Assembly: GCA_030625885.1 (NCBI GenBank)
Contig: DAOUPZ010000015.1
Location: 1 to 64,000 of the forward strand
DNA: 64,000 bases
From: Clostridia bacterium
GTDB lineage: Bacteria > Bacillota > DAOUPZ01
Reading direction: 5' to 3'
In this document: positions 1-64,000 of the stretch, piece after piece
Numbering within the stretch: position 1 is the stretch's first letter
How the letters are laid out: every line of letters starts with the position of its first letter
Notes under the pieces: generated by a model
Told to the model about the DNA's origin: nothing
Seen by the model: only the letters and a program-made list of their open reading frames with translations
Database searches by the model: none
Position numbers and translations under genes: made by a program

Positions 1-387
1 GACCTGATCGATAACAGCTTTGAGTTCCTTATTTTGGGGTTGTACGGCAAAGCCGTAGTTATCTTCAACAAGTACCTCGGGCAAGACGGATAAACCGCCG
101 TTTTTAGCGGCAATGTTTTCCAGGATGGGTTTGTCATAGACGCCCGCATCCACTTTGTTGTTTTTTGCTGCTAAGGCGCAATCAAGTGCACTATTAAAAT
201 ACTTAATTTTGGCATCTGGGAATTTATCCAGCACAAACTGGTCGGCAATGGTTCCCGTTGGCACGGCAAATGTTTTTCCTCCTGCAAGCATTGATAGATC
301 GCTTATTTGTTCACTCTCAGTACCACAGCCTGTCAGTGACAGGATAAGAATGACAATTAAGACTAGGAGCATTATTTTTCTCTTCAT
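1..387 (-). CDS. Solute-binding lipoprotein (ABC transporter family 3), partial
   Basis: Minus-strand frame read from ATG at 387 to the window edge, so the C-terminal part is missing. The first 21 residues are a lipoprotein signal (Lys/Arg start, hydrophobic core, lipobox LTGC with Cys21). The rest reads like a family 3 periplasmic-type binding protein: a segment matching tolerated mimicry of a transport substrate pocket (GTIADQF), a stretch ending in DAGVYDKP, and VLVEDNYGFAV near the edge, all typical of amino-acid or polar-solute receptors of ABC importers. It would sit on the outer face of the membrane and feed a permease encoded beyond the edge. A clear Shine-Dalgarno (AAGGAGGA) lies 388-397 on the minus strand. 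The substrate cannot be told from this fragment. Confidence 0.8.
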   Translation of the reverse strand, partial: MKRKIMLLVLIVILILSLTGCGTESEQISDLSMLAGGKTFAVPTGTIADQFVLDKFPDAKIKYFNSALDCALAAKNNKVDAGVYDKPILENIAAKNGGLSVLPEVLVEDNYGFAVQPQNKELKAVIDQV

Positions 388-650
388 GGTGTTCCTCCTT
401 ATAATAATTTGTTTGTAAATTAGCTTTTGTTCTGGGTTTCCATTTACTCAATAATTCCACGGGATTTAAGGCAAGCATGAGTCTGGTGAGGTTATTGAGT
501 TTTCAAGAACGTTCAGCTACATTTAATCGTTCTACAGATAATTACGCAAAACCTCTTTTCTTTCCATATTTTTCACTTGACATCTATAAAGATCATGGAA
601 GCATAACAGATGCAGATGGCTATGTGAAAAACATCTTTGTTTAAGGGAAG

Positions 651-703
651 TAAAAGGTATTTTATTATTTGTATTGAATATATTGCAATACGATACAATT
701 ACT
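651..703 (+). repeat. P element, copy 1
   Basis: AT-rich dispersed repeat with the core TTGAATATATT. Related copies lie at 1394-1455, 5390-5452, 6382-6447, 12601-12682 and 26594-26672. It ends 46 bp before the flavodoxin start and directly abuts an H2 hairpin. The rest of the 362-bp gap (388-749) shows no gene; a TTGACA at 577-582 lacks a convincing -10 box. Confidence 0.55.
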
Positions 704-733
704 AAGCAAGTAAGAACCATCCCCACTTGCTTT
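704..733 (+). repeat. H2 hairpin repeat, copy 1
   Basis: AAGCAAGT at 704-711 pairs with ACTTGCTT at 725-732; the loop carries AGAACCATCCCC. Other H2 copies follow stop codons, but this one lies between a P element and the Shine-Dalgarno of the flavodoxin gene, so it would be in the 5' leader. Confidence 0.6.
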
Positions 734-749
734 ATACGAGGTGAGAAAA

Positions 750-1280
750 ATGAAAACAGCAGTGATCTATAAGTCAAAATCAGGATTTGTGAAGCAATAT
801 GCAGAATGGATTGCCGAATCGTTATCCGCCGATATTTACGAATGTTCAAATGTCAACATTGAGATGCTATCACCCTATGACACGATCATTTACGGCGGCG
901 GTTTGTATGCTGTTGGCATCAATGGGGTAAAGATGATTACGCAAAACCTTGATCAGCTTAAAAGCAAAAAGATCGTTGTTTTTGCCACAGGTGCGTCATC
1001 ATCTACAGAAGCGGTCATCAATGAAGTGAGGAATAAAAACTTTACTTCAGAGCAGCAGAAATATATCAGCTTCTTTTATCTTAGAGGGGGATTTGACTAT
1101 TATAAGTTGAAGCGTTTTGATAAAGTACTGATGATATTAATGAAATGGAAGATTAAAAGTAAAAAAGAATTGACGGCTGATGAAAAAGGTATGCTGGCTG
1201 CTTATGATCAACCTGTAAATTTCGTCAGAAAGAAGAATATTGATGAAATGATTCGTTATGTTAAAGATGATAGAGATTAA
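750..1280 (+). CDS. Flavodoxin-domain protein (HemG/flavodoxin_5-like)
   Basis: 176 residues. The N-terminus MKTAVIYKSKSGFVKQYA has the flavodoxin phosphate-binding loop form (K-S-K-S-G after a beta strand). YDTIIYGGGLYAVGI and KIVVFATGAS are the second and third strand-loop units that hold FMN. Length and layout resemble the menaquinone-dependent protoporphyrinogen dehydrogenase/flavodoxin_5 group, cytosolic FMN proteins that carry electrons to a partner. The partner and substrate are not shown here. An in-frame GTG at 741 exists, but the GAGGTGAG ribosome site overlaps it, so ATG 750 is chosen. Monocistronic: a terminator hairpin follows at 1353-1384. Confidence 0.75.
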   Translation: MKTAVIYKSKSGFVKQYAEWIAESLSADIYECSNVNIEMLSPYDTIIYGGGLYAVGINGVKMITQNLDQLKSKKIVVFATGASSSTEAVINEVRNKNFTSEQQKYISFFYLRGGFDYYKLKRFDKVLMILMKWKIKSKKELTADEKGMLAAYDQPVNFVRKKNIDEMIRYVKDDRD

Positions 1281-1352
1281 ATTGTGAAAGTGGCGCAGGC
1301 CAAAGGATTTTCCCAAAGATCAGCTTTTTTTAGAAGAAATATGAGTTAGAAT

Positions 1353-1384
1353 AGTCGGGTATTTTGTTGCTCCCGGCTTTTTTT
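1353..1384 (+). terminator. Intrinsic terminator after flavodoxin gene
   Basis: AGTCGGG (1353-1359) pairs with CCCGGCT (1372-1378) with one G-T pair, followed by a run of T to 1384. Confidence 0.75.
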
Positions 1385-1393
1385 ATGGGTTAG

Positions 1394-1455
1394 TTGAAAT
1401 TTATAAAATATTGCAAGGGGTTTTACGAGGTATATTGAATTGAATATATTACTTA
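1394..1455 (+). repeat. P element, copy 2
   Basis: Shares GTTGAAATTTA, ATTGCAAGG and TTGAATATATTAC with the other P copies. Ends about 90 bp upstream of the lipid kinase start. A promoter or operator role is possible but not shown. Confidence 0.5.
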
Positions 1456-1545
1456 GTAGATAAATAAGAGATTATGAGCAGCTTTAAGAAAGCAAACGTC
1501 ATTTATAAGATTAAGTGAACTAGAAGTATTTAGGGGGGCTTGAAT

Positions 1546-3177
1546 ATGAAGGTTTTGTTGATATACAATCCAGTTTCCGGCAATAGAGTGTTCGTCAATT
1601 ATTTGGATTATGTCATTGATCGGTTTCAGCAAAAGGGGTTACAAATCGTACCCTATAGAATGGATCAGCAAAAGTTGTTATATAATATACTTTCTCAAAT
1701 TGATGAAAATGAATATAAGAAGATTCTGGTTGCAGGGGGTGATGGAACCATTAATCAGGTTGTAAATGGACTTTTACAATGTAACATTAATTTACCTCTG
1801 AGTATTTTTCCAGTTGGAACGGCTAATGATTATGCACAATATTTTAATTTGCCCAAAACGGTTGAGGAGATGACTGAAATCGCTTTAAGAGATAATTATA
1901 CTTATTGTGATGTAGGTCTTGTTAATGATAAGTATTTTATAAATGTAGCCAGTTTAGGTTTTTTAATTGACATCAGCCAGAAAACAGATCCTAGATTCAA
2001 GAATAATCTGGGCGTTTTAGCGTATTACCTGAAAGGGATAGAGGAACTGCCCAATCTAAAACCGATTAACGTAAGCGTCATGAGTAAAGAATTTCAATTT
2101 CGTGATGAAATTTATTTTATGCTTATAATGAACGGCAAATCGGCCGGTGGTTTTAAAAAAATTGCTTCACTTGCTTCCATGAGTGATGGGTTATTAGATG
2201 TTCTTATATTTAAAAAATGTCCAATCTATGAGTTGATGCCTTTGATGTTAAAAGTGGTTAATGGAGAACATTTTGATAGTCCTTATGTGATTTATTTTCA
2301 AACTGATGCTTTGACAGTTGATTGTGACCGTCAAGTAGGAACGGATTTGGATGGTGAAAAAGGCGCGAGTTTTCCATTAGTTATCAAAGCGATTCCAAAA
2401 AAATTAAAAATAAATACGCGAACTAATCATGAGGATGGGTTTTCAACTGAGAGAACTTTTAGTTTTTATGATGTAAAAAAATCCTTTGAGCAGATTTCCA
2501 AAGGACTAATCGATGAATTTAAAAAACCGGTTACTGAATTGAAAGTGGGTACAACCGGTTCAAAAGATTTAAAGGCGTTAGTAAAAGATCTGCCGCGGCA
2601 CAATGCCTTTAATTATATTAACAAAAGCTCTTTAAATGAAGGTTATTTTGATATTGCTAAAAATACGTTGGATAATGGTTATTTATATATTGTTTTATCA
2701 AGCACAGGAAGTGCAGCAGGGGAACTCATCTGCAAAGTAACAAAAAAAGAATATTCACATGCTTCGCTTTCTTTTGATGAAGAATTAAAAACGATTATAA
2801 GTTATAATGGCGGCGAAAATATTTATTCCCCTGGATTAAATCAGGAAATGATTGAATTTTTTAATCAAAAACAGGATGCGAATATTATTATCTATAAAGT
2901 TAAAGCAAGCAGAAAACAGAAAGAAATGATTTTAGAAGAGATTAGAAAAATAAACGAACAGGGAAGTTCCTATAATGTATTAGGGTTGCTTTTGCCCTAC
3001 TCTCATAAAAAGAACATTATGTTTTGTTCGCAGTTTGTTTATACGATGCTAAAAGTTGGTGAACTTAATTATTTCGATAAAAAGCCCGAAGAGGTTAGGC
3101 CAACCGATTTTGTTGAACTTGATTATGAAAGAAAGTTAGAATATTGCACTAGAATCTTCATAAATGATATTTTATAA
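1546..3177 (+). CDS. Diacylglycerol/lipid kinase fused to a permuted papain-fold (YiiX/C92-like) domain
   Basis: 543 residues, nearly twice the usual 300 of DagK/YegS lipid kinases. Residues 1-290 are a DAGK catalytic domain: YNPVSGN near the start, the nucleotide loop AGGDGTINQVV, FPVGTANDYA, and a C-terminal beta domain with GTDLDGE. Such kinases phosphorylate membrane diacylglycerol or related lipids. From about residue 340 a second domain begins (GTTGSKDLK, YIVLSSTG). It contains SHASL with His405 and later MFCSQFVYTML with Cys494. This His-before-Cys order is the permuted NlpC/P60-papain arrangement of YaeF/YiiX-type hydrolases, which act on acyl or amide bonds of lipids or peptides. The fusion suggests coupled lipid editing; that is inference. 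ATG 1546 lies 7 nt after GGGGGG; TTG 1540 is too close to it. No membrane span or signal peptide is visible. Confidence 0.8.
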   Translation: MKVLLIYNPVSGNRVFVNYLDYVIDRFQQKGLQIVPYRMDQQKLLYNILSQIDENEYKKILVAGGDGTINQVVNGLLQCNINLPLSIFPVGTANDYAQYFNLPKTVEEMTEIALRDNYTYCDVGLVNDKYFINVASLGFLIDISQKTDPRFKNNLGVLAYYLKGIEELPNLKPINVSVMSKEFQFRDEIYFMLIMNGKSAGGFKKIASLASMSDGLLDVLIFKKCPIYELMPLMLKVVNGEHFDSPYVIYFQTDALTVDCDRQVGTDLDGEKGASFPLVIKAIPKKLKINTRTNHEDGFSTERTFSFYDVKKSFEQISKGLIDEFKKPVTELKVGTTGSKDLKALVKDLPRHNAFNYINKSSLNEGYFDIAKNTLDNGYLYIVLSSTGSAAGELICKVTKKEYSHASLSFDEELKTIISYNGGENIYSPGLNQEMIEFFNQKQDANIIIYKVKASRKQKEMILEEIRKINEQGSSYNVLGLLLPYSHKKNIMFCSQFVYTMLKVGELNYFDKKPEEVRPTDFVELDYERKLEYCTRIFINDIL

Positions 3178-3269
3178 GATTAAAGGGTGTTTCATATCAC
3201 GTTTCATATCAAAATTAGGCTCAAGAATTTAATCATCTTGTATTATATGTAATGCAATAAATAACTTAT

Positions 3270-3361
3270 ATTACAGGTTTGCAGGAAAAGCGAAGGAAAG
3301 ATGGGGACATTCCACGAGGTACGAGTGGTGTGTCCCCATGTTGCCAGAGCCATTCTAAATG
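3270..3361 (+). repeat. H1 element, copy 1 (long form)
   Basis: Nearly the same about 80-90 bp sequence occurs at 26490-26585 and 42431-42513. Its core hairpin is 3302-3338: TGGGGACA pairs with TGTCCCCA, continued by CCAC/GTGG after a T-G wobble and a T-T mismatch. Confidence 0.75.
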
Positions 3362-3462
3362 TAAAAACTTTATTGCGTTTCGTATTAGAAGTCAAATATG
3401 ATAATGGAAAAACGTTTTCAAAAGAAATATATAGGAAGTAAACTAGATTATTTTAATAAGAG

Positions 3463-3506
3463 ACAAGGGGACATTTCACATGTGGGTGTGGAGTGTCTCT
3501 TTTTGT
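3463..3506 (+). repeat. H1-type hairpin, diverged copy
   Basis: ACAAGGGGACATTTCACA pairs imperfectly with TGTGGAGTGTCTC plus a T-rich tail. Loop TGTGGG. Could act as a terminator for whatever lies upstream. Confidence 0.55.
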
Positions 3507-3556
3507 ATTGTTCAAAACAAGGGAAGAGTTGTGTTTTCTGCTCAACCCATCATCCT

Positions 3557-3651
3557 ATATTTTACATTATTTAGTTTTATTGGATTATATGATAAGATGA
3601 GAGTGAAGATATTACTAAATTCTTAGTAAGTAAAATTTGCTGTGAGATACA
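3557..3651 (+). promoter_or_regulatory. Duplicated leader of lipoprotein cassettes A and C
   Basis: About 95 bp closely matching 22177-22276, including TATATTTTACA, TATGATAA and the block TAAAATTTGCTGTGAGA. It sits upstream of two cassettes that share only the downstream lipoprotein, so it probably carries the shared promoter. No convincing -35/-10 pair can be fixed by eye. Confidence 0.5.
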
Positions 3652-3711
3652 GAAAACTAGTTTGTTACATCATCTGGAAAATATTAATTTACAAGAAAGG
3701 ATCATTCAACC

Positions 3712-4038
3712 ATGAATGAAAACTTGCATCTTAAAATTTCATTATTACTTATCTTAATATCACTTTTGTTATTTTTAAAAGACTATGTAAAACATCTTAT
3801 GACTAAAACAAAAACGACATTTGCAAACATTTCTTCCAAACGGATTAATCCCAGGGTTTCGGCATCTCCTAGAAGCCCTGTTCAATATTTTAATGAATAT
3901 TTAGTTGAATTTAAGCTGGAAGATGGTACAACGATAGAATTTTCTTTTCCTGAGGAACAATATTTTACTCTTATTGAAGGTACGAATGGGAAGATAACAT
4001 ATAAAGGCTATAAATTGATATCCTTTGAAGCGGAATAA
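3712..4038 (+). CDS. DUF2500-like membrane-anchored small protein (cassette A)
   Basis: 108 residues. Residues 8-24 form one hydrophobic membrane segment, followed by a basic linker. The soluble part has YFNEYLVEFKLEDGTTIEFSF, EEQYFTLIEG and GKITYKGYKLISFE, the beta pattern of the DUF2500 (YhhM-like) family, whose function is unknown. AAGGAT precedes the ATG. It is the first gene of a three-gene cassette ending in the lipoprotein at 4528. A broken copy of it lies at 13989-14086, upstream of the second lipoprotein paralogue. Confidence 0.65.
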   Translation: MNENLHLKISLLLILISLLLFLKDYVKHLMTKTKTTFANISSKRINPRVSASPRSPVQYFNEYLVEFKLEDGTTIEFSFPEEQYFTLIEGTNGKITYKGYKLISFEAE

Positions 4039-4128
4039 AACGGATGGCGCTATTACTGATTAGGCAGGGGATGAATAAATTAAGCCATACATCGTACGAA
4101 AGTATAAATTCATTATTGGAGGACAGAT

Positions 4129-4500
4129 ATGATGTCAAATTATTTTTATCTGATTGTTTTAATTGTTATACTTGTTCATTCGATTATCAGGAATATTTAC
4201 TTATTTAAGAAGGGTCAATATAATCCATATATATTTAGAAAATCAGAAAGAGAATTACCTTTCATTGTTAATTTTGCAATTAGTATAGGGATTACATTTT
4301 GTATTTTTAATATCAAGCCTATAGCTATAATGATATATACTTTTTTGATTTATTCTTTTTGTCTGGTTGTTTGTTTAACTGTCTTAAATTACTTATCTTA
4401 CATGAAAACAAAAGATAAAAAGATTATTTTTCATACGGTTATATTTAATATAATTGTTGTTATTGTTTCAATATTTCTTTGGCAAAGGGTAATGAGATAG
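4129..4500 (+). CDS. Small four-helix membrane protein of unknown function (cassette A)
   Basis: 123 residues, almost entirely hydrophobic. Four membrane segments can be read, at about residues 5-21, 46-64, 66-86 and 101-118, with a short basic loop YMKTKDKK before the last. I do not recognise a family. GGAGG lies 8 bp before ATG 4129. It lies between the DUF2500-like gene and the lipoprotein gene with short gaps (90 and 27 bp), which suggests co-transcription and a common membrane location. Confidence 0.6.
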   Translation: MMSNYFYLIVLIVILVHSIIRNIYLFKKGQYNPYIFRKSERELPFIVNFAISIGITFCIFNIKPIAIMIYTFLIYSFCLVVCLTVLNYLSYMKTKDKKIIFHTVIFNIIVVIVSIFLWQRVMR

Positions 4501-4527
4501 CCATCAAAGAGGAACTGGGAGGGGTTT

Positions 4528-5352
4528 ATGAAGTATAAACTGAGCATTATTATCATGTTTTTTGCTATTTTCATATCGGGCTGTAATGCTGATCAAGAGG
4601 TTACAAGCGATGGTTTGCTCACCGTGAGCAAAATAACAGCAGCATTTTCTGAAAGAGGTATCATGCTGGAAAAAAGCGAGCAACCCGTTCCCGATATATT
4701 AACCTTGAACGGGATTAAGCCGAAATTATTTAAAATGACGAATATTAATAATAATGACACGCTGGTATATGTTTTTGATTCCTATTCAGAGCGCAAAGAA
4801 GCAGTTGATGAATATAAGAAAAGAATGGAGGAATTTGGAAAACAATTTGCAAAAGAAGCGGCTATCCCATATAAATATGAAGCGAAGAATGCCATTATTT
4901 TTGTTGTGTATTCAATAGAAGATATCGTGAGTAGTGATCATCAAATTAAAAATATTGGCGACATTGTTTTTGAAAAACTTAACGATGGAAAATATATTAC
5001 TTTTAGGGGAGAAGGTACGGATTGGGAAGCGACAATTGAGTTTAAATACTATGAAAATAAATATACACATGAGAATGGCCGTATTGGATATGACCAATTT
5101 CATTGGAAACAGCCAATTTTAAAATACAAAAAAAGCAATATTGAAGATGTGGGCAAAGTATCTTATGAATTTACGAATGGATCTTGTGAATCAAGTTCAT
5201 CTGGAGATTCTTTGGATCAAGACGGTTATATCTATGATGTATATGGGGGAAGTGGTATCGGCGCAGATGAAAATTCGGTTTGTACGATGACCATTAGATG
5301 GAACGATAAAGAGGAAACATTTGAGCTTAAGGCCGAGCAGCATGGTAAGTAG
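4528..5352 (+). CDS. Lipoprotein, paralogue A of three
   Basis: 274 residues with a lipoprotein signal (lipobox FISGC, Cys19), so anchored on the outer leaflet. Closely related to the proteins at 14126-14947 and 23579-24427. Shared blocks are ADQEVTSDGLLT, SEQPVPDILTLNGIKPKLFKMT, the D/N-rich INNNDTLVYVFDSY, a charged helix (EYKKRMEEF), GEGTDWEATIEFKYYENKYT and a C-terminal TIRWNDKEETFELKAE. The family is unknown to me. The C-terminal half looks like an all-beta domain. Start ATG 4528 has GGGAGGGG upstream. Downstream lie a P element and the next operon. Three copies with different upstream genes point to duplication inside this replicon. Confidence 0.7.
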   Translation: MKYKLSIIIMFFAIFISGCNADQEVTSDGLLTVSKITAAFSERGIMLEKSEQPVPDILTLNGIKPKLFKMTNINNNDTLVYVFDSYSERKEAVDEYKKRMEEFGKQFAKEAAIPYKYEAKNAIIFVVYSIEDIVSSDHQIKNIGDIVFEKLNDGKYITFRGEGTDWEATIEFKYYENKYTHENGRIGYDQFHWKQPILKYKKSNIEDVGKVSYEFTNGSCESSSSGDSLDQDGYIYDVYGGSGIGADENSVCTMTIRWNDKEETFELKAEQHGK

Positions 5353-5389
5353 TACTGAGTGGCAAGTGTGTAAATCAGTTGAATTTCTT

Positions 5390-5452
5390 AAAAACATTAC
5401 AAGGGATTTAATTATTAGTATTGAATATATTACAAAATTGGGCAATTACTTA
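5390..5452 (+). repeat. P element, copy 3
   Basis: Contains ATTACAAGGGATTTAATTA and TATTGAATATATTACAA, close to the other copies. A degenerate H2-like hairpin (5454-5483) follows, then the Shine-Dalgarno of the next gene. This repeats the P-H2-gene order seen at 651-750. Confidence 0.55.
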
Positions 5453-5506
5453 TAAGCTAGCAAGAATTGAACTATTTGCTTTTGTAAAACAAGGAGGATA
5501 ATTATA

Positions 5507-6304
5507 GTGGAATCATCTAATATTATCAAATTAATTTCAGAATTTCTTGTGCAAAGTCCTTTAAATAATATAAATCAAATGAGAATAGAAAAAATTTATG
5601 AAACTCCTCTAGTAGGGATAGCCGCGGCTGATGATCTTTTATTTGACCAAGTTAAAAACGATCACGTTATAGGGTCACACCATATGAGCCCTAAACAATG
5701 GCTTCATGAGGCAAACTCGGTTATTTCATATTTTCTCCCCTTCTCTCTTCAGATACGTCGCGCTAATCGTGAAGCAGGTTTACCTGCCGTGGAATGGCTT
5801 TATGGACGTAAAGAAGGTGAAATATGTAATGAAGCCATTAGGCAGTTTATTGTAGAACAAATTGTGAAGTCTAATGCAAAAGCCGTAGCACCTGTACTAG
5901 ATTCGCGGCTTGAGATAATTGATATTACAAGCAACTGGTCAGAAAGGCATGTGGCGTTTATAGCTGGCTTAGGAACGTTTGGATTAAGTAAGTCCCTAAT
6001 TACGAATAAAGGCTGTGCAGGTCGCTTTGGTAGTATAATTACAAGTTTAAATCTTGAGCCTACCCCTAGAAAGTATCAAGACATATATGAATATTGTACT
6101 ATGTGCGGCTTATGTATATCACGTTGTCCTGCTCATGCAATAAGCAAGGCAGGTAAAGATAACAAAATTTGTGATCAATACATACAAGAAGTAGTCGATC
6201 CAATATATTTCCCTCCATATTCTGGATGTGGAAAATGTGAGACTAAATTACCGTGTGAAAATGCTAATCCGACTATAAAAAAACGTCATTCCAATGCACT
6301 ATAA
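5507..6304 (+). CDS. QueG-like 4Fe-4S ferredoxin-type protein
   Basis: 265 residues. The central part (GTFGLSKSLITNKGCAGRFGSIITSL) and the cluster motif CTMCGLCISRCP match the epoxyqueuosine reductase-like family. A second Cys group (CGKCETKLPC) near the end could supply further ligands. True QueG is longer and reduces epoxyqueuosine in tRNA with a cobalamin; this shorter protein lacks the extended C-terminal part, so it is better called a QueG-like reductase of unknown substrate. GTG 5507 is 9 nt from AAGGAGG and no better start exists. It stands alone between a P element and a 26-bp-arm hairpin that overlaps its stop codon. Confidence 0.75.
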   Translation: MESSNIIKLISEFLVQSPLNNINQMRIEKIYETPLVGIAAADDLLFDQVKNDHVIGSHHMSPKQWLHEANSVISYFLPFSLQIRRANREAGLPAVEWLYGRKEGEICNEAIRQFIVEQIVKSNAKAVAPVLDSRLEIIDITSNWSERHVAFIAGLGTFGLSKSLITNKGCAGRFGSIITSLNLEPTPRKYQDIYEYCTMCGLCISRCPAHAISKAGKDNKICDQYIQEVVDPIYFPPYSGCGKCETKLPCENANPTIKKRHSNAL

Positions 6305-6365
6305 CAAGGAGCAAGGGGGCATTCCACAGTCTGAGTGTGTGTGGAATGTCCTCTTGTTCCTTGTT
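6303..6365 (+). terminator. H1-type long hairpin, probable terminator
   Basis: Arms of about 26 bp (6303-6328 with 6340-6365) carry the H1 signature GGGGGCATTCCACA/TGTGGAATGTCC with a few mismatches. It begins inside the QueG-like stop codon, which favours a termination or 3'-end role. Confidence 0.6.
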
Positions 6366-6381
6366 TATAGTAAGCAGAGGG

Positions 6382-6447
6382 AAAAATTTTACGAAATTTA
6401 TTATGATCTATATTGAATAAATAGCAATATTATACAAATATTGCTAT
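6382..6447 (+). repeat. P element, copy 4
   Basis: Contains TTTTACGAAATTTATTATGA and TATTGAATAAATAGCAATA. Ends about 85 bp before sbcD, overlapping a perfect inverted repeat (6421-6447). Confidence 0.5.
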
Positions 6448-6474
6448 TTCAGGCGATAACGTGTAACATGTTAT
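6421..6474 (+). promoter_or_regulatory. Two tandem dyads upstream of sbcDC
   Basis: First dyad: ATAGCAATATT (6421-6431) and its exact complement (6437-6447) around 5 nt. Second dyad: GATAACGTGT (6454-6463) and ACATGTTATC (6465-6474) with one mismatch. Neither resembles the Firmicute LexA box. Likely an operator or leader structure for the repair operon. Confidence 0.45.
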
Positions 6475-6532
6475 CATACGATCAATATCATTTAGTTGAT
6501 ACGGATAGAACTTTTAATAACGAGGTGAAACG

Positions 6533-7765
6533 ATGAAAATCCTTCATACTTCTGATTGGCATTTAGGTAAAGTGCTGGAAGGATACAGCAGACTTCCGGA
6601 GCAGGAAAAATTTATAGAAGAGCTCATTGAAATAGCGGATAATCAAGATGTGGATTTAGTTCTTATTGCCGGGGATGTTTACGATACGGTCAATCCATCG
6701 TCCCAAGCGGTTACATTATTTTATAACACGTTGAAAATCCTTTCCAAAAATGGGGAACGGCCTATTGTTGTGATTGCGGGAAATCATGATAGTCCCGAAC
6801 GGTTGATGGCAGCCAGTCCTTTAGCACGTGATTACGGCGTCATATTGTTGGGGAAGCCAAATAGTGAGGCCATGACCGGGGAATACGGCAGCGTGATGAT
6901 TGAAGAAGCCGGGGAAGGGTATATCAAGATACAGCTTAATGGGGAAAAAGCCGTTATTTTAACCCTTCCCTATCCAAGCGAGAAGCGCTTAAATGAAATC
7001 TTAACCGAAGAAGCGGATGAATCCGTGCGGCAAAAAAGCTACTCCGAGCGTGTCGGCACGTTCTTTAAAAAACTGTCCAAGCATTTTGAACAGGATACGA
7101 TCAATCTGGCCCTCTCTCATCTTTATATGATTCAAGGGGAGGAATGCGGCTCAGAAAGAGATATTCAACTGGGCGGCAGCTTTGCCGTTGATACCTGCAT
7201 GCTGCCAGATGCCCAATACATTGCACTGGGACATTTACATCGACCGCAAAAAGTAGCGGGAATGGGGAACCGGGCATTTTATAGTGGTTCTCCCATACAG
7301 TACAGTCGGTCAGAAATTAACTATAGTAAATGTGTTTATGTTGTAGACGTGAAACCGGGTGAAGAGCCGCAGGTAGAAGAAGTTTTATTGTGCAATTATA
7401 AACCCATTGAAGTTTGGGAATGTGAAAGTATAGAAGCAGCACTGCAAAAATGTGCGGATCATCAAGAAGGCGAGCGATGGGTCTATCTGGATATCAAAAC
7501 AGATCGACCGTTACATCAGGAAGAAATTAAAGAAATGAAAAGCTTGCGGAAAGATATCGTATCGATTACGCCGGTTTTCCCTGATAAAGATGATGAATCC
7601 GGAAATGAAATGATTGATTATAAGCAGTTCAAAATTGATGAGTTATTTGAACGTTATTATAAAGAAAAAATAGGGGCAGAAGCGCCGGCTGAAATTATGG
7701 ATTTATTTTATGAAATTGCGCAGGAGGTGGGGAGCGAAGATGAAGCCGATCCAATTAAAGATTAG
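6533..7765 (+). CDS. sbcD: Exonuclease SbcD (Mre11-like nuclease subunit)
   Basis: 410 residues, the normal size. Metallophosphoesterase motifs appear in order: SDWHLGK (Asp8, His10), GDVYD (47-51), GNHDSPERL (83-91), SHLYMIQG and GHLHRPQ, which bind the two catalytic metals. With SbcC it forms the SbcCD complex, which cleaves hairpins and protein-blocked DNA ends in the cytosol. ATG 6533 has GAGGTG upstream. The coding region overlaps sbcC by 26 bp, consistent with a translationally coupled operon. The upstream dyads at 6421-6474 may control both. Confidence 0.95.
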   Translation: MKILHTSDWHLGKVLEGYSRLPEQEKFIEELIEIADNQDVDLVLIAGDVYDTVNPSSQAVTLFYNTLKILSKNGERPIVVIAGNHDSPERLMAASPLARDYGVILLGKPNSEAMTGEYGSVMIEEAGEGYIKIQLNGEKAVILTLPYPSEKRLNEILTEEADESVRQKSYSERVGTFFKKLSKHFEQDTINLALSHLYMIQGEECGSERDIQLGGSFAVDTCMLPDAQYIALGHLHRPQKVAGMGNRAFYSGSPIQYSRSEINYSKCVYVVDVKPGEEPQVEEVLLCNYKPIEVWECESIEAALQKCADHQEGERWVYLDIKTDRPLHQEEIKEMKSLRKDIVSITPVFPDKDDESGNEMIDYKQFKIDELFERYYKEKIGAEAPAEIMDLFYEIAQEVGSEDEADPIKD

Positions 7766-10700
7766 CGGGTTAAACAGCTTTGTAGAAAAGCAAACGATTG
7801 ACTTTACGCGCCTCACGGAAAGAGGGTTATTTGGTATCTTTGGTCCTACGGGCAGCGGCAAATCAACGATTTTAGATGGGATTACATTGGCCATGTATGG
7901 ACAAGTTCCTCGTGCGGGGAAGAAACCGACGGGAATTGTCAATGCTTTATCGGATAATATTCATGTCGTATACGATTTTGCGATTGGCGATGGTGAGAAC
8001 CGTAAAACGTATTCAATCAAACGAATTTTGAAAAGAAAAGATAATGATGGTGTCAGTACAAAGGAAGCCCTAATTTGTGATATGACCAACCCCGATGATC
8101 CACAGGTAATCAAGCAAGGGTATAAGGAGGTCAATTCAGGTATTGAAGAAATCATTGGGTTAACCGTTGATGATTTTACCCGTTCCGTTGTGCTGCCTCA
8201 GGGAAATTTCAGTGAATTTTTGCAGCTGAGTGGTGCAGGACGGCGGGAAATGCTGGAACGTATTTTTGGTCTCGAAAAGTACGGGAAAGATATGATGACC
8301 AAAATATCCCGTTATAAAAGCAAAAAGAAGGCCAAGCGTGATCAATTAGATGGTGCTTTAAGTACGCTGGGAGATATAGCACCGGAGGATGAGAAACGGT
8401 TGGAAGATGAAATCATTCAACTTCAAGAAAAAGAAAAAGGCTTGGTAGAAGCTAGGGACAATGTTGAAAATGATTATGAAAAATATCAGCAGATTTGGCA
8501 GTGGCAGGAGGAGCTGAAAGGATATCAGTTAAAACAAGAACAATTTGAGACGAAAAAAGACGATGTTTTAGCAAAAGAACAGACTTTACTGCGTGCAGAA
8601 AAGGCAGTGCTAATCAAACCCTGCATTAATAAAATAAAGCAAAAAGAAGAAGAATTGACTGCAGAAAATGAAGCGTTATCCCATCTAAAAAAAGAATTAG
8701 ATGATATTTCCGGAACATTAGAGATCACGCAGCAGAAACGGGCAGATGCCTTAGCAAGAAATAATAATGAGTTAATTATCCTATTGGAAAAACGTAGTCA
8801 ACTTCAACAAGCGGTAGAAACCAATCAAAAAATGATGGATTTGGAGCAAGAAAAGCACGATATCGAGGAAGAATTTCAAAAAGTTACAACTGAATTAAAT
8901 GAAAAACAGGATAAGTCCTTTGCATTTACAGATGAAATAAAAGATAAGAGGGAATCATTGCAGAATATTGAAGAAAAAATTTCTGCTATAAAAATTACTG
9001 CCGATGAACGAAATAAATTAAGTGAAGCCTATAATATAGAAGAAAGCTATAATGCTTTGCTAAAAGAACAAGACGGGTTGCAGGAGGATATTGATTTTTT
9101 AGAAACCAATTATACAGAAACAGAAGCAAAGATTGCTGAATTAACCGGAAAAATAGATGAAAAAGAGCAAGATTACCAACAAATTTTGGACAAGAAAGAA
9201 GACTTAGAAAATGATTGTCCGGGTACCAAAGAAGTATTGCTCCAACAACAAAAGATTTTGCAGGATTTGGGTCATGAAATAGAAACATTAACAGATTTAG
9301 CGGTAAGCAGGGCGGATTTAGTACAGGAAATAGCTGAACGACAGAATCAAAAGCTGGTTTTGGAGAATGATTTGAAATTAGATAAGGAAATGCTTGCTAA
9401 GCAGCAAAGCAAGGTTGATCTGATTAGCGATAATATCAGTAAAATACAAGAAAAGAACATGGCTGGTATTCTCGCACAGAAGTTAAAGGAAGGGTATCCC
9501 TGCCCGGTGTGCGGTGCTGCACATCATCCTGTTATGGCCGGTACATATGATGGTGAGGAAATAGATAAGCTCAAACAGGATAAAGAAAATGCTGAGAATG
9601 AATGTCAGTTACAGCGCGATAAGGTTTGTCAACTGGATGTGGAATTAAAAACATGCCAGATAGGTGAGGAAAACAAGGCACAGGAGATCGAAAAACTGGA
9701 AGAAGAAATCGCTGACAGGGATGTGGCAGCCCTCCGGGAAATGCAGGAAAGAAAACAAACAGAATTTGAACAATTACAGAAAGATATTGAAGCGTATGAA
9801 AGTAATATTAAGAAAAATAATGAAGCAATATCATCTTTAGAACAAGAATTGGGAGAACTGCGCAATCAGCATGCGGCAGAACAGGCGGCATACGAGAAGG
9901 ATGAAGCATCACTGGAAAAAGTACAAAGCAAAGAGAAAGCATTAAAACAACAAATACAGGAAAAACTGCAGGCATATGAAGAAGCCAAAGAAGCTCTCGG
10001 GTTAGAAAATGTTGCTGAGCGGTATAAAGTGGTACGTCAAAATGATATTGAAATTGAACAATTAGAAGAAGAAGGAAACCGTATTAAGGAAGACGTTAGC
10101 AAGCTGGAAGAACAGAAGGCGAGCTTTACAGAGCAAGTTAACGTTTTGCAAATGGAAAAAGCTAAACACGAAAGCAGCATCAGGGAGAAAAAAGCAAATA
10201 TTGCTGAAAATAAAGAAAAAGTTACTCAATTAAGTGGAAAACAAGAGCCTGTTGCTTATCTGGAAGAGGTAGAAAAAGAAATAAAAGAGATTAATGATAC
10301 TTATAAACACTATAATGAACGCTATGAAACAGAAAAGAAATTGCAGGAAGGAAAAAGCCGGTGTTATTCCAATCAATCAGCAGCAATCGATATGCTGCAA
10401 AAAGTTTTAAAACAAGAGCAAGAATTGTTACAGGAGAAGCTGACGGCAGATCACTTTGAAAGTGTATCAGAGATATTAAGCGGTTATCGTGAAGAGAGAG
10501 AAATAAAAGAACTGCGTCGTACCATTACGGAATATAATGATCAAGTGAAGATTAATGTCAGTAACATCGAAAGTATTTTGTTGAAATTAAACGGGCAATC
10601 CATTGAAGAAGCAGCATGGCATGAACTTCATGAAAAGAGAGAAAAGCTAAAAGCGGATTTAGATCAAATTAAAGAACAATTAATTGAAAAGCAAAAAGAC

Positions 10701-11279
10701 CTAAAAGTTTTAGCGGCTAAATTGGCGCAATACAATATTTGGTTAGCAGAAAAGAAAGCGGTTGATCATAAATATGGCTTGTTAGAAGATTTGGAAAGTT
10801 TGTTTAAAGGGAAAAAGTTTGTGGAGTTTATTGCCAAAACGCAATTAAGCTATCTTGCTAAAGATGCCTCCCGGAAATTAAAAGATATTACACGCGGCCG
10901 GTATGCTCTGGAGTTAAATACAGAAGGTGAATTTATTATGCGGGATGATTTCAATGGCGGCGCGAGAAGACCGACCCATACATTATCGGGTGGGGAGACG
11001 TTTTTGACATCTCTTTCGCTGGCACTGGCTCTATCGTCGCATATTCAATTAGGAAAATCATCTTTGGAGTTTTTTTTCCTGGATGAAGGGTTCGGAACCC
11101 TTGACTCAGATTTGCTGGATATAGTGATGAATTCGCTCGAACGGCTGCATTCGGAGAAATTGAGTGTCGGGATCATCAGTCATGTGGAAGAATTGAAACA
11201 GAGAATTCCCCGCAAGCTGATTGTCCAGCCGGCTGTAGCGGGTGTTTGCGGGACACGAGTTGAGATTGAGGAGAGTTAG
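7740..11279 (+). CDS. sbcC: Exonuclease SbcC (Rad50-like ATPase subunit)
   Basis: 1179 residues. Walker A GPTGSGKST at 35-43, two long charged coiled coils, a zinc hook CPVC at 588-591, ABC signature LSGGETFLTS, and Walker B FFFLDEGFGTLD near the C-terminus: the full Rad50/SbcC layout. ATP binding by paired heads opens DNA ends to SbcD; the zinc hook joins two coiled coils. ATG 7740 is 10 nt after GGAGGTGG and lies inside the sbcD end. An upstream in-frame ATG at 7710 would lie deep in sbcD and lacks a ribosome site. The gene ends with a low-complexity GAGTTAGAGG tract, and a terminator follows at 11399. Confidence 0.95.
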   Translation: MKPIQLKISGLNSFVEKQTIDFTRLTERGLFGIFGPTGSGKSTILDGITLAMYGQVPRAGKKPTGIVNALSDNIHVVYDFAIGDGENRKTYSIKRILKRKDNDGVSTKEALICDMTNPDDPQVIKQGYKEVNSGIEEIIGLTVDDFTRSVVLPQGNFSEFLQLSGAGRREMLERIFGLEKYGKDMMTKISRYKSKKKAKRDQLDGALSTLGDIAPEDEKRLEDEIIQLQEKEKGLVEARDNVENDYEKYQQIWQWQEELKGYQLKQEQFETKKDDVLAKEQTLLRAEKAVLIKPCINKIKQKEEELTAENEALSHLKKELDDISGTLEITQQKRADALARNNNELIILLEKRSQLQQAVETNQKMMDLEQEKHDIEEEFQKVTTELNEKQDKSFAFTDEIKDKRESLQNIEEKISAIKITADERNKLSEAYNIEESYNALLKEQDGLQEDIDFLETNYTETEAKIAELTGKIDEKEQDYQQILDKKEDLENDCPGTKEVLLQQQKILQDLGHEIETLTDLAVSRADLVQEIAERQNQKLVLENDLKLDKEMLAKQQSKVDLISDNISKIQEKNMAGILAQKLKEGYPCPVCGAAHHPVMAGTYDGEEIDKLKQDKENAENECQLQRDKVCQLDVELKTCQIGEENKAQEIEKLEEEIADRDVAALREMQERKQTEFEQLQKDIEAYESNIKKNNEAISSLEQELGELRNQHAAEQAAYEKDEASLEKVQSKEKALKQQIQEKLQAYEEAKEALGLENVAERYKVVRQNDIEIEQLEEEGNRIKEDVSKLEEQKASFTEQVNVLQMEKAKHESSIREKKANIAENKEKVTQLSGKQEPVAYLEEVEKEIKEINDTYKHYNERYETEKKLQEGKSRCYSNQSAAIDMLQKVLKQEQELLQEKLTADHFESVSEILSGYREEREIKELRRTITEYNDQVKINVSNIESILLKLNGQSIEEAAWHELHEKREKLKADLDQIKEQLIEKQKDLKVLAAKLAQYNIWLAEKKAVDHKYGLLEDLESLFKGKKFVEFIAKTQLSYLAKDASRKLKDITRGRYALELNTEGEFIMRDDFNGGARRPTHTLSGGETFLTSLSLALALSSHIQLGKSSLEFFFLDEGFGTLDSDLLDIVMNSLERLHSEKLSVGIISHVEELKQRIPRKLIVQPAVAGVCGTRVEIEES

Positions 11280-11340
11280 AGGTTAGAGGGGAGAAACATT
11301 CTTGCTAATATGCAGAAAAAATGAAAGAAGCGATAAAGAA

Positions 11341-11390
11341 AAATATTTAATGCGTTCACTATAATAATTTTATTTTTGACATTGGATATC
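11341..11390 (+). repeat. Q repeat, copy 1
   Basis: AAATATTTAATGCGTTCACT and the following AT-rich stretch with TTGACATTGGATAT are almost identical at 26417-26466, and diverged at 45680-45728. Confidence 0.75.
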
Positions 11391-11398
11391 TATAAAAA

Positions 11399-11438
11399 AG
11401 ACACAAGGACAGTAAAACTGTTCTGTGTCTCTTTTTTA
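11399..11438 (+). terminator. Intrinsic terminator downstream of sbcDC
   Basis: AGACACA..ACAGT pairs with ACTGTTCTGTGTCT around AAA, followed by TTTTTT. About 120 bp after the sbcC stop, separated from it by a Q repeat. Confidence 0.8.
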
Positions 11439-11487
11439 TGGGTTTTAATTTATATGGAGGTGGCATTTTTTGTTTAAAAAGTTTTTA

Positions 11488-11520
11488 TTTGGTCATAATA
11501 AAACCGTTATTATGACCAAA
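11488..11520 (+). promoter_or_regulatory. Perfect palindrome upstream of abl relic
   Basis: 14-bp arms TTTGGTCATAATAA (11488-11501) and the exact complement (11507-11520) around AACCG. It ends 20 bp before the ablA' start. No strong T run follows, so an operator is more likely than a terminator. Confidence 0.5.
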
Positions 11521-11540
11521 ATTTTAATAAAGGGTGTGAG

Positions 11541-11807
11541 ATGATGCGGGATTATAATGAAATATCAAAATGGAAAAATGTTACCGTAAAAGATTAGAAT
11601 GATTGGCGATGGCAGCTTAAAAATAGGATAACGAGTGTAGAAGAATTAAAGGAGATTATAAACCTGACAGAGGTGGAAGAAAAATCGATTAACCAGTGTT
11701 TGGAACGATTCAGGATGGCCATTACACCCTATTATGCAACACTTATGGATAAAGATGATCCTAATTGCCCCGTAAGAATGCAGGCAGTGCCGATTTCATA
11801 TTGCTGA
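11541..11807 (+). pseudogene. ablA: Lysine 2,3-aminomutase, N-terminal remnant
   Basis: The frame reads MMRDYNEISKWKNVTVKD, then a TAG, then NDWRWQLKNRITSVEELKE and on to RFRMAITPYYATLMD, DPNCPVRMQAVPIS. This is the conserved N-terminus of KamA/AblA, the radical-SAM, PLP-dependent enzyme making beta-lysine. The family has Trp at the TAG position (WNDWRWQ), so the stop is probably a TGG to TAG change. After about 85 residues the match stops and AblB-like sequence begins, so the radical-SAM core (CxxxCxxC) and PLP domain are gone. The protein cannot be active. The ribosome site AAAGGGTGTGAG is still present. Confidence 0.85.
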
Positions 11808-11808
11808 A

Positions 11809-12504
11809 TTGAATCAAATTGAAAAAATCTGGGGGATGTGCAGAAGTACAGATAAAAAATACTTTGAAAATGAAGGGTTTGTATGCGAAGGTCATATATC
11901 TGGATTTTTTAAAGGTGAAACCGCATATTGTATGTCTTATTTTTTGAAGCCGTATAGAAAAGAGTGCAAAAACCGTATGGCAATCCAAAAGATACTGAAT
12001 GATGTTGAAAAAATTGATGTGGTACACGACACGCCTCAACTTCATAAAGGGTATTCTATTGCTCTGGCTGAGGCGAGTGATGCTCAATCTTTAGCTGATT
12101 TATATGGTGAAGTTTTTGCCAGTTATCCGACACCGCTTATGCAACGGGATTATGTAGAATATTTAATTACAAACCAAAAATCAATTTTTGCTAAAATTTT
12201 ACATGGAGAAAAGCTCGTTAGTGCAGCATCTGCTGAAGTCAATTGGGAATTGGGTAATGCGGAAATGACGGATTGTGCCACGCTGACTGAACATACTCGA
12301 AAAGGACTGATGCGCTATGCAATATATTATTTGGAAAATGACATGCGCCAAAAAAACATCAATACATTTTATAGTATTTCACGCGCGATGTCGCCTGGAA
12401 TCAATATTATCTTTAAAAAGTTGGGATATACCTATACAGGAACGCTGATTAACAATTGCCATATATGTGGACAATTTGAAGATATGAATTTATGGGTTAA
12501 GTAA
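11809..12504 (+). pseudogene. ablB: Beta-lysine N6-acetyltransferase AblB, 5'-truncated
   Basis: About 231 codons open from TTG 11809 without a ribosome site. The sequence matches the C-terminal three quarters of AblB: AEASDAQSLADLYGEVFASYP, EMTDCATLTEHTRKGLMRYAIYYLE, INTFYSISRAMSPGINIIFKKLGYTYTGTLINN. AblB is a GNAT enzyme that acetylates beta-lysine to the osmolyte N-epsilon-acetyl-beta-lysine. The usual first 50-60 residues are missing and the open frame starts exactly where the ablA remnant ends, so a deletion joined ablA' to 'ablB. The GNAT domain itself looks intact, so a functional short protein cannot be fully excluded. A terminator follows. Confidence 0.8.
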
Positions 12505-12518
12505 GTGTTAGTATTTAG

Positions 12519-12553
12519 CAAGGGTTTGGGTTATTATCAAACCCTTGTTTTTT
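12519..12553 (+). terminator. Intrinsic terminator after ablB remnant
   Basis: CAAGGGTTTG (12519-12528) pairs exactly with CAAACCCTTG (12538-12547), followed by six T. Confidence 0.9.
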
Positions 12554-12600
12554 GTGTATATTTCTCAGAAAAACATATAGAGCACATAAACGGAATCACT

Positions 12601-12682
12601 GGCTAGGGGAATTTAGTTGAAATTTACAACAATAGTATAAGGTGTTTTATTATTAATGATGAATACATTACAAATAAATAGG
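12601..12682 (+). repeat. P element, copy 5 (long form)
   Basis: Begins GGCTAGGGGAATTTAGTTGA and continues with TTTTATTATTAATGATGAATACATTACAAA. It is not followed by a plus-strand gene; the next gene is convergent. It may have lost its gene. Confidence 0.45.
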
Positions 12683-12744
12683 GCGTGTTTCATATGAGAT
12701 GGGAAGAAGCAAGGGACATGTTGTGACTGTAATAAAAACAACCA

Positions 12745-12777
12745 AAAACATCAGCTAAGCTGCTTAGCTGATGTTTT
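12745..12777. terminator. Bidirectional terminator between abl relic and lipoprotein gene
   Basis: 15-bp perfect arms: AAAACATCAGCTAAG (12745-12759) and its complement (12763-12777) around CTG, with A and T runs outside. It serves the minus-strand gene ending at 12782. Confidence 0.9.
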
Positions 12778-12781
12778 TTTA

Positions 12782-13795
12782 CTAATCTGTTTTTATGGAT
12801 TTTAAAATATCTCCAATATTAATGGTGGTTGTTTTAACTTTTTGACCTTGTTCTTTTTCATCAATTATGATCCGCTCGCTGTCATCAGACCATTTAAGAT
12901 CAGGCAGCTCGGGCATTACATCGCTTAAAGGAATTTCACCCTTCATATAAACGCTACTAAAATACACAATATAGTTTTTGTTTGCCATATCATATGTGGC
13001 ATAAGCTACATATTCTTCGTTGGGTGCCCAGGTGATATTCTGGTTATACTCGCCATCTTCTAACATTTTTTGCAGGTTCCCTTTTGTATACGCTTGGTTT
13101 TTATCATTCAAATTTTCTAATGTATCGGGTATGGATTGCCCAGCATAAATGGCGTATCCGATCGGCATTTCCCCATTTCCATTGATCCATAGCTTTTCAA
13201 AAGAAATGATACCTGTTCCTTCTTTAAAATGGCGTTTTTCATAGTATTTACTGTTCTGGTCATGATAGTAAACGGTATAAACCTTTCCACCTTCTTCTTC
13301 AACTTTAGTAATTTCACATTCTAAAGTCGTTTTTTTACCCTTTTTATCTGTGACTGTCTGGTTCCATTTTGTTCCTTTTTGTAAGGGCATTTTTATAAGC
13401 TGCAACGTACTATATTCACTGTCTAACATCGCGTCTTCTTTTTTGATTTGTGTAAGAATACCATCTTGGATGATATATTGTAATTCGATACTTAGATCAG
13501 CCGCGCCCTCACCCTCTGAAACGTCCTCTACTTCCCCAGTAATATAATACATGATTTTTTCATCATCTTTATCGATTTTATCTAATGTCATCTTACTTGA
13601 ATATTCAGCAAATCCATTATAAATCCAAGTATATCCTTTTTCTGGAGGTAATAATGCAATTAATGGTTGATTGGTTTCGACGATGTCTTTTTTCTCATCT
13701 ACCTGAATTTCAGGTGCTTTTTGCCTACACCCTGCTGTAATAGTCATTAGAAGTATAACTAAAACAGCCAAAAACTTTGATCCTTTTAATTTCAC
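12782..13795 (-). CDS. Lipoprotein of unknown function
   Basis: 337 residues with a lipoprotein signal: basic start, hydrophobic core, lipobox TITAGC with Cys23. The mature part opens with PEKGYTWIYNGFAEYSSKM, continues as a beta-rich domain (QKGTKWNQTVTDKKGKKTT, HFKEGTGIISFEKLWINGN), and has a C-terminal stretch (YNQNITWAPNEEYVAYATYD, DLKWSDDSERIIIDE) that resembles one or two beta-propeller-type blades. No catalytic motif is visible. It is transcribed toward the abl relic and has its own terminator at 12745-12777. The start has a Shine-Dalgarno (GGAGGC) a few bases beyond 13800 on the minus strand. Confidence 0.7.
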   Translation of the reverse strand: MKLKGSKFLAVLVILLMTITAGCRQKAPEIQVDEKKDIVETNQPLIALLPPEKGYTWIYNGFAEYSSKMTLDKIDKDDEKIMYYITGEVEDVSEGEGAADLSIELQYIIQDGILTQIKKEDAMLDSEYSTLQLIKMPLQKGTKWNQTVTDKKGKKTTLECEITKVEEEGGKVYTVYYHDQNSKYYEKRHFKEGTGIISFEKLWINGNGEMPIGYAIYAGQSIPDTLENLNDKNQAYTKGNLQKMLEDGEYNQNITWAPNEEYVAYATYDMANKNYIVYFSSVYMKGEIPLSDVMPELPDLKWSDDSERIIIDEKEQGQKVKTTTINIGDILKSIKTD

Positions 13796-13988
13796 CTTAC
13801 ATGCCTCCCTATTCTATTTAATAGTTTAAAATTTTTAATATTATGAAATCGGAAAAATCAATAATATGGCTTTAGTATTTCCTTTTTATTTGTTTTTATC
13901 ATGCACATGTTATCGATAGATAAAAAACTTGAGTTTAATAAACCCATAATGGAACCGGTTAGGGAGATTTAGTTATAATTTATCAAAA

Positions 13989-14086
13989 TTCCTGTTCAAT
14001 ACTTTAATGAATATTTAGTTGAATTTAAGCTAGAATAGGGTACAACGATATAATTTCTAGTTCCTCAGGAACAATATTTTGCTTTT
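13989..14086 (+). pseudogene. Relic of the DUF2500-like gene (cassette B)
   Basis: About 98 bp closely matching the middle of the gene at 3712-4038 (the PVQYFNEYLVEFKLE..GTTIEF segment), but with in-frame stops (GAATAG, TAATTT) and no start or end. It joins a truncated P element on its left and lies 40 bp upstream of lipoprotein paralogue B. Confidence 0.8.
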
Positions 14087-14125
14087 TATTATTTTAACAC
14101 CTATCAAGTTAAGAGGAGGATGTTT

Positions 14126-14947
14126 ATGAAGTTCAAAACTGGCATTGTTCTAATAATGGTTTTTGCTTTTTTGATGTCGGGCTGTAACGCTGATCAAGAC
14201 GTTATAAACGACGATTTACTCACCATAAGCAAAATAACAACGGCATTTTATGAAAACGGGATTATGTTGGATAAAAGTGAGAAATCGGTTCCCAATGTGT
14301 TGAACCTGAATGGGATTAAACCGAAATTATTTAAAATGACGGATATTAATAATAATGATACACTGGTATATATTTTTGATTCCTATTTAGAGCGCAAAAA
14401 AGCAATTGATGAGTATAAGAAAAGAAGGGATAAATTTATAAAACCATTTGTAAAAGAAGCGGCTAACCCATATAAGTATGAAGCGAAAAATGCCATTATC
14501 TTTGTTGCGTTTCCGATGAAAAATTTAATAAGCAGTGAACATCATATTAAAAATATAAGTAATACTGTTTTTGAAAAACTTAACGATGGAAAATATATGA
14601 CGTTTAAGGGTGAAGGTACGGATTGGGAAGCTAGAATTGAGTTCAAGTACTATGAGAATAAATATACCGATAAAAATGGCGGTATTGCATATGACCAAGT
14701 TTATTGGGAACAACCGGTTTTAAAATACAAAAAGAGTAATATAGAGAGTGTTGGTAAAGTATCTTATGAATTTAGCGCTGAGACGGGTGGCTCAAGCTCA
14801 GCTTCAAGATTTTTGACTCAAGACGGTTATATCTATGGTGTACATGAGGAAAGTTCTGGTGTCAGACCGGATGAAAATTCGGTTTATAAGATCACCATCA
14901 GATGGAACGGCAAAGAAGAAATATTTGAGCTTAAGGCAGAGCAATAA
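14126..14947 (+). CDS. Lipoprotein, paralogue B of three
   Basis: 273 residues, lipobox LMSGC with Cys20. It keeps the blocks of paralogue A (NADQDVINDDLLT, VPNVLNLNGIKPKLFKMT, NNNDTLVYIFDSY, GEGTDWEARIEFKYYENKYT, TIRWNGKEEIFELKAEQ) but differs in the middle helix and in a Ser-rich insert (ETGGSSSASRF). ATG 14126 is preferred over ATG 14120 because GAGGAGG ends only 1 nt before the latter. Upstream only a broken DUF2500-like relic remains, so this copy seems to have lost its partner genes. A GA-rich word tract follows (14945-15000). Confidence 0.7.
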   Translation: MKFKTGIVLIMVFAFLMSGCNADQDVINDDLLTISKITTAFYENGIMLDKSEKSVPNVLNLNGIKPKLFKMTDINNNDTLVYIFDSYLERKKAIDEYKKRRDKFIKPFVKEAANPYKYEAKNAIIFVAFPMKNLISSEHHIKNISNTVFEKLNDGKYMTFKGEGTDWEARIEFKYYENKYTDKNGGIAYDQVYWEQPVLKYKKSNIESVGKVSYEFSAETGGSSSASRFLTQDGYIYGVHEESSGVRPDENSVYKITIRWNGKEEIFELKAEQ

Positions 14948-15020
14948 GGTGAAAATTGAGAGTGAAGAGAATTAGAGTGAAGAAATGAAGAGGGAAAGGA
15001 TAGGGGTTTGTAACATATAA

Positions 15021-15049
15021 TTGACATTAAGTATACTATATATTACAAT
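15021..15049 (+). promoter_or_regulatory. Sigma-A promoter of the XRE/membrane operon
   Basis: TTGACA (15021-15026), a 17-bp spacer, TACAAT (15044-15049). Nearly consensus. It lies inside the palindrome at 15029-15069, so a bound repressor would occlude it. Confidence 0.75.
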
Positions 15050-15069
15050 ATGTAATATATAGTATACTT
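15029..15069 (+). promoter_or_regulatory. Large perfect palindrome, probable operator
   Basis: 19-bp exact arms (15029-15047 and 15051-15069) around ATA, starting AAGTATACTATATATTAC. It covers the -10 box and start site 27 bp before the XRE gene, suggesting autoregulation. Confidence 0.75.
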
Positions 15070-15095
15070 TTATTTTTTGATAGGCAGGTGGTTAT

Positions 15096-15299
15096 TTGAA
15101 AAACAATGTTAAATTAGCCCGCATTGAACATGACCTTACACAGCAGCAGTTAGCCGATCGTATTGGCGTTACCCGGCAAACTATCAATTTAATCGAAAAA
15201 GGTAAATACAACCCGACATTAAAATTATGTTTAGCCATTTGTCATATGCTTAAGAAAACATTGGATGATTTATTTTGGTCAGAGGAGGAAAACGAATGA
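15096..15299 (+). CDS. Short XRE-family transcriptional regulator
   Basis: 67 residues, almost entirely one helix-turn-helix: KLARIEHDLTQQQLADRIGV, then TRQTINLIEKGKYNPTLKL as recognition helix and following turn, ending LDDLFW. This short YozG-type XRE form is usually paired with a membrane protein and binds its own promoter. Start TTG 15096 follows CAGGTGG by a few bases; no ATG or GTG fits. The stop overlaps the next start (ATGA), so the two are translationally coupled. The 15021-15069 promoter-palindrome is the expected binding site. Confidence 0.85.
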   Translation: MKNNVKLARIEHDLTQQQLADRIGVTRQTINLIEKGKYNPTLKLCLAICHMLKKTLDDLFWSEEENE

Positions 15300-15721
15300 A
15301 AAAGCAAATTCAAGATGAGCGGGTTATTCAAGAAGCACGCAAGCAAAATAGTTTAGGATTTACAATCTTGTATTATGGTCTTTTACTTGATTTACTTTAC
15401 AGGCAGTTTATTCTCCAAGATCCTATTTCAAGGTATTGGGACTTAGCATTACTGTTTTTTGGCGTAACCTTCTATTTAGTAGGTAAACGTATAAACTCCG
15501 GTCTTTTTACCAGCAGCCCCAAATCAAAATCCACTGTTTTATTATCGGCTAGTGTTGCTACTGTTGTTTTTTTAGCCACTAATTATTGGTGGTTGGAGCA
15601 TACCTTTTCGGTTGAATTAATAATAGGGGGCATCATTTTCTTTGTGGTGTTTAATGCAATGCAATTATTAATGCAGTATATTTCAAATAAAAAGAATGAT
15701 GAGATGTTAGATGATGATTAA
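15296..15721 (+). CDS. Multi-pass membrane protein coupled to XRE regulator
   Basis: 141 residues from ATG 15296. A charged N-terminus (MKKQIQDERVIQEARKQ) is followed by four hydrophobic segments at roughly residues 23-39, 46-62, 78-96 and 104-125, then a charged tail (NKKNDEMLDDD). It resembles the small membrane proteins commonly encoded directly after short XRE regulators, whose role is not established. AGGAGG precedes the ATG inside the regulator gene. I cannot name a family with confidence. An H2 hairpin follows at 15732. Confidence 0.65.
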   Translation: MKKQIQDERVIQEARKQNSLGFTILYYGLLLDLLYRQFILQDPISRYWDLALLFFGVTFYLVGKRINSGLFTSSPKSKSTVLLSASVATVVFLATNYWWLEHTFSVELIIGGIIFFVVFNAMQLLMQYISNKKNDEMLDDD

Positions 15722-15731
15722 ATATCAAAAC

Positions 15732-15760
15732 AAGCAAGCGAGAATCGTCCCCGCTTGCTT
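15732..15760 (+). repeat. H2 hairpin repeat, copy 2
   Basis: AAGCAAGCG (15732-15740) pairs exactly with CGCTTGCTT (15752-15760); loop AGAATCGTCCC. It lies 11 bp after a stop codon and directly before the LUD-gene ribosome site, so it may be both a 3' end and a 5' leader. Confidence 0.75.
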
Positions 15761-15778
15761 TAAAGGAGGGGCAAAACA

Positions 15779-16432
15779 TTGAAAAAAAGGACTAATATCA
15801 CCAATGATATAATAAAAACAACGATTGGAGCCTTAAAAAATAATGAGTTTGAAGTTTGGTATGTAGAGAATTGTTATCAAGCAGAGGAAGTGTTTTGGAA
15901 AGAAATCTTTGCGAAAGAAGAACATTCCACGGTATCATGGGGAGATTCTCTGACATTACATGCGACCGGAATATTACCCAAATTAAAGGATAGGGATGAT
16001 GTCCAATTAATTGAGACATTTGGAGAACATTTTACTAGAGAAGAAAAAATGATCAATAGAAAAAAGGCATTGCTAAGTGATCTTTTTTTAACAGGATCAA
16101 ATGCAGTAACATCTAATGGGCAGCTCATTAATCTGGATATGGTGGGAAATAGAGTGGGAGGCATTACTTATGGCCCTGAAAAGGTTGTTATTTTTGTAGG
16201 TGTTAATAAAATTGTTGAAAGTATTGATGAGGGAATGAAACGGGTAAAAGAGATTGCAGCACCATTAAATGCCAAAAGACATTCAGAATTTAAAATGCCG
16301 TGTCAAGTTACAGGTCAATGTATGGATTGCAATAGTCCAGATAGAATATGCAATGTATGGACCATAACGGAGAAAGCCTATCCAAAAGGTCGAATTAAGG
16401 TGATTTTAATTGATGAGGCATTAGGACTATAG
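15779..16432 (+). CDS. LUD-domain protein (LutC/YkgG-like)
   Basis: 217 residues. The whole protein matches the LUD (DUF162) fold of lactate-utilisation proteins: VSWGDSLTLHATGI, a central DLFLTGSNAVTSNGQLINLDMVGNRVGGITYGPEKVVIFVG, here cut to signature pieces TGSNAVTSNGQ and GNRVGGITYGP, and a C-terminal Cys cluster CQVTGQCMDCNSPDRIC. LutC is one subunit of a lactate oxidase complex with LutA and LutB; neither is nearby. This stand-alone clostridial type with four C-terminal Cys may bind an iron-sulfur cluster or metal; that is inference. TTG 15779 is 7 nt after AAAGGAGGGG. H2 hairpins flank both ends. Confidence 0.8.
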   Translation: MKKRTNITNDIIKTTIGALKNNEFEVWYVENCYQAEEVFWKEIFAKEEHSTVSWGDSLTLHATGILPKLKDRDDVQLIETFGEHFTREEKMINRKKALLSDLFLTGSNAVTSNGQLINLDMVGNRVGGITYGPEKVVIFVGVNKIVESIDEGMKRVKEIAAPLNAKRHSEFKMPCQVTGQCMDCNSPDRICNVWTITEKAYPKGRIKVILIDEALGL

Positions 16433-16446
16433 TTTTTTTGTAAAAC

Positions 16447-16475
16447 AAGCAAGCGAGAACCGTCCCTGCTTGCTT
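16447..16475 (+). repeat. H2 hairpin repeat, copy 3
   Basis: AAGCAAGC (16447-16454) with GCTTGCTT (16468-16475), loop GAGAACCGTCCCT. Starts 15 bp after the LUD stop; probable 3' end. Confidence 0.7.
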
Positions 16476-16543
16476 TGAGTAGATAATTTTGCTTTTATAT
16501 TGATTATAAAAATTAAAAGTATGAAGCAAGAGGTGAGATGTGA

Positions 16544-16858
16544 TTGAATTCATCAACATGGATTGCGATATATATGCCAATGTTTATATTGTTTTTTATT
16601 ATTTTTCCCCAACAGCAACAAATAAGAAAATTAATATCTTTAAAAATAAGAAAGAGGAAGGGTGTAATGATTATGACAAACGAGGTCATTAAAAAATATA
16701 TCGGAAAGAATTGTAAGATATCTACGGGATCATTTGGGACAACTGTAATCGGAAAAATAATAGATGTTAATGAAAATTGGATAGAGGTTGAAACGAATAA
16801 GGGTAACGAGCTTGTAAATGCTGATTTTGTTCAAAGTATTAAAATCAAGTCGAGTTAA
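16544..16858 (+). CDS. YajC-like small membrane protein, fused form (module copy 1)
   Basis: 104 residues. Residues 5-21 (TWIAIYMPMFILFFIIFP) form a membrane helix followed by QQQQIRK, like the N-terminus of YajC. From MTNEVIKKYIGKNCKIST the C-terminal part is a small beta domain (GSFGTTVIGKIIDVNENWIE, VETNKGNELVNADFV). TTG 16544 has AGGTGAG 6-7 nt upstream. A near-identical DNA module at 20940-21247 encodes the same two parts in separate frames with a TAATG overlap, because of a 1-bp length difference in the linker. An internal ribosome site (GGAAGGG before ATG ATT ATG) persists here, so the beta domain may also be made alone from 16673. Confidence 0.65.
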   Translation: MNSSTWIAIYMPMFILFFIIFPQQQQIRKLISLKIRKRKGVMIMTNEVIKKYIGKNCKISTGSFGTTVIGKIIDVNENWIEVETNKGNELVNADFVQSIKIKSS

Positions 16859-16886
16859 AAATATAAGATGATAGAAAAATTCTAGA

Positions 16887-16917
16887 TTGACTTGTACCTT
16901 ACAGACACCGTTATAGT
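16887..16917 (+). promoter_or_regulatory. MerR-type promoter with 19-bp spacer
   Basis: TTGACT (16887-16892), a 19-bp spacer, TATAGT (16912-16917), 46 bp before the MerR gene. The over-long spacer is the hallmark of promoters twisted into activity by MerR regulators, and the spacer has an imperfect dyad (ACCTTAC/GTTATAG). Autoregulation is the likely use. Confidence 0.65.
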
Positions 16918-16962
16918 TAAGTTAAAAGCATGAAAGCTTTTAATTCATATGGAGGTGATACT

Positions 16963-17916
16963 GTGAATATTAAAATGGTATCTGAAAAAACAGGGTTAAC
17001 GAAAAAGGCAATTAAATACTACGAAAGTGAAGGACTCATTTATCCTGCAAAAAACGTTGAGAATAACTACCGGGAATATACAGAAGAGGATCTTATAAAA
17101 CTTAATTTAATTGGTGCTTTAAGAGCCTTAGATATCCCGGTTTGTGAGATCAGAAATGTAATTGAGGGCAAAAAATCGATACCCAAGGTTATGAATCAAG
17201 CTTTGCAGCGGATTCATGAAAGCATTGATCAGTTAGAAAAAAGTAAAATGATTATAATAAGTCTGATGGAGAAGCATTCAAAGGACTATGAGTGGATTGG
17301 TGGACAGATTAAGAAACTAAAAGAAACATTAGAACTTTCCGTGGAGGGGAAAAAAGAGTATATAGCCAGTACGTTACTGCGGCTATTCCCCGGCCGTTTT
17401 GGTCAGGTATTTGTCGCCAATTATGAGCCTTTTTTGAAAGTAACGGTGGATAGCGATGAAAAGAAAAGAGCATGGTTAAAACTAGTGGAGTTTTTAGATG
17501 ATTTGGATGAGGCGGATGAAAACCACCCGTTAATTGCAGGAATGGATAATAATAACGGTGAAACACTGACTTATCGAGAACGAGCAGCAGAGCGAGTCAG
17601 GAAAATATTAAATGGTGATTCCGAAGTAAAGAATGAGATTAAAGATGGTATTATTTCAGTTGCGAAGAATCTAAAAGAAGATGAAGCTTTTAGACAAAAT
17701 GTTAAGGATAACTTGGAAAAAGCAGAAGATATGGTTCAGACAATGGGTGCATCTCATGATGGCTCTGATGATATTTTTGTTACGTGTTTAGAGACTATAA
17801 ATGATGATTATAAGAAGTATCGAAAAATTGTTAACCAAATAAAAGAGGAAGCTGAGCAAGAAATAAAAGATGAAATGGGTTTAAGTTTTGAAGAGATGCT
17901 AGAGAGTCTTAAGTAA
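16963..17916 (+). CDS. MerR-family transcriptional regulator with long effector domain
   Basis: 317 residues from GTG 16963, which follows GGAGGTGA by 4-5 nt; the in-frame ATG at 16930 has no ribosome site. Residues 1-70 are a MerR DNA-binding domain (KMVSEKTGLTKKAIKYYESEGLI, NNYREYTEEDLIKLNLI). A dimerisation helix follows (ALQRIHESIDQLEKSKMIIISLM). The remaining 200 residues are mostly helical and acidic (LVEFLDDLDEADENHP) and resemble the effector part of multidrug-sensing clostridial MerR proteins, but no ligand can be inferred. Only one gene stands behind the 19-bp-spacer promoter. An H2 hairpin ends the unit. Confidence 0.85.
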   Translation: MNIKMVSEKTGLTKKAIKYYESEGLIYPAKNVENNYREYTEEDLIKLNLIGALRALDIPVCEIRNVIEGKKSIPKVMNQALQRIHESIDQLEKSKMIIISLMEKHSKDYEWIGGQIKKLKETLELSVEGKKEYIASTLLRLFPGRFGQVFVANYEPFLKVTVDSDEKKRAWLKLVEFLDDLDEADENHPLIAGMDNNNGETLTYRERAAERVRKILNGDSEVKNEIKDGIISVAKNLKEDEAFRQNVKDNLEKAEDMVQTMGASHDGSDDIFVTCLETINDDYKKYRKIVNQIKEEAEQEIKDEMGLSFEEMLESLK

Positions 17917-17926
17917 AGCCTATTAG

Positions 17927-17957
17927 AAAGCAAGCGAGAACCGTCCCCGCTTGCTTT
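17927..17957 (+). repeat. H2 hairpin repeat, copy 4
   Basis: AAAGCAAGCG (17927-17936) pairs exactly with CGCTTGCTTT (17948-17957), loop AGAACCGTCCC, then ATTTCTTT. Starts 11 bp after the MerR stop; likely 3' end. Confidence 0.8.
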
Positions 17958-18020
17958 ATTTCTTTAATAATGAACTTTTTACTTCTTTATATACTCTTAT
18001 AAGTAGGAGGGATAAATAAT

Positions 18021-18548
18021 ATGGAGTCATCTCACATAATAAAGAGAGCAAAAAAAGGAGATAAGGAAGCCTTGGTACATTTAATCATGTCTCAAAAGGC
18101 TGAATATTACAAGCTTGCTTATGCTTATACAGGCAACAAGGATGACGCGCTTGATGCTTTGGAAGATATGATTGTCATTTTATATGACAAAATTTCTAGT
18201 TTAAAAAAGGATGAATCATTTTATAGTTGGAGCAAAACAATATTAGCCAATTGCTGCAAAAAGATATTGAAAAACAAAAAGAAAATTATTTTCATGGATA
18301 CGTTAACTGAGCAGGTTTATGAAGAAAGCTATGGGGTAAAGGAGCAAAGAATTGATATTCAAAATTATTTGCAGCATTTAAATTCTGACCAGCAGGAGGT
18401 TATAAAACTAAAATATTTTCTTGATTTTGATTATAAAACCATTGCTGAAATAACAAAGGTTTCTGAGGGAACAGCTAAATCCAGGGTGTTCAATGGTCTT
18501 AGAAAACTTAAAGAAATCATTGGAGGTGAATATTATGAAAAGGATTGA
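18021..18548 (+). CDS. ECF-type RNA polymerase sigma factor (SigV-like)
   Basis: 175 residues. Region 2 is seen as AKKGDKEALVHLI and AYTGNKDDALDALEDMIVILYDKI. Region 4 is the helix-turn-helix LNSDQQEVIKLKYFLDFDYKTIAEIT followed by SEGTAKSRVFNGLRKLK. Length fits the ECF class. It directs RNA polymerase to stress or envelope promoters and is held inactive by the membrane anti-sigma factor encoded next (14-bp overlap). AGGAGGG precedes the ATG. A self-regulated promoter would be expected just upstream but I cannot recognise it. Confidence 0.9.
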   Translation: MESSHIIKRAKKGDKEALVHLIMSQKAEYYKLAYAYTGNKDDALDALEDMIVILYDKISSLKKDESFYSWSKTILANCCKKILKNKKKIIFMDTLTEQVYEESYGVKEQRIDIQNYLQHLNSDQQEVIKLKYFLDFDYKTIAEITKVSEGTAKSRVFNGLRKLKEIIGGEYYEKD

Positions 18549-19842
18549 AGATACATTAAATCATTATAAGGAACAAATCGATCACTTAGAAGTACCGGAA
18601 GAAATGGAGATCAGGTTGCAGAAGGCTTTAGATCAGAAAAGAAGAAAGAAGAAGCCCTTTGCACTGGTAGCCTCTATTTTAGTAGTTTTCTTGTTACTTA
18701 GCTATAACTTTAATGCCATCGCTTATTATAGTCAGAAACTGATGGGATATGATGAAGTGATTAATGGTACGTTACAGGATTTAAATGAAAAAGGTAAAGG
18801 GCAAGAAATCAATAAAAGCTATACCTTTAATAATGGTATTAAAGTAACATTAGACGGCATCATGGTAGATGCTAACAACTTAATTGCGTTTTACACGATT
18901 GAAGCTCCCAAAGGTATTGCTGAAAATCATATGCTAACACCTACATTGTATATAGACGGATTATTTCAGAAATATCATGCCCAGGGTGGTCAAGGTAAAG
19001 CAAACGATGAATATACTAAGATAAAATGGGTTCATGAATTTGAACCGCCCCATTTTTTTGAAAAGAATATGAGCTTTAATTTTCACTTTATAATTAATGG
19101 TAAGCCTCAAGAAGGGAAGATAGACTTTACTTTAGATAGAATGAAAGCAATGGGACACACGATTAAGCAAACAATTAATAAAACCTATACGTTTGAGGAT
19201 AGAAATTTAAAGATCCATTCTATTCGTGCAACGCCAACCTCAACTGTAATCAAAGCTTCTCTAGAGAAGCTCGTTGACAAGGCTCAAGATAGGGTGCGGG
19301 ACAGAGATTTACATGCTTTATATGAGATCAATCTTTTAGCAAATGGAACTGAAGTGGATCGATTAGGAAGTGGCTCTAGCTCGTCAGGAGGAGATATTGA
19401 ATTAGAATTAAGGTATGATGCCTTGCCAAGGGATATAGAGAAACTGGAGTTAAAGGTTGTTAAATTACAAAATACTCAGGAACTATCCAAAAAGATCGAG
19501 TTGCAGGTTGATATGAAATCGTTAACGACAGATATAATGGGTCAAGAAATGATTATAAAAAATGTTTATCAGGATGAAGGTTATACGTATATCACATTGG
19601 TGACAGAGGAAAGTGTATTGTTAGATGATGTATTTTTAAAAATTGATCATGTGTTAAGTCCCTTAGATGAGGTTATTGAAAAAGGATACGACAAAGTCAT
19701 TGTGAAAGAAGAGAATAAAGCAAAGATAACCTACGAAAGGATTTTAAAATTTAAAGGAACAGGGAAGAACCTTGAATTACAAATCAATAAAATAGTTTAT
19801 CCGAAAACATATAATGATATAATTGAGATACCCATTAAATAA
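18535..19842 (+). CDS. DUF4179-type anti-sigma factor
   Basis: 435 residues from ATG 18535 (GGAGGTG upstream, inside the sigma gene). Residues 1-37 are a cytosolic charged segment that would bind the sigma factor. A membrane helix follows (FALVASILVVFLLLSYNF, about 39-56), then a large extracellular part starting with the DUF4179 pattern (YNFNAIAYYSQKLMGYDEVIN, INKSYTFNNGIKVTLDGIMVDANNL) and a second beta domain (NLKIHSIRATPTSTVI, DMKSLTTDI). This is the usual layout of ECF regulators released by envelope stress. Translational coupling with the sigma gene supports the pairing. The signal sensed is unknown. Confidence 0.85.
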   Translation: MKRIEDTLNHYKEQIDHLEVPEEMEIRLQKALDQKRRKKKPFALVASILVVFLLLSYNFNAIAYYSQKLMGYDEVINGTLQDLNEKGKGQEINKSYTFNNGIKVTLDGIMVDANNLIAFYTIEAPKGIAENHMLTPTLYIDGLFQKYHAQGGQGKANDEYTKIKWVHEFEPPHFFEKNMSFNFHFIINGKPQEGKIDFTLDRMKAMGHTIKQTINKTYTFEDRNLKIHSIRATPTSTVIKASLEKLVDKAQDRVRDRDLHALYEINLLANGTEVDRLGSGSSSSGGDIELELRYDALPRDIEKLELKVVKLQNTQELSKKIELQVDMKSLTTDIMGQEMIIKNVYQDEGYTYITLVTEESVLLDDVFLKIDHVLSPLDEVIEKGYDKVIVKEENKAKITYERILKFKGTGKNLELQINKIVYPKTYNDIIEIPIK

Positions 19843-19861
19843 CCACTGCCCATTTTGGCAA

Positions 19862-19898
19862 AAACAAGCAAGCGAGAACTGTCCCCGCTTGCTTGTTT
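19862..19898. terminator. H2 hairpin, bidirectional terminator between convergent genes
   Basis: The most complete H2 copy: AAACAAGCAAGCG (19862-19874) and its exact complement (19886-19898), loop AGAACTGTCCC. It lies 20 bp after the anti-sigma stop and 3 bp from the stop of the convergent gene. Confidence 0.8.
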
Positions 19899-19900
19899 GT

Positions 19901-20752
19901 TTATTCTTTAACAAGATAAGTTGAATACTGTAATTCTTTTATTTCCCAGTTCCCATCTTCGTATTTTAGAACAGAATTAATGAAAGAAAGCGTATCTGCA
20001 TTGTAATAACCCACTAATCTTTGACTACCCCTTAACGTATGTACACCATTAATATCCATAGGTGCAGGTTCTAAAAAACCAAATGGACCCATAAATGGTT
20101 CTGTTTCTGTCAAGAGCTTTCCAGACTCGTCGTAGATTCCTGAATTAATATAATGATCTTTCTTAGCATTTAAATCTAATGTAAATGATTGATTGATATT
20201 TTTTACAGTTAACGCTGCTTTGAATCCATCTATGAATTTTCCTTCGATTTGTATACCTTCATTATCTTCTTCATCAAAAATGACTTGAGGTTTGTTATCT
20301 TTAAAGCTGGCAATCATATGATTGGTAAAGCCGCCGCTGCCACCGGTAGCTGCGGTTACCATTACATCTGCTGTTTTATCTCCTGTAAAATCGCCTATGA
20401 ATAAAGGATTTTCACTTGGATAGCCACAGAACCCTTCATAGGTTGCTTTTGAATATTTCTTTGATTTTCCATCTTGGACTACGATTGTTAAATCGTCTAT
20501 AAAAAATGAGCTTACATCCATGTTCCCTACTAATATGACCTTATCTTTTGTATTGTCTCCTGTCACATCAGATTCCTTGTAATCAATGATATAAGCTTGA
20601 TCGCCCATGTTAAGTTCTGATATTGTAAACTTTTCTCCGATTTTAAAGTCATTTGTAGCAGCTTTTGCCTGCAGAGCATGGAATGAGCCAAAAGTTAAAA
20701 ACCCGCTTAGTAGTAGTACAGAAGATACTTTTAACCATTTTCTTTTTTTCAT
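19901..20752 (-). CDS. Secreted protein with VCBS/FG-GAP-like repeats
   Basis: 283 residues. The signal peptide (MKKRKWLKVSSVLLLSGFL, cleavage near HALQAKA-AT) has no lipobox, so the protein is probably exported or wall-associated. The mature part carries D-x-T-x-D-x calcium-loop-like repeats (DVTGDNTKDKVILVG, GDFTGDKTADVMV, here as GDFTGDKTADV) and ATGGSGGFTNHMIASF, a pattern of beta-propeller VCBS-type proteins. The function is unknown. It reads toward the sigma operon and shares the H2 hairpin as terminator. A GGAGG ribosome site lies just above 20752 on the minus strand. Confidence 0.75.
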   Translation of the reverse strand: MKKRKWLKVSSVLLLSGFLTFGSFHALQAKAATNDFKIGEKFTISELNMGDQAYIIDYKESDVTGDNTKDKVILVGNMDVSSFFIDDLTIVVQDGKSKKYSKATYEGFCGYPSENPLFIGDFTGDKTADVMVTAATGGSGGFTNHMIASFKDNKPQVIFDEEDNEGIQIEGKFIDGFKAALTVKNINQSFTLDLNAKKDHYINSGIYDESGKLLTETEPFMGPFGFLEPAPMDINGVHTLRGSQRLVGYYNADTLSFINSVLKYEDGNWEIKELQYSTYLVKE

Positions 20753-20939
20753 TATAATTCCCTCCTATGTGTTTTGCTATCTTTATTGTATAAAGAATCC
20801 TAGGATAAGTGATTACAAAACAGTTACAAAAAGCGCTGTAAATGGTTACAAATGGGTTACATTAAGGGACAAGGGGACAGGCTTTATCAAAATATTTCAA
20901 GGAATTTTATTATGCATGTTGAACGGAGGTTAGATGTGA

Positions 20940-21062
20940 TTGAACTCATCAACATGGATTGCGATATATATGCCAATGTTTATATTGTTTTTTATTATTT
21001 TTCCCCAACAGCAACAAATAAGAAAATTAATATATTTGAAAGTAAAAAGGGGAAGGGTGTAA
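20940..21062 (+). CDS. YajC-like membrane peptide, split form (module copy 2)
   Basis: 40 codons from TTG 20940, 9 nt after GGAGGT. It reads MNSSTWIAIYMPMFILFFII, then FPQQQQIRKLIYLKVKRGRV and stop. The first 30 residues equal the N-terminus of the fused protein at 16544. The stop overlaps the next start as TAATG. A P-element fragment (20885-20921) lies just upstream. Confidence 0.6.
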   Translation: MNSSTWIAIYMPMFILFFIIFPQQQQIRKLIYLKVKRGRV

Positions 21063-21247
21063 TGATTATGACAAACGAAGTTATTAAAAAATATATCGGA
21101 AAGAATTGTAAGATATCTACGGGATCATTTGGGACAACTGTAATCGGAAAAATAATGGATGTCAATGAAAATTGGATAGAGGTTGAAACGAATAAGGGTA
21201 ACGAACTTGTAAATGCTGATTTTGTTCAAAGTATTAAAATAAAGTAG
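21062..21247 (+). CDS. Small beta-domain protein, split form (module copy 2)
   Basis: 61 residues from ATG 21062 with GGGGAAGGG upstream: MIMTNEVIKKYIGKNCKIS, GSFGTTVIGKIMDVNENW, IEVETNKGNELVNADFVQSI. It differs from the C-terminal part of the 16544 protein by about one residue (IMD for IID) plus the last few. It resembles small clostridial proteins with an Sm-like or ferrous-transport-like beta fold; function unknown. Coupled to the membrane peptide by TAATG overlap, which suggests a membrane-associated pair. Confidence 0.65.
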   Translation: MIMTNEVIKKYIGKNCKISTGSFGTTVIGKIMDVNENWIEVETNKGNELVNADFVQSIKIK

Positions 21248-21270
21248 AGTTAAAGTATAATACACGTAAT

Positions 21271-21444
21271 TTATAAAGGAGTTAAGATTTCCATCGCCTG
21301 TTTGATCTGATCCCAGGATTCAACTTTCCCTATTTCTAGTTCTTTTTTAGCTTTTTCTATGTTTTTTAAGTCTTCTTCTGTTAATGGCTCATCATCCGTT
21401 TTAAGATAAAGGGTTATTAAGTAGCGGATAAACTTTTTGGGGCA
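21271..21444 (-). pseudogene. Antitoxin-like small protein, 5'-truncated relic
   Basis: On the minus strand a frame without a start reads PKKFIRYLITLYLKTDDEPL, TEEDLKNIEKAKKELEIGK, VESWDQIKQAME and stops at 21271. The acidic helix ending in a W-x-x-I-K pattern resembles RelB- or Phd-type antitoxins, but the N-terminal DNA-binding part and any toxin are missing. Assignment is tentative. Confidence 0.4.
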
Positions 21445-21499
21445 GAGGGGAGAAAATTAAGCAAATAGGGCCGTGGTGCATTATATTTGAAATACGACA

Positions 21500-21544
21500 T
21501 AAAAAAACCGTAAAATTCAATTCTGAATCATACGGTTTTTTTTG
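21500..21544. terminator. Bidirectional terminator
   Basis: AAAAAAACCGTA (21501-21512) pairs with TACGGTTTTTTT (21531-21542), enclosing a smaller hairpin ATTCA/TGAAT. It serves the minus-strand gene ending at 21584. Confidence 0.85.
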
Positions 21545-21583
21545 ATTGTTCAGTTTTTAGGAATATGACGTTTAAAAAGAAGA

Positions 21584-21781
21584 TTATTTATTGATGTCAT
21601 TTACCAAATCTTTAATTATAAGAATGAGCCCTAAAGAGCTAAAGCCTATATTAAGAAATATAAATGCTATATTTTCATTAAAAATTTGGAAAACTTTAGT
21701 ATAATAGCAAATGTTAATTATAATGATTGAAAAAACACAACCAAATATTAAAAATATTACTCCGAGTTTATTCAATTTCAT
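21584..21781 (-). CDS. Small two-helix membrane protein
   Basis: 65 residues, two membrane segments (LGVIFLIFGCVFSIIIINICY, here about residues 6-25, and about 38-57) joined by KVFQIFNENIA. No family recognised. On the minus strand GGAAGGGG lies 7-8 nt before the ATG and a good terminator follows, which supports a real gene despite its size. Confidence 0.55.
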   Translation of the reverse strand: MKLNKLGVIFLIFGCVFSIIIINICYYTKVFQIFNENIAFIFLNIGFSSLGLILIIKDLVNDINK

Positions 21782-21936
21782 TTTAAAGCCCCTTCCTTTT
21801 TGCTGAATAATATTAGCTATTACGGTTTACTTACAAGGGAATTATAGCATATTATATAGAATACATTAAATATTTTTCATTTATTTTAAAATAAAGTTGG
21901 TTAGGTGGAAGTATAAGATTAAATAGTAGTTGAAAG

Positions 21937-22044
21937 ATGAAAGCAGCTCATTATATTTTAATGCCTGTACCGATTGAGCATGTAGAAGAAGTACAAAAAT
22001 TGGTTGCTGGGAAAAAAGGTAGAAGGGGATCTAGTAAGAGATGA
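21937..22044 (+). pseudogene. Short frame, possibly a frameshifted gene start
   Basis: 35 codons: MKAAHYILMPVPIEHVEEVQ, KLVAGKKGRRGSSKR, stop. The poly-A (GGGAAAAAAGG) before the tail suggests a frameshift: another frame continues VEGDLVRDDQWLGIVV for 16 residues before running into an H1 hairpin. No good ribosome site and no recognised family. Confidence 0.3.
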
Positions 22045-22066
22045 TCAATGGTTAGGTATAGTAGTA

Positions 22067-22118
22067 ATGCAAAAAGGGGACATTTTGCGCGAGAGCGTGC
22101 GTGTCCCCATTTTTCATG
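22067..22118 (+). repeat. H1-type hairpin with ATGCAAAAA outer arms
   Basis: ATGCAAAAAGGGGACA pairs imperfectly with TGTCCCCATTTTTCAT; inner stem GCGC/GCGTGC, loop GAGA. Related to the copies at 24502, 25089 and 48728. Confidence 0.65.
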
Positions 22119-22143
22119 GTGAGTAGGACGTTACTAGGAGGAT

Positions 22144-22177
22144 TAAGCAAGCAAGAACCGCCCCCCCTGATTGCTTA
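22144..22177 (+). repeat. H2 hairpin repeat, degenerate copy
   Basis: TAAGCAAGCAAGAACCG, then a C run, then GATTGCTTA. The inner stem is broken. Confidence 0.5.
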
Positions 22178-22276
22178 TATTTTACAACATTTCATTTTAT
22201 TGTAATTTATGATAATATGAGATAAGAGTGGTGATACTACTAAATTCTTTATAAGTAAAATTTGCTGTGAGACATA
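22177..22276 (+). promoter_or_regulatory. Duplicated leader of cassette C
   Basis: Closely matches 3557-3651 (TATATTTTACA, ATGATAATATGAGATAAGAG, TAAAATTTGCTGTGAGACA). It precedes the 22336 gene by 60 bp. Probably carries the cassette promoter. Confidence 0.5.
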
Positions 22277-22335
22277 GATAAGATATATTTTTCTGCATAG
22301 GATTGAAAATAGATATTTTATTTTGAGGTGATAGT

Positions 22336-22932
22336 GTGAAAGATAAAGAACTGCCAATTACGGTTACAATTCTTTTGATTATTTTGACATTACCTAATAT
22401 TTTAATTTGGTATAATATAAATTCGAATGATGCCAAACAAGTGATGAGTCAGTATGATCGTCTCAAGCATGATGTAATTTCAAAACGAGAAATGCAAAAT
22501 TATGATGGCCTGATAAAAAATGAAGAGATGAAGCAATATACTCAGTTAAGAGATCAATATAACCTGGAATGGTATGAAAAAACAGATGAAAAAATGAAAT
22601 GTTTTGGTTTTGGTGCTGGCTATAAAAATGATTTTTTATTATTTCATACATTTATTCTTCATTCAAAACCGCATGACTCAATACAATTTACACAAAACCC
22701 TGTAATAAGACAATGCAAGGTTGAATATGACCGGATAACAATTTTTAAAAAATATAAAGGGAATTGGTATATTGAAAAAGATATTGTTGATTATAATGAC
22801 GATATTAAATTAGCGGAAATATTGGATACCCATTATATCCAAAAGCAAATTAATAAATATGAAAAATGGCTTAACAATATCGATACAATTGTTGAAAAAT
22901 ATTTGAAGGAGAAGAAGAATGAAAGTATATAA
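22336..22932 (+). CDS. Membrane-anchored protein of unknown function (cassette C, first gene)
   Basis: 198 residues from GTG 22336 (GAGGTGATA upstream). One N-terminal membrane segment (ITVTILLIILTLPNILIWY, about residues 8-26) is followed by a hydrophilic, lysine- and tyrosine-rich domain: MSQYDRLKHDV, FGFGAGYKNDFLLFHTFIL, ITIFKKYKGNWYIEKDIVDY, and a helical tail (KQINKYEKWLNNIDTIVEKY). No family recognised. It probably faces outward with the next two products. The end overlaps the next gene by 14 bp, so co-translation is likely. It occupies the place taken by the DUF2500-like gene in cassette A. Confidence 0.6.
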   Translation: MKDKELPITVTILLIILTLPNILIWYNINSNDAKQVMSQYDRLKHDVISKREMQNYDGLIKNEEMKQYTQLRDQYNLEWYEKTDEKMKCFGFGAGYKNDFLLFHTFILHSKPHDSIQFTQNPVIRQCKVEYDRITIFKKYKGNWYIEKDIVDYNDDIKLAEILDTHYIQKQINKYEKWLNNIDTIVEKYLKEKKNESI

Positions 22933-23512
22933 AATTATCCTTGTTTTCTTAATTATAAATCTATTAATCTATTTTGACGCGGGTTTTAGATTTACTAAAA
23001 AGGCAGCAATAGAATTCAAAGCAGATACAGATGTTCAAATTTTATCTACCTATAAATATAACAATTCCGAAATAGCGACATTCAAATACCAGGATCAAAA
23101 CACGCTGGGAATAGCTGATTTATGGAGGGGGTTTGGCAGGATATTATGGAGATGTAATTATCAACATTCTCCTGAAGTTCAAGACGGCGAACCATTTTTA
23201 TTTAATGGTGGATGCCGTGAGAAGGAATACTTTTTTATAGTTTATACTGAAGACCCCCAGATAAAATATATCGCATTAGGGGGAAATAAAAAGAACTATG
23301 AAGATCAAGGGATTATCCCTGATTTAAAATTTGTTTCAGAACATACAGATGTTTTCATGTTAAGAGAAATTAAGGATAACCATGGCGTGTTTTATGGAAA
23401 AAATGATAAAAACTATCGTCTTAAAGATATGGTATATGTTAGAGCCTTTGGGGGAAATGGCGAGTTAATAGCCGTTGAATATTATGGAGACGACGCACAT
23501 TATATTAAATAG
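22919..23512 (+). CDS. Membrane-anchored or secreted protein of unknown function (cassette C, second gene)
   Basis: 197 residues, ATG 22919 with AAGGAGAAG upstream inside the previous gene. The N-terminal hydrophobic segment (VYKIILVFLIINLLIYFDA) is a signal anchor without lipobox Cys. The mature part is beta-rich: VQILSTYKYNNSEIATFKYQ, FNGGCREKEYFFIVYTED, QIKYIALGGNKKNYED, VRAFGGNGELIAVEYYGDD. Two Cys (CNYQH, GGCRE) could pair outside the cell. Family not recognised. Located 67 bp before lipoprotein paralogue C, so all three probably form one membrane-surface unit. Confidence 0.6.
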   Translation: MKVYKIILVFLIINLLIYFDAGFRFTKKAAIEFKADTDVQILSTYKYNNSEIATFKYQDQNTLGIADLWRGFGRILWRCNYQHSPEVQDGEPFLFNGGCREKEYFFIVYTEDPQIKYIALGGNKKNYEDQGIIPDLKFVSEHTDVFMLREIKDNHGVFYGKNDKNYRLKDMVYVRAFGGNGELIAVEYYGDDAHYIK

Positions 23513-23578
23513 AACAATTTTTCAGGTATTAAGAAATACATGATGTATAACGTTAAAAAGATCAGGGGAGGAATGGAT

Positions 23579-24427
23579 ATGAGATATAAATTGAGCATTA
23601 TTATCATGGTTCTTGTTGTTTTCATGTCGGGTTGCAGCGCTGATCAAGAGGTTACAAGCGATGGCTTTCTTACCTTAAATAAGATAACAGCGACATTTTC
23701 TGAAAGCGGTATCATGCTGAAAAAAAGCGAGCAACCCGTTCCCGATATATTAACTTTGAATGGGATTAAGCCGAAATTATTTAAAATGACGAATATTAAT
23801 AATAATGATACATTTGTATATATTTTTGATTCCTACTCAGAGCGTCAAAAAGCAGGTGATGAATATGAGAAAAAACGGGAGGAATTTGAAAAATTATTTG
23901 CAAAAGAACCGGCTATGCCATATAAATGTGAAGCGAAGAACGTCATTATTTCGGGTGCGTATTCAATAGAAGAGTATTCAAAAGAAGATATAATAAGTAG
24001 TGTTCATCAAATTAAAAATATTGGTGATATTGTTTTCGAAAAACTTAACGATGGAAAATATATGACTTTTAAGGGAGAAGGTATAGATTGGGAAGCAACA
24101 ATTGAGTTGAAATACTATGAGAATGAATACATACATGAGAATGGAAGTATTGATTATGACCAATATCATTGGGAACGCCCCATTTTAAAATATAAAAAAA
24201 GTGATATTGAAAATGTTGGTGAAATTTCTTATAAATTTACCGATGAAATGGGTAGCTCACAAAGTTCATCTGGAAAATCCTTGGATCAAGACGGTTATAT
24301 TTATGGTTCACATACGGGAGGTAATGGTTCCAGGTCAGATGAAAATTCGGTTTATACGATGACCATCAGATGGAAGGAAAAAGAGGAAACATTTGAGCTT
24401 AAGGCAGAACATCAGGGTAAAAATTGA
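23579..24427 (+). CDS. Lipoprotein, paralogue C of three
   Basis: 282 residues from ATG 23579; GGGGAGG ends 7 nt upstream, whereas the in-frame ATG at 23540 and 23573 are poorly placed. Lipobox FMSGC with Cys19. Shares with paralogue A the blocks ADQEVTSDGFLT, SEQPVPDILTLNGIKPKLFK, NNNDTFVYIFDSYSERQ, GEGIDWEATIELKYYENEY and TIRWKEKEETFELKAE, and has a short insert (EEYSKED) before the central ISSVHQIKNIGD. It is closer to A than to B by eye. Function unknown. A GA-rich tract (24422-24480) follows, as after paralogue B. Confidence 0.7.
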   Translation: MRYKLSIIIMVLVVFMSGCSADQEVTSDGFLTLNKITATFSESGIMLKKSEQPVPDILTLNGIKPKLFKMTNINNNDTFVYIFDSYSERQKAGDEYEKKREEFEKLFAKEPAMPYKCEAKNVIISGAYSIEEYSKEDIISSVHQIKNIGDIVFEKLNDGKYMTFKGEGIDWEATIELKYYENEYIHENGSIDYDQYHWERPILKYKKSDIENVGEISYKFTDEMGSSQSSSGKSLDQDGYIYGSHTGGNGSRSDENSVYTMTIRWKEKEETFELKAEHQGKN

Positions 24428-24501
24428 GATTGAGGAGAATTAGTGGTTAGAGGGAAGAAATGAAGAGGGAAGAGAAAAGATTGAGGATAAAGCATCAACT
24501 A

Positions 24502-24553
24502 ATGCAAAAAGGGGACATTCCATGCGGTAGCGTGGTGTGTCCTCATTTTGCAT
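24502..24553 (+). repeat. H1-type hairpin with ATGCAAAA outer arms
   Basis: ATGCAAAAAGGGGACATTCC pairs with the complement ending TGTCCTCATTTTGCAT; inner stem ATGC/GCGT, loop GGTA. It keeps the T-G wobble and T-T mismatch of the H1 core. Confidence 0.7.
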
Positions 24554-24659
24554 GGTGAGATAATGCCCTATCCCCGCTTGTTTTGGTGAATCGTGCCAGA
24601 CAAAAAGGTAAAACCGATTCTATGCCTATAGGAAGTAAGGTGGAGTTTGTAATTGTTGA

Positions 24660-25088
24660 ATAATTTCAATAAATCCTTCACCTTTCCCCAAAAATCCAAC
24701 TATAGCAAAATTCTTCAAAGAAATGGGCTTAGTCGATGAACTTGGCTCAGGTGTTAGAAATATTCATAAGTATGGAAAAGCCTATTTTGGATATGAACCT
24801 CAAATTTTAGAGGAAGACATATTTAAGATTATTTTTATGACAGATAAAATGGATAATGAGCGGATAAATGAGCGAATTAATGAGCGGATAACGAGTGAAT
24901 TAAATAAAAATGAGAAATTGATAATTAAATTTTTGCAAGAAAATAATACCGTTTCAAATAAAGAGGCAGTTAAAATTACTAAACTTTCACCAGCGCAAGT
25001 TAGAAGAATATTTATAATATTAAAAGAAAAAGGGCTTATAATACAAAAAGGTGAAGGTAGAAATAGACATTATATTTTAAGGATATAG
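24660..25088 (+). pseudogene. AlbA_2/RecG-like putative DNA-binding ATPase, C-terminal remnant
   Basis: The open frame runs from just after a TGA at 24657. INPSPFPKNPTIAKFFKEMG, then LVDELGSGVRNIHKYGKAYF, is the conserved C-terminal part of COG2865-type proteins (AlbA_2 domain plus RecG-like C-terminus). It then has a repeated NERINERINERI linker and a winged-helix segment (NKEAVKITKLSPAQVRRIF, ILKEKGLIIQKGEG). The N-terminal AlbA_2 domain is missing. ATG 24723 could start a short winged-helix protein, but no ribosome site supports it. Confidence 0.75.
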
Positions 25089-25135
25089 GCAAAAGGGGGA
25101 CATTCTATGCGAGAGCATGGTGTGTCCCTTTTTGC
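25089..25135 (+). repeat. H1-type hairpin following the remnant gene
   Basis: GCAAAAGGGGGACATTCTATGC, loop GAGA, GCATGGTGTGTCCC, TTTTTGC. Starts right after the stop of the remnant, so it may have been its terminator. The inner arms differ from the 24502 copy but still pair. Confidence 0.7.
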
Positions 25136-25208
25136 ATGGTGAGTAGGGTGTTACGCCCACTTGCTTAAGTTTGTGCTATTTTGAAAGACGTTTCTCATTT
25201 TTTCCTAA

Positions 25209-25233
25209 GAAAAACCCCGTAGGGGTTTTTTTA
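25209..25233. terminator. Terminator of Spo0E-like gene
   Basis: AAAAACCCC pairs with GGGGTTTTT around GTA, with A and T runs on both sides. 5 bp from the minus-strand stop at 25238. Confidence 0.85.
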
Positions 25234-25237
25234 GTTT

Positions 25238-25429
25238 CTAAGGGCTATCATCTTTTGGCCTATTTTTCATATATTCCACTATCAGTTCATCTAGTATTTG
25301 ACTTAAATATATAAATTCATTATCACATAATTTGCAATCTTTATTAGGGTATAATAAATTATTTAAATTCTCTCTTAATTTTTCAATGTCATTTAGTAAA
25401 ATTTCCTCTTTCATTCTCTTATTCTCCAT
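25238..25429 (-). CDS. Spo0E-like aspartyl-phosphate phosphatase
   Basis: 63 residues, the usual size for the family. Two helices can be read: EEILLNDIEKLRENLNNLLY and FIYLSQILDELIVEYMK. The second has the family signature S-Q-x-L-D-x-L-I-x-x-Y. Spo0E proteins dephosphorylate phospho-Spo0A and so restrain sporulation. The loop between the helices has an unusual Cys pair (CKLC). On the minus strand AAGGGGAT precedes the start. It is divergent from an XRE regulator, with a shared control region at 25430-25655. Confidence 0.8.
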   Translation of the reverse strand: MENKRMKEEILLNDIEKLRENLNNLLYPNKDCKLCDNEFIYLSQILDELIVEYMKNRPKDDSP

Positions 25430-25515
25430 TTTGGGTATCCCCTTTTTAAATTCTTTTCAAATATGCTGTAGACGGTTTTACTGCTTTGATAAATATCTTT
25501 TGAGTATTTTATTTA

Positions 25516-25561
25516 GTGACTATTCGGTATGGCTAACACTATTATAGCACCGAACAGTCAC
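25516..25561. promoter_or_regulatory. Inverted repeat in divergent control region
   Basis: GTGACTATTCGGT (25516-25528) and ACCGAACAGTCAC (25549-25561) form arms with 12 of 13 matches, 20 bp apart. This is the likely binding site of the XRE regulator controlling both divergent genes. Confidence 0.6.
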
Positions 25562-25655
25562 AAGTCAATGAACTTTTTGTAATAAATTCGTCTTATTGGT
25601 GCATGATATTTTTATAACATACCAACAGTGTTATATTTCATATAGAGGTGATTTT

Positions 25656-26069
25656 ATGGGTTTTGGGAATCGTTTAAGAGAATTACGGCTTGAGCGAAAA
25701 ATGACACAAGAGGATTTGGCGAAAATTGCAAAAGTTGCTAGAGCGACAATTGGTCGTTATGAAACAGATGAAAGGTTTCCTGACCAGGAAGTATTAAAAA
25801 AACTGGCTAACTTTTTTGAGATAAGTATTGATTGGCTGTTAGGGGAAACTAACATTCGTTATCCCAAAGGTTACGAAAATCAACTCATAGCTCATAAAGA
25901 AATCGAGAAAATACTTCAGGATATTGAAACAGCCCTTCTAAATACGGAAGGTTTGCTTTTAAATGGGGAACTGGTTTCGGAAGAAACAAAAAGAAAGATT
26001 ATTGATGCTATGAAAATTGGAATGGAGATGGCAAAGAAGGAAGCAAAGGGAAAAGATGATTCTAAATAA
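25656..26069 (+). CDS. XRE-family transcriptional regulator
   Basis: 137 residues from ATG 25656 (AGAGGTGATTTT upstream; the ORF is open further but has no other ribosome site). Residues 3-65 are a typical Cro/CI-type helix-turn-helix: FGNRLRELRLERKMTQEDLA, then RATIGRYETDERFPDQEVLKK, ending in ISIDWLLGETN. The C-terminal half is helical and acidic (HKEIEKILQDIETALLNTEG). The type resembles repressors of mobile elements and stress switches. It faces the Spo0E-like gene across a region with a clear inverted repeat, so it may tie sporulation timing to its signal. A terminator follows at 26091. Confidence 0.85.
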   Translation: MGFGNRLRELRLERKMTQEDLAKIAKVARATIGRYETDERFPDQEVLKKLANFFEISIDWLLGETNIRYPKGYENQLIAHKEIEKILQDIETALLNTEGLLLNGELVSEETKRKIIDAMKIGMEMAKKEAKGKDDSK

Positions 26070-26090
26070 AATTGGATGGTTAATGATTAG

Positions 26091-26123
26091 GAGTCGCTGG
26101 TGATTTTAGCGGCTCATTTTTTA
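26091..26123 (+). terminator. Intrinsic terminator after XRE gene
   Basis: GAGTCGCT pairs with AGCGGCTC (one G-T) around GGTGATTTT, followed by ATTTTTTATT. Confidence 0.75.
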
Positions 26124-26380
26124 TTGGTAGCGGGGAGTTTGCTGGGGAAGATAACCGCCCCATCCCTGCTTGCTTAAGTTTGTGCATGGGTATGGTTATG
26201 CTTCCAGTTACCTTCTAAGCTAAAGAAGTTTGTACCAGATGGAAAAATGTTACTCATGAGGTAGGGTGGAGAGTATTTGATACTAAGCAAGCCACCGACG
26301 CGATAAGCTGCCTTTCAGCATAACCATGCCCAATGTTGTGTTTGCTTTAGCAGACAAAGGGTTCGCATTAACCAACTTTC

Positions 26381-26468
26381 CAACTAACTAACTGCCCTCT
26401 GAAATTAAATTCTAAGAAAATATTTAATGCGTTCACTATAATAATTTTATTTTTGACATTGGATATCA
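26381..26468 (+). repeat. Q repeat, copy 2 (long form)
   Basis: Includes AACTGCCCTCTGAAATTAAA and TTAATGCGTTCACTATAATA. The left part also matches 45643-45680; the right part matches 11341-11390 almost exactly through TTGACATTGGATATC. Confidence 0.75.
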
Positions 26469-26489
26469 TGTAGCTTGTAATAATGATTT

Positions 26490-26585
26490 TACATTGCGGG
26501 TTTGCTGGAAAAGCGAAGGCGGGATGGGGACATTCCATGAGGTACGAGTGGTGTGTCCCCATGTTGCAAGAGCAATTGTAAATGC
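26490..26585 (+). repeat. H1 element, copy 2 (long form)
   Basis: Matches 3270-3361 and 42431-42513, with hairpin 26525-26561 and flank TTGCAAGAGCAATTGTAAAT. The same right flank alone occurs near 47950. Confidence 0.75.
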
Positions 26586-26593
26586 AAAATAGA

Positions 26594-26672
26594 GCATCTA
26601 GGTAAAATTTATCAAAATCTTACAAGGAATTCTATTATTAGTGCCGAATACATTACAATATAATACAATTAT
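26594..26672 (+). repeat. P element, copy 6
   Basis: AAATTTATCAAAATCTTACA, then GGAATTCTATTATTAGTGCC, then GAATACATTACAATATAATA. Ends about 130 bp before the WYL gene. Confidence 0.55.
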
Positions 26673-26804
26673 TGATATTATTGGATAGAGGAAGTGCAAT
26701 AATATTACACTTATTTCTATTGGGATAATAAACCTGTCCTCGTGTCCATTTGTTTCAATAATTATCCCTAATTTATATAATGTTACGGAAGTGGAGGGAA
26801 GTTT

Positions 26805-27098
26805 ATGGTTTTATCTAAATTAGAAACAGCTATTAAAGAGAGAAAAAAGGTATCATTGATGTACAAAGGAGTTTTAAGAATAATTGAGCCATATTTAGTG
26901 GGAATCAACACAAAAGGTAACGAATCTCTTAGAGCATATCAAATTGGTGGATATAGTTCGTCTGGAAACCTGCCGGCATGGAGATTATTTTTATTTGAAG
27001 ATATTGAAGATATTGAAGTTTTGGATGATCACTTCGAAATCAATGATAAATATAATCATAATGACAGGGGTATGCGTAGCATTTTGTTCAGAGTATAG
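26805..27098 (+). CDS. Stand-alone WYL-domain-like protein
   Basis: 97 residues. LETAIKERKKVSLMYKGVLR, IIEPYLVGINTKGNESLRAY and QIGGYSSSGNLPAWRLFLF match the WYL fold (beta barrel; here YQIGG and WRLF positions), a ligand-sensing module common in regulators of defence systems. There is no helix-turn-helix, so it would sense a ligand rather than bind DNA itself, or act on the next protein. GTGGAGGGAAG precedes the ATG. It ends 23 bp before the OLD-family nuclease, so the two are very probably one operon. A dispersed-repeat mosaic lies upstream. Confidence 0.75.
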   Translation: MVLSKLETAIKERKKVSLMYKGVLRIIEPYLVGINTKGNESLRAYQIGGYSSSGNLPAWRLFLFEDIEDIEVLDDHFEINDKYNHNDRGMRSILFRV

Positions 27099-27121
27099 CC
27101 TGTTTGGAAGGATGCGTAGGT

Positions 27122-29011
27122 ATGAAAATAAAATCAATTAGCATTCAAAATTATAAGTGCCATAAGAGTATAAAAGATATGCCTTTTCATGATTTGACAA
27201 CTATTATAGGAGAAAATGATAGTGGGAAAACTGCAATTATTGACTTTTTAGAAATTATGCTAACAAATTCTATTCCCAAAGTAGACGATTATTATAGATC
27301 AATAGAAATTAACTCAGCAGATGATACACCACAAGAAGTTGCTCAAGAAAGAATTATTGGTGAGATAAAGTTTTCTTTAGATACAAACGAAAAAGAAGCA
27401 CTTGCAAGTTATTTAGATGATAAAAAAGATTTAATATTGAAAAAAGTTTTTACCACAGAAAATAACAATACATATTATTATTCAAAAAAATATAGCGATG
27501 ATAGATTTTATGAATATGAGAGTATGAATGCAGGAAAATTAAAAGATTTTTTAGAGGATTTAGGGCTACGAAAAGAAAATAATCAAGATTTACGAAAGAT
27601 AGCTATAAAAAAATATATGGAAGAAACTGAAATTCCATATTCATTTGAGTGGATAGAAATTCAGTTTATGACAATTAAGGGATTCCTCCCTAAATTTATA
27701 AGATATAATGTTGATGATTATAAGAACCCAAATAATATGATATTCAAGGTATTACAAGAGGTTTTTAAAAATGAGATATATACTAAGAGAGAAGATGGAA
27801 CATATCACTTAAAGGATGAGGGTTTAAAAACTATTTTGGAAGAAGTAAGGTTAAAAATTGTTGAGTCTGCTCAGCAGTTCAAAAAGCATATCCAAAAGTA
27901 CAATGATAAAATATTAGATATAACCATTGAACCTGAAATTGATTTGAGTTCAGGATTAAAACAATCACCGATAAGGGTGAAAGATGAAACAGGGCTTTTT
28001 CATTACATAGACAATAGAGGATTTGGAACTAAAAAACGTATTTTCATGGCTATTTTTGAATGGAATAAAGAAGTTGTTGCTGGTATTGATCATGAATATG
28101 CAATACGATGCTATGATGAACCAGATAATAATCTACATATTGAAGCACAGAGAAAGTTATACAAAACAATAAAATCTATTGTAGATGAAACAAATCAAAA
28201 AAATCAAGTTCTTATATGTACCCATTCACTTTTTATGATAGATTCATCACCTGCAAATTCGATAAATCTTATTAAAAGAAATGGTAGTGGTAGTACAATT
28301 GTTGAATATTTAAAATCATTTGGAGACGAGGAAATCCAGAATTTTATTGAACTAATGTGTAGAGAAATGGGGTTATCCAATAGTCATATTTTTTTCGAAA
28401 GATGTTTCATTATAGTAGAAGGACAGTCTGAAGTGAATTTTCTTCCTTCAGCATACAAAAAAATGTATCATTCTACTATGGCAGAAGATGGAATAACATT
28501 GATTAATTTAGAGGGTAATGGAGCTGCGACAAATTTTTTGAAGCTTTTAATGAAAAACAAAAGAGAGTTTGTTATAGTTTTTTTAGATAATGATACTACA
28601 GATGTCAGAAAAAGCAAGGTGATGTCTGGGCATAACAAATTAGTTGATGGGATGAAAAAAGAAGAGTATAAACAATTTGTATATGATTTTTTTGAGGAAA
28701 AAGTATTATTCATTGGAGATAAAGAATTTGAGGATACATTTGAAAATGAAGTTTTTGTAAAAGTGTTAAATAATAAAAGACCTAAAAACAATGAATTACT
28801 TTGGAATGAAGAAGAAATAGAAAATATACGTATAAATGTGGAGAAATTTTCAAATGGTATAACAAAAGCTGTAGCGGATTTTTGTAAACCCAATTATATT
28901 AGTAAGCCAGAACTAGGAACGTATTTAGGGCAAGGTATTGAAATAGATGAAATACCTGAAAAAGCAAAAGAATTATTTCGTAGAGCTAGGGAGATAGCAA
29001 ATATTGAATGA
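27122..29011 (+). CDS. OLD-family ATP-dependent nuclease (ABC ATPase plus TOPRIM)
   Basis: 629 residues. The N-terminal ABC-type ATPase has Walker A GENDSGKT at 30-37 and a Walker B/D-loop region (AIRCYDEPDNNLHIEAQRKL) followed by the switch-like ICTHS. After SNSHIFFERCFIIVEGQSEV (Glu433) comes a TOPRIM domain with FLDNDT (Asp489, Asp491), the metal site for nicking or cutting DNA. This is the overcoming-lysogenisation-defect layout, class 1 in being without an adjacent helicase. Relatives defend against phages; the exact trigger is unknown. ATG 27122 is chosen; the in-frame TTG at 27104 lies close to GGAAGG. Strongly AT-rich compared with addB downstream, which suggests transfer. It follows a WYL gene by 23 bp. 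Confidence 0.85.
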   Translation: MKIKSISIQNYKCHKSIKDMPFHDLTTIIGENDSGKTAIIDFLEIMLTNSIPKVDDYYRSIEINSADDTPQEVAQERIIGEIKFSLDTNEKEALASYLDDKKDLILKKVFTTENNNTYYYSKKYSDDRFYEYESMNAGKLKDFLEDLGLRKENNQDLRKIAIKKYMEETEIPYSFEWIEIQFMTIKGFLPKFIRYNVDDYKNPNNMIFKVLQEVFKNEIYTKREDGTYHLKDEGLKTILEEVRLKIVESAQQFKKHIQKYNDKILDITIEPEIDLSSGLKQSPIRVKDETGLFHYIDNRGFGTKKRIFMAIFEWNKEVVAGIDHEYAIRCYDEPDNNLHIEAQRKLYKTIKSIVDETNQKNQVLICTHSLFMIDSSPANSINLIKRNGSGSTIVEYLKSFGDEEIQNFIELMCREMGLSNSHIFFERCFIIVEGQSEVNFLPSAYKKMYHSTMAEDGITLINLEGNGAATNFLKLLMKNKREFVIVFLDNDTTDVRKSKVMSGHNKLVDGMKKEEYKQFVYDFFEEKVLFIGDKEFEDTFENEVFVKVLNNKRPKNNELLWNEEEIENIRINVEKFSNGITKAVADFCKPNYISKPELGTYLGQGIEIDEIPEKAKELFRRAREIANIE

Positions 29012-29351
29012 GATTATAATATTTAGGAAACTAAGGGATCAGGGGATAGGTACATAGCCCCTAAATACAATGGATGATAAAGTGATAGTTAGTAGTTATA
29101 ATGAATTTGCTTACATATTAAAGAAACTGCAGTTCAAGTGATATGCTGAAACCCATCATAAGTAAAAATTACGCTAAACCATAAACTCACCCTATCACAA
29201 ACGCGCAACCTATCTTCTCCCACCTCCTACCTCCTACCTGCTGATCGCTACCCACTAAAAAAACCGCCACGGCGGTTTTTCTATTTTGCAGGATTCTATT
29301 TACAAAAAATAGAATTCCCCCATATCACCTCTTACAAAGGAGTCTATAACA
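29012..29351. other. Gap between OLD nuclease and addB
   Basis: 340 bp with no gene. It has a CT-rich word tract (29215-29250, CACCTCCTACCTCCTACCTG) and the terminator at 29257-29284. The AddB ribosome site AAAGGAG is at 29335-29341. Confidence 0.6.
29257..29284. terminator. Terminator-like hairpin before addB
   Basis: AAAAAACCGCC pairs with GGCGGTTTTT around AC, T run after. 245 bp after the OLD gene; it insulates addAB from upstream transcription. Confidence 0.8.
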
Positions 29352-32300
29352 ATGACCATTAAATATATATTCGGCCGTTCAGGCCGAGGCAAAACACATT
29401 ACGTTTTTGAGCAAATCAAGGAAAGCTTGCAGCGGGATGAAGAACATCCTTTAATTCTGCTGGTGCCGGAGCAAATTACCCATCAGACCGAGCGGGATAT
29501 CATTGAAAAATTGCAGCTGCCGGGAATGATGCGGCTGCAGGTTTTGAGCTTTTCGCGGTTGGGGCATCACGTCTTAAATGAAGTCGGCGGGCGTACGCGG
29601 ACGGTGATCAATCAGCAGGGGAAGAACATGGTACTGCGCAAAGTGCTGGACGAATGCTGCGGCGAGCTTTCGATCTATCAAAAGGCGGCGAAGCAGGACG
29701 GGTTTGTGGCGCGGATGGCGGATTTTTTGGGACAGTTGAAACAGCATGCGGTTTCGCCGGAGGATTTGCAGGAAAAGGTGGACATGATGGAAGCAGGCGG
29801 GGCAGCTTGCCGGAAGCTGCAGGATATTGCTGTGATTTATGAGCGGTTTAACCGGTATCTGGAAGGACGTTATCTAGATAATGAGGATGTTGTGAATGCT
29901 TTTATTGCGCGGATGGCGGAATTCGGCAGCTTGCAGGGGGCGGTGGTGTGGATTGACGGGTTTACGACTTTTACGCCGCAGACTTTGCAAATTATTGAAC
30001 AGATCATGGTGCTGGCGGGGGAGACGACATTTACCTTTCCTTTTAACCCGGCTGTCGCGGAAGCGGACAGCGATTTATTTGAACGGGTGCAGGAGACGTA
30101 TGCGCGGGTGGATAAAATCGCGCAGCGTCATGGTCTGCAGGCAGAAACACTCAACCTGAACGAGACGTATCCATCAGCCTTTAAGTGCGCATGTTTGCAG
30201 CATTTGGAGCGGGAGTTTTTTGCGTATCCCCATCAGTTGTATGATGAAGCGGTGGGTGATATGGATGTATTTGCAGCGAGCGGCACGAATACGGAAATGG
30301 AGCATGTGGCTGCGCAAATTCTCAATCTGGTGCGGGATAAAGGCTATCGCTGGAAAGACATTGCGGTGGTTTGCGGTGATCTGGCGTGTTACACCAGCCT
30401 CATCCGGCGGACGTTCAATGAGAACAACATCCCTTACTTTATGGATCAACGGCGGGATATCATGGATCATCCCATTATTGAATATATCCTCTCTTTACTC
30501 GAAATGGTTTACCGCAACTACCGCTATGAACCTGTCTTTTGCTTTCTGAAAACCGGGTTTAGTGATCTGACTGCGGATGAAGTGGAAAAATTGGAAAACT
30601 ATGTTTTGCAGTACGGGATTGAGGGGAAGCAGTGGCAGGAAGCGTTCCGGTATGGGGATGCTGAAACTTTAGCAGAACTGAATCTCTGCCGGGACAAATT
30701 CATGGGTTCCATCATGGAATTTGCCCGGGGTGTCAAAGGGAAACAGGCGGTTGCGGAAATGACCACGGCTTTGTATGAACATCTGGTCAGTAGCGGTATA
30801 TATGAAAAGCTGACCGCGTGGATTGAAACTTTGCGGGCGCGTGGTTTCCATGAAGCGGTGGGGGAAAATACGCAGATTTGGAATACGGTGATGGAGATAT
30901 TGGATCAGGTGGTAGAAATTTTAGGGGATCAAATCGTGACGGTACGGGAATATAAGCGGATTCTGGAAGCCGGTTTTTCCGCGTGTGAAATCGGATTGAT
31001 TCCTCCGACATTGGATCAGGTACTGGTGGGACAGATGCAGCGATCCAAAAGCCATAGCATCAAAGCGTTGTTTGTGGTGGGGGTCAACGATGGCATCCTG
31101 CCGAATGGAAAAAACGACGAGCGGGTATTAGCGGAAGAAGAGAAAGTGCGGCTCAAAGAAAAGGGGCTGGATTTGGGCACGGATCATCAAACGCAAGCGG
31201 CGGAAGAACAGTTTTCCATCTATCAAGCGTTGACAAAACCCGATGCGTATCTTTGGGTCAGTTTTGCGCTGGCAAATGGGGAAGGTAAGGCGCTGCGGCC
31301 TTCTATTTTCATCGATCGTTTTCAAAAATTATTTTCCCAATTAGAGATCAAAAGTGATGGGCTCAATACGCCTGAAAATCAGCTGCAAATGGTGTGTTCC
31401 CCGCAGATGACCTTCAAACATTTAATTGAAAACCTGCGGCTGCATCTGGATGGCACGCCCGCAGCGAATTTCTGGTGGGATGTATACCGCTGGTATGATC
31501 AGCAGGATGACTGGTGTTCTCATAAAACAGCCGTTCTTAAAGGCTTTTTCCATCAAAACCAGACCGATACGATCGAGCAGTTTCAGGCGCAAGCACTGTA
31601 TGGGCTGCCGCTGCATGCCAGTGTTTCCCGGTTGGAGCAGTTTGGCAACTGCCCGTTTGGTCATTTTGTTAAATACGGCCTACAGCCGGAGGAACGGCAG
31701 GTACGGGAAATCGGCGCGCCGGATATCGGGCTCATTTTCCACGCGGCGTTAAACAAATTTAGTCAATCGCTGGTGCAGCAGAAATTGGTGTGGCGGGAAC
31801 TGGAAAAAGAACCGTGCTGTGCGCTGATGGACAGCATAATGGATGAACTGGCTGGGAAATATGAGAATGGCATCCTGCTTAGCAGCCAACCGTATCAAAA
31901 TATGGTCAGCCGCTTAAAACGGGTGATGCGCCGTGCGGTGTGGGTTTTGACGGAGCATATTAAAAAGGGTGATTTTAATCCTCTGGAGCATGAAGTCAGT
32001 TTTGGGGCACAAGGACAGCTGCCGGCGTTGGTATTAGAGCTGGACAGCGGGGACAAGGTTTATCTGGAAGGCAGAATAGACCGGGTTGACCTCTTGGATA
32101 ACGGTGAAGACAGCTATGTCCGGATTATTGACTATAAATCGGGCGATAAGAAACTCAGTTTATCCGATGTCTATCATGGGTTGGCACTGCAGTTGATGGT
32201 GTACTTGAGTGCCGTTTTAGACAGCGGCGATGCTTTAAGCAGCAAATCCTTAAAACCGGGCGGGGTCTTTTATTTCCGGCTGGATGACCCGCTCATTGAA

Positions 32301-32753
32301 ACCGCAGAAATGGATGATGCGGAGATTGAACGGGAAATCCGTAAAAAACTGAAGATGAGAGGGCTGGTTTTAGAGGACATCCGGGTGGTGCGTTGGATGG
32401 ATCGTGATATCCAGACCCGTTCCGAGATTATCCCGGTAGCGATTGGGAAAGAAGACAAATTTCATAAAAGTTCGGCGGTGGCAGGGGAAACTGATTTTCA
32501 GGCCCTGCTCGCGCATGTCAAAGGATTGGTCAAAGACCGGAGTGAAGCGCTGCTGGGGGGCGATATTCGCATTGCGCCGGTCAAGAACGGTCAGCAGACA
32601 GCGTGTGATTATTGTCCTTATGCAGCGATCTGCCAGTTTGACGGCTGGTTTGAAGATAATGGTTATCATGTGATTAAAGCGCTAAAAGATGAAGATGTTT
32701 TGGCACGAATGACAGCACAAGAGGGGGTGACGGTTGATGGTGAACTGGACTAA
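29352..32753 (+). CDS. addB: ATP-dependent helicase/nuclease subunit B (AddB)
   Basis: 1133 residues, the usual size. Walker A-like GRSGRGKT at 8-15, a long inactive-helicase body, and a C-terminal RecB-type nuclease (LEGRIDRVD, VRIIDYKSGDKK). The four Cys that bind the AddB iron-sulfur cluster are visible: Cys767 (FGNCPFGH) and Cys1085, 1088 and 1094 (CDYCPYAAIC). AddB cuts the 5'-ended strand and reads Chi while AddA unwinds, making 3' ends for RecA. The ATG has AAAGGAG upstream. The C-terminal end overlaps addA by 17 bp. Clearly richer in G and C than the genes to its left. Confidence 0.95.
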   Translation: MTIKYIFGRSGRGKTHYVFEQIKESLQRDEEHPLILLVPEQITHQTERDIIEKLQLPGMMRLQVLSFSRLGHHVLNEVGGRTRTVINQQGKNMVLRKVLDECCGELSIYQKAAKQDGFVARMADFLGQLKQHAVSPEDLQEKVDMMEAGGAACRKLQDIAVIYERFNRYLEGRYLDNEDVVNAFIARMAEFGSLQGAVVWIDGFTTFTPQTLQIIEQIMVLAGETTFTFPFNPAVAEADSDLFERVQETYARVDKIAQRHGLQAETLNLNETYPSAFKCACLQHLEREFFAYPHQLYDEAVGDMDVFAASGTNTEMEHVAAQILNLVRDKGYRWKDIAVVCGDLACYTSLIRRTFNENNIPYFMDQRRDIMDHPIIEYILSLLEMVYRNYRYEPVFCFLKTGFSDLTADEVEKLENYVLQYGIEGKQWQEAFRYGDAETLAELNLCRDKFMGSIMEFARGVKGKQAVAEMTTALYEHLVSSGIYEKLTAWIETLRARGFHEAVGENTQIWNTVMEILDQVVEILGDQIVTVREYKRILEAGFSACEIGLIPPTLDQVLVGQMQRSKSHSIKALFVVGVNDGILPNGKNDERVLAEEEKVRLKEKGLDLGTDHQTQAAEEQFSIYQALTKPDAYLWVSFALANGEGKALRPSIFIDRFQKLFSQLEIKSDGLNTPENQLQMVCSPQMTFKHLIENLRLHLDGTPAANFWWDVYRWYDQQDDWCSHKTAVLKGFFHQNQTDTIEQFQAQALYGLPLHASVSRLEQFGNCPFGHFVKYGLQPEERQVREIGAPDIGLIFHAALNKFSQSLVQQKLVWRELEKEPCCALMDSIMDELAGKYENGILLSSQPYQNMVSRLKRVMRRAVWVLTEHIKKGDFNPLEHEVSFGAQGQLPALVLELDSGDKVYLEGRIDRVDLLDNGEDSYVRIIDYKSGDKKLSLSDVYHGLALQLMVYLSAVLDSGDALSSKSLKPGGVFYFRLDDPLIETAEMDDAEIEREIRKKLKMRGLVLEDIRVVRWMDRDIQTRSEIIPVAIGKEDKFHKSSAVAGETDFQALLAHVKGLVKDRSEALLGGDIRIAPVKNGQQTACDYCPYAAICQFDGWFEDNGYHVIKALKDEDVLARMTAQEGVTVDGELD

Positions 32754-35700
32754 GGAACAGGAACAGGCGATTGCGGCACGCGGCAGCAATCTGCTGGTCG
32801 CGGCTGCGGCTGGCTCTGGTAAGACGGCCGTACTAGTGGAACGGATTATCCGGCTGATCATGGAGGATCGTATGGATATCGACCGGATGTTGATCGTGAC
32901 CTTTACTCATGCTGCTGCGGGAGAAATGCGGGAAAGAATCAGCGGGGCGATCATGGCGGAGATGGAAAAGAAAAATGAAAATGAAGCGCACCTGCGCCGC
33001 CAGCTCAAGTTGCTTAGCCGGGCGGCGATCAGCACGCTGCATGCTTTTTGTATGGATGTGGTGCGCAAGCATTTTCATTTAATCGATATGGACCCCAACT
33101 TTAGAATCGGGGATGATACGGAAACGACGTTGCTCAAGTGGGAAGCGCTGCAGGAAAGTTTTGCAGCTGCTTATGATGATCATGAAGCGGGATTTATTCG
33201 TTTGGGCGAGATGTTTGGGGGCAATAAAGATGATACGGTGCTGCAGGAACTGGTTTTGCGCTGCTTTGAATTTATTCAGAGTCAGCCGTATCCTTTACAG
33301 TGGTTGGCGGAAAAAACAGGTATGTTTGATTTGCAGCCGGAGGATTTAGAGCAAAGTCAGTGGGTGCAGGTGATCAAAGCGCAATTAAACATGGAATTAG
33401 CGGGAGCCAAAGCGTTGTTTAGTGAAGCCTATCACCTGACGGAAATGCCGGGCGGGCCGGATGGGTATCAAAAAGCGATAGCGGCGGATCTAGAGATGGT
33501 AGATGATTTAACGGCGGCACTGGCGCAGGGGCTGGATCAACTCTACGAACGGTTAGCGGGCGTAAAATTTACCCGTTTGGGGCGGGTTGGTAAAGAAGCG
33601 GACGAAGCGTTAAAAGAAGCGGCTAAGCATTTGCGAGATGATGGAAAAAAAGTGATCACGGGGATTCAAACGGGCATATTAACGCGCAGTCCGGAATCCT
33701 ATGCTCAGGATTTACAGGAAATGGCGCCGGCGATGCAAGCCTTAAACCACCTTGTTAATGATTTTACCGCCCGTTATCAGGCACAGAAACTGGAAAAAGG
33801 GCTGGTTGATTTTAATGATCTGGAACATAATGCTCTGGCCATCTTGTACGATGAAACCGTAGCGAGTGGGTATCGAGAGAAATTTGATGCGATATTTGTC
33901 GATGAATATCAGGACAGCAATCGGGTACAGGAAACGATTTTAAGTTTCATTAAAAGAGAAAATAATCTGTTTATGGTCGGGGATGTTAAGCAGAGTATTT
34001 ACCGTTTCCGGCTGGCGGAACCCGCTTTATTCCTGGAAAAATATGAAACGTTTGACCGGGAAGCAAACGCTTTAAACCGCCGCATTGATTTAAGCCGGAA
34101 CTTCCGCAGCCGGGGTGAAATTATCCATGGGGTCAATACCATTTTTCAGCATATCATGTCCCGTTCGTTTGGTGAAATCGACTATGATGAGGACGCCTAT
34201 TTGTATCAGGGATTAGAGGAGGAGGAAATGGATGATCCTGAGGTGGAATTGCATTTGCTAGAGAAAAATGCCGCTCAGGATGAAGGGGAAGACGCGTTAG
34301 AAGAGCTGGGGGATATCGAAGCCGAAGCGTGTATGGTCGCAAAGCGCATTAAGTCTTTGATTGGACAGCCTTTTTATGATGCGAAACAACAGGTGCAGCG
34401 AGAGATCACCTATCGGGATATTGTGGTCTTGCAGCGGAGTACGCGCAACTGGGCGCCAACGTTTTTGGAAACGTTGACAGCAGCCGGTATTCCTGCTTAT
34501 GCGGATGTGAATACCGGGTATTTTGAGGCCCTGGAAGTGAACGTGTTTCTCAATTTATTGAAGGTGATTGATAATAAACGGCAGGATATTCCGCTGCTGA
34601 GTGTGATGCGCTCTTCCATCGGCAAATTTACCATTCGTGATTTAATTGAGATCCGGCTTCATGGTCCGGGCAAGCCTTTTTATGAAGCGCTGGCAGGTTA
34701 TGCAGCCAATGGGTCAGGTGAACTGCAGGAGCGGGTGCAGCAGTTTATCAGCAGGCTCAATACGTGGAAAGAAGAAGCACGGCTGGATGCTATCGATACT
34801 TTCATCTGGAAGCTGCTGATTGATACCGGTTTTTATTATTATGTGGGTGCTGCCCCCGGGGGGAAACAGCGCCAGGCCAATCTGCGCATTTTGCTGGAGC
34901 GGGCGCAGCAGTTTCAGAACACCTCACTGCGCGGCTTATTTAATTTTATTCAATTTGTGGATCAGCTTCAGGATTCCGGTAACGATTTGGGAACCGCGAA
35001 AATTCTTGGGGAAAATGACAATGTGGTCCGCATTATGAGCATTCATAAAAGTAAGGGGCTGGAGTTCCCCGTGGTGATTGTGGCCGGGATGGGCAAACAG
35101 TTTAACCTGAGGGATACCAGTGCCCCCATATTGCTCCATAAAGATCTTGGGATCGGCCCTCGCTATGTCAATCCGGACTTGCGAGGTTACCGGGATACGA
35201 TTGCGCGCCTGGCACTTAAAAGTCAGATTAAGCTGGAAAGTTTGGCGGAAGAGATGCGCATCCTCTATGTGGCCTGTACCCGGCCGAAAGATAAATTGAT
35301 TTTGGTAGGGTCGGTAAGGAATATGGCAAGAACGGCGCAAAAGTGGGCGCAAGATATCAGTGCTTTTAACTTAGCGCGAGCCAAAAATACGCTGGACTGG
35401 GTATGCCCGGTCATAATGCGCCACAGTGATGGGGAGGCGCTGCGCGAACTGGCCGCTGTGTCCTGGGGGGAAGATCAGGTGTTTGAGGATGATTCCCGGT
35501 GGCAAGTTACCATTTGGGATCGCTTACAGCTGGAGCCGGAAACCTGTCATCTGAAGGTGACACAGGAAGATTTTGAAAAGTGGCTGCAGGATGTGGTCAG
35601 TCAAGATGGTACTGGAGATGATGGGTGCATCGCATCACGTTTTAACTGGCAATACAGCCATAAGGATGCATCGCAAATACCTTCTAAATTATCCGTGACC

Positions 35701-36318
35701 CAGCTTAAGCAGCTGCAGGCGAAAGATTTGGACAGCATCAGGACGCGTGCCGCTTCCCTGGTGCCCAGTCCTAAATTCATGGCGGAAAAGAAACCCTTGA
35801 CAGCAGCGCAAAAGGGTACGGTGATGCACTTTGTTCTGCAGCATCTGGATTTTCAGCGAGTCAGTGATGTCGGGGAAATACAGGAACAAATCGATAAGAT
35901 GGTTAAAAAGGAACTGCTTTTGGATGAAGAAGCGGCGGCTGCATCTGCTCGGAAAATATGGAGTTTCTTTGCTTCCAACTTGGGGCAGCGGGTTTTGAAA
36001 GCGCCAAAAGTATACCGGGAAGTACCGTTTAATCTGGTGCGCAAAGCGTGTGAAGTGATTGACGGATTGACGCAATGTGAGGAAGATGTGTTGATTCAAG
36101 GGGTGATTGACCTTTATTTTGTCGAAGGCGATGAACTGGTTTTGGTGGATTACAAGACGGATTATATCTGTGGGGAAAATACCAAGCATGATGTGCTAGA
36201 GAAATACAGGACGCAGCTTCTCTTATATAAAGAAGCGCTGGAACGGATTCAGGGCAAAAGGGTGAAAGAAAGCTATCTTTATCTGCTGTCTATTGGGGAA
36301 GCGGTAGAGGTGAGGTAA
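32737..36318 (+). CDS. addA: ATP-dependent helicase/nuclease subunit A (AddA)
   Basis: 1193 residues from ATG 32737 (GAGGGGGTGA upstream). Superfamily 1 helicase motifs are in order: AAAAGSGKT (22-30), TFTHAAAGEMRERI, DFNDLEHNAL, FVDEYQDSN, VGDVKQSIYRFR, the motif region MSIHKSKGLEFPVVIVAGMG and LYVACTRPKDKL. A RecB-type nuclease closes the protein (GVIDLYFVEGDELVLVDYKTD; Asp and Lys of the active site visible). AddA is the motor and the 3'-strand nuclease of AddAB, used for double-strand break repair. It overlaps addB; coupling is expected. Confidence 0.95.
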   Translation: MVNWTKEQEQAIAARGSNLLVAAAAGSGKTAVLVERIIRLIMEDRMDIDRMLIVTFTHAAAGEMRERISGAIMAEMEKKNENEAHLRRQLKLLSRAAISTLHAFCMDVVRKHFHLIDMDPNFRIGDDTETTLLKWEALQESFAAAYDDHEAGFIRLGEMFGGNKDDTVLQELVLRCFEFIQSQPYPLQWLAEKTGMFDLQPEDLEQSQWVQVIKAQLNMELAGAKALFSEAYHLTEMPGGPDGYQKAIAADLEMVDDLTAALAQGLDQLYERLAGVKFTRLGRVGKEADEALKEAAKHLRDDGKKVITGIQTGILTRSPESYAQDLQEMAPAMQALNHLVNDFTARYQAQKLEKGLVDFNDLEHNALAILYDETVASGYREKFDAIFVDEYQDSNRVQETILSFIKRENNLFMVGDVKQSIYRFRLAEPALFLEKYETFDREANALNRRIDLSRNFRSRGEIIHGVNTIFQHIMSRSFGEIDYDEDAYLYQGLEEEEMDDPEVELHLLEKNAAQDEGEDALEELGDIEAEACMVAKRIKSLIGQPFYDAKQQVQREITYRDIVVLQRSTRNWAPTFLETLTAAGIPAYADVNTGYFEALEVNVFLNLLKVIDNKRQDIPLLSVMRSSIGKFTIRDLIEIRLHGPGKPFYEALAGYAANGSGELQERVQQFISRLNTWKEEARLDAIDTFIWKLLIDTGFYYYVGAAPGGKQRQANLRILLERAQQFQNTSLRGLFNFIQFVDQLQDSGNDLGTAKILGENDNVVRIMSIHKSKGLEFPVVIVAGMGKQFNLRDTSAPILLHKDLGIGPRYVNPDLRGYRDTIARLALKSQIKLESLAEEMRILYVACTRPKDKLILVGSVRNMARTAQKWAQDISAFNLARAKNTLDWVCPVIMRHSDGEALRELAAVSWGEDQVFEDDSRWQVTIWDRLQLEPETCHLKVTQEDFEKWLQDVVSQDGTGDDGCIASRFNWQYSHKDASQIPSKLSVTQLKQLQAKDLDSIRTRAASLVPSPKFMAEKKPLTAAQKGTVMHFVLQHLDFQRVSDVGEIQEQIDKMVKKELLLDEEAAAASARKIWSFFASNLGQRVLKAPKVYREVPFNLVRKACEVIDGLTQCEEDVLIQGVIDLYFVEGDELVLVDYKTDYICGENTKHDVLEKYRTQLLLYKEALERIQGKRVKESYLYLLSIGEAVEVR

Positions 36319-36425
36319 TCAGGGGAATTAGTAATCAAAGAAGTAAAAATTTCGCAATATTTAGCAGGAATATCCAGACCATTGCAGGAATAATATGATT
36401 ATTACTGATAATGGGAGGCGTTTAA

Positions 36426-37811
36426 ATGATAGGTAAAAAGTGTTTTAAAACACACTGGGCAGGCATCCTGTTTTTGCTGCTGGTTTGGGTTTTTTGTACA
36501 AACCGTATGGCTCTAGCACAGGAGCAATATGTTAATTTGGAAGATAAATTTGATGTGCCAATTAATAAAGTATGGACCATTGATTTTAATAAAGCGGTTG
36601 ATTTTACAACGGTTAGCAATGACGTTATTCGCGTGGTTGATCAGGAAGGTCATACATTTACAGTTGAGTTATCACCGGGAGTTGATCCTAAACAGGTTAT
36701 TGTGTCGCCTGTAAACTATTATGATTATGGGGTAACCTATTCTCTGTCTATTGATCAAGCCATTTGCTCTGTGGATGGCATTCCGTTGAATCAGGGGGTG
36801 GTGATGCAGTTTACCACAACGGTTGATCAACCCATTACTTTTGTTGATGTTAATCTGGAACAAGTCATTAGAGAGAAAATCGATCAACCAACAGGAGATA
36901 TTCTTAAAAGTGATGTAGAAAACATAACGGAATTGGATTTATATGAGAGTCATATTAAGGAACTTGCTGGGATTGAAAACTTGGTTTCTTTGCAGAAATT
37001 GTATTTGACAAAAAATGATATTAGCGATGTGACTTCTTTAAGCGGGCTTACAGGTTTAAAGGTTTTGTTTCTTAATGAAAATGAGATTTCTGACATCCGT
37101 GCACTCAGTGGTTTAAGTGTTTTAACCCGCTTATATATGGGTGACAATACAATCAGTGATGTCAGTGTTTTAACCAATCTTTCGCATTTAACCGATTTGA
37201 GTATACCAAGAACGAATGTGAGTGATTTGAGTTTTTTGGATCGTATGATGCAGTTGGAAAGATTAACGATCGGTGGAGAAAATATAAACGTTTCGGAAGC
37301 TTTAGAGATCGTGCAGCGTTTGGAAAATTTAAAATCCCTGGGGCTAGAGAGTTGCGGTCTGACTGATTTAGACATTTTAAGTGACTTTACAGATTTAGAG
37401 TATCTGGATCTTAAGTATAATAATATATCGGACATCAGCTTGCTTAATCCTTTCACACATCTTACAAGTTTGTCCCTTTCTGATAATAACATTAGCGATA
37501 TCAGTCCGCTCAGTGATTTAAGCGAGTTAAAGATAGTTTCTTTGGACAACAATGAAATTTGTTGTATTGATGCTTTAAGTGATTTGTTTAGTTTAAAGAT
37601 TGTAAATTTGGCTGACAATGAGATTAGCAGCGTCGATGCTTTAAGTAATTTGCCTAATTTGGGAATGCTCTTTATTTCTAACAATAAAATAAGTGACGTT
37701 ACTCCGCTAAGCACGTTAGCAAATTTATTGTGGTTAGATATTCGCAACAATCCGATTACGGATGATGGTCAACTGGAACAGTTCCCCGAAAGTACGTACA
37801 TCGTAAAATAA
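36426..37811 (+). CDS. Secreted leucine-rich-repeat (internalin-like) protein
   Basis: 461 residues. Signal peptide at 1-31 (basic start, WAGILFLLLVWVFC, cleavage near ALA-QE). Residues 35-140 form a Big_5/SbsA-like Ig domain (VWTIDFNKAVDFTTVSND, VTYSLSIDQAICSVDGIPL). From about 150 there are some twelve LRR units of about 22 residues of the internalin type (NDISDVTSLSGLTGLKVLFL, DNNISDISPLSDLSELK, and so on). No LPXTG motif or membrane anchor is visible, so release or loose surface binding is likely. Such proteins bind other surfaces or proteins; the target is unknown. GGGAGG lies before the ATG, and a bidirectional terminator follows. Confidence 0.85.
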   Translation: MIGKKCFKTHWAGILFLLLVWVFCTNRMALAQEQYVNLEDKFDVPINKVWTIDFNKAVDFTTVSNDVIRVVDQEGHTFTVELSPGVDPKQVIVSPVNYYDYGVTYSLSIDQAICSVDGIPLNQGVVMQFTTTVDQPITFVDVNLEQVIREKIDQPTGDILKSDVENITELDLYESHIKELAGIENLVSLQKLYLTKNDISDVTSLSGLTGLKVLFLNENEISDIRALSGLSVLTRLYMGDNTISDVSVLTNLSHLTDLSIPRTNVSDLSFLDRMMQLERLTIGGENINVSEALEIVQRLENLKSLGLESCGLTDLDILSDFTDLEYLDLKYNNISDISLLNPFTHLTSLSLSDNNISDISPLSDLSELKIVSLDNNEICCIDALSDLFSLKIVNLADNEISSVDALSNLPNLGMLFISNNKISDVTPLSTLANLLWLDIRNNPITDDGQLEQFPESTYIVK

Positions 37812-37817
37812 GGCTAA

Positions 37818-37855
37818 AAAAGAACCCACCTTTTAAATCAGGGTGGGTTCTTTCT
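37818..37855. terminator. Bidirectional terminator between convergent genes
   Basis: AAAGAACCCACC pairs exactly with GGTGGGTTCTTT around an AT-rich loop. Confidence 0.9.
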
Positions 37856-38778
37856 CAGTTTCTTTTCGACCAATATGTGGCTAAAATAGGTCCTGATATA
37901 TTATGCCAAACACTAAATATGGCACCCGGTATGGCGGCCAGGGGTGTAAAATGAGCCATGGCCAGTGAAACCGCCAGCCCTGAATTTTGCATGCCCACTT
38001 CGATGGCAATGGCTCTTCTTTTGGCTTTACTAATACCCAGCTTTTTACCAATCATATATCCTAGAATTAAGCCGAAAACATTATGTAAGATAACAACCCC
38101 AAATACTGTTACAGCTGTTGATAATATTTTCTCCGAATTTACCCCCACCACAGCGCCGATAATAAGTACGATGGATACGACGGAAACGAGCGGCAGGATC
38201 GTTGATATCTTCTCTCCTTTATTCCCTAACAGCCGATTGACCCCAATTCCCAAAACCACAGGAATTAAAACCATTTTGAATATCGATAGGAACATCGGAC
38301 CCGCAGCAATCGGGATCCATTTTCCCGCTAAAACTAAGGTGATAAGCGGTGTTAACAGCGGTGCTAAGAGCGTGGATACAGATGTCATAGCAACAGAAAG
38401 GGCGACATCCCCTTTCGCTAAATAGGTGATGACATTTGAAGCGGTCCCGCCGGGGCACGTTCCCACTAATATGACGCCTACCGCAAGTTGCGGGGGTAAT
38501 TTAAAGACAGTTGAAATGACATACGCTAATAACGGCATAATAGTATATTGAGCGATAACACCTAGTAGGACAGGTTTGGGTTTGGTAAAAATGATTTTAA
38601 AGTCTGATGTTTTAAGGGTCATGCCCATTCCAAACATGATAACACCTAGAAGAAATATGATATGGGGTAGAACCCAAGTGAATGCATGAGGGTGATATAA
38701 AGCAAAACCCGATACTAAAATAACAATGATTGCAAAATAATCGCCTGCCAATTTATTGGTTTTCTTTAATAGATTCAT
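37855..38778 (-). CDS. BASS-family (SBF) sodium/solute symporter
   Basis: 307 residues, about nine or ten membrane helices. Family signatures: FLLGVIMFGMGMTLKTSDF, QLAVGVILVGTCPGGTASNV (first crossing region, Gly-rich) and AIEVGMQNSGLAVSLA (second, E-x-G-x-Q-N-S motif that binds sodium). Bacterial members move bile acids, pantoate, keto acids or similar organic anions; the substrate is not readable. It follows the CstA-like gene by 15 bp on the same strand, so the two probably form an operon for organic acid uptake. A good ribosome site (AAAGGAGAA) lies upstream on the minus strand. Confidence 0.85.
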   Translation of the reverse strand: MNLLKKTNKLAGDYFAIIVILVSGFALYHPHAFTWVLPHIIFLLGVIMFGMGMTLKTSDFKIIFTKPKPVLLGVIAQYTIMPLLAYVISTVFKLPPQLAVGVILVGTCPGGTASNVITYLAKGDVALSVAMTSVSTLLAPLLTPLITLVLAGKWIPIAAGPMFLSIFKMVLIPVVLGIGVNRLLGNKGEKISTILPLVSVVSIVLIIGAVVGVNSEKILSTAVTVFGVVILHNVFGLILGYMIGKKLGISKAKRRAIAIEVGMQNSGLAVSLAMAHFTPLAAIPGAIFSVWHNISGPILATYWSKRN

Positions 38779-38793
38779 TGTTGTTTCTCCTTT

Positions 38794-40194
38794 TTATTTA
38801 TTCAAAGTGGTGGAATAAAAGAGTCCAAATGCTGTTGCTGATGCTAATATCCCAATGGGATAAGCAACGGATGTTGACAGTTTAAGTCCTTCAGGTGCGA
38901 CGAGAATATAAGTGATTGAAACAGCTGTCATAAACAGGGCAGGGAGTGTCGCAATCCAGTGAAATCTGCCCTCCAATGCCAGAAAAGAGGCGGAAGCCCA
39001 TAGTACGATCATGGCCAGGGTTTGATTTGACCAGGCAAAATAGCGCCATACGACGCCAAAAGGTATTTTGGTGAGAATAAATCCCACGCTGAAAAGGGGG
39101 ATGCTAATGATTAATCTATTTTTGATTGGTTTTTGCTTAAATTTCAGGAAATCGGCAATGATTAGGCGGGCACTTCTAAAAGCGGTATCGCCGCTGGTAA
39201 TTGGACAGGCAATGACGCCTAAAACGGCAAGCAGACCCCCTGTTTTGCCTAATAATGTATTTGAAATTATATTTACCACATAAGCCGGACCGCCGTTCTC
39301 TGCCATTGCTTTTCCCAATGCTTCCGTACTTCCAAAGAAAGACATGGCTGCTGCTGCCCAAATGAGTGCTACAATGCCTTCCATGATCATGGCACCATAA
39401 AATATGGTACGCCCCTGTTTTTCATGGGTTATACACCTGGCCATCAGCGGTGATTGCGTGGCATGAAATCCTGATATGGCGCCGCAGGCAATAGAAACAA
39501 ACATGAGTGGCCAGATGGGTAGATGCTCGGGATGTAGATTGGCTAAAGTCAGTTCAGGGATTTGATAGCCCTGCGTTAAAATCCCAATGGTAACACCAAA
39601 AGCCATAACCAGTAATGTTGCCCCAAAAAGAGGGTATATTCTCCCGATGACTTTATCAACGGGTAGAATGGTTGCGATTAGGAAGTAAGCGAAGATGACA
39701 TAGATCCAAACATTTTGTGTTAAGGAAGCTGCGGTTAGATTGGTCAGTAAACCAGCTGGGCCTAGAATAAAGATAACGCCGACAAGAACCAGGACAACTA
39801 TGGAAAACAGCCTCATAAAATGTTTAAAGCCATTTCCTAAATATTCCCCTACGACCTCAGGTATGCTGGCGCCATAATGTCTGACAGAAAGCATTCCGGA
39901 AAAGTAATCATGTACGCCTCCTGCAAAGATAGATCCCAAAACAATCCAAATAAAAGCAACAGGTCCCCAGAGGGCGCCTGTAATAGCGCCAAAGATCGGG
40001 CCAATGCCGGCGATATTTAAAAATTGAATCAGAAATATTTTGGCAGGTGGCAGCGGAACATAATCTACCCCATCATTCAGTCTTACAGCCGGTGTTGGAG
40101 CATTAGCATTTGCCCCAAAAACTTTTTCTACAATCTTGGCATAAATAAAAAAACCTGATATTAAAAGTACGATGCTTAGAATAAAAGAGATCAT
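38794..40194 (-). CDS. cstA: CstA-family carbon starvation protein (pyruvate/peptide carrier type)
   Basis: 466 residues from ATG 40194, 6 nt from AGGAGG; the longer in-frame start at 40233 would place that ribosome site inside the gene. The protein is hydrophobic with about 13 membrane segments and family blocks FLNIAGIGPIFGAITGALWG, GGVHDYFSGMLSVRHYGASI, SGFHATQSPLMARCI and CPITSGDTAFRSARLIIADF. CstA-type proteins import pyruvate or peptides during starvation. Shorter than E. coli CstA, of the size usual in Clostridia. Operon with the BASS symporter. The divergent two-component genes upstream (40437) might control it, as in BtsSR-type systems, but that is inference. Confidence 0.85.
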   Translation of the reverse strand: MISFILSIVLLISGFFIYAKIVEKVFGANANAPTPAVRLNDGVDYVPLPPAKIFLIQFLNIAGIGPIFGAITGALWGPVAFIWIVLGSIFAGGVHDYFSGMLSVRHYGASIPEVVGEYLGNGFKHFMRLFSIVVLVLVGVIFILGPAGLLTNLTAASLTQNVWIYVIFAYFLIATILPVDKVIGRIYPLFGATLLVMAFGVTIGILTQGYQIPELTLANLHPEHLPIWPLMFVSIACGAISGFHATQSPLMARCITHEKQGRTIFYGAMIMEGIVALIWAAAAMSFFGSTEALGKAMAENGGPAYVVNIISNTLLGKTGGLLAVLGVIACPITSGDTAFRSARLIIADFLKFKQKPIKNRLIISIPLFSVGFILTKIPFGVVWRYFAWSNQTLAMIVLWASASFLALEGRFHWIATLPALFMTAVSITYILVAPEGLKLSTSVAYPIGILASATAFGLFYSTTLNK

Positions 40195-40436
40195 CATTTG
40201 CCTCCTAAATGGTTTATGTGCATCAAGTTGCATGACATCTATACTATCAGATGATCAAATAAATGAGCCGGTGGGGATAATTTTACCTGACTTTCAATAT
40301 TATAACATGGAAGCGATAAAATTAGATTAAAAATAGTTTGCATCCTTTAAAAACACAAAAAAGGGTTGGTATTATGTGTGTCGAATAGTTTACAATATCA
40401 TCCAATGAGTGATATCAACATGAAGGGGATAGGCTT

Positions 40437-41108
40437 ATGGAAAATAAAATTCTAATTGTGGAAGATGATCAGAAGATTGCCCGGATTGTTGAGCTTCAGC
40501 TGCAGCATTCGGGGTACAAAGTAGAGAAGGCGTTTGATGGGGAAACCGCATTTCAGAAAATAAAAACAGCGTCATATGACCTTGTTTTATTAGACATTAT
40601 GATTCCGAAAATAAATGGTCTGGAATTATGCAGAAAGATCCGCACATTTTCACAGGTTCCGATTATCATGCTGACAGCAAAGGATGATGTGACGGATAAG
40701 ATTATTGGTCTAGATTTTGGGGCGAATGATTATGTGACCAAGCCGTTTGATATGGAGGAACTTTTAGCGCGGGTACGTGTTCAGTTGCGAGCGACTGTCA
40801 AAGAAGAAGATCATCCTCAAATCAAGATTGAGGATCTGGAAATTTGTTTGAGTACTTATGAAGTATCAAGAGGGGGAAAACCGATTAATTTAACCAAAAG
40901 AGAGTTTGATTTGCTGGTATTTTTAGCTGAGAATCGGGGGATCGTCCTCTCTAGAGAGAAAATTCTGGAAAAAGTGTGGGGATATGATTATTTTGGCAAT
41001 GATAATGTGTTAGATGTTTATATTAAGTATATTCGGGATAAAATTGATAAGCCGTTTCATATCAAACTGATTGAAACGGTGCGTGGGGTTGGCTATGTTA
41101 TTCGATAA
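40437..41108 (+). CDS. OmpR-family response regulator
   Basis: 223 residues. The receiver domain has the acidic pocket VEDD (residues 8-11), phospho-acceptor Asp53 (VLLDIM), TAK and KPFD. The winged-helix output domain has the family pattern NLTKREFDLLVFLAENRG, SREKILEKVWGYDY, VYIKYIRDKID and ETVRGVGYVIR. AAGGGGAT precedes the ATG. It overlaps the histidine kinase by 14 bp, so the two form a cognate pair. Divergent from cstA across a 240-bp control region. Confidence 0.95.
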   Translation: MENKILIVEDDQKIARIVELQLQHSGYKVEKAFDGETAFQKIKTASYDLVLLDIMIPKINGLELCRKIRTFSQVPIIMLTAKDDVTDKIIGLDFGANDYVTKPFDMEELLARVRVQLRATVKEEDHPQIKIEDLEICLSTYEVSRGGKPINLTKREFDLLVFLAENRGIVLSREKILEKVWGYDYFGNDNVLDVYIKYIRDKIDKPFHIKLIETVRGVGYVIR

Positions 41109-42174
41109 ACGATCAAAAAAAGACACTCAAAAAAGAATTACTCGTAAATATTGTATTGAACATAAGATTTCAATGCTGATACGGGTCATGCTGATGCTCT
41201 CTTTTCTCTTATTTGGAATCTTATTTGTTGTTTTTGAGAGAATGATGATCAACAAAGCATGGCTGTTCCTGCTGGCAGCAGTTTACTGTACATGGATTTC
41301 TAAAGCCATTGGAAAAATGATCAGTCGTAAGTTTGTCGGTCAGGTTAATCAGATGACACAGCTGGCAAAAGTGATTGCAGATTCCAATGATTTAAGTAAG
41401 CGGGTGGCGATATCCGATCATCCGGATGAATTATCAAATTTAGAAGAGGCTTTGAATGGGATGATTACCAGATTGGAAGATGCATTTGAAAAACAAAAGC
41501 GGTTTGTATCGAATGCATCCCATGAATTAAGAACGCCTGTTTCGGTCATGCAGGGGTATTTGGATATTTTAAATGCGTGGGGCAAAGATGATCAGGAACT
41601 TTTGGAAGAATCGTTGCAATCCATGACGGAAGAGACTTATCATATGAAAAGTTTGATCGAGAATTTACTGTTTTTGGCTAGAGCCGATCAGGAAAGGTTG
41701 CTTTATGAGCCGCAAACCATTCAACTGAATGAATTGATTGATAAATTGATAAAGGATACGAGGTTGATTACGGAGCAAAGGATTATAAAAAGTGATAGGA
41801 ATGAATCGGTAAAAATCATAGGTGATCCGAGACTTATTCTGCAAATGCTTCGGGCGCTGGTTGAGAACAGTATTAAATATACAGATCCAGGGGGCATGAT
41901 TCGGATTAATTGTGAAAGATGCGGTGAGCAAGCAAGGGTTGAAATGATTGATGATGGGATCGGAATTCCTGAAACGGATCAAGAACGGATTTTTGACCGG
42001 TTTTATCGGGTTGATTCAGCCAGGCATAAAAAGACGGGCGGAAGCGGCTTGGGATTATCGCTTGTGAAGAAAATTATTGAACGCCATGAAGGAGACATTG
42101 AGGTTGAAAGTGCATTAGGAGAAGGAACAAAAATGATCATCGTTTTACCTTTGAGTGAGGAAGTTGAGTGTTAA
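41095..42174 (+). CDS. Sensor histidine kinase
   Basis: 359 residues from ATG 41095. Two membrane segments near the start (SMLIRVMLMLSFLLFGILF and AWLFLLAAVYCTWI) are separated by only about 8 residues, so there is almost no extracellular sensor domain. A HAMP follows (residues about 82-135), then H-box SNASHELRTPVSVMQGYL with His143, N-box LVENSIKYTD, G1 DDGIGIP, F-box and G2 GGSGLGLSLVKKI. The short loop suggests sensing inside the membrane or through a partner such as the transporters encoded across the divergent promoter. A terminator overlaps the stop codon. Confidence 0.9.
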   Translation: MLFDKRSKKDTQKRITRKYCIEHKISMLIRVMLMLSFLLFGILFVVFERMMINKAWLFLLAAVYCTWISKAIGKMISRKFVGQVNQMTQLAKVIADSNDLSKRVAISDHPDELSNLEEALNGMITRLEDAFEKQKRFVSNASHELRTPVSVMQGYLDILNAWGKDDQELLEESLQSMTEETYHMKSLIENLLFLARADQERLLYEPQTIQLNELIDKLIKDTRLITEQRIIKSDRNESVKIIGDPRLILQMLRALVENSIKYTDPGGMIRINCERCGEQARVEMIDDGIGIPETDQERIFDRFYRVDSARHKKTGGSGLGLSLVKKIIERHEGDIEVESALGEGTKMIIVLPLSEEVEC

Positions 42175-42192
42175 TGCTTAACTTCTTTTTTA
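42160..42192 (+). terminator. Terminator overlapping the kinase stop codon
   Basis: GAAGTTGAG pairs with CTTAACTTC (one G-T) around TGTTAATG, followed by TTTTTT. Confidence 0.75.
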
Positions 42193-42243
42193 TTTGAGCA
42201 GCAAAGCCAGGATATATAACTTTCAATGAAGTGTTATACAAAT

Positions 42244-42387
42244 GGAATAGATATACTTCCGAAAAACTTTGAATGCTGAAAAAAGGTTATACAAGGTATA
42301 AAGCATGAGCATAGCGTAGAAAGATATAGGGAACGAGAAGACCTCAGCCCGTACTCGCCAAATATTTTCCTCCAGTATATCTATTCC
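42244..42387 (+). repeat. 144-bp element with 14-bp terminal inverted repeats
   Basis: GGAATAGATATACT (42244-42257) is the exact complement of AGTATATCTATTCC (42374-42387). The left 40 bp (ATACTTCCGAAAAA, TTGAATGCTGAAAAAA) recur in a shorter relative at 43314-43373. It could be a miniature mobile element or a structured RNA. No coding frame of note. Confidence 0.6.
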
Positions 42388-42430
42388 ATAGGCCGTTTTT
42401 TAATCTGTATGTAACGATTAATAAACTTAC

Positions 42431-42513
42431 ATTACAGGTTTGCAGGAAAAGCGAAGGAAAGATGGGGACATTCCGTGAGGTACGAGTGGTGTGTCCCTAT
42501 GTTGCCAGAGCCT
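42431..42513 (+). repeat. H1 element, copy 3 (long form)
   Basis: Nearly identical to 3270-3349: ATTACAGGTTTGCAGGAAAA, GCGAAGGAAAGATGGGGACA. Hairpin 42463-42499. Confidence 0.75.
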
Positions 42514-42706
42514 TTTATATATAAAATATCAATATACATAATTTGAAATTAATGCTTCTGATTTTTGATTTTATTCTTTTTCTTTAAGCTAATAACTATC
42601 AGTTTTATTTTTAAGCTAATTCTAAGATTCAACAAAGAGCGCTCAAAGATTTGGTTGGTATATTATAAGTAAAGATAAACGAAATCAAAAAATGAGGTGA
42701 TTTTAA

Positions 42707-43276
42707 ATGTTAAATATTAATAAGCGTGCAGAAATGTTGAATCGTCGTGCAGGGTCTCAAAAATTCAAGCCGGAACAGGTCATCCAGGGTTTGGGTATCC
42801 AGAAAGGCGATGTAATTGCAGATATCGGTTCCGGGGGCGGGTTTTATACAGGAAAATTTGCGGCTGAAACCAGTTTGAAAGGGTTGGTTTACGCGGTAGA
42901 TAAAAACGATAAATTTTTAAGCTATATTGATCAGCAGGCCAGCGAAAAAGGGTTCAATCATATTAAAACGGTTCATGTGGATCAAGACAAGATTAATATT
43001 CCGGAGAAGAGTTGTGATTTAATTTTTCTTAGAAACGTATTTCATCATCTGGAAGATCCGGAAAAGTATTTTTGTGAAATGAAGCGGTATTTAAAACCAG
43101 GTGGTCGAATTGCAATCATTGATTACAAGAAAAGAATGGGCTTTAATTTTATCAGTTTGTTCGGTCATTATACGGCTGAAAGCGTCATTATGAAAGCTTT
43201 AGCTAAGGCGGGGTATCAGCATTTGAAACGATTTACCTTCTTACCTGAACAGAGTTTCAATATTTTTTCAATATAA
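42707..43276 (+). CDS. Class I SAM-dependent methyltransferase
   Basis: 189 residues. Motif I DVIADIGSGGGFYTGKFA, acidic motif II (VYAVDKND), motif III-IV (KSCDLIFLRNVFHHLEDPEKYF) and LKPGGRIAIIDYKKR are all present, giving a complete Rossmann-type methyltransferase of the UbiE/arsenite-methyltransferase-like group. No substrate domain is seen. GAGGTGA precedes the ATG. It stands between two related 42244/43314 elements, which may be part of its leader and 3' region. Substrate unknown; small-molecule or thiol/metalloid methylation is possible. Confidence 0.85.
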   Translation: MLNINKRAEMLNRRAGSQKFKPEQVIQGLGIQKGDVIADIGSGGGFYTGKFAAETSLKGLVYAVDKNDKFLSYIDQQASEKGFNHIKTVHVDQDKINIPEKSCDLIFLRNVFHHLEDPEKYFCEMKRYLKPGGRIAIIDYKKRMGFNFISLFGHYTAESVIMKALAKAGYQHLKRFTFLPEQSFNIFSI

Positions 43277-43313
43277 ATTAGAGCCTATTGGCGCCTTTTA
43301 GAAAATGTAAGGG

Positions 43314-43373
43314 AAATAAAATAGATATACTTCCGAAAAATCTTGAATGCTGAAAAAAACATCCATTTTATTT
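43314..43373 (+). repeat. 60-bp relative of the 42244 element
   Basis: AAATAAAATAGAT (43314-43326) pairs with ATCCATTTTATTT (43361-43373) with one mismatch. The inside carries ATACTTCCGAAAAATCTTGA and ATGCTGAAAAAA as in the larger copy. The ends differ from the larger copy yet still pair. Confidence 0.6.
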
Positions 43374-43422
43374 TTGTGTGTTACGTGGTTTAAATCAACA
43401 AAAAATGAGAGGAGCGTTTAAT

Positions 43423-43638
43423 ATGAAAAAATGGAGTCATTATTTATTAGGAACCTCGTTGTGGATTGGAATGGTAATGATCGGTGGTTGGGCATTAACG
43501 GGGATATGGAATTATGGGATTGTTAAGTGGTTCAATGTACCGGCTATTGCTTATTATTATGGACTTGGGGCATCATTTATCATCAGTGTTTTAAAACGTA
43601 GAAGAAGATGCGTGAGACATTTTCATTGTAATAGATGA
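43423..43638 (+). CDS. Small membrane protein
   Basis: 71 residues from ATG 43423 (GAGAGGAGCG upstream; the longer frame from 43378 has no ribosome site). Two hydrophobic segments, about residues 8-26 (LLGTSLWIGMVMIGGWALT) and 36-53, and a very basic tail (KRRRRCVRHFHCNR) that would remain inside. No family recognised. Confidence 0.55.
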   Translation: MKKWSHYLLGTSLWIGMVMIGGWALTGIWNYGIVKWFNVPAIAYYYGLGASFIISVLKRRRRCVRHFHCNR

Positions 43639-43758
43639 TATGGGTTTGAGAAACCGGACCTTGTGCTTTAGGGAATAAATGCTAACAACCATTTTGTAAA
43701 CATCATCCCAATGCTTCATACAATAGGATGAAAAGAAAAATGAGGGAAGTGTTGGGTT

Positions 43759-45564
43759 ATGAAACGATTTAATTTTTTGCAGTATGGTTATCCGGAAAAA
43801 GCAAAAGAGAAACTACTTGCATTAAGAGAAAGCGCAATGGCTCAAGTCAGACCAAGACGGGTTAGATTGTATGCTGCTTCTGTCAAAGGAATAGGCGATA
43901 TTAAGTGGGGATATATCAATCATAAAGGTGAGTTTATCATTAAACCGGAATATGGTTATGGTTATGATTTTCAGGATAATGGTCTGGCTATTGTAGAAGA
44001 TCAAGGGAAATATGGTGTTATTAAAGCATCGGGTCAATACTTGGTAAAACCTGAATATGATTTTATTAATCAATTTTCACAAGGTCTGGCAGTTGCCAGT
44101 GATGAAACCGGGTTTAAAGTGATTAATGAGAACGGAGCGGTCATTACACGAAAGCCTTACCCTTATATTGTATCCTATCAAAATGGCAGAGCCGCTTTTC
44201 TAAATCAAGGAACAGAAGCGGATTCTAGGTATGGATACCTTGATAAAGAAGGGAAGGAAGTCATTCGGCCGCAATATCAGTATGCGAGTCATTTTAAGAA
44301 TGGCAAAGCGGTTGTGCAGATGACGGATGGCAAATATGCATTAATCGATTTAAATGGGAAAATTTTAAACAAATATAATTATGCTTATGTGGGTGATCTT
44401 GGAGATGGGCTTTTATCTTTTCAGGAGAATGTTCAAGGCAAATACGGTTTTATGGACGAAAAAGGGCGTGTTGTTATATCACCTCGATACACCAGTGTGG
44501 AACCTTTCCATCAAGGAAGAACCGTTGTTAATATTTCAGAGGATGGTATGAATCAATATGGCCTGATCGATAAAAAAGGTCGTTTCATTATAAAGCCTGC
44601 TTATAATGATATCAATAGATTGGGTGAGAAAAGAGCGGCTGTGGGCATACCGATTAATAAAGAGAAACCTTTTATGAGTTCGAAGTATGCTGTTTATGAT
44701 ACGGATGGAAAGCAGTTATCAGATTTCATGTATCTTTTTGTTTCAGAATATAAGAATGGTCTGGCTTCTGCCTATGATAGACAAAATACATTTTTCATAG
44801 ATAAAAAGGGAAAACGATTAGAAAAAATGGTGATTGTCAAGGGAACAGGTACATTAGTCGTTGAAGGGGATATTATTAAAGCAGATGTAGATCAAAGAAT
44901 ATTGTATTTAGATCAATCGGGGACGATTATCTGGCAGCAGAATACTGTGATTCCTTTAAATAATCCGTATCGTGTCATTGAAGAAAAGTTTAAACCCAAT
45001 ATGGATTATTTAGTATATTACCCGCAAGTTTCTGGTATTACAGATCAGACAATAGAGCAGTCCATCAATGATAAGCTTAGAAACCTTTCGCAATTGAAAG
45101 CTATCAGTGATAAAACTCAGCTTGATTATAACTATTATGGCGATTTTCTCGTTGAGTTTTTCAAAAAGCATTTATTAGAACTAAACCTGATGGGGTATGA
45201 GTATTATTTTGGTTTTGCCCATGGCATGCCCACAAAGATTTACGTGCATATCGATTTGAATAACGGCCGTTTTTATGAACTTAAGGATTTGTTTAAAGCG
45301 GACAGCGATTATGTCAAAGTACTGAGTGATATCATTGAAAATCAAATCAAGACCAATGAGGCCTATTCCTATGTATGGTTTGATCAGTATAAAGGCATAA
45401 GAAAAGATCAGCCGTTCTATGTCTCAGAGGATGCGTTATACATATATTTTTATCCCTATGAGATTGCACCCTATGCTGCCGGGTTTCCCACATTTAAAAT
45501 ACCTTATAAAGATATTATGGGAATGATTGATACAGAAGGAGCGTTCTGGCAATCATTTAACTGA
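43759..45564 (+). CDS. WG-repeat protein with C-terminal DUF3298/RsiV-like domain
   Basis: 601 residues. From about residue 35 there are some eight WG-type repeats (IKWGYINHKGEFIIKPEYGY, GKYGVIKASGQYLVKPEY, KYGFMDEKGRVVISPRY, QYGLIDKKGRFIIKPAY), each a short beta-hairpin unit of about 40-50 residues. The C-terminal 200 residues (MDYLVYYPQVSG, DFLVEFFKKHLLELN, EYYFGFAHGMPTKIYVHIDL, PYEIAPYAAGFPTFKIPY) match the DUF3298 domain known from RsiV, which binds lysozyme in Bacillus. No signal peptide is visible at this start, which is unusual for a DUF3298 protein. GAGGGAAG precedes the ATG. Confidence 0.8.
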   Translation: MKRFNFLQYGYPEKAKEKLLALRESAMAQVRPRRVRLYAASVKGIGDIKWGYINHKGEFIIKPEYGYGYDFQDNGLAIVEDQGKYGVIKASGQYLVKPEYDFINQFSQGLAVASDETGFKVINENGAVITRKPYPYIVSYQNGRAAFLNQGTEADSRYGYLDKEGKEVIRPQYQYASHFKNGKAVVQMTDGKYALIDLNGKILNKYNYAYVGDLGDGLLSFQENVQGKYGFMDEKGRVVISPRYTSVEPFHQGRTVVNISEDGMNQYGLIDKKGRFIIKPAYNDINRLGEKRAAVGIPINKEKPFMSSKYAVYDTDGKQLSDFMYLFVSEYKNGLASAYDRQNTFFIDKKGKRLEKMVIVKGTGTLVVEGDIIKADVDQRILYLDQSGTIIWQQNTVIPLNNPYRVIEEKFKPNMDYLVYYPQVSGITDQTIEQSINDKLRNLSQLKAISDKTQLDYNYYGDFLVEFFKKHLLELNLMGYEYYFGFAHGMPTKIYVHIDLNNGRFYELKDLFKADSDYVKVLSDIIENQIKTNEAYSYVWFDQYKGIRKDQPFYVSEDALYIYFYPYEIAPYAAGFPTFKIPYKDIMGMIDTEGAFWQSFN

Positions 45565-45642
45565 TTTAGTATTTCCCCCAATATTGGAAAAAGTGATTGA
45601 ATTTATAGTCTATGCTATAGATTTTTTTATCTTTTATTTCCA

Positions 45643-45728
45643 ACTAGCCAACTGCCCTGTGAAATTAAACTCTATGAAAAAATACTTAATGCGTTCACTA
45701 TAATAATTTTTTTGATGTTGTATATTTA
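45643..45728 (+). repeat. Q repeat, copy 3 (diverged)
   Basis: AACTGCCCTGTGAAATTAAA and TTAATGCGTTCACTATAATA match 26389-26445; the right end has diverged. It ends 110 bp upstream of the SLH-dockerin gene. Confidence 0.7.
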
Positions 45729-45837
45729 TAATATTTTAATATTTTTTTACAAAATTAGACAAAAAAACTGTTTGCTTAGTGTTACAATCATTAATGGAAT
45801 GATTGATTACTAATATTAAAAACTAAAGGGGTAAAAT

Positions 45838-47649
45838 ATGAAAAATAAAACGATTGTTTTCACAATTCTTTCTGTTTTAGTCATTTTAAGTTCACTGATT
45901 ATGTTTCCAAATACGATGGCGCTTGCTGAAGAAAATGAAATAACATATGAAAAAAAGGTGATCACTAGAGCTGAAATGAGCAGGTTCTTGGTCCAATCCT
46001 TAAAATTAGAAGATGTGGATATTGAAGAAGTAAGAACGTTCCCTGATGTGCCTCCAGAACATGATTATTATAACGAAATCTCTATTGTTGAAAAATTAGG
46101 GATTTTGGCTGGATATGAAGACGGATATTTTAGACCCAATAATGGTTTAACCAGAGCAGAATGTGCCCTTATCTTTTGTAGGGCTCTAAGATTAGATAGA
46201 CAAACTCCTTTTTCAATATCTCCTAAGATTCAAATAAATGATATTGGAGAAACCCATTGGGCAGAAAGATTTATCATTCAAGTCGTTAATTTAGGTTTAA
46301 TGGATGTTGATACAAATGGTAATTTTAGACCATATGAAAATATGGTCATGTCGCTGGAACCGGATTATACATTATATGATATGTCAATAACAGGGATTCA
46401 TGGTTATATCTATGATCAAAATGAAGATGTAGATGAAATAGAAATGAGTCTATATGGTTCTGATTTGCAATTAGTAGGAATATCAAAAACAGATGAAAAC
46501 GGATATTACGAGTTTAATAGTATTCCGGAAGGGGTTTATTCTATAAGCTGCAATCTCTGTCAAATCGATGATATTAACGTTGTTGATGGAAAGTTCATAT
46601 CATTGTTTACGACGCGTACGCTGGAAGGTGATGTGAACGCTGACCAGCGTGTAGATATCAACGATATTGCTTTAATGGCTCAAAAATATCATACAACAGG
46701 TAGTGGCGTTATGGATGTTAATCATGATAACATAATTGATATTTTTGATTTGGTGAGCGTTGCGAAGAATGTTGGCTTAACTCTTCAAGATTGTGTTTTT
46801 AAAACCGAAGTTGTCAATGTTAGTACGGGTAATGTTGAAGCAATAAGCTTGATTGACAATACGCTTAATGATAATAAGGTTAGGATTAATGGTGAAGTTT
46901 ACAGTTTATTTGAGGATAATCCACTTGATTATATAGGGGTGGAAGTTGAATATTGTTATAATGCTGACAAAGGAATATGTATGATAAGATCAATTACGGA
47001 TGAGGAAAAAGTTTTCTTTGATGGGGTAAGACAATATTTCTCTTATGATCATGAAGTTGAATTGTTTTTTAATGATTTAGATTGTAAAATAGCAGATAAT
47101 GCAAGGATATATATTAACAACAAAACTAAAAATATTGATGGTGATGCGTGTGGTACTTACGGTCGCTTTGTATTGAACGATAACGGGGAAATTATTTTCG
47201 CTTATCTGTTTGATTTTGCTAAAACAGGTGCTGTAAAAGAAGTGAATGACACCCAAATTGCTTATTATGCTGCTGATTCAGGTTATCAAGAGATGCTTGA
47301 ATTAGGTAATTATCAAGAGGCTTATATACTTGATGATTGCTTCAATATGCTTGATGCTCAGCAAATCAATATTGATAGTATCATTGAATACTGGGAAGAA
47401 GATGATCGATTATTCCTATTAGTAAACAACATGTCTGCAACGGGGTGTTTTGACGGAGCAGCACAGCGTTGGCTAACAATTGGTGGTTCGAATTATCATA
47501 TAGGGGATACGGTAATTTTTTCAGAAGATAACAAAGAGTCATTTTCTGTATTAGAAGATACGATGGATATGCTTGATTTGATAGGGACAAACGTAACCGT
47601 ATTATTAAATGAAAAAAGGCAGATTGTAACTTTGTATAATAATGTTTGA
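45838..47649 (+). CDS. Surface protein with SLH domains, a CNA-B-like domain and a dockerin-like module
   Basis: 603 residues. Signal peptide 1-30 (VLVILSSLIMFPNTMALA-EE). Two SLH-type segments follow (FPDVPPEHDYYNEISIVEKL, GYEDGYFRPNNGLTRAECAL; then INDIGETHWAERFI), which bind wall polymers. Next is a carboxypeptidase-regulatory/CNA-B-like beta domain (ITGIHGYIYDQ, GYYEFNSIPEGVYSI). At about residues 262-320 there is a dockerin type I pair of calcium loops (GDVNADQRVDINDIALMAQK, MDVNHDNIIDIFDLVSVAKN). The last 280 residues are a repeated beta-rich region with no recognised family. It should be cell-surface attached; a cohesin partner is not encoded here. AAAGGGG precedes the ATG. Confidence 0.85.
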   Translation: MKNKTIVFTILSVLVILSSLIMFPNTMALAEENEITYEKKVITRAEMSRFLVQSLKLEDVDIEEVRTFPDVPPEHDYYNEISIVEKLGILAGYEDGYFRPNNGLTRAECALIFCRALRLDRQTPFSISPKIQINDIGETHWAERFIIQVVNLGLMDVDTNGNFRPYENMVMSLEPDYTLYDMSITGIHGYIYDQNEDVDEIEMSLYGSDLQLVGISKTDENGYYEFNSIPEGVYSISCNLCQIDDINVVDGKFISLFTTRTLEGDVNADQRVDINDIALMAQKYHTTGSGVMDVNHDNIIDIFDLVSVAKNVGLTLQDCVFKTEVVNVSTGNVEAISLIDNTLNDNKVRINGEVYSLFEDNPLDYIGVEVEYCYNADKGICMIRSITDEEKVFFDGVRQYFSYDHEVELFFNDLDCKIADNARIYINNKTKNIDGDACGTYGRFVLNDNGEIIFAYLFDFAKTGAVKEVNDTQIAYYAADSGYQEMLELGNYQEAYILDDCFNMLDAQQINIDSIIEYWEEDDRLFLLVNNMSATGCFDGAAQRWLTIGGSNYHIGDTVIFSEDNKESFSVLEDTMDMLDLIGTNVTVLLNEKRQIVTLYNNV

Positions 47650-48184
47650 TAGGGATGATTTAATATAAATCTTTTTATATTGATAAATAGAAGTGTACAC
47701 CCATCATTAGATGCAGATAAAAAATGTCTGTTAATCTACTTATGAGCGTGCACTTCATTTGATTTAAAAAAGGACATGACTACCATTGCTGCGATAAGTT
47801 TCCTTCCAGCATAACCATCCCTAATGTAATGTTTGTTTACTTACGGTTTTATCTTTTAAAATCTTTTACTTTCCGCTTTCAACTGAAAAACGCCGAATGG
47901 GGTTTTTCTTATGTTATAGGACTATGAGAAAATAAAACCAAATCATCTTGCAAGAGCAATTCTAAATGCAAAATCTTTATTGCAAAGCATATATTTATTG
48001 TTTTTTACTTTAGTCTTTTAATTATGAATTATGAATTGTGAATTATGAATTAAAAAAACAGCATACGCCGTTTTTTTTATAGGACTTTTTTCCCAAAAAT
48101 AGCCTGTCTACTAATATTGACATAAATCGACATGGAAAATTGGTATAATTATAAAAATGAATATATTTTCTTGGGGGGGAAAAA
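47650..48184. other. Gap with repeat fragments
   Basis: 535 bp without a gene. Contains a block (47788-47830) like 26295-26345, the right flank of the H1 element (TTGCAAGAGCAATTCTAAAT near 47950), an AATTATGAATT-type tract (48016-48051) and a terminator-like hairpin (48052-48078). Confidence 0.55.
48052..48078. terminator. Terminator-like hairpin
   Basis: AAAAAAACAGC pairs with GCCGTTTTTTT (one mismatch) around ATAC. Possibly the end of the SLH gene transcript, though 400 bp downstream. Confidence 0.5.
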
Positions 48185-48562
48185 ATGTATAAGATTTTAC
48201 TGGTGGATGATTATCCGGTGATCCGTGAAGTGATGCAGGAGTTTTTTGAATTGTCGGCCTGTGAGTTTGAAATTATTGCCGAAGCCAGCAATGGTAAAGA
48301 AGCGCTGGATTTAGCTGCTGAGTATCATCCAGATTTAATTTTGATGGATATTACGATGCCAATTATGGATGGACTTGAAGCAACCAGGCATTTAGTGGCT
48401 GATAAGAACCCTGCTGTTATTATTACGTACACCAGTTATCAATATAATGATCTTAGACAAAAAGCGATTCAGGCAGGGGCAACGGCTCATATGGTGAAGC
48501 CTTTTGATTTTAATGATTTAATTCGAACCATGCAAAAAGCAATCAACCAAAAAACTGCATAA
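48185..48562 (+). CDS. Stand-alone CheY-like receiver protein
   Basis: 125 residues, a single receiver domain: VDDY (acidic pocket), phospho-acceptor Asp55 (LILMDITMP), TYTSYQ in the Thr/Ser position and KPFD with Lys near the end. No output domain, so it acts by protein contact, as in chemotaxis or phosphorelays such as Spo0F. No kinase gene is adjacent. GGGGGG lies before the ATG. A terminator follows, so it is monocistronic. Confidence 0.9.
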   Translation: MYKILLVDDYPVIREVMQEFFELSACEFEIIAEASNGKEALDLAAEYHPDLILMDITMPIMDGLEATRHLVADKNPAVIITYTSYQYNDLRQKAIQAGATAHMVKPFDFNDLIRTMQKAINQKTA

Positions 48563-48581
48563 AACATGCGTAAGTGAGAAG

Positions 48582-48609
48582 AGCTCAGGTGTATTTGCCT
48601 GAGCTTTTT
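48582..48609 (+). terminator. Intrinsic terminator after receiver gene
   Basis: AGCTCAGG pairs exactly with CCTGAGCT around TGTATTTG, followed by TTTT. Confidence 0.85.
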
Positions 48610-48727
48610 GATATACTATGGAAAAGGTAAGTAGTTAGTGGCTAGTGGCAAGTGGGAAGTAGGCGTACATTGATATTTTGTAGTATTAGCTTTTTAATTA
48701 TATTCATTGTAATTAAATGTTTTAACC

Positions 48728-48782
48728 ATGCAAAAATGGGGACACACCACTCGTACCTCGCGGAATGTCCCCATTTCTGCAT
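48728..48782 (-). repeat. H1 hairpin, inverted copy
   Basis: Read on the minus strand it has the GGGGACATTCC core and the CGAGGTACGAGTGG loop of the long H1 form, plus ATGCAGAAA/TTTTTGCAT outer arms of the short form, so it links the two subtypes. Confidence 0.7.
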
Positions 48783-48842
48783 TAAGATTTCGCATTGTTA
48801 AAACAAGTTGCTTGCAGTAAAGTTTTTAATCTTTGATCTTTT

Positions 48843-48876
48843 AATTATGAATTATGAATTGTAAATTGTGAATTAT
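48843..48876. repeat. AATTATGAATT low-complexity tract
   Basis: Tandem 10-11 bp words (AATTATGAATT, AATTGTGAATT), also at 48016-48051. They lie just before the aroE ribosome site. Confidence 0.6.
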
Positions 48877-48894
48877 TAAGAGGGAGGTTAAGAA

Positions 48895-49767
48895 ATGAAA
48901 ATAGATGGAACTACTAGGTTGGCCGGTGTGATGGGGTACCCTATTGAACATACTTTATCACCTGTTATTCATAATGCTGCTTTTAAGAATTTAAACATGA
49001 ATGGTTGTTATCTACCGCTTTCTGTGCATCCTGATCAATTGCAAAAAGCGGTGCAAGGGTGCCAGAGTATGAACTATATGGGATTTAATGTGACGATTCC
49101 TCATAAACAGGCGGTAATGGGATTTTTAGATGTGATCAGTGAGGAAGCACAGCTGATTGGTGCGGTTAATACGGTGGTATGTAAAGAGGGCAAGTTATAC
49201 GGTTATAATACAGACGGTATTGGTTTTATAAAATCGTTACAAAACAGCTGCCGAGAAATTGAATGGGATAAACAAAAAATGGTGTTATTGGGGTCGGGTG
49301 GGGCAGCCCGGGCTGTGGCCGTACAAAGTGCTTTGACGGGTATTCATGATATCACGATTATTACACGGGAAGTTGATCAAGGAGAAGAAATTGCGTCAAC
49401 GATCAAAGAAGCTAAGAGACAGACTAAGATGACGATTTATCCCTGGGAGGCGTGCTTTTTTAAAAAGGCTTTAAGTGATGCAACGTTGTTGGTGAATGGT
49501 ACACCGGTGGGAATGGCACCTCGGATAGATGAATCACCATTGAAAAATCATGATTGGATTCATAAGAATATGATGGTATATGATTTAATTTACAATCCAC
49601 AGCAAACCCAGCTTTTGCAGGAAGCAGAACGAAGGGGTGCTATTATACAAAATGGGTTGGAGATGCTTATCTTTCAGGGCGCAGCTGCTTTTGAAAAGTG
49701 GACAGGTGTTTTTCCACCTGTGGATGTGATGCGTCAGGCGGCAAATGAGGTTTTAGATGATCGGTAG
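48895..49767 (+). CDS. aroE: Shikimate dehydrogenase
   Basis: 290 residues. Substrate loop GYPIEHTLSPVIHNAAF, catalytic Lys71 in NVTIPHKQ, NTVV and NTDGIGF, dinucleotide loop GSGGAARAV, and the C-terminal GLEMLIFQGAAAFEKWTG are all typical of AroE. It reduces 3-dehydroshikimate with NADPH in the chorismate pathway. GGGAGG precedes ATG 48895. The strong palindromic terminator at 49770 separates it from the pilus operon. aroQ lies 8.3 kb downstream; other shikimate genes are not in the window. Confidence 0.95.
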   Translation: MKIDGTTRLAGVMGYPIEHTLSPVIHNAAFKNLNMNGCYLPLSVHPDQLQKAVQGCQSMNYMGFNVTIPHKQAVMGFLDVISEEAQLIGAVNTVVCKEGKLYGYNTDGIGFIKSLQNSCREIEWDKQKMVLLGSGGAARAVAVQSALTGIHDITIITREVDQGEEIASTIKEAKRQTKMTIYPWEACFFKKALSDATLLVNGTPVGMAPRIDESPLKNHDWIHKNMMVYDLIYNPQQTQLLQEAERRGAIIQNGLEMLIFQGAAAFEKWTGVFPPVDVMRQAANEVLDDR

Positions 49768-49769
49768 CT

Positions 49770-49813
49770 AAAAGGGCTGTTAAGTTTCACTAGTGAAACT
49801 TAACAGCCCTTTT
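49770..49813. terminator. Perfect palindromic terminator after aroE
   Basis: 44-bp perfect palindrome, arms beginning AAAAGGGCTGTTAAGTTTCA and ending in TTTT. Starts 2 bp after the aroE stop. Confidence 0.9.
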
Positions 49814-49946
49814 AGTTTGTTCCTCCTTCTCCAAAAAATATTTAAAATATCATTCAAAAAAAGAAGGAATTCCGCATATAGTTCCATAATATACAAAATA
49901 ATTACAAATATTTAAACAAATTACAGATAATTCAAGGTGAGCGTTT

Positions 49947-51215
49947 ATGAGAAAAAAAGGAAACCTTTTTGGGTTATACAATATGGCCAATGAAGAACGA
50001 GATTTATTACGGGAAATGGGACCGGGGGAAGAAGAAGCAACGGTCATTGATATGGTTGATGACATTATTAAAAGAGGTTATCTAGAAGGTGCTAGCGACA
50101 TTCATTTTGAACCCCAGGAAAACCGTTTAAGAGTTCGGTTTCGTATTGACGGGGTATTGGAAGAAGGCCCCTTTTTACCCCATAGGCTGATTGCCCCTAT
50201 TATATCACGTATAAAAATTATGGCTAATTTAGACATTGGTGAGAAACGATTGCCCCAGGATGGTCATATATTTCAGATGAGTGAAACCGGGAAAGGGTTT
50301 CATCTTCGTGTTTCTACGATACTGACCTCTCAGGGTGAGAAAGTTGCGCTAAGGCTTTTACCGCAGGAAAATGAGGTATTCAGCTTGTGTGATTTAGGGT
50401 TTACGCCATCATCTTTAAACATACTGGAGTCGCTGATTCATGTTCCCAATGGAATGATCTTAATTACCGGACCAACAGGTTGTGGGAAAACAAGCACCCT
50501 TTATGCCATTTTAAAAGCGCTGAATAGCACGGGACGAAATATTATATCTATTGAAGATCCCATAGAATGTGAAATGAGTGGTGTCAATCAGATTTCCGTT
50601 AACCTGTCAGCGGGACTTGATTTTGCAAGGGGGTTACGTGCTATTTTGCGTCAGGATCCAGATGTTATCATGATTGGTGAAATCAGGGATGCAGAAACGG
50701 CATCAATCGCTGTACGTGCTGCCATTGCCGGACGTTTGGTGTTAAGCAGTCTTCATACAAGAGATGCGGTCGGTGCGATAACGCGTTTGCTCGATATGGG
50801 TATTCCGCGTTATAAGGTGGAAGCCTCGCTTGTGGGCGTGGTAGCACAGCGTCTGGTGGCCAGGCTTTGCCCTTATTGTCGTACGGTAACGGATGATACG
50901 TCTTCTAGTTCCTTGAATGGTTCAGGTATCCCGCCTTTTTTCGAGGGGGGGCATTTTTATCAGCAAAAGGGTTGTTCCAAATGTCGTGGCAAAGGATATA
51001 AAGGGCGTGTATTGCTCCACGAAACATTTATTGTCAATCAAGCGATTCAGAATTTGATTCATCGGGGTGCATCAGAGCTTGAATTAAGGCGCATGGCTCA
51101 AAAACAGGGGATGGAAACGTTATGGGAAGCGGGATTACAAAAAGCCAGACAAGGAGAAACCACTTTGGCGGAAATCGAGCGTGTCACTTTGGGGGAAAAG
51201 AGCAGAAGGAATTAG
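49947..51215 (+). CDS. pilB: PilB/GspE-type secretion ATPase (short form)
   Basis: 422 residues, lacking the N-terminal MshEN domain of full PilB (about 560). Begins directly at the N2 domain (ASDIHFEPQENRLRVRFRID). Walker A GPTGCGKT at 175-182, Asp box (ISIEDPIE), Walker B-type (RQDPDVIMIGEIRD), His box (SSLHTRD) and a four-Cys zinc site (CPYC, CSKC) are all present. It powers pilus or pseudopilus assembly as a hexamer on the inner membrane face. Without the N-terminal part it may couple to the membrane differently. AAGGTGAG precedes ATG 49947. It leads an operon of eight tightly packed genes. Confidence 0.9.
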   Translation: MRKKGNLFGLYNMANEERDLLREMGPGEEEATVIDMVDDIIKRGYLEGASDIHFEPQENRLRVRFRIDGVLEEGPFLPHRLIAPIISRIKIMANLDIGEKRLPQDGHIFQMSETGKGFHLRVSTILTSQGEKVALRLLPQENEVFSLCDLGFTPSSLNILESLIHVPNGMILITGPTGCGKTSTLYAILKALNSTGRNIISIEDPIECEMSGVNQISVNLSAGLDFARGLRAILRQDPDVIMIGEIRDAETASIAVRAAIAGRLVLSSLHTRDAVGAITRLLDMGIPRYKVEASLVGVVAQRLVARLCPYCRTVTDDTSSSSLNGSGIPPFFEGGHFYQQKGCSKCRGKGYKGRVLLHETFIVNQAIQNLIHRGASELELRRMAQKQGMETLWEAGLQKARQGETTLAEIERVTLGEKSRRN

Positions 51216-51682
51216 GGCTATCTCTATTTGAAGTTTGTATCGTACTTTGTGTTTTGTCGTTATTATGGGCTATAGCTGCGCCCCGTGTACATCTTTTTTC
51301 ATTTCTACTCAAAAATGAAGCAGAAAAAATCCGGCAGGAATTAATGTGGGCCAAGCAAAGTGCCATCATTCATAATAAACCTTATAAAGTGGAATTTAGG
51401 ACAGATTTAGATACGTTCCGCATCAGTGTTTTTGATGATCGTAAAAGACAATATGTTCTTGAAAAAGAATTGACACTGACTCGGGGGATCGATATGATTT
51501 CTACCAATTTAAAAGGTTTTCCTTATGGTCGTGTTATCTTTTATCCTCGTGAATATGGTGGCGAGGGAATCCCTACTGTTTCTAGCGGCGGTAAGGTTAT
51601 CCTAAAACAGGGGAAGCAGCTGCGCTTTGTTATTATTACGCCGGTAACTGGAAGGGTGAGAGTAGATAATGTCTATCCGTAA
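51122..51682 (+). CDS. Prepilin-like protein (GspH/FimT type), start uncertain
   Basis: A type IV prepilin site is clear: KELG|LSLFEVCIVLCVLSLL, with Glu at +5 and a hydrophobic helix, followed by a GspH-like globular domain (KNEAEKIRQELMWAKQSAII, YKVEFRTDLDTFRISVFD). The only in-frame start codon is ATG 51122, 94 bp inside pilB, which gives a leader of about 33 residues instead of the usual 6-15. AGGGGAT is nearby at 51106-51112. A non-standard start closer to 51200 or coupling to pilB by a frameshift are alternatives. It should be cut by a prepilin peptidase, which is not encoded here. Confidence 0.75.
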   Translation: MGSGITKSQTRRNHFGGNRACHFGGKEQKELGLSLFEVCIVLCVLSLLWAIAAPRVHLFSFLLKNEAEKIRQELMWAKQSAIIHNKPYKVEFRTDLDTFRISVFDDRKRQYVLEKELTLTRGIDMISTNLKGFPYGRVIFYPREYGGEGIPTVSSGGKVILKQGKQLRFVIITPVTGRVRVDNVYP

Positions 51683-52058
51683 TGAAAAAGGGGTTTTGTT
51701 TATCGATGTTAGTATTGCTTTGATGATTATCGGGATGATGGCGGCGCCTTTAGCGGAGTTTTGGCTGCTAGGTGAAAAGGTCAAAATTCATTGTAGGGAA
51801 AGGACAATATCATCGGAGATCGCTCAGGAAAAGATGGAGAATTTAAAAGGGGAGGCAGATGTGGCTGTTGGAAGTAAAGCAGGTCGGTGTACCCTTTCTG
51901 AAATGGAATTTTCATACACAATTGATGTTTGGCAGACAGATTGGGAAGGGTTGGTGAAGATTCAGGTGACCGTATGGCCGGATGAACACAAAAACCAACG
52001 CGTGATTCTAACAACGCTAAAAAGGGTGGATTCTAATGAAACGGAGACAACGGGCTGA
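51669..52058 (+). CDS. Minor prepilin-like protein (GspI/PilV type)
   Basis: 129 residues. NEKG|VLFIDVSIALMIIGMMAA is a prepilin cleavage site and helix, but position +5 is Asp, not the almost invariant Glu. The rest is a short beta domain (SYTIDVWQTDWEGLVKIQVT) as in GspI-like minor pseudopilins. Overlaps the previous gene by 14 bp and the next by 23 bp. Probably part of the tip complex that starts pilus growth. Confidence 0.75.
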   Translation: MSIRNEKGVLFIDVSIALMIIGMMAAPLAEFWLLGEKVKIHCRERTISSEIAQEKMENLKGEADVAVGSKAGRCTLSEMEFSYTIDVWQTDWEGLVKIQVTVWPDEHKNQRVILTTLKRVDSNETETTG

Positions 52059-52545
52059 GCAAGGGATGACATTGATTGAAATGGTGATTGGTTTGACGGT
52101 AATGAGTTCGCTTGTCACGCTTTTGTTTAGCTATTATTGGACGGGTTTTTCAGTTTGGAAACAGGGTGTGGTGGATGCCAATCTTTATGAAAGCGCTTGT
52201 ATTGCCATGCAGATGATGGTACCCGAAATCAGGCAAGGAACTCAGCATCGTATAAAAGTAAATTCTGGGAAACAAAATGAGGTCTGTTTTTATGATTCGG
52301 TACGTAAGGAGGAGATTTCTTATGAGAGGCGCTTAGGTCAGTTATGGCGAAAAGTTGATCGGTATACCTTAGCGGGAACAAAAATTTGTTTAGGGCAGAA
52401 CCCGGTTATTTCTGATGTGGAGGATATTAGATTTGATTGGAAGCAGGAACGGAAAGCGATTGGGATTCGATTGAAGCTAAGACGGGAGAATAAGGTGTTG
52501 GAAATTGAGAATCAAGTATTTTGCTATAACAAAGATATTGAATAG
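52036..52545 (+). CDS. Minor prepilin-like protein (GspJ/PilW type)
   Basis: 169 residues. AEQG|MTLIEMVIGLTVMSSLVT gives a standard cleavage site with Glu at +5. The body (YESACIAMQMMVPEIRQG, SDVEDIRFDWKQERKAIG) fits GspJ/ComGF-like minor pilins. ATG 52036 lies inside the preceding gene; the next gene begins 10 bp after the stop. Role: minor subunit of the same filament. Confidence 0.8.
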   Translation: MKRRQRAEQGMTLIEMVIGLTVMSSLVTLLFSYYWTGFSVWKQGVVDANLYESACIAMQMMVPEIRQGTQHRIKVNSGKQNEVCFYDSVRKEEISYERRLGQLWRKVDRYTLAGTKICLGQNPVISDVEDIRFDWKQERKAIGIRLKLRRENKVLEIENQVFCYNKDIE

Positions 52546-52555
52546 AGGTTTGGGT

Positions 52556-53011
52556 GTGGAAAATGAACGAAATAGATCAGGGAAAACAGAAAAAGGGATG
52601 GCGTGTTTGCTGGTGATCGTCTTTGTGTCCGCGATAACATTATTAGGCATCTCCTTTATGAGTACGGTATCAATTGATTTGAGTATGAGTCACAATTATG
52701 AGAATTATTTAAAATCATTATATATTGCGGAAGGCGGGATACAGCGTTCTCTATGGTTAATAGAAAATGATATGACATGGTCCTTAGGATCAGTTCAAGC
52801 GTATACGGAGATGTTAGGTGAAGATGGATTTTTTACGGTTGAATTAGAAGGAACCATTGAAACTGGTAATATTGTTACAATGGTTGCAACAGGGATTGTT
52901 CATGAAGCAAGACGTTCAATCAAAGTTAAAGTTGAAATAGGGGATGATTATCAGGCACATATTGTTAAAGGAAGCTGGCGTGAAATTTATCCTGAAAAGA
53001 GGGGACTGTGA
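52556..53011 (+). CDS. PilX/GspK-like pilus assembly protein
   Basis: 151 residues from GTG 52556 (AGAGG 7 nt upstream). N-terminal KTEKG|MACLLVIVFVSAITLLGISF resembles the PilX N-terminal motif, where a prepilin-like helix often lacks Glu at +5. Then SLYIAEGGIQRSLWLIEND, the typical A-E-G/A-G pattern of PilX proteins, and a beta domain. It belongs to the minor pilin set. Its TGA overlaps the PilM start (TGATG). Confidence 0.75.
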   Translation: MENERNRSGKTEKGMACLLVIVFVSAITLLGISFMSTVSIDLSMSHNYENYLKSLYIAEGGIQRSLWLIENDMTWSLGSVQAYTEMLGEDGFFTVELEGTIETGNIVTMVATGIVHEARRSIKVKVEIGDDYQAHIVKGSWREIYPEKRGL

Positions 53012-54033
53012 TGGTTGGGTTACATGAGGTATTTTTTCATCATCCTGTTATTGGGGTGGATATTGGACAATATACCATCAAAATGGTGCAAATTATTGCC
53101 AAAAGAAAGGGCAAGTACGAAATACATGCCTGGGCGGGTTCAAGAAATCAGAGTCATAATTTAGAATATTTAGTAGAAGATATTAAAAAAGTATATCAAC
53201 AGGGACACTTCAAAGGACAGAAAGCAGTGATTTGTCTTCCGCAGGAAGAACTGTTATTTGATTATGTGACATTGCCACCCACATCCGAGGAAGAATTGTC
53301 TCATAGGGTTGAGTGGGAAGCCAAAATAAAGTTCCCCTTTTTAGCTAAAAAGGGGAACTTTGACTTTAAAGTTTGTGGAGAAAGAACCTTAGTGGTTGCC
53401 AGCGAGACGCCTGTTCTGCCGCTCAAAAAATTAATCGATCGAGCCGGATTGGACGTGGTGGCAGTGGAGGGGGCCTGTTTTGCATGGCTGAGAGCATGGG
53501 ATTTTGTAATGATTCATAAAAGCATGAAACATTTGCCTTATCGGATTATTGTTGATATCGGTTGGAAGCAAAATCGTCTGTTGCTTGCAGAGTATGATCA
53601 GCCGCTTTTGTTTAGAAGTATGAATTTGGGTGGTGAATCGTTAACAAATGCCTTGATAGATGTACATCAACTTGATTGGGATCAGGCAGAAGCTAAGAAG
53701 TGTGGGGGGCATTTTTTTTGTAATGAAGAACCTTTCAAGGGGTGGATCAATCGGTTAATTAATGATATAAGGTGCTTTATGGAAGAAGGGAAAAAGAAAT
53801 ATCCAGGTATGAACGACTGTTCAATTTTATTATTGGGGGGAGGCGCCAATCTGATGGGACTCCCTGAAGCGTTACAGATCGCGCTGGATATGCCTGTGGA
53901 AAAGTCTTCCGCTATTGTGAAGGATTATAGGTGGGGGATGGAGAATGAAAGAGAAGAGATAGAGAAAATCCTGCCACTATTTGCCGAGTCATTAGGACTG
54001 GCGTTAAGAGAGGTGGAAGGGGATGAAAATTAA
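53011..54033 (+). CDS. pilM: Type IV pilus assembly protein PilM
   Basis: 340 residues. Actin-like ATPase fold: VIGVDIGQYTIKMVQI (phosphate 1), PQEELLFDYVTLPPTSEEEL (the PilM region that contacts PilN), IIVDIGWKQNRLLLAE (phosphate 2) and ILLLGGGANLMGL (adenosine loop). It is cytosolic and links the ATPase side to PilN and PilO at the membrane. ATG 53011 overlaps the previous stop; GAGGGGA lies 5 nt before it. Confidence 0.9.
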   Translation: MVGLHEVFFHHPVIGVDIGQYTIKMVQIIAKRKGKYEIHAWAGSRNQSHNLEYLVEDIKKVYQQGHFKGQKAVICLPQEELLFDYVTLPPTSEEELSHRVEWEAKIKFPFLAKKGNFDFKVCGERTLVVASETPVLPLKKLIDRAGLDVVAVEGACFAWLRAWDFVMIHKSMKHLPYRIIVDIGWKQNRLLLAEYDQPLLFRSMNLGGESLTNALIDVHQLDWDQAEAKKCGGHFFCNEEPFKGWINRLINDIRCFMEEGKKKYPGMNDCSILLLGGGANLMGLPEALQIALDMPVEKSSAIVKDYRWGMENEREEIEKILPLFAESLGLALREVEGDEN

Positions 54034-54568
54034 TTTTTTGCCCTCTGAGGCTGCACAAAAACAAGGGGTTCAATGGCATTTTTATTTGCTGATGAGCCTT
54101 TCTGCTTTTTTGATCTGTATTTTATGTATCACACCTTTTTATTTTAATAGGATGGCAAAACGTTACCAAGATCAACAAGCACAAACAACAGTGGAAGCTG
54201 CTCATTTGGTCACTTCCTGTGAAACAGTGAGACAGCTCAAAAAGGAGAAAACAGACACTATTTATGCGATCAATGTACTCAAAAAACTACAGCAGCGTAA
54301 ACAACTCTGGTCAAATTCTTTAGTAGCATTTGAGGAGACAAATCTCATGGAGATTCAGCTGGGAGAAATAACATTGAAAGAGAACGATGATTTTATTTTT
54401 AAGGGAACAGCTTGTCAATATGAGCAAATTGTCTCATGGATGGATATGCTGAAAGAGAGTAAGAAGTTTAGGCAATTAAAGCTGGGGCAAATGGTTCGAG
54501 AAGAAAATAGGGGTCAGGTAACGATTTCCTTTTGTTTGCAGGGACAATGGGTTGAAGGAAGTGAATAA
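54023..54568 (+). CDS. pilN: PilN-like pilus assembly protein
   Basis: 181 residues. The N-terminal KINFLPSEA is the PilN motif that docks into PilM. One membrane helix follows (FYLLMSLSAFLICILCIT), then a coiled-coil segment (QQAQTTVEAAHLV, VRQLKKEKTDTI) and a small alpha-beta domain (EIQLGEITLKENDDFIFKGT). It forms the inner membrane alignment complex with PilO. Overlaps pilM by 11 bp. Confidence 0.85.
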   Translation: MKINFLPSEAAQKQGVQWHFYLLMSLSAFLICILCITPFYFNRMAKRYQDQQAQTTVEAAHLVTSCETVRQLKKEKTDTIYAINVLKKLQQRKQLWSNSLVAFEETNLMEIQLGEITLKENDDFIFKGTACQYEQIVSWMDMLKESKKFRQLKLGQMVREENRGQVTISFCLQGQWVEGSE

Positions 54569-54569
54569 T

Positions 54570-55106
54570 ATGCAATTGAAACCTTCGAGACAGCATAAAA
54601 AGTCAACCTTACTAATAGGAATATTAACGATGATCATGATCTTTTTTTATTTTATTCTTTGGCCTTCATGGCAGCATGTAACAGAGGCTAAGGCACAAAT
54701 GGTGGTTGTTCAAGCAAATCTGCGGCAGCAGGAAAAAGTTATTAAAAGTATTCCAGAGCTCAGGCAAGGGAAGACAGAAGTTCAGAATCAGTTGGAAAAA
54801 TTGGAGAAACCATTGCTTATGGAAGACGAATGGACACAGATATTGCTGCAACTGGAAGATGGTGCAGAGCTGAGCGGCGTGATCTTGGATGGTATATTGC
54901 CTCAGGAAGCTAAAGAGAATGAACAATATGTTTTTATGCCGTTCGAACTTCAAATGCAGGGGACTTATTGGGCATTGGTCGACTTTTTGCGGTTCTTGGA
55001 AGAGATGCCCTGGCTTCTTAATTATGAAACCTTAACGGTAAAGCAAGAAGAAGATCGGTTGCACGCTGAGTTACATATCATGACTTACTATAAAGCAAAG
55101 CCGTGA
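54570..55106 (+). CDS. pilO: PilO-like pilus assembly protein
   Basis: 178 residues from ATG 54570 (AAGGAAGTG upstream). A cytosolic basic N-terminus, one membrane helix (LLIGILTMIMIFFYFIL), a coiled coil (VVVQANLRQQEKVIKSI) and a ferredoxin-like domain (FMPFELQMQGTYWALVDFLR, FLEEMPWLLNYETL) match PilO. It heterodimerises with PilN. Last gene of the operon; no PilP, PilQ or PilC follows. Confidence 0.85.
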   Translation: MQLKPSRQHKKSTLLIGILTMIMIFFYFILWPSWQHVTEAKAQMVVVQANLRQQEKVIKSIPELRQGKTEVQNQLEKLEKPLLMEDEWTQILLQLEDGAELSGVILDGILPQEAKENEQYVFMPFELQMQGTYWALVDFLRFLEEMPWLLNYETLTVKQEEDRLHAELHIMTYYKAKP

Positions 55107-55350
55107 TTAGATGAGAAATAATAAGTATATTTTAAGCTCAATGAGTCAGAATAATATTGTTAATTAGTTCTCAGTTTTAAGGGCAAAATGATTACGGTTA
55201 TATATGACGTTCTATAGCTTATAATTTTTTATTATATTTGATTTTATTGATACTGATCATAGAAATATAAACTTATCTTGTAAGGAATTCTTTCCTGATA
55301 GCTGACAGCTGATAACTGATAACTAAAACTACAAACAGAGGTGATGAGAA

Positions 55351-56736
55351 ATGTTTGACAAAAAAGAAGTAGCCGATATTTTGGGAATCGCGCTGCAGAA
55401 TGGCGGCGAGTTTGCTGATGTTTTTATCGAACATAAGGCAACGAATTCGATTACTTGTGAAGAAAATAAAATTGAAGATATCAACTCCGGTATTGATTTT
55501 GGGGCGGGGATTCGTGTTATTTCCGGAATGACGACGGCTTATGCCTATACCAATGATTTGAGTTTAGGAAATTTAAAACAAGTGGCCTTGACGGTTAGTA
55601 AAGCGGTGCAAAGTCAAAAGCATACACTGCAACTGGATCTGCGGCACTTGAAACCGGGTTATCATTTGCCGGTAGAGATGATGCCGGAGCAGGTAAAAAT
55701 CAGGGAAAAAGTCGAGCAGGTGAAATTAGCTAACGAAGTAGCGAGAGCTGTAGATGGACGTATTCATCAGGTTATGGTTGGTTTTGGAGATGTGGTGCAG
55801 AATATCTTGATTGCGAATTCGGAAGGGCACTGGGTTGAAGATGAACGTGTTCGTTCTCGATTTACCGTACAAACGATTGCATCTCAAGGTAATAAAATGC
55901 AAACAGGGTATGAATCTTATGGCGGATTTATGGGGTCTGAATTATTCAAGCAGCGTTCACCGGAAGATATAGCCCGTGAAGCAAGTCGCAGAGCCTTGTT
56001 GATGCTGGATGCAAAACCGGCTCCGGTAGGAAAAATGATGGTGGTTATGGATAGTGTTGCGGGAGGAACCATGGTACATGAAGCCTGCGGACATGGATTG
56101 GAAGCTGATTTGGTGCAAAAAGGTGTTTCCATTTATGCTGGTAAAAAAGGCCAAAAAGTAGCCTCTTCTTTGGTAACGGTTGTTGATGATGGAACCATAC
56201 CGCAGCGGTATGGATCATATCATTTCGATGATGAAGGTATTATGGGGCAAAAAAACATCTTGATTCGTAATGGTATATTAGAAGGCTATATGTATGATCG
56301 GATGACGGCTCGTCAAGATAATGTACGTCCTACTGGGAATGGCAGGCGCCAATCGTTTCAATATCGACCCATTCCGCGGATGACCAATACCTCCATTGCG
56401 CCGGGAGAAATGGATCCCAAAGAAATTGTTAAAGCAACGTCCAAAGGCATATTAGTGAAAAAAATGGGCGGCGGTCAGGTTAATACGGTTAATGGGGATT
56501 TTGTTTTTGAGGTATCAGAAGGGTATTTGATTGAAAATGGTGAAATAACTGTTCCTGTTCGTGGGGCGACATTGACAGGCAATGGTCCCAAAGTATTACA
56601 AAAAATTGATATGGTCGGTAATGATTCGGGATTTTTTATTGGTACGTGTGGCAAAGATGGCCAGGGCGTACCGGTTAGTGCATCTCAGCCAACCATGCGG
56701 ATTACAGAGATGCTCGTAGGTGGAACCGAACAATAG
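55351..56736 (+). CDS. tldD: TldD-family metalloprotease
   Basis: 461 residues, the usual length. The zinc motif HEACGHGLEAD (His243, His248) and the flanking MDSVAGGTMV, FDDEGIMGQ, GNGRRQSFQYRPIPRMTNT and C-terminal GTCGKDGQGVPVSASQPTMR are diagnostic. TldD with TldE forms a heterodimeric protease that cuts unfolded peptides through its tunnel, for example in maturing some ribosomal peptides. AGAGGTGATGAG precedes the ATG. TldE follows 15 bp later. No small precursor gene is visible nearby, so a housekeeping role is more likely. Confidence 0.9.
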   Translation: MFDKKEVADILGIALQNGGEFADVFIEHKATNSITCEENKIEDINSGIDFGAGIRVISGMTTAYAYTNDLSLGNLKQVALTVSKAVQSQKHTLQLDLRHLKPGYHLPVEMMPEQVKIREKVEQVKLANEVARAVDGRIHQVMVGFGDVVQNILIANSEGHWVEDERVRSRFTVQTIASQGNKMQTGYESYGGFMGSELFKQRSPEDIAREASRRALLMLDAKPAPVGKMMVVMDSVAGGTMVHEACGHGLEADLVQKGVSIYAGKKGQKVASSLVTVVDDGTIPQRYGSYHFDDEGIMGQKNILIRNGILEGYMYDRMTARQDNVRPTGNGRRQSFQYRPIPRMTNTSIAPGEMDPKEIVKATSKGILVKKMGGGQVNTVNGDFVFEVSEGYLIENGEITVPVRGATLTGNGPKVLQKIDMVGNDSGFFIGTCGKDGQGVPVSASQPTMRITEMLVGGTEQ

Positions 56737-56751
56737 GGAGGGGTGATTAAT

Positions 56752-58092
56752 ATGGGAAAAGATATGACATATGCAGAACGCATCGTAGAGATCGGGAAAG
56801 AGATTGGTGCTGATAATACAGAGGCTTATATTTACTGGCATAAAGATTTATCTATTCAAATACGCAGTAAAGAAGTAGAATCCTTGAAATCTGCTGAACA
56901 GCGAGGCGTGGGCATTCGTATTTTAAAGGATGGGAAAAGAGGATTTGCGTATACCTCCGATATGAGGGAAGACAGTATTAAGAAAACGGTACAAAAATCG
57001 CTGGATAATTCACGGGAAAATGAGCCTGATGAAGTGCTTTCTTTTCCATTACCAGCAGCCGAGTATCCTCAGCTGGATTTATATGATCCTGAAATCGCCC
57101 AGATTCCGGTAGACAGAAAGATTGAAATTGCCAAGGAAATAGAAGCTAGAACATTGCAGCAGGATAAGAGAATCAAGCAGCTGGAACGAGCTGTATTTGA
57201 AGATCGTGAATACCGTATTACGATTGCGAACGGTCATGGTTTGGCAAAAAGTTATCATGGTTCCTCCTGTGGTGCGTTTGCTTATGCCATCGGAGATCTG
57301 AATGGTGAGCAGCAGACAGGATTTGGGATGGATTATGCAAAGCGTTTTCGTGATTTGAACATAGATGAGGTGGCAAAAGAGGCGGCTTGGCGGGCAACAC
57401 AATTATTGGGTGCGAAAAGCCAGAAAACTCAAAAAGCGGTGATTGTATTTGATCCCTATATTGCGACCAATTTTCTAGGTCTGGTATCTCCAGGTTTATC
57501 GGCGGATGCTGTGCAGAAAGGGCGGTCTCTTTTTGCAGGAAAACTCAATCAGCAAGTGGCTTCGTTGGAATTTTCCTTGGTAGATGATGGGCGCTTGCCT
57601 CAGGGGATAGTCAGTGCGCCTTTTGATGATGAAGGGGTTCCGACTTCAGAAACGATTTTGATAGATAGTGGAAAACTAAACAGTTATCTTTATGATACCT
57701 ATACGGCTAAAAAAGATGGGACGGTTTCTACTGGTAACGGGATTAGAGGTTCATTTAAAGGCGGTCCTCATGTAGGGACGACTAACTTATTTATTAAACC
57801 GGGGAAAATATCACGGACTGAACTGCTTCAAGATATTAAAAATGGGTTTTATGTATTGGAAGTGATGGGGATGCATACCGCGAACCCTATATCTGGAGAT
57901 TTCTCTTTAGGGGCTGCAGGCCTTTGGATTGAAAATGGTCAGTTAACCTATGGTGTAAGAGAAGTAGCCATCGCAGGGAATATTCTGGATCTTTTACAAC
58001 ATATTGATGGGGTAGCAGATGATTTACGCTTTTTTGGCGGCACTGGTTCGCCCACCTTGCGTATTGCACAAATGATGGTAAGCGGGAGCTAA
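56752..58092 (+). CDS. TldE/PmbA-family protein
   Basis: 446 residues from ATG 56752 (GGGAGGGG 8 nt upstream; GTG 56743 overlaps that site). It has the PmbA/TldE layout: VESLKSAEQRGVGIRILKDG, SSCGAFAYAIGDLNGEQQTG, FDPYIATNFLGLVSPGLSADAV where TldD has its HExxxH (so the zinc site is absent), PFDDEGVPTSETILID and GNGIRGSFKGGPHVGTTNLF. It is the non-catalytic partner of TldD. The following aroQ starts 16 bp after its stop. Confidence 0.9.
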   Translation: MGKDMTYAERIVEIGKEIGADNTEAYIYWHKDLSIQIRSKEVESLKSAEQRGVGIRILKDGKRGFAYTSDMREDSIKKTVQKSLDNSRENEPDEVLSFPLPAAEYPQLDLYDPEIAQIPVDRKIEIAKEIEARTLQQDKRIKQLERAVFEDREYRITIANGHGLAKSYHGSSCGAFAYAIGDLNGEQQTGFGMDYAKRFRDLNIDEVAKEAAWRATQLLGAKSQKTQKAVIVFDPYIATNFLGLVSPGLSADAVQKGRSLFAGKLNQQVASLEFSLVDDGRLPQGIVSAPFDDEGVPTSETILIDSGKLNSYLYDTYTAKKDGTVSTGNGIRGSFKGGPHVGTTNLFIKPGKISRTELLQDIKNGFYVLEVMGMHTANPISGDFSLGAAGLWIENGQLTYGVREVAIAGNILDLLQHIDGVADDLRFFGGTGSPTLRIAQMMVSGS

Positions 58093-58108
58093 GGGGGAAG
58101 AGAATTCA

Positions 58109-58576
58109 ATGGGGAAGATACTTATTCTTCATGGACCTAATTTGAATCTTTTAGGGATTAGGGAACCGGAGACATATGGACGGATTACACTAACGGAAAT
58201 TAATCATCAATTACAAAAAATGGCAGAACATCATCGCGTTAATATCGAAATATTACAATCCAACCATGAAGGCGATTTGCTCGATGCGATTCATCGTGCC
58301 TTTCATGATACGGATGTGATTATTATCAATCCGGGTGCATTCACACATTACAGTTATGCACTGCGTGATGCGATTGCAGGGGTTAATATTCCTACGATCG
58401 AAGTACATTTGTCAAACGTGTATGCTCGGGAAGCATTTCGCAGTCATTCTGTTATTGCGCCTGTAGCAGCGGGGCAAATTAGTGGTTTTGGTGAACAAGG
58501 GTATTATGCAGCATTTGAGCTTGCTATGGGGATGATTGAAAGGAAGATGGATGAATGGGATGTAAAGAAAGATTAG
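58109..58576 (+). CDS. aroQ: 3-dehydroquinate dehydratase, type II
   Basis: 155 residues. LHGPNLNLLGIREPETYG with the catalytic Tyr near residue 24, QSNHEGDLLDAIH, INPGAFTHYSYALRDAI (Asn and His of the active site) and EVHLSNVYAREAFRSHS are the type II signatures. It makes 3-dehydroshikimate, the substrate of AroE encoded at 48895. GGGGGAAGAG precedes the ATG. Overlaps the peptidase gene by 22 bp, a common clostridial order. Confidence 0.95.
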   Translation: MGKILILHGPNLNLLGIREPETYGRITLTEINHQLQKMAEHHRVNIEILQSNHEGDLLDAIHRAFHDTDVIIINPGAFTHYSYALRDAIAGVNIPTIEVHLSNVYAREAFRSHSVIAPVAAGQISGFGEQGYYAAFELAMGMIERKMDEWDVKKD

Positions 58577-59637
58577 AACGTTTGCGATACAAAATGTCGG
58601 AAAAGAAACTGGATGGGATGCTCATTACCGGTGGAGAAAATTTGAGCTATTTATGCGGGTTTACAGGTGGTTCAGATGGCTGGTTATTAATAGGGGAACA
58701 TGAATCATTGTTGATAACGGATTTTCGTTATCAGGAACAGGTTGTTCAGGAAGCCCCTCTGGTTAAACCGATTATTTATCGAAAAGAGCGTTTAAAGGCT
58801 TTAGTAGAACAAGTTAAATCATTATCACTAAAACATTTGGGTTTTGAAGGAGAGCATATCACCTATCATCTTGCAAAGCAAATGACAGATGCTTTGGGGG
58901 ATATATCTTTTATGGCACAAATTGAGATGATAGAAGAATTGCGTGTGATTAAGGAACCGGAAGAATTAGAAGTGATTCGCAAAGCGGTAGCTGTAGCAGA
59001 TGCTAGTCTTTTAGAAATTTATCCCTTACTGCAACCTGGGAGAAAAGAAGCGGAAGTTGCTTTGGAATTAGAATATGTCATGAGAAAAAAAGGGGGCAGC
59101 GGGACTTCATTTGAAACGATTGTTGCATCGGGGTCACGTTCTTCCTTACCGCATGGTATTGCCACTTCTCGGGAGATGCAGCCTGGCGATTTAGTAACGA
59201 TTGATTATGGGACAATTTACAATGGATATTGTTCTGACACAACGCGTACTTTTTTACTGAATGATGGAGAAAGCCGAAGCAAGAAAGAGGCGATCTATCG
59301 TATTGTAAAAGAAGCACAACAGGAAGCGGTTCAACAAATAAAAGCAGGGATGACGTGCCGAGAAATAGATGCGGTTGCCCGGAATATCATTGAATCTTAT
59401 GGCTATGGTGAGTACTTTGGTCATGGTTTAGGGCATGGCGTGGGAAGTGTTGTTCATGAAAAGCCGTCACTTTCACCGCGAAGCGATCAAGTACTTGTCC
59501 CAGGAATGGTTGTAACCATTGAACCAGGTATATATCTTCCGAATTTTGGGGGTGTCAGGATTGAAGATATGGTGCTGATTAGAGAAAGTGGCAGGGAAGT
59601 CTTGACAAACGTGCCAAAACAATTGATAATATGTTAA
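58555..59637 (+). CDS. Xaa-Pro aminopeptidase (M24 family)
   Basis: 360 residues. The N-terminal creatinase-like domain ([35 protein letters not shown]) precedes the pita-bread fold with metal ligands in [19 protein letters not shown] (two Asp), [18 protein letters not shown] (His), TIEPGIY and [10 protein letters not shown] (Glu). It removes N-terminal residues before proline. AGGAAG lies before ATG 58555, within aroQ. It precedes efp in the common clostridial order. Confidence 0.9.
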
Positions 59638-59695
59638 GAAGGGCAATTTGTCCAAAAATTAGCAGAATAGGATTTTTGGTGAAAGGAGATAACAT

Positions 59696-60259
59696 ATGAT
59701 TTCAACCAATGACTTTAAGACGGGTGTTACTTTTGAAATGGATGGACAAGTTTATCAAGTTGTCGAGTTTATGCATGTAAAGCCCGGGAAAGGGTCTGCT
59801 TTTGTACGTTCTAAAATTAGAAATGCACGGACAGGTGCAGTGATTGAAAAGACGTTTAAGGCAGGGGAAAAATTACCCAAAGCGCGTATAGACCATCGCG
59901 ATATGCAATATTTGTATAGCGAAGGTGACACGTATAATCTCATGGATACAGAAAACTATGAGCAAGTTGGTATTACAGAAGAACAGTTAGGTGATGCTAA
60001 AAAATATTTAAAAGAGAATATGGTCATCAGTGTCAGTTTTTATAATGGACAAATTATCGGTGTTGAAGTACCTAACTTTGTAGAATTAGTTGTTACACAA
60101 ACTGATCCAGGTGTAAAAGGGGATACCGCAACAGGTGGAACCAAACCGGCTACTTTAGAATCCGGTGCAATCGTTCAAGTTCCCTTATTTGTTAATGAGG
60201 GCGAAATGATTCGTGTAGATACGCGTACGGGAAGCTATATGGAACGTGTTAAGAATTAA
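59696..60259 (+). CDS. efp: Translation elongation factor P
   Basis: 187 residues, normal length. Domain I with [13 protein letters not shown] (tip Lys32 region), then the two OB domains ([55 protein letters not shown]) ending YMERVKN. It rescues ribosomes stalled at polyproline. Lys32 is not followed by the YmfI-system genes here, so its modification is unknown. AAAGGAGATAAC precedes the ATG. Confidence 0.95.
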
Positions 60260-60344
60260 TAAAGAATGATTTTGTAAAATTGGGAGATAATATGTACCAA
60301 GTGAATTTTTTGAAATTTGCTTATAATGAAAGGAGGCGTTTTTG

Positions 60345-60776
60345 GTGAGAGATTTATCACAAAAAGTATCATATTTACAAGGTTTAGCAGAAGGAATGGA
60401 ATTGGAAAGCACGAGTAAAGAGGGTAAAGTGATTACAAAAATGCTTGATCTGCTGGAAGACATAGCGGATGAGTTTAAAGCCGTTCATATGTATCAAGAA
60501 GAAACAGAAGAATATTTAGAAGCAATGGATGAGGATTTGGCAGATTTAGAAGTGGAATTTTATGATGATGAAGATGATGATGATGATGAATATGACTTTG
60601 ATGAGGAATTAATCGAAGTCCAGTGCCCCAATTGTGGTGAAACCATATACTTTGACGATGAGTATTTAGATGAAGATGATATGGATGAAGTGCCTTGCCC
60701 TAATTGTGGAGAAACCCTTTACTTTGATAATGACGATCTTCTTGAAGATTACGTAGAAGATGGAGATGACGAATAA
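60345..60776 (+). CDS. CD1247-type acidic protein with two zinc ribbons
   Basis: 143 residues from GTG 60345 (AGGAGG 8 nt upstream). Residues 1-60 (MRDLSQKVSYLQGLAEGMEL, ITKMLDLLEDIADEFKAVH) are the helical N-terminal domain found in many Clostridia next to efp and spoIIIA. A highly acidic linker (YDDEDDDDDEYDFDEE) leads to two short zinc-knuckle halves with the same motif CPNCGET(I/L)YF, followed by another acidic tail. Together the four Cys could bind one zinc. Function unknown. Two tandem terminators follow. Confidence 0.8.
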   Translation: MRDLSQKVSYLQGLAEGMELESTSKEGKVITKMLDLLEDIADEFKAVHMYQEETEEYLEAMDEDLADLEVEFYDDEDDDDDEYDFDEELIEVQCPNCGETIYFDDEYLDEDDMDEVPCPNCGETLYFDNDDLLEDYVEDGDDE

Positions 60777-60798
60777 GAGCCGAAAGGCTCTTTTTTTT
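60775..60798 (+). terminator. Terminator 1 after CD1247-type gene
   Basis: AAGAGCC, loop GAAA, GGCTCTT, then a T run. Overlaps the stop codon region. Confidence 0.9.
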
Positions 60799-60806
60799 AT
60801 GAAAAC

Positions 60807-60832
60807 GCATCTGCGAAAGCAGGTGCTTTTTT
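60807..60832 (+). terminator. Terminator 2, tandem
   Basis: GCATCTGC, loop GAAA, GCAGGTGC (one T-G), then TTTTTT. The second of two GAAA-capped terminators 15 bp apart; insulates the sporulation operon. Confidence 0.8.
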
Positions 60833-60907
60833 CATAATTTTTGTAAAAAGGTCATAAATTCACCAAGTTGATAATATTTATAGATAAAAGGGACAAAGGG
60901 GTGCTCT

Positions 60908-61918
60908 GTGATTATGAAAATTGTATGCGGCACGAATCATGATCAAGTTGTAAATGAAAAACTTCATTCGTTTCCAGAACGGATTGAACGTGAAATACTC
61001 CAGTTTTTAAGTCCTGCCATACGACAGCTTTTGCTTAGTTTATCACCCGTTACATGGCAAGCGGTACAGGAGATTCGTTTGCGGTTGGGATCACCTTTAA
61101 TGTTGGCAACCCATCTTGGGGATATGATGATCGATGAAAAAGGAAGGGTAACCCAGGAACTCGACCAGGCTAGAATGATTGGAGTAGAAGATATGGCCCA
61201 AACGATAGAAATGATTAGCCAAAGTTCTCTTTATGCCATTGAAGAGGAATTGCGGCAAGGCTATGTGACATTACCCGGCGGGCATCGGGTAGGAATGGTC
61301 GGAAAGACTGTTTTGAGTGAGCGGCAAATTAAAACCCTGAAACATATTTCAGCACTCAATATTAGGATGTCTCGCCAAGTTATAGGGGCTGCAAATAAAG
61401 TCATGCCGGTAATAATAGGGGATGAAGGGAAGAAACTATATCATACACTTCTTATTTCCCCCCCGCAATGCGGGAAGACCACACTTTTGCGGGATATGGT
61501 ACGCCAATTGAGTAATGGCGTTGAAGCCCTTAATTTTCAGGGGATAAAGGTAGGGTTGGTGGATGAACGTTCGGAAATTGCCAGTTGTTATCATGGTTTT
61601 CCGCAAAATGATGTTGGGGTTCGAACCGATGTACTGGATGGTTGTCCAAAGGCACAGGGGATGATGATGTTAGTACGCAGTATGTCACCGCAAGTCATTG
61701 CCACAGACGAAATTGGTCGTGAGGAGGATGCGTTAGCTTTGGAAGAAGTGTTAAATGCAGGTGTGAAGATGATTACAACTGTTCATGGCAGTGATTTAGA
61801 TGAAGTTTCTCGCCGTCCTGTTATGGCATCTATCCTTCATAAGAAAATATTTGAACGCATTATTGTTTTAGGGAAATCGAAAGGTGTGGGAACGATAGAA
61901 CAGATGATTACCTTATAA
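60908..61918 (+). CDS. spoIIIAA: Stage III sporulation protein AA
   Basis: 336 residues. ATPase with a P-loop around residues 184-191 (SPPQCGKTTLLRD), GLVDERSEIASCY, VGVRTDVLDGCPKAQGMMML, and IATDEIGREEDALALEE in the Walker B position. It is the mother-cell motor of the SpoIIIA-SpoIIQ channel that feeds the forespore. GTG 60908 lies 6 nt after AAAGGGG; ATG 60914 is also possible. The operon is normally transcribed by sigma-E in the mother cell; I could not recognise the promoter with confidence. Confidence 0.95.
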   Translation: MIMKIVCGTNHDQVVNEKLHSFPERIEREILQFLSPAIRQLLLSLSPVTWQAVQEIRLRLGSPLMLATHLGDMMIDEKGRVTQELDQARMIGVEDMAQTIEMISQSSLYAIEEELRQGYVTLPGGHRVGMVGKTVLSERQIKTLKHISALNIRMSRQVIGAANKVMPVIIGDEGKKLYHTLLISPPQCGKTTLLRDMVRQLSNGVEALNFQGIKVGLVDERSEIASCYHGFPQNDVGVRTDVLDGCPKAQGMMMLVRSMSPQVIATDEIGREEDALALEEVLNAGVKMITTVHGSDLDEVSRRPVMASILHKKIFERIIVLGKSKGVGTIEQMITL

Positions 61919-61937
61919 AGAAAGGGGACGTGAAGCA

Positions 61938-62453
61938 TTGAAATGGATGGGCGTTATTTTTATTGTATTAGCCTGCAGCGGACTGGGCTTTCTAGTAGCC
62001 GGTAACTATCGTAAAAGGCCGCAGCAATTGCGGCAATTACAAGCTGCTTTTCAAATGTTGGAAACACAGATTTGTTATAGCGCGACCCCATTACCTGAGG
62101 CATTATTATATGTGTCCCAGAGGTGTCATTTATCGATAGCGCCTTTGTTTAAAAGAGCGGGAGAGCGCTTATCATCGCGGCAGGGGGTTACGGCGTATAC
62201 AGCGTGGAAACAATCACTAGATGAGCTATATAAACAGACTGCTTTGAATCATCACGATCAGGATATTTTGTTGCAATTTGGGATGAATTTGGGAAACTCC
62301 GACCGGGAGGAGCAGATAAAACATTTGCAATTGTTGCAGACCCAATTGAAAGCAGAGGAAAAAAATAGTAATGAAGAAAGGCAAAAAAATGAACGCCTTT
62401 GGAAATACAGCGGGGTGTTGGTGGGGTTGTTGGTTGTTATATTGTTAGTTTAA
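61938..62453 (+). CDS. spoIIIAB: Stage III sporulation protein AB
   Basis: 171 residues from TTG 61938 (AAAGGGGACG upstream). N-terminal helix (WMGVIFIVLACSGLGFLVAG), family block RKRPQQLRQLQAAFQMLETQICYSATPLPEAL, cut here to its core ETQICYSATPLPEAL, a helical body (GNSDREEQIKHLQLLQTQLK) and a C-terminal membrane helix (GVLVGLLVVILLV). SpoIIIAB resembles the GspF platform protein of type II secretion. The next gene is separated by an unusual 213-bp repeat region. Confidence 0.95.
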   Translation: MKWMGVIFIVLACSGLGFLVAGNYRKRPQQLRQLQAAFQMLETQICYSATPLPEALLYVSQRCHLSIAPLFKRAGERLSSRQGVTAYTAWKQSLDELYKQTALNHHDQDILLQFGMNLGNSDREEQIKHLQLLQTQLKAEEKNSNEERQKNERLWKYSGVLVGLLVVILLV

Positions 62454-62463
62454 GTGATATAAA

Positions 62464-62555
62464 AGCAGGTAGCAATCAGCAGGTAGCAGGTAGGAAAAGA
62501 TTAAAGAACAGTAGGTAGTAATCAGCAGGTAGTAGGTAGGAAAAAATTAAAGAAC
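62464..62555 (+). repeat. 46-bp direct repeat, two copies
   Basis: Units 62464-62509 and 62510-62555, starting AGCAGGTAGCAATCAGCAGG and AGTAGGTAGTAATCAGCAGG, ending ATTAAAGAAC. They differ at four positions, all C to T or G to A. Confidence 0.85.
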
Positions 62556-62559
62556 CTAA

Positions 62560-62631
<72 letters not shown>

Positions 62632-62666
62632 TGCTAATCACTAACTGTGGAATGGGGGAGCGTTTT

Positions 62667-62861
62667 ATGAATATCGAATTGGTTTTTCAGATTGCGGGGA
62701 TTGGGATATTGATATCTGTTTTAAATATGGTATTGAAGCAGGCGGGGAAAGAAGAACAAGCTCAAATGCTAACGTTGGTAGGGGTCGTTATTGTTTTATT
62801 GATGGTAATTCAGTTAATTAGTCAATTGTTTAATAATGTGCGTTCTGTATTTGGGTTTTAG
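62667..62861 (+). CDS. spoIIIAC: Stage III sporulation protein AC
   Basis: 64 residues from ATG 62667 (GGGGGAGCG upstream; the longer frame from 62631 begins in the repeat tract). Two membrane segments (VFQIAGIGILISVLNMVL and MLTLVGVVIVLLMVIQLI) joined by KQAGKEEQAQ, the full SpoIIIAC pattern. Small membrane ring component of the mother-cell channel. Confidence 0.95.
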   Translation: MNIELVFQIAGIGILISVLNMVLKQAGKEEQAQMLTLVGVVIVLLMVIQLISQLFNNVRSVFGF

Positions 62862-62876
62862 ATAAGAGGTGATGGC

Positions 62877-63263
62877 ATGGAAATTTTGCAAGTGGTAGGT
62901 ATGGGATTGGTATCAACGATTTTGATTGTTGTCATTCGTCAGCGGCAGCCGGAGATGGCATTATTATTAAGCCTTTTGGTCGGTGTATTACTATTCTTAT
63001 TCTTAGTTAATAAAATTGCTGTCATTATTGATATTTTACAACAACTTGCATCTCAGGCAGATATAAAAATGGAATATCTAAATGTTATCCTAAAAATCAT
63101 TGGGGTTGCTTATCTGGCGGAATTTGGTGCCCAGATTTGTCGAGATGCAGGTGAAGGGGCCATTGCCGCGAAAGTGGAATTAGCTGGAAAAGTCATTATT
63201 ATGATGATGGCATTGCCAGTGATGATGATGTTATTAGAAGCGATCATGCGCTTACTTCCATGA
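62877..63263 (+). CDS. spoIIIAD: Stage III sporulation protein AD
   Basis: 128 residues. Four membrane segments; the family block VVGMGLVSTILIVVIRQRQPE at the start and LAEFGAQICRDAGEGAIAAK in the middle are diagnostic. A channel component with SpoIIIAC and AE. ATAAGAGGTGATGG carries the ribosome site; 15 bp after spoIIIAC. Confidence 0.95.
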   Translation: MEILQVVGMGLVSTILIVVIRQRQPEMALLLSLLVGVLLFLFLVNKIAVIIDILQQLASQADIKMEYLNVILKIIGVAYLAEFGAQICRDAGEGAIAAKVELAGKVIIMMMALPVMMMLLEAIMRLLP

Positions 63264-63282
63264 TGGGGAAGGGTGGGTTTTT

Positions 63283-64000
63283 ATGGGCAGTAAGATCAGA
63301 AGAATCATCATGTGTGTCATTATATTAGGAAATATCTTCTGCTTTCAAAGTGATGTTTTGGCACAAGAACAACCCCTTTCATCAGAAACATCCACAGAAT
63401 TTGATGAAAACAGTATGATAGAAAAAACGTGGAAAAATCTAAAAACAGAAGAATTGGATACTTTTTTGGAAGAAATAAATGAGGAATATGATATTATGCC
63501 ATCTTTTGATATTGGAGAGATGATTAAAAATATTGCAACGGGTCAGATTGACTTCGATATTCAAAATATTTTTAAAACCATCATACATTTTTTATTTAAA
63601 GAGGTTGTATCTAATTTCAACGTTCTCGGGAAAATCTTGATTCTAGCGGTGGTTTGTGCTATTTTACAGAATTTACAAGCTTCTTTTGAAAAGAGTTCTG
63701 TGGGGAAAGTGGCTTACACCGTATGCTACCTCTTGCTCATTGCACTCGCTTTGAGTTCCTTTAATGTTGCGGTCAAAGTGGCAAAAGAAGCAGTAGATAA
63801 CATGGTGGGGTTTATGTTGGCGCTCATTCCAGTTTTACTTACCATTCTTACATCAATGGGCGGGTTAACATCTGCTGCGTTATTTCATCCGATTATTTAT
63901 TTGATGGTAAATGTCTTTGGCACGATTGTGCAGAATGTGGTTTTTCCCTTGCTCTTTATGACAACCATTCTTATTTTAGTAAATAATATTTCGGATGATT
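63283..64000 (+). CDS. spoIIIAE: Stage III sporulation protein AE, partial
   Basis: First 239 residues; runs off the right edge. The N-terminus is a signal-type segment (RRIIMCVIILGNIFCFQS, cleavage near VLA-QE), then an acidic region (TEELDTFLEEINEEY), an amphipathic domain (IGEMIKNIATGQIDFDIQNI) and several membrane helices (ILILAVVCAILQNLQ, VCYLLLIALALSSFNV, MLALIPVLLTILTSMGG). This is the SpoIIIAE layout, the largest membrane subunit. GAAGGGTGGG precedes ATG 63283. 19 bp after spoIIIAD. Confidence 0.93.
   Translation, partial: MGSKIRRIIMCVIILGNIFCFQSDVLAQEQPLSSETSTEFDENSMIEKTWKNLKTEELDTFLEEINEEYDIMPSFDIGEMIKNIATGQIDFDIQNIFKTIIHFLFKEVVSNFNVLGKILILAVVCAILQNLQASFEKSSVGKVAYTVCYLLLIALALSSFNVAVKVAKEAVDNMVGFMLALIPVLLTILTSMGGLTSAALFHPIIYLMVNVFGTIVQNVVFPLLFMTTILILVNNISDD

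What the first reader, a model, noticed from the sequence alone, without database searches (positions are those of the whole stretch)
26805..29011. WYL-domain protein paired with an OLD-family nuclease, a possible uncharacterised defence module
Seen: a 97-residue stand-alone WYL-like protein ends 23 bp before an ATPase-TOPRIM nuclease of the OLD family, both on the plus strand, AT-rich, between repeat-filled DNA and GC-richer addAB. Known: OLD nucleases act in anti-phage systems (P2 Old, Gabija GajA) and WYL domains regulate many defence loci. Inference: the WYL protein senses a nucleic acid or nucleotide ligand and controls the nuclease. Next to addAB is notable because P2 Old responds to loss of RecBCD.
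Basis: partly seen in the sequence, partly recalled or inferred. Interest (0 to 1): 0.65.

Follow-up and report, generated by a model that had tools for sequence, protein, structure and literature searches.

The report
OLD defence nuclease with WYL partner
A small WYL-fold protein is encoded directly in front of an OLD-family DNA-cutting enzyme, a pairing that recurs in unrelated microbes and is probably an uncharacterised anti-phage module in which the small protein tells the enzyme when to cut.

Summary
At 26805-27098 lies a 97-aa stand-alone WYL protein; 23 bp later comes a 629-aa OLD nuclease (27122-29011) with intact ATPase and TOPRIM motifs. The WYL assignment is weak by sequence (Pfam 15.1 bits, below cut-off) but firm by structure: the model (pLDDT 91) matches BrxR, DriD, PafBC and CapW WYL domains, all at Foldseek probability 1.00. 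Relatives of the small protein occur in bacteria and archaea. In 30 distinct loci found by that protein alone, an OLD gene lies within three genes in four: here, a Deinococcus plasmid (overlapping operon), a Rhodococcus plasmid (divergent) and a haloarchaeon (WYL-KTSC-OLD). In three more the next gene is an AAA_13 ATPase. KTSC, another small domain, can take the same place before OLD. The pairing is optional: none of 29 other OLD loci from the phylum has a WYL partner, and most small WYL genes have no OLD. The addAB neighbour looks incidental. Best reading: an exchangeable, probably nucleic-acid-binding accessory protein that licenses an OLD effector, not a transcription factor. Defence function, complex formation and ligand are untested. 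New variant of a known kind.

The parts
26805..27098 (+). Stand-alone small WYL-fold protein, 97 aa, no HTH
27122..29011 (+). OLD-family nuclease, 629 aa: ABC-type ATPase plus C-terminal TOPRIM
27099..27121 (+). 23-bp spacer with GGAAGGA ribosome-site-like sequence; suggests one transcript
   Evidence: sequence
27209..27232 (+). Walker A, GENDSGKT (OLD residues 30-37)
   Evidence: sequence and alignment
28115..28123 (+). Walker B acidic pair, DEP (OLD residues 332-334)
   Evidence: alignments
28415..28423 (+). TOPRIM glutamate motif, VEG (OLD residues 432-434, E433)
   Evidence: alignments
28583..28594 (+). TOPRIM D-x-D motif, LDND (OLD residues 488-491)
   Evidence: alignment
29259..29280 (+). 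Hairpin resembling an intrinsic terminator after OLD, before addB
   Evidence: 4 such sites found in the stretch, 1.8 expected in shuffles

Best explanation
A two-gene, horizontally acquired anti-phage module. The OLD protein is the effector: an ATPase-TOPRIM nuclease that cuts DNA. The small WYL protein is an accessory subunit, not a transcription factor: a single Sm-like barrel that binds a nucleic-acid cue (for example single-stranded DNA or exposed ends on invading DNA) and licenses or directs the nuclease. The same slot can be filled by a KTSC domain, and the same WYL family can serve other ABC-type effectors. Shown here: gene order, WYL fold, OLD domains with intact catalytic motifs, recurrence. 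Inferred: defence role, physical complex, ligand, direction of control.
For: OLD domains and motifs. WYL fold without HTH. Recurrence: Deinococcus wulumuqiensis pDrdII has WYL overlapping an OLD gene by 4 bp; that OLD is 24% identical to the window's over its length, E 1e-35. Rhodococcus WYL is divergent to an OLD. A haloarchaeon has WYL, KTSC, OLD in a row, next to GmrSD and Mre11-Rad50 genes. Three loci have an AAA_13-type ATPase directly after WYL; the two I scanned match PADLOC candidate PDC-S06. KTSC directly precedes OLD on a Haloferax plasmid with no WYL detected beside it. OLD density in the phylum is 35 genes per 200 genomes; four of 27 WYL loci near an OLD has chance about 1e-10, or 1e-5 if defence clustering raises the rate 20-fold (rough model). 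Precedent for a WYL accessory that boosts a nuclease: RspWYL1 with Cas13d (PMC6547453); WYL domains that bind ssDNA: PafBC, DriD (PMC11804915).
Against: No function was measured. None of 29 other OLD loci from 200 genomes of the phylum has a WYL or KTSC neighbour in the stretch fetched, and 26 of 30 small WYL loci have no OLD nearby, so neither gene needs the other in general. The window protein has a single Arg in the strand where I place PafB's R-x-x-R pair for ssDNA, so the known ssDNA site may not be kept (my placement, not a tested alignment). No usable model of the OLD protein or of the complex could be made.
Confidence: 0.5

Rival explanations
1. Toxin-antitoxin-like control: OLD is toxic and the WYL protein holds it inactive until infection or DNA damage removes or binds it.
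For: Small gene directly before a potentially toxic nuclease, overlapping in Deinococcus. P2 Old kills recBC cells (PMC10568477).
Against: WYL also sits before AAA_13 ATPases and near Mre11-Rad50 genes, which is unusual for a dedicated antitoxin. Most OLD genes in the phylum do without it.
Confidence: 0.2
2. The WYL protein is a regulator of transcription, for example partner of the HTH protein encoded at 25653-26069.
For: WYL domains are mostly in transcription factors (PMC4012209); an RstR-like HTH gene lies upstream on the same strand.
Against: No DNA-binding domain in the 97 aa. About 735 bp and a dispersed repeat separate it from the HTH gene. I saw no HTH partner recurring next to the gene in the other WYL-OLD loci.
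Confidence: 0.12
3. Chance neighbours inside a variable, gene-gaining region; the two proteins act independently.
For: Region is AT-rich and repeat-bearing. Each gene occurs mostly without the other.
Against: Tight spacing here and in Deinococcus, and repeated placement beside ABC-type effectors in several phyla.
Confidence: 0.15

Closest known systems
Class 1 OLD nucleases (P2 Old, Thermus scotoductus OLD 6P74)
   Same: ATPase-TOPRIM architecture; 6P74 is the best PDB match
   Different: Class 1 is defined as a single gene (PMC10568477); here there is a recurring partner gene
Gabija (GajA/GajB, class 2 OLD)
   Same: OLD nuclease in a two-gene unit; GajA models match
   Different: Partner is a WYL protein, not a UvrD-like helicase; the helicase gene further on is addA, a housekeeping gene
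PARIS (AriA/AriB)
   Same: The ATPase half matches PADLOC AriA best, E 5.8e-44
   Different: TOPRIM is fused to the ATPase here; no separate AriB
RspWYL1 accessory of Cas13d
   Same: WYL protein that assists an effector nuclease (PMC6547453)
   Different: RspWYL1 has RHH and C-terminal domains and an RNA-guided partner; this one is a bare barrel
WYL transcription factors (BrxR, CapW, DriD, PafBC)
   Same: Same fold
   Different: They are 190-640 aa chains with further domains, DNA-binding ones among them; none here

Membership tests
OLD-family nuclease | ABC-type ATPase domain with Walker A and B | tested here: met
   AAA_15 E 1.7e-39; GENDSGKT and DEP conserved
OLD-family nuclease | C-terminal OLD TOPRIM with E and DxD | tested here: met
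   PF20469 E 4.9e-11 over cut-off; E433, D489, D491 conserved
OLD-family nuclease | DNA cleavage activity | not testable with these tools
   needs purified protein
Class 1 OLD | single gene without partner | tested here: not met
   WYL gene 23 bp upstream, recurring pairing
[quoted passage not shown]
   next genes are addB and addA, matching the addB_Gpos and addA_Gpos equivalog models over cut-off
PARIS | separate AriB TOPRIM protein | tested here: not met
   TOPRIM is in the same polypeptide; the neighbouring ORFs are WYL and addB
Retron (class 3 OLD) | reverse transcriptase and ncRNA beside OLD | tested here: not met
   Neighbouring genes are WYL, an HTH protein and addB; no Rfam match in the window
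WYL domain superfamily | Sm-like SH3 barrel of WYL type | tested here: met
   pLDDT 91.2 model; top 20 PDB matches all WYL proteins, probability 1.00, TM 0.61-0.69 over the query
WYL domain superfamily | Pfam WYL score over cut-off | tested here: not met
   15.1 against 21.8 bits; divergent subfamily
WYL transcription factor | DNA-binding HTH or similar domain | tested here: not met
   97 aa, one helix plus barrel
WYL ssDNA sensor (PafBC, DriD) | Arg pair required for ssDNA binding | tested here: inconclusive
   one Arg (R60) in AWRLFLFEDI; the pair's place was inferred, not aligned residue by residue; R25 is kept in the aligned family

The most novel reading that the evidence does not exclude
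Bare WYL barrels, with KTSC as an interchangeable alternative, form a general plug-in sensor subunit for ABC-ATPase defence effectors (OLD nucleases, AAA_13 PDC-S06 proteins, Mre11-Rad50-like pairs) across bacteria and haloarchaea.
Probability: 0.3. Interest if true: 0.72.

Novelty: new variant of a known kind. Interest (0 to 1): 0.52.

Why it matters
[quoted passage not shown] A small partner that recurs beside some of them suggests that part of 'class 1' is really two-component and offers a direct handle on the trigger. WYL proteins without a DNA-binding domain might also act on effectors rather than on promoters. The three full-text searches I ran for a WYL-OLD pairing turned up no title or passage describing it in what I read; a major survey of ABC-ATPase conflict systems was not held, so an earlier mention cannot be excluded.

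Tried and rejected
Broader WYL alignments could not be used for collection scans, for lack of conserved stretches; the one genome-contig scan used a narrow pattern and gave 7 loci. OLD scans of viral contigs found nothing. Single-sequence fold of OLD failed, pLDDT 32, discarded. Sequence-level matching of the WYL family to PDB gave nothing useful, so ssDNA-site residues could not be mapped by sequence; E. coli YfjR as a bridge also failed. The Caballeronia WYL beside an ABC protein was rejected as support: the neighbour looks like UvrA. The 75-aa gene after WYL in Flavobacterium has no KTSC match and was dropped. Promoter scan near the pair is at chance level.

Full report
What is there. OLD matches AAA_15 (1.7e-39) and OLD-like_TOPRIM (4.9e-11) over their cut-offs. 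Walker A (GENDSGKT), Walker B (DEP), TOPRIM E433 and D489/D491 are kept in alignments with relatives. In the PDB the best match is Thermus OLD 6P74; in PADLOC the best are AriA, Old and GajA.

The small protein. By sequence the WYL call is weak (15.1 bits, cut-off 21.8), but 11 of 13 relatives hit the same Pfam family. Foldseek's first 20 PDB matches are BrxR, DriD, PafBC and CapW, all at probability 1.00 (E 3e-3 to 4e-2, TM to the query 0.61-0.69); Sm proteins follow. It is therefore a bare WYL barrel without a DNA-binding domain. No WYL gene reached E 0.001 in this genome with the Pfam model, which also misses this divergent one.

Relatives. tblastn and profile searches found relatives in Deinococcus, haloarchaea, Aliarcobacter, Bacteroidota, Actinomycetota, Cyanobacteria, Proteobacteria and Gemmatimonadota. 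The family is sparse: 2 of 399 genomes of the window's phylum, this one included, with the single-sequence query. Across the aligned family an R-x-x-E (R25, E28), a Q (Q46) and a W (W59) are the most constant residues.

Neighbours. The loci were found with the WYL protein, not with OLD, so neighbours are not selected for. Of 30 distinct loci (34 minus four duplicates), an OLD gene lies within three genes in four: the window; Deinococcus pDrdII, overlapping by 4 bp, its OLD 24% identical to the window's at E 1e-35; Rhodococcus, divergent; and a haloarchaeon with WYL, then KTSC, then OLD. In three loci the next gene, at -4 to +11 bp, is an AAA_13-type ATPase (Aliarcobacter, a Bacteroidota MAG, Winogradskyella; the third by its likeness to the second); the first two match PADLOC's candidate PDC-S06. 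Three related haloarchaeal loci, including the one just named, have Mre11-Rad50-like genes divergent to WYL, and Aliarcobacter has an SbcC-like gene directly before it. KTSC genes lie beside or one short ORF away from WYL in three loci (Pfam E 1.3e-26 for one; the others by a profile), and KTSC alone precedes OLD on a Haloferax plasmid and in a second haloarchaeal genome that was not among the WYL matches. The Bacteroidota locus carries a canonical WYL (2.1e-8), KTSC, small WYL and AAA_13 in series.

Chance. OLD TOPRIM genes number 35 in 200 genomes of the phylum. With about 2700 genes per genome (my round figure), four of 27 loci near an OLD has probability near 1e-10; allowing 20-fold enrichment by defence clustering, about 1e-5; 100-fold, 0.005. 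This is a rough model with a ±2-gene window, not a matched control, and the haloarchaeal and plasmid loci sit in gene-gaining DNA.

Limits of the pairing. None of 29 other OLD loci fetched from those 200 genomes has WYL or KTSC beside it, although many of the fetched stretches end a few hundred bases above the OLD start, so a partner further upstream could be missed. Most small WYL loci lack OLD. The pair is one recurrent arrangement of two modular genes, not an obligate system.

addAB. addB and addA are genuine, but the Deinococcus, Rhodococcus and haloarchaeal pairs show no addAB in the stretches fetched, GC changes sharply at the border (28% to 46%) and a hairpin resembling a terminator lies between. 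SbcD- and SbcC-like ORFs lie 18 kb upstream (by resemblance, not scanned), so the pair may sit in an island that split an addBA-sbcDC neighbourhood; this is inference.

Mechanism. My preferred reading is an accessory barrel that binds a nucleic-acid cue and licenses the OLD nuclease. It rests on the absence of an HTH, on the exchange with KTSC (called DNA-binding in PMC9503650 and RNA-binding in PMC7824862), on WYL domains that bind ssDNA (PMC11804915) and on RspWYL1 boosting Cas13d (PMC6547453). A warning: PafB and PafC each carry a conserved arginine pair three residues apart, and PafB's (R211/R214) is needed for ssDNA binding; the window's corresponding stretch, as I place it, has one arginine. 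The ligand may differ. Gabija, whose GajA is an OLD protein, acts on DNA not engaged by RecBCD (PMC12407980, preprint), which makes the AddAB experiment worth doing whatever the gene order means.

Verdict. Observation confirmed, interpretation partly supported, function untested. New variant of a known kind: an OLD nuclease in a partner context outside the three classes reviewed in PMC10568477.

Noticed in passing
window 24511, 25096, 26526, 3303, 42464, 48759 and others: Dispersed GGGGACATTCC-type repeat, 9 matches against 1.5 expected; three copies lie just upstream of the WYL-OLD pair. Origin unknown, possibly REP-like.
   Followed up: partly
window 4528-5352, 14120-14947, 23540-24427: Three similar lipoprotein-like ORFs (GCNADQ/GCSADQ) spread over the variable region; the third has no Pfam match.
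   Followed up: no
window 6533-11279 and 29352-36318: SbcD/SbcC-like ORFs and addB/addA on one strand, 18 kb apart, with AT-rich variable DNA between them.
   Followed up: no
L055:3693-7978: Schlafen AlbA_2 protein with a C-terminal KTSC domain, followed by a separate KTSC gene, a small WYL gene and a 618-aa protein with no significant family.
   Followed up: partly
L020:5508-8567: Canonical WYL, KTSC, small WYL and AAA_13 ATPase encoded in series in a Bacteroidota MAG.
   Followed up: partly
L011:417-1836 (minus strand): The only other small WYL found in the phylum sample precedes a 342-aa protein with no Pfam match.
   Followed up: no
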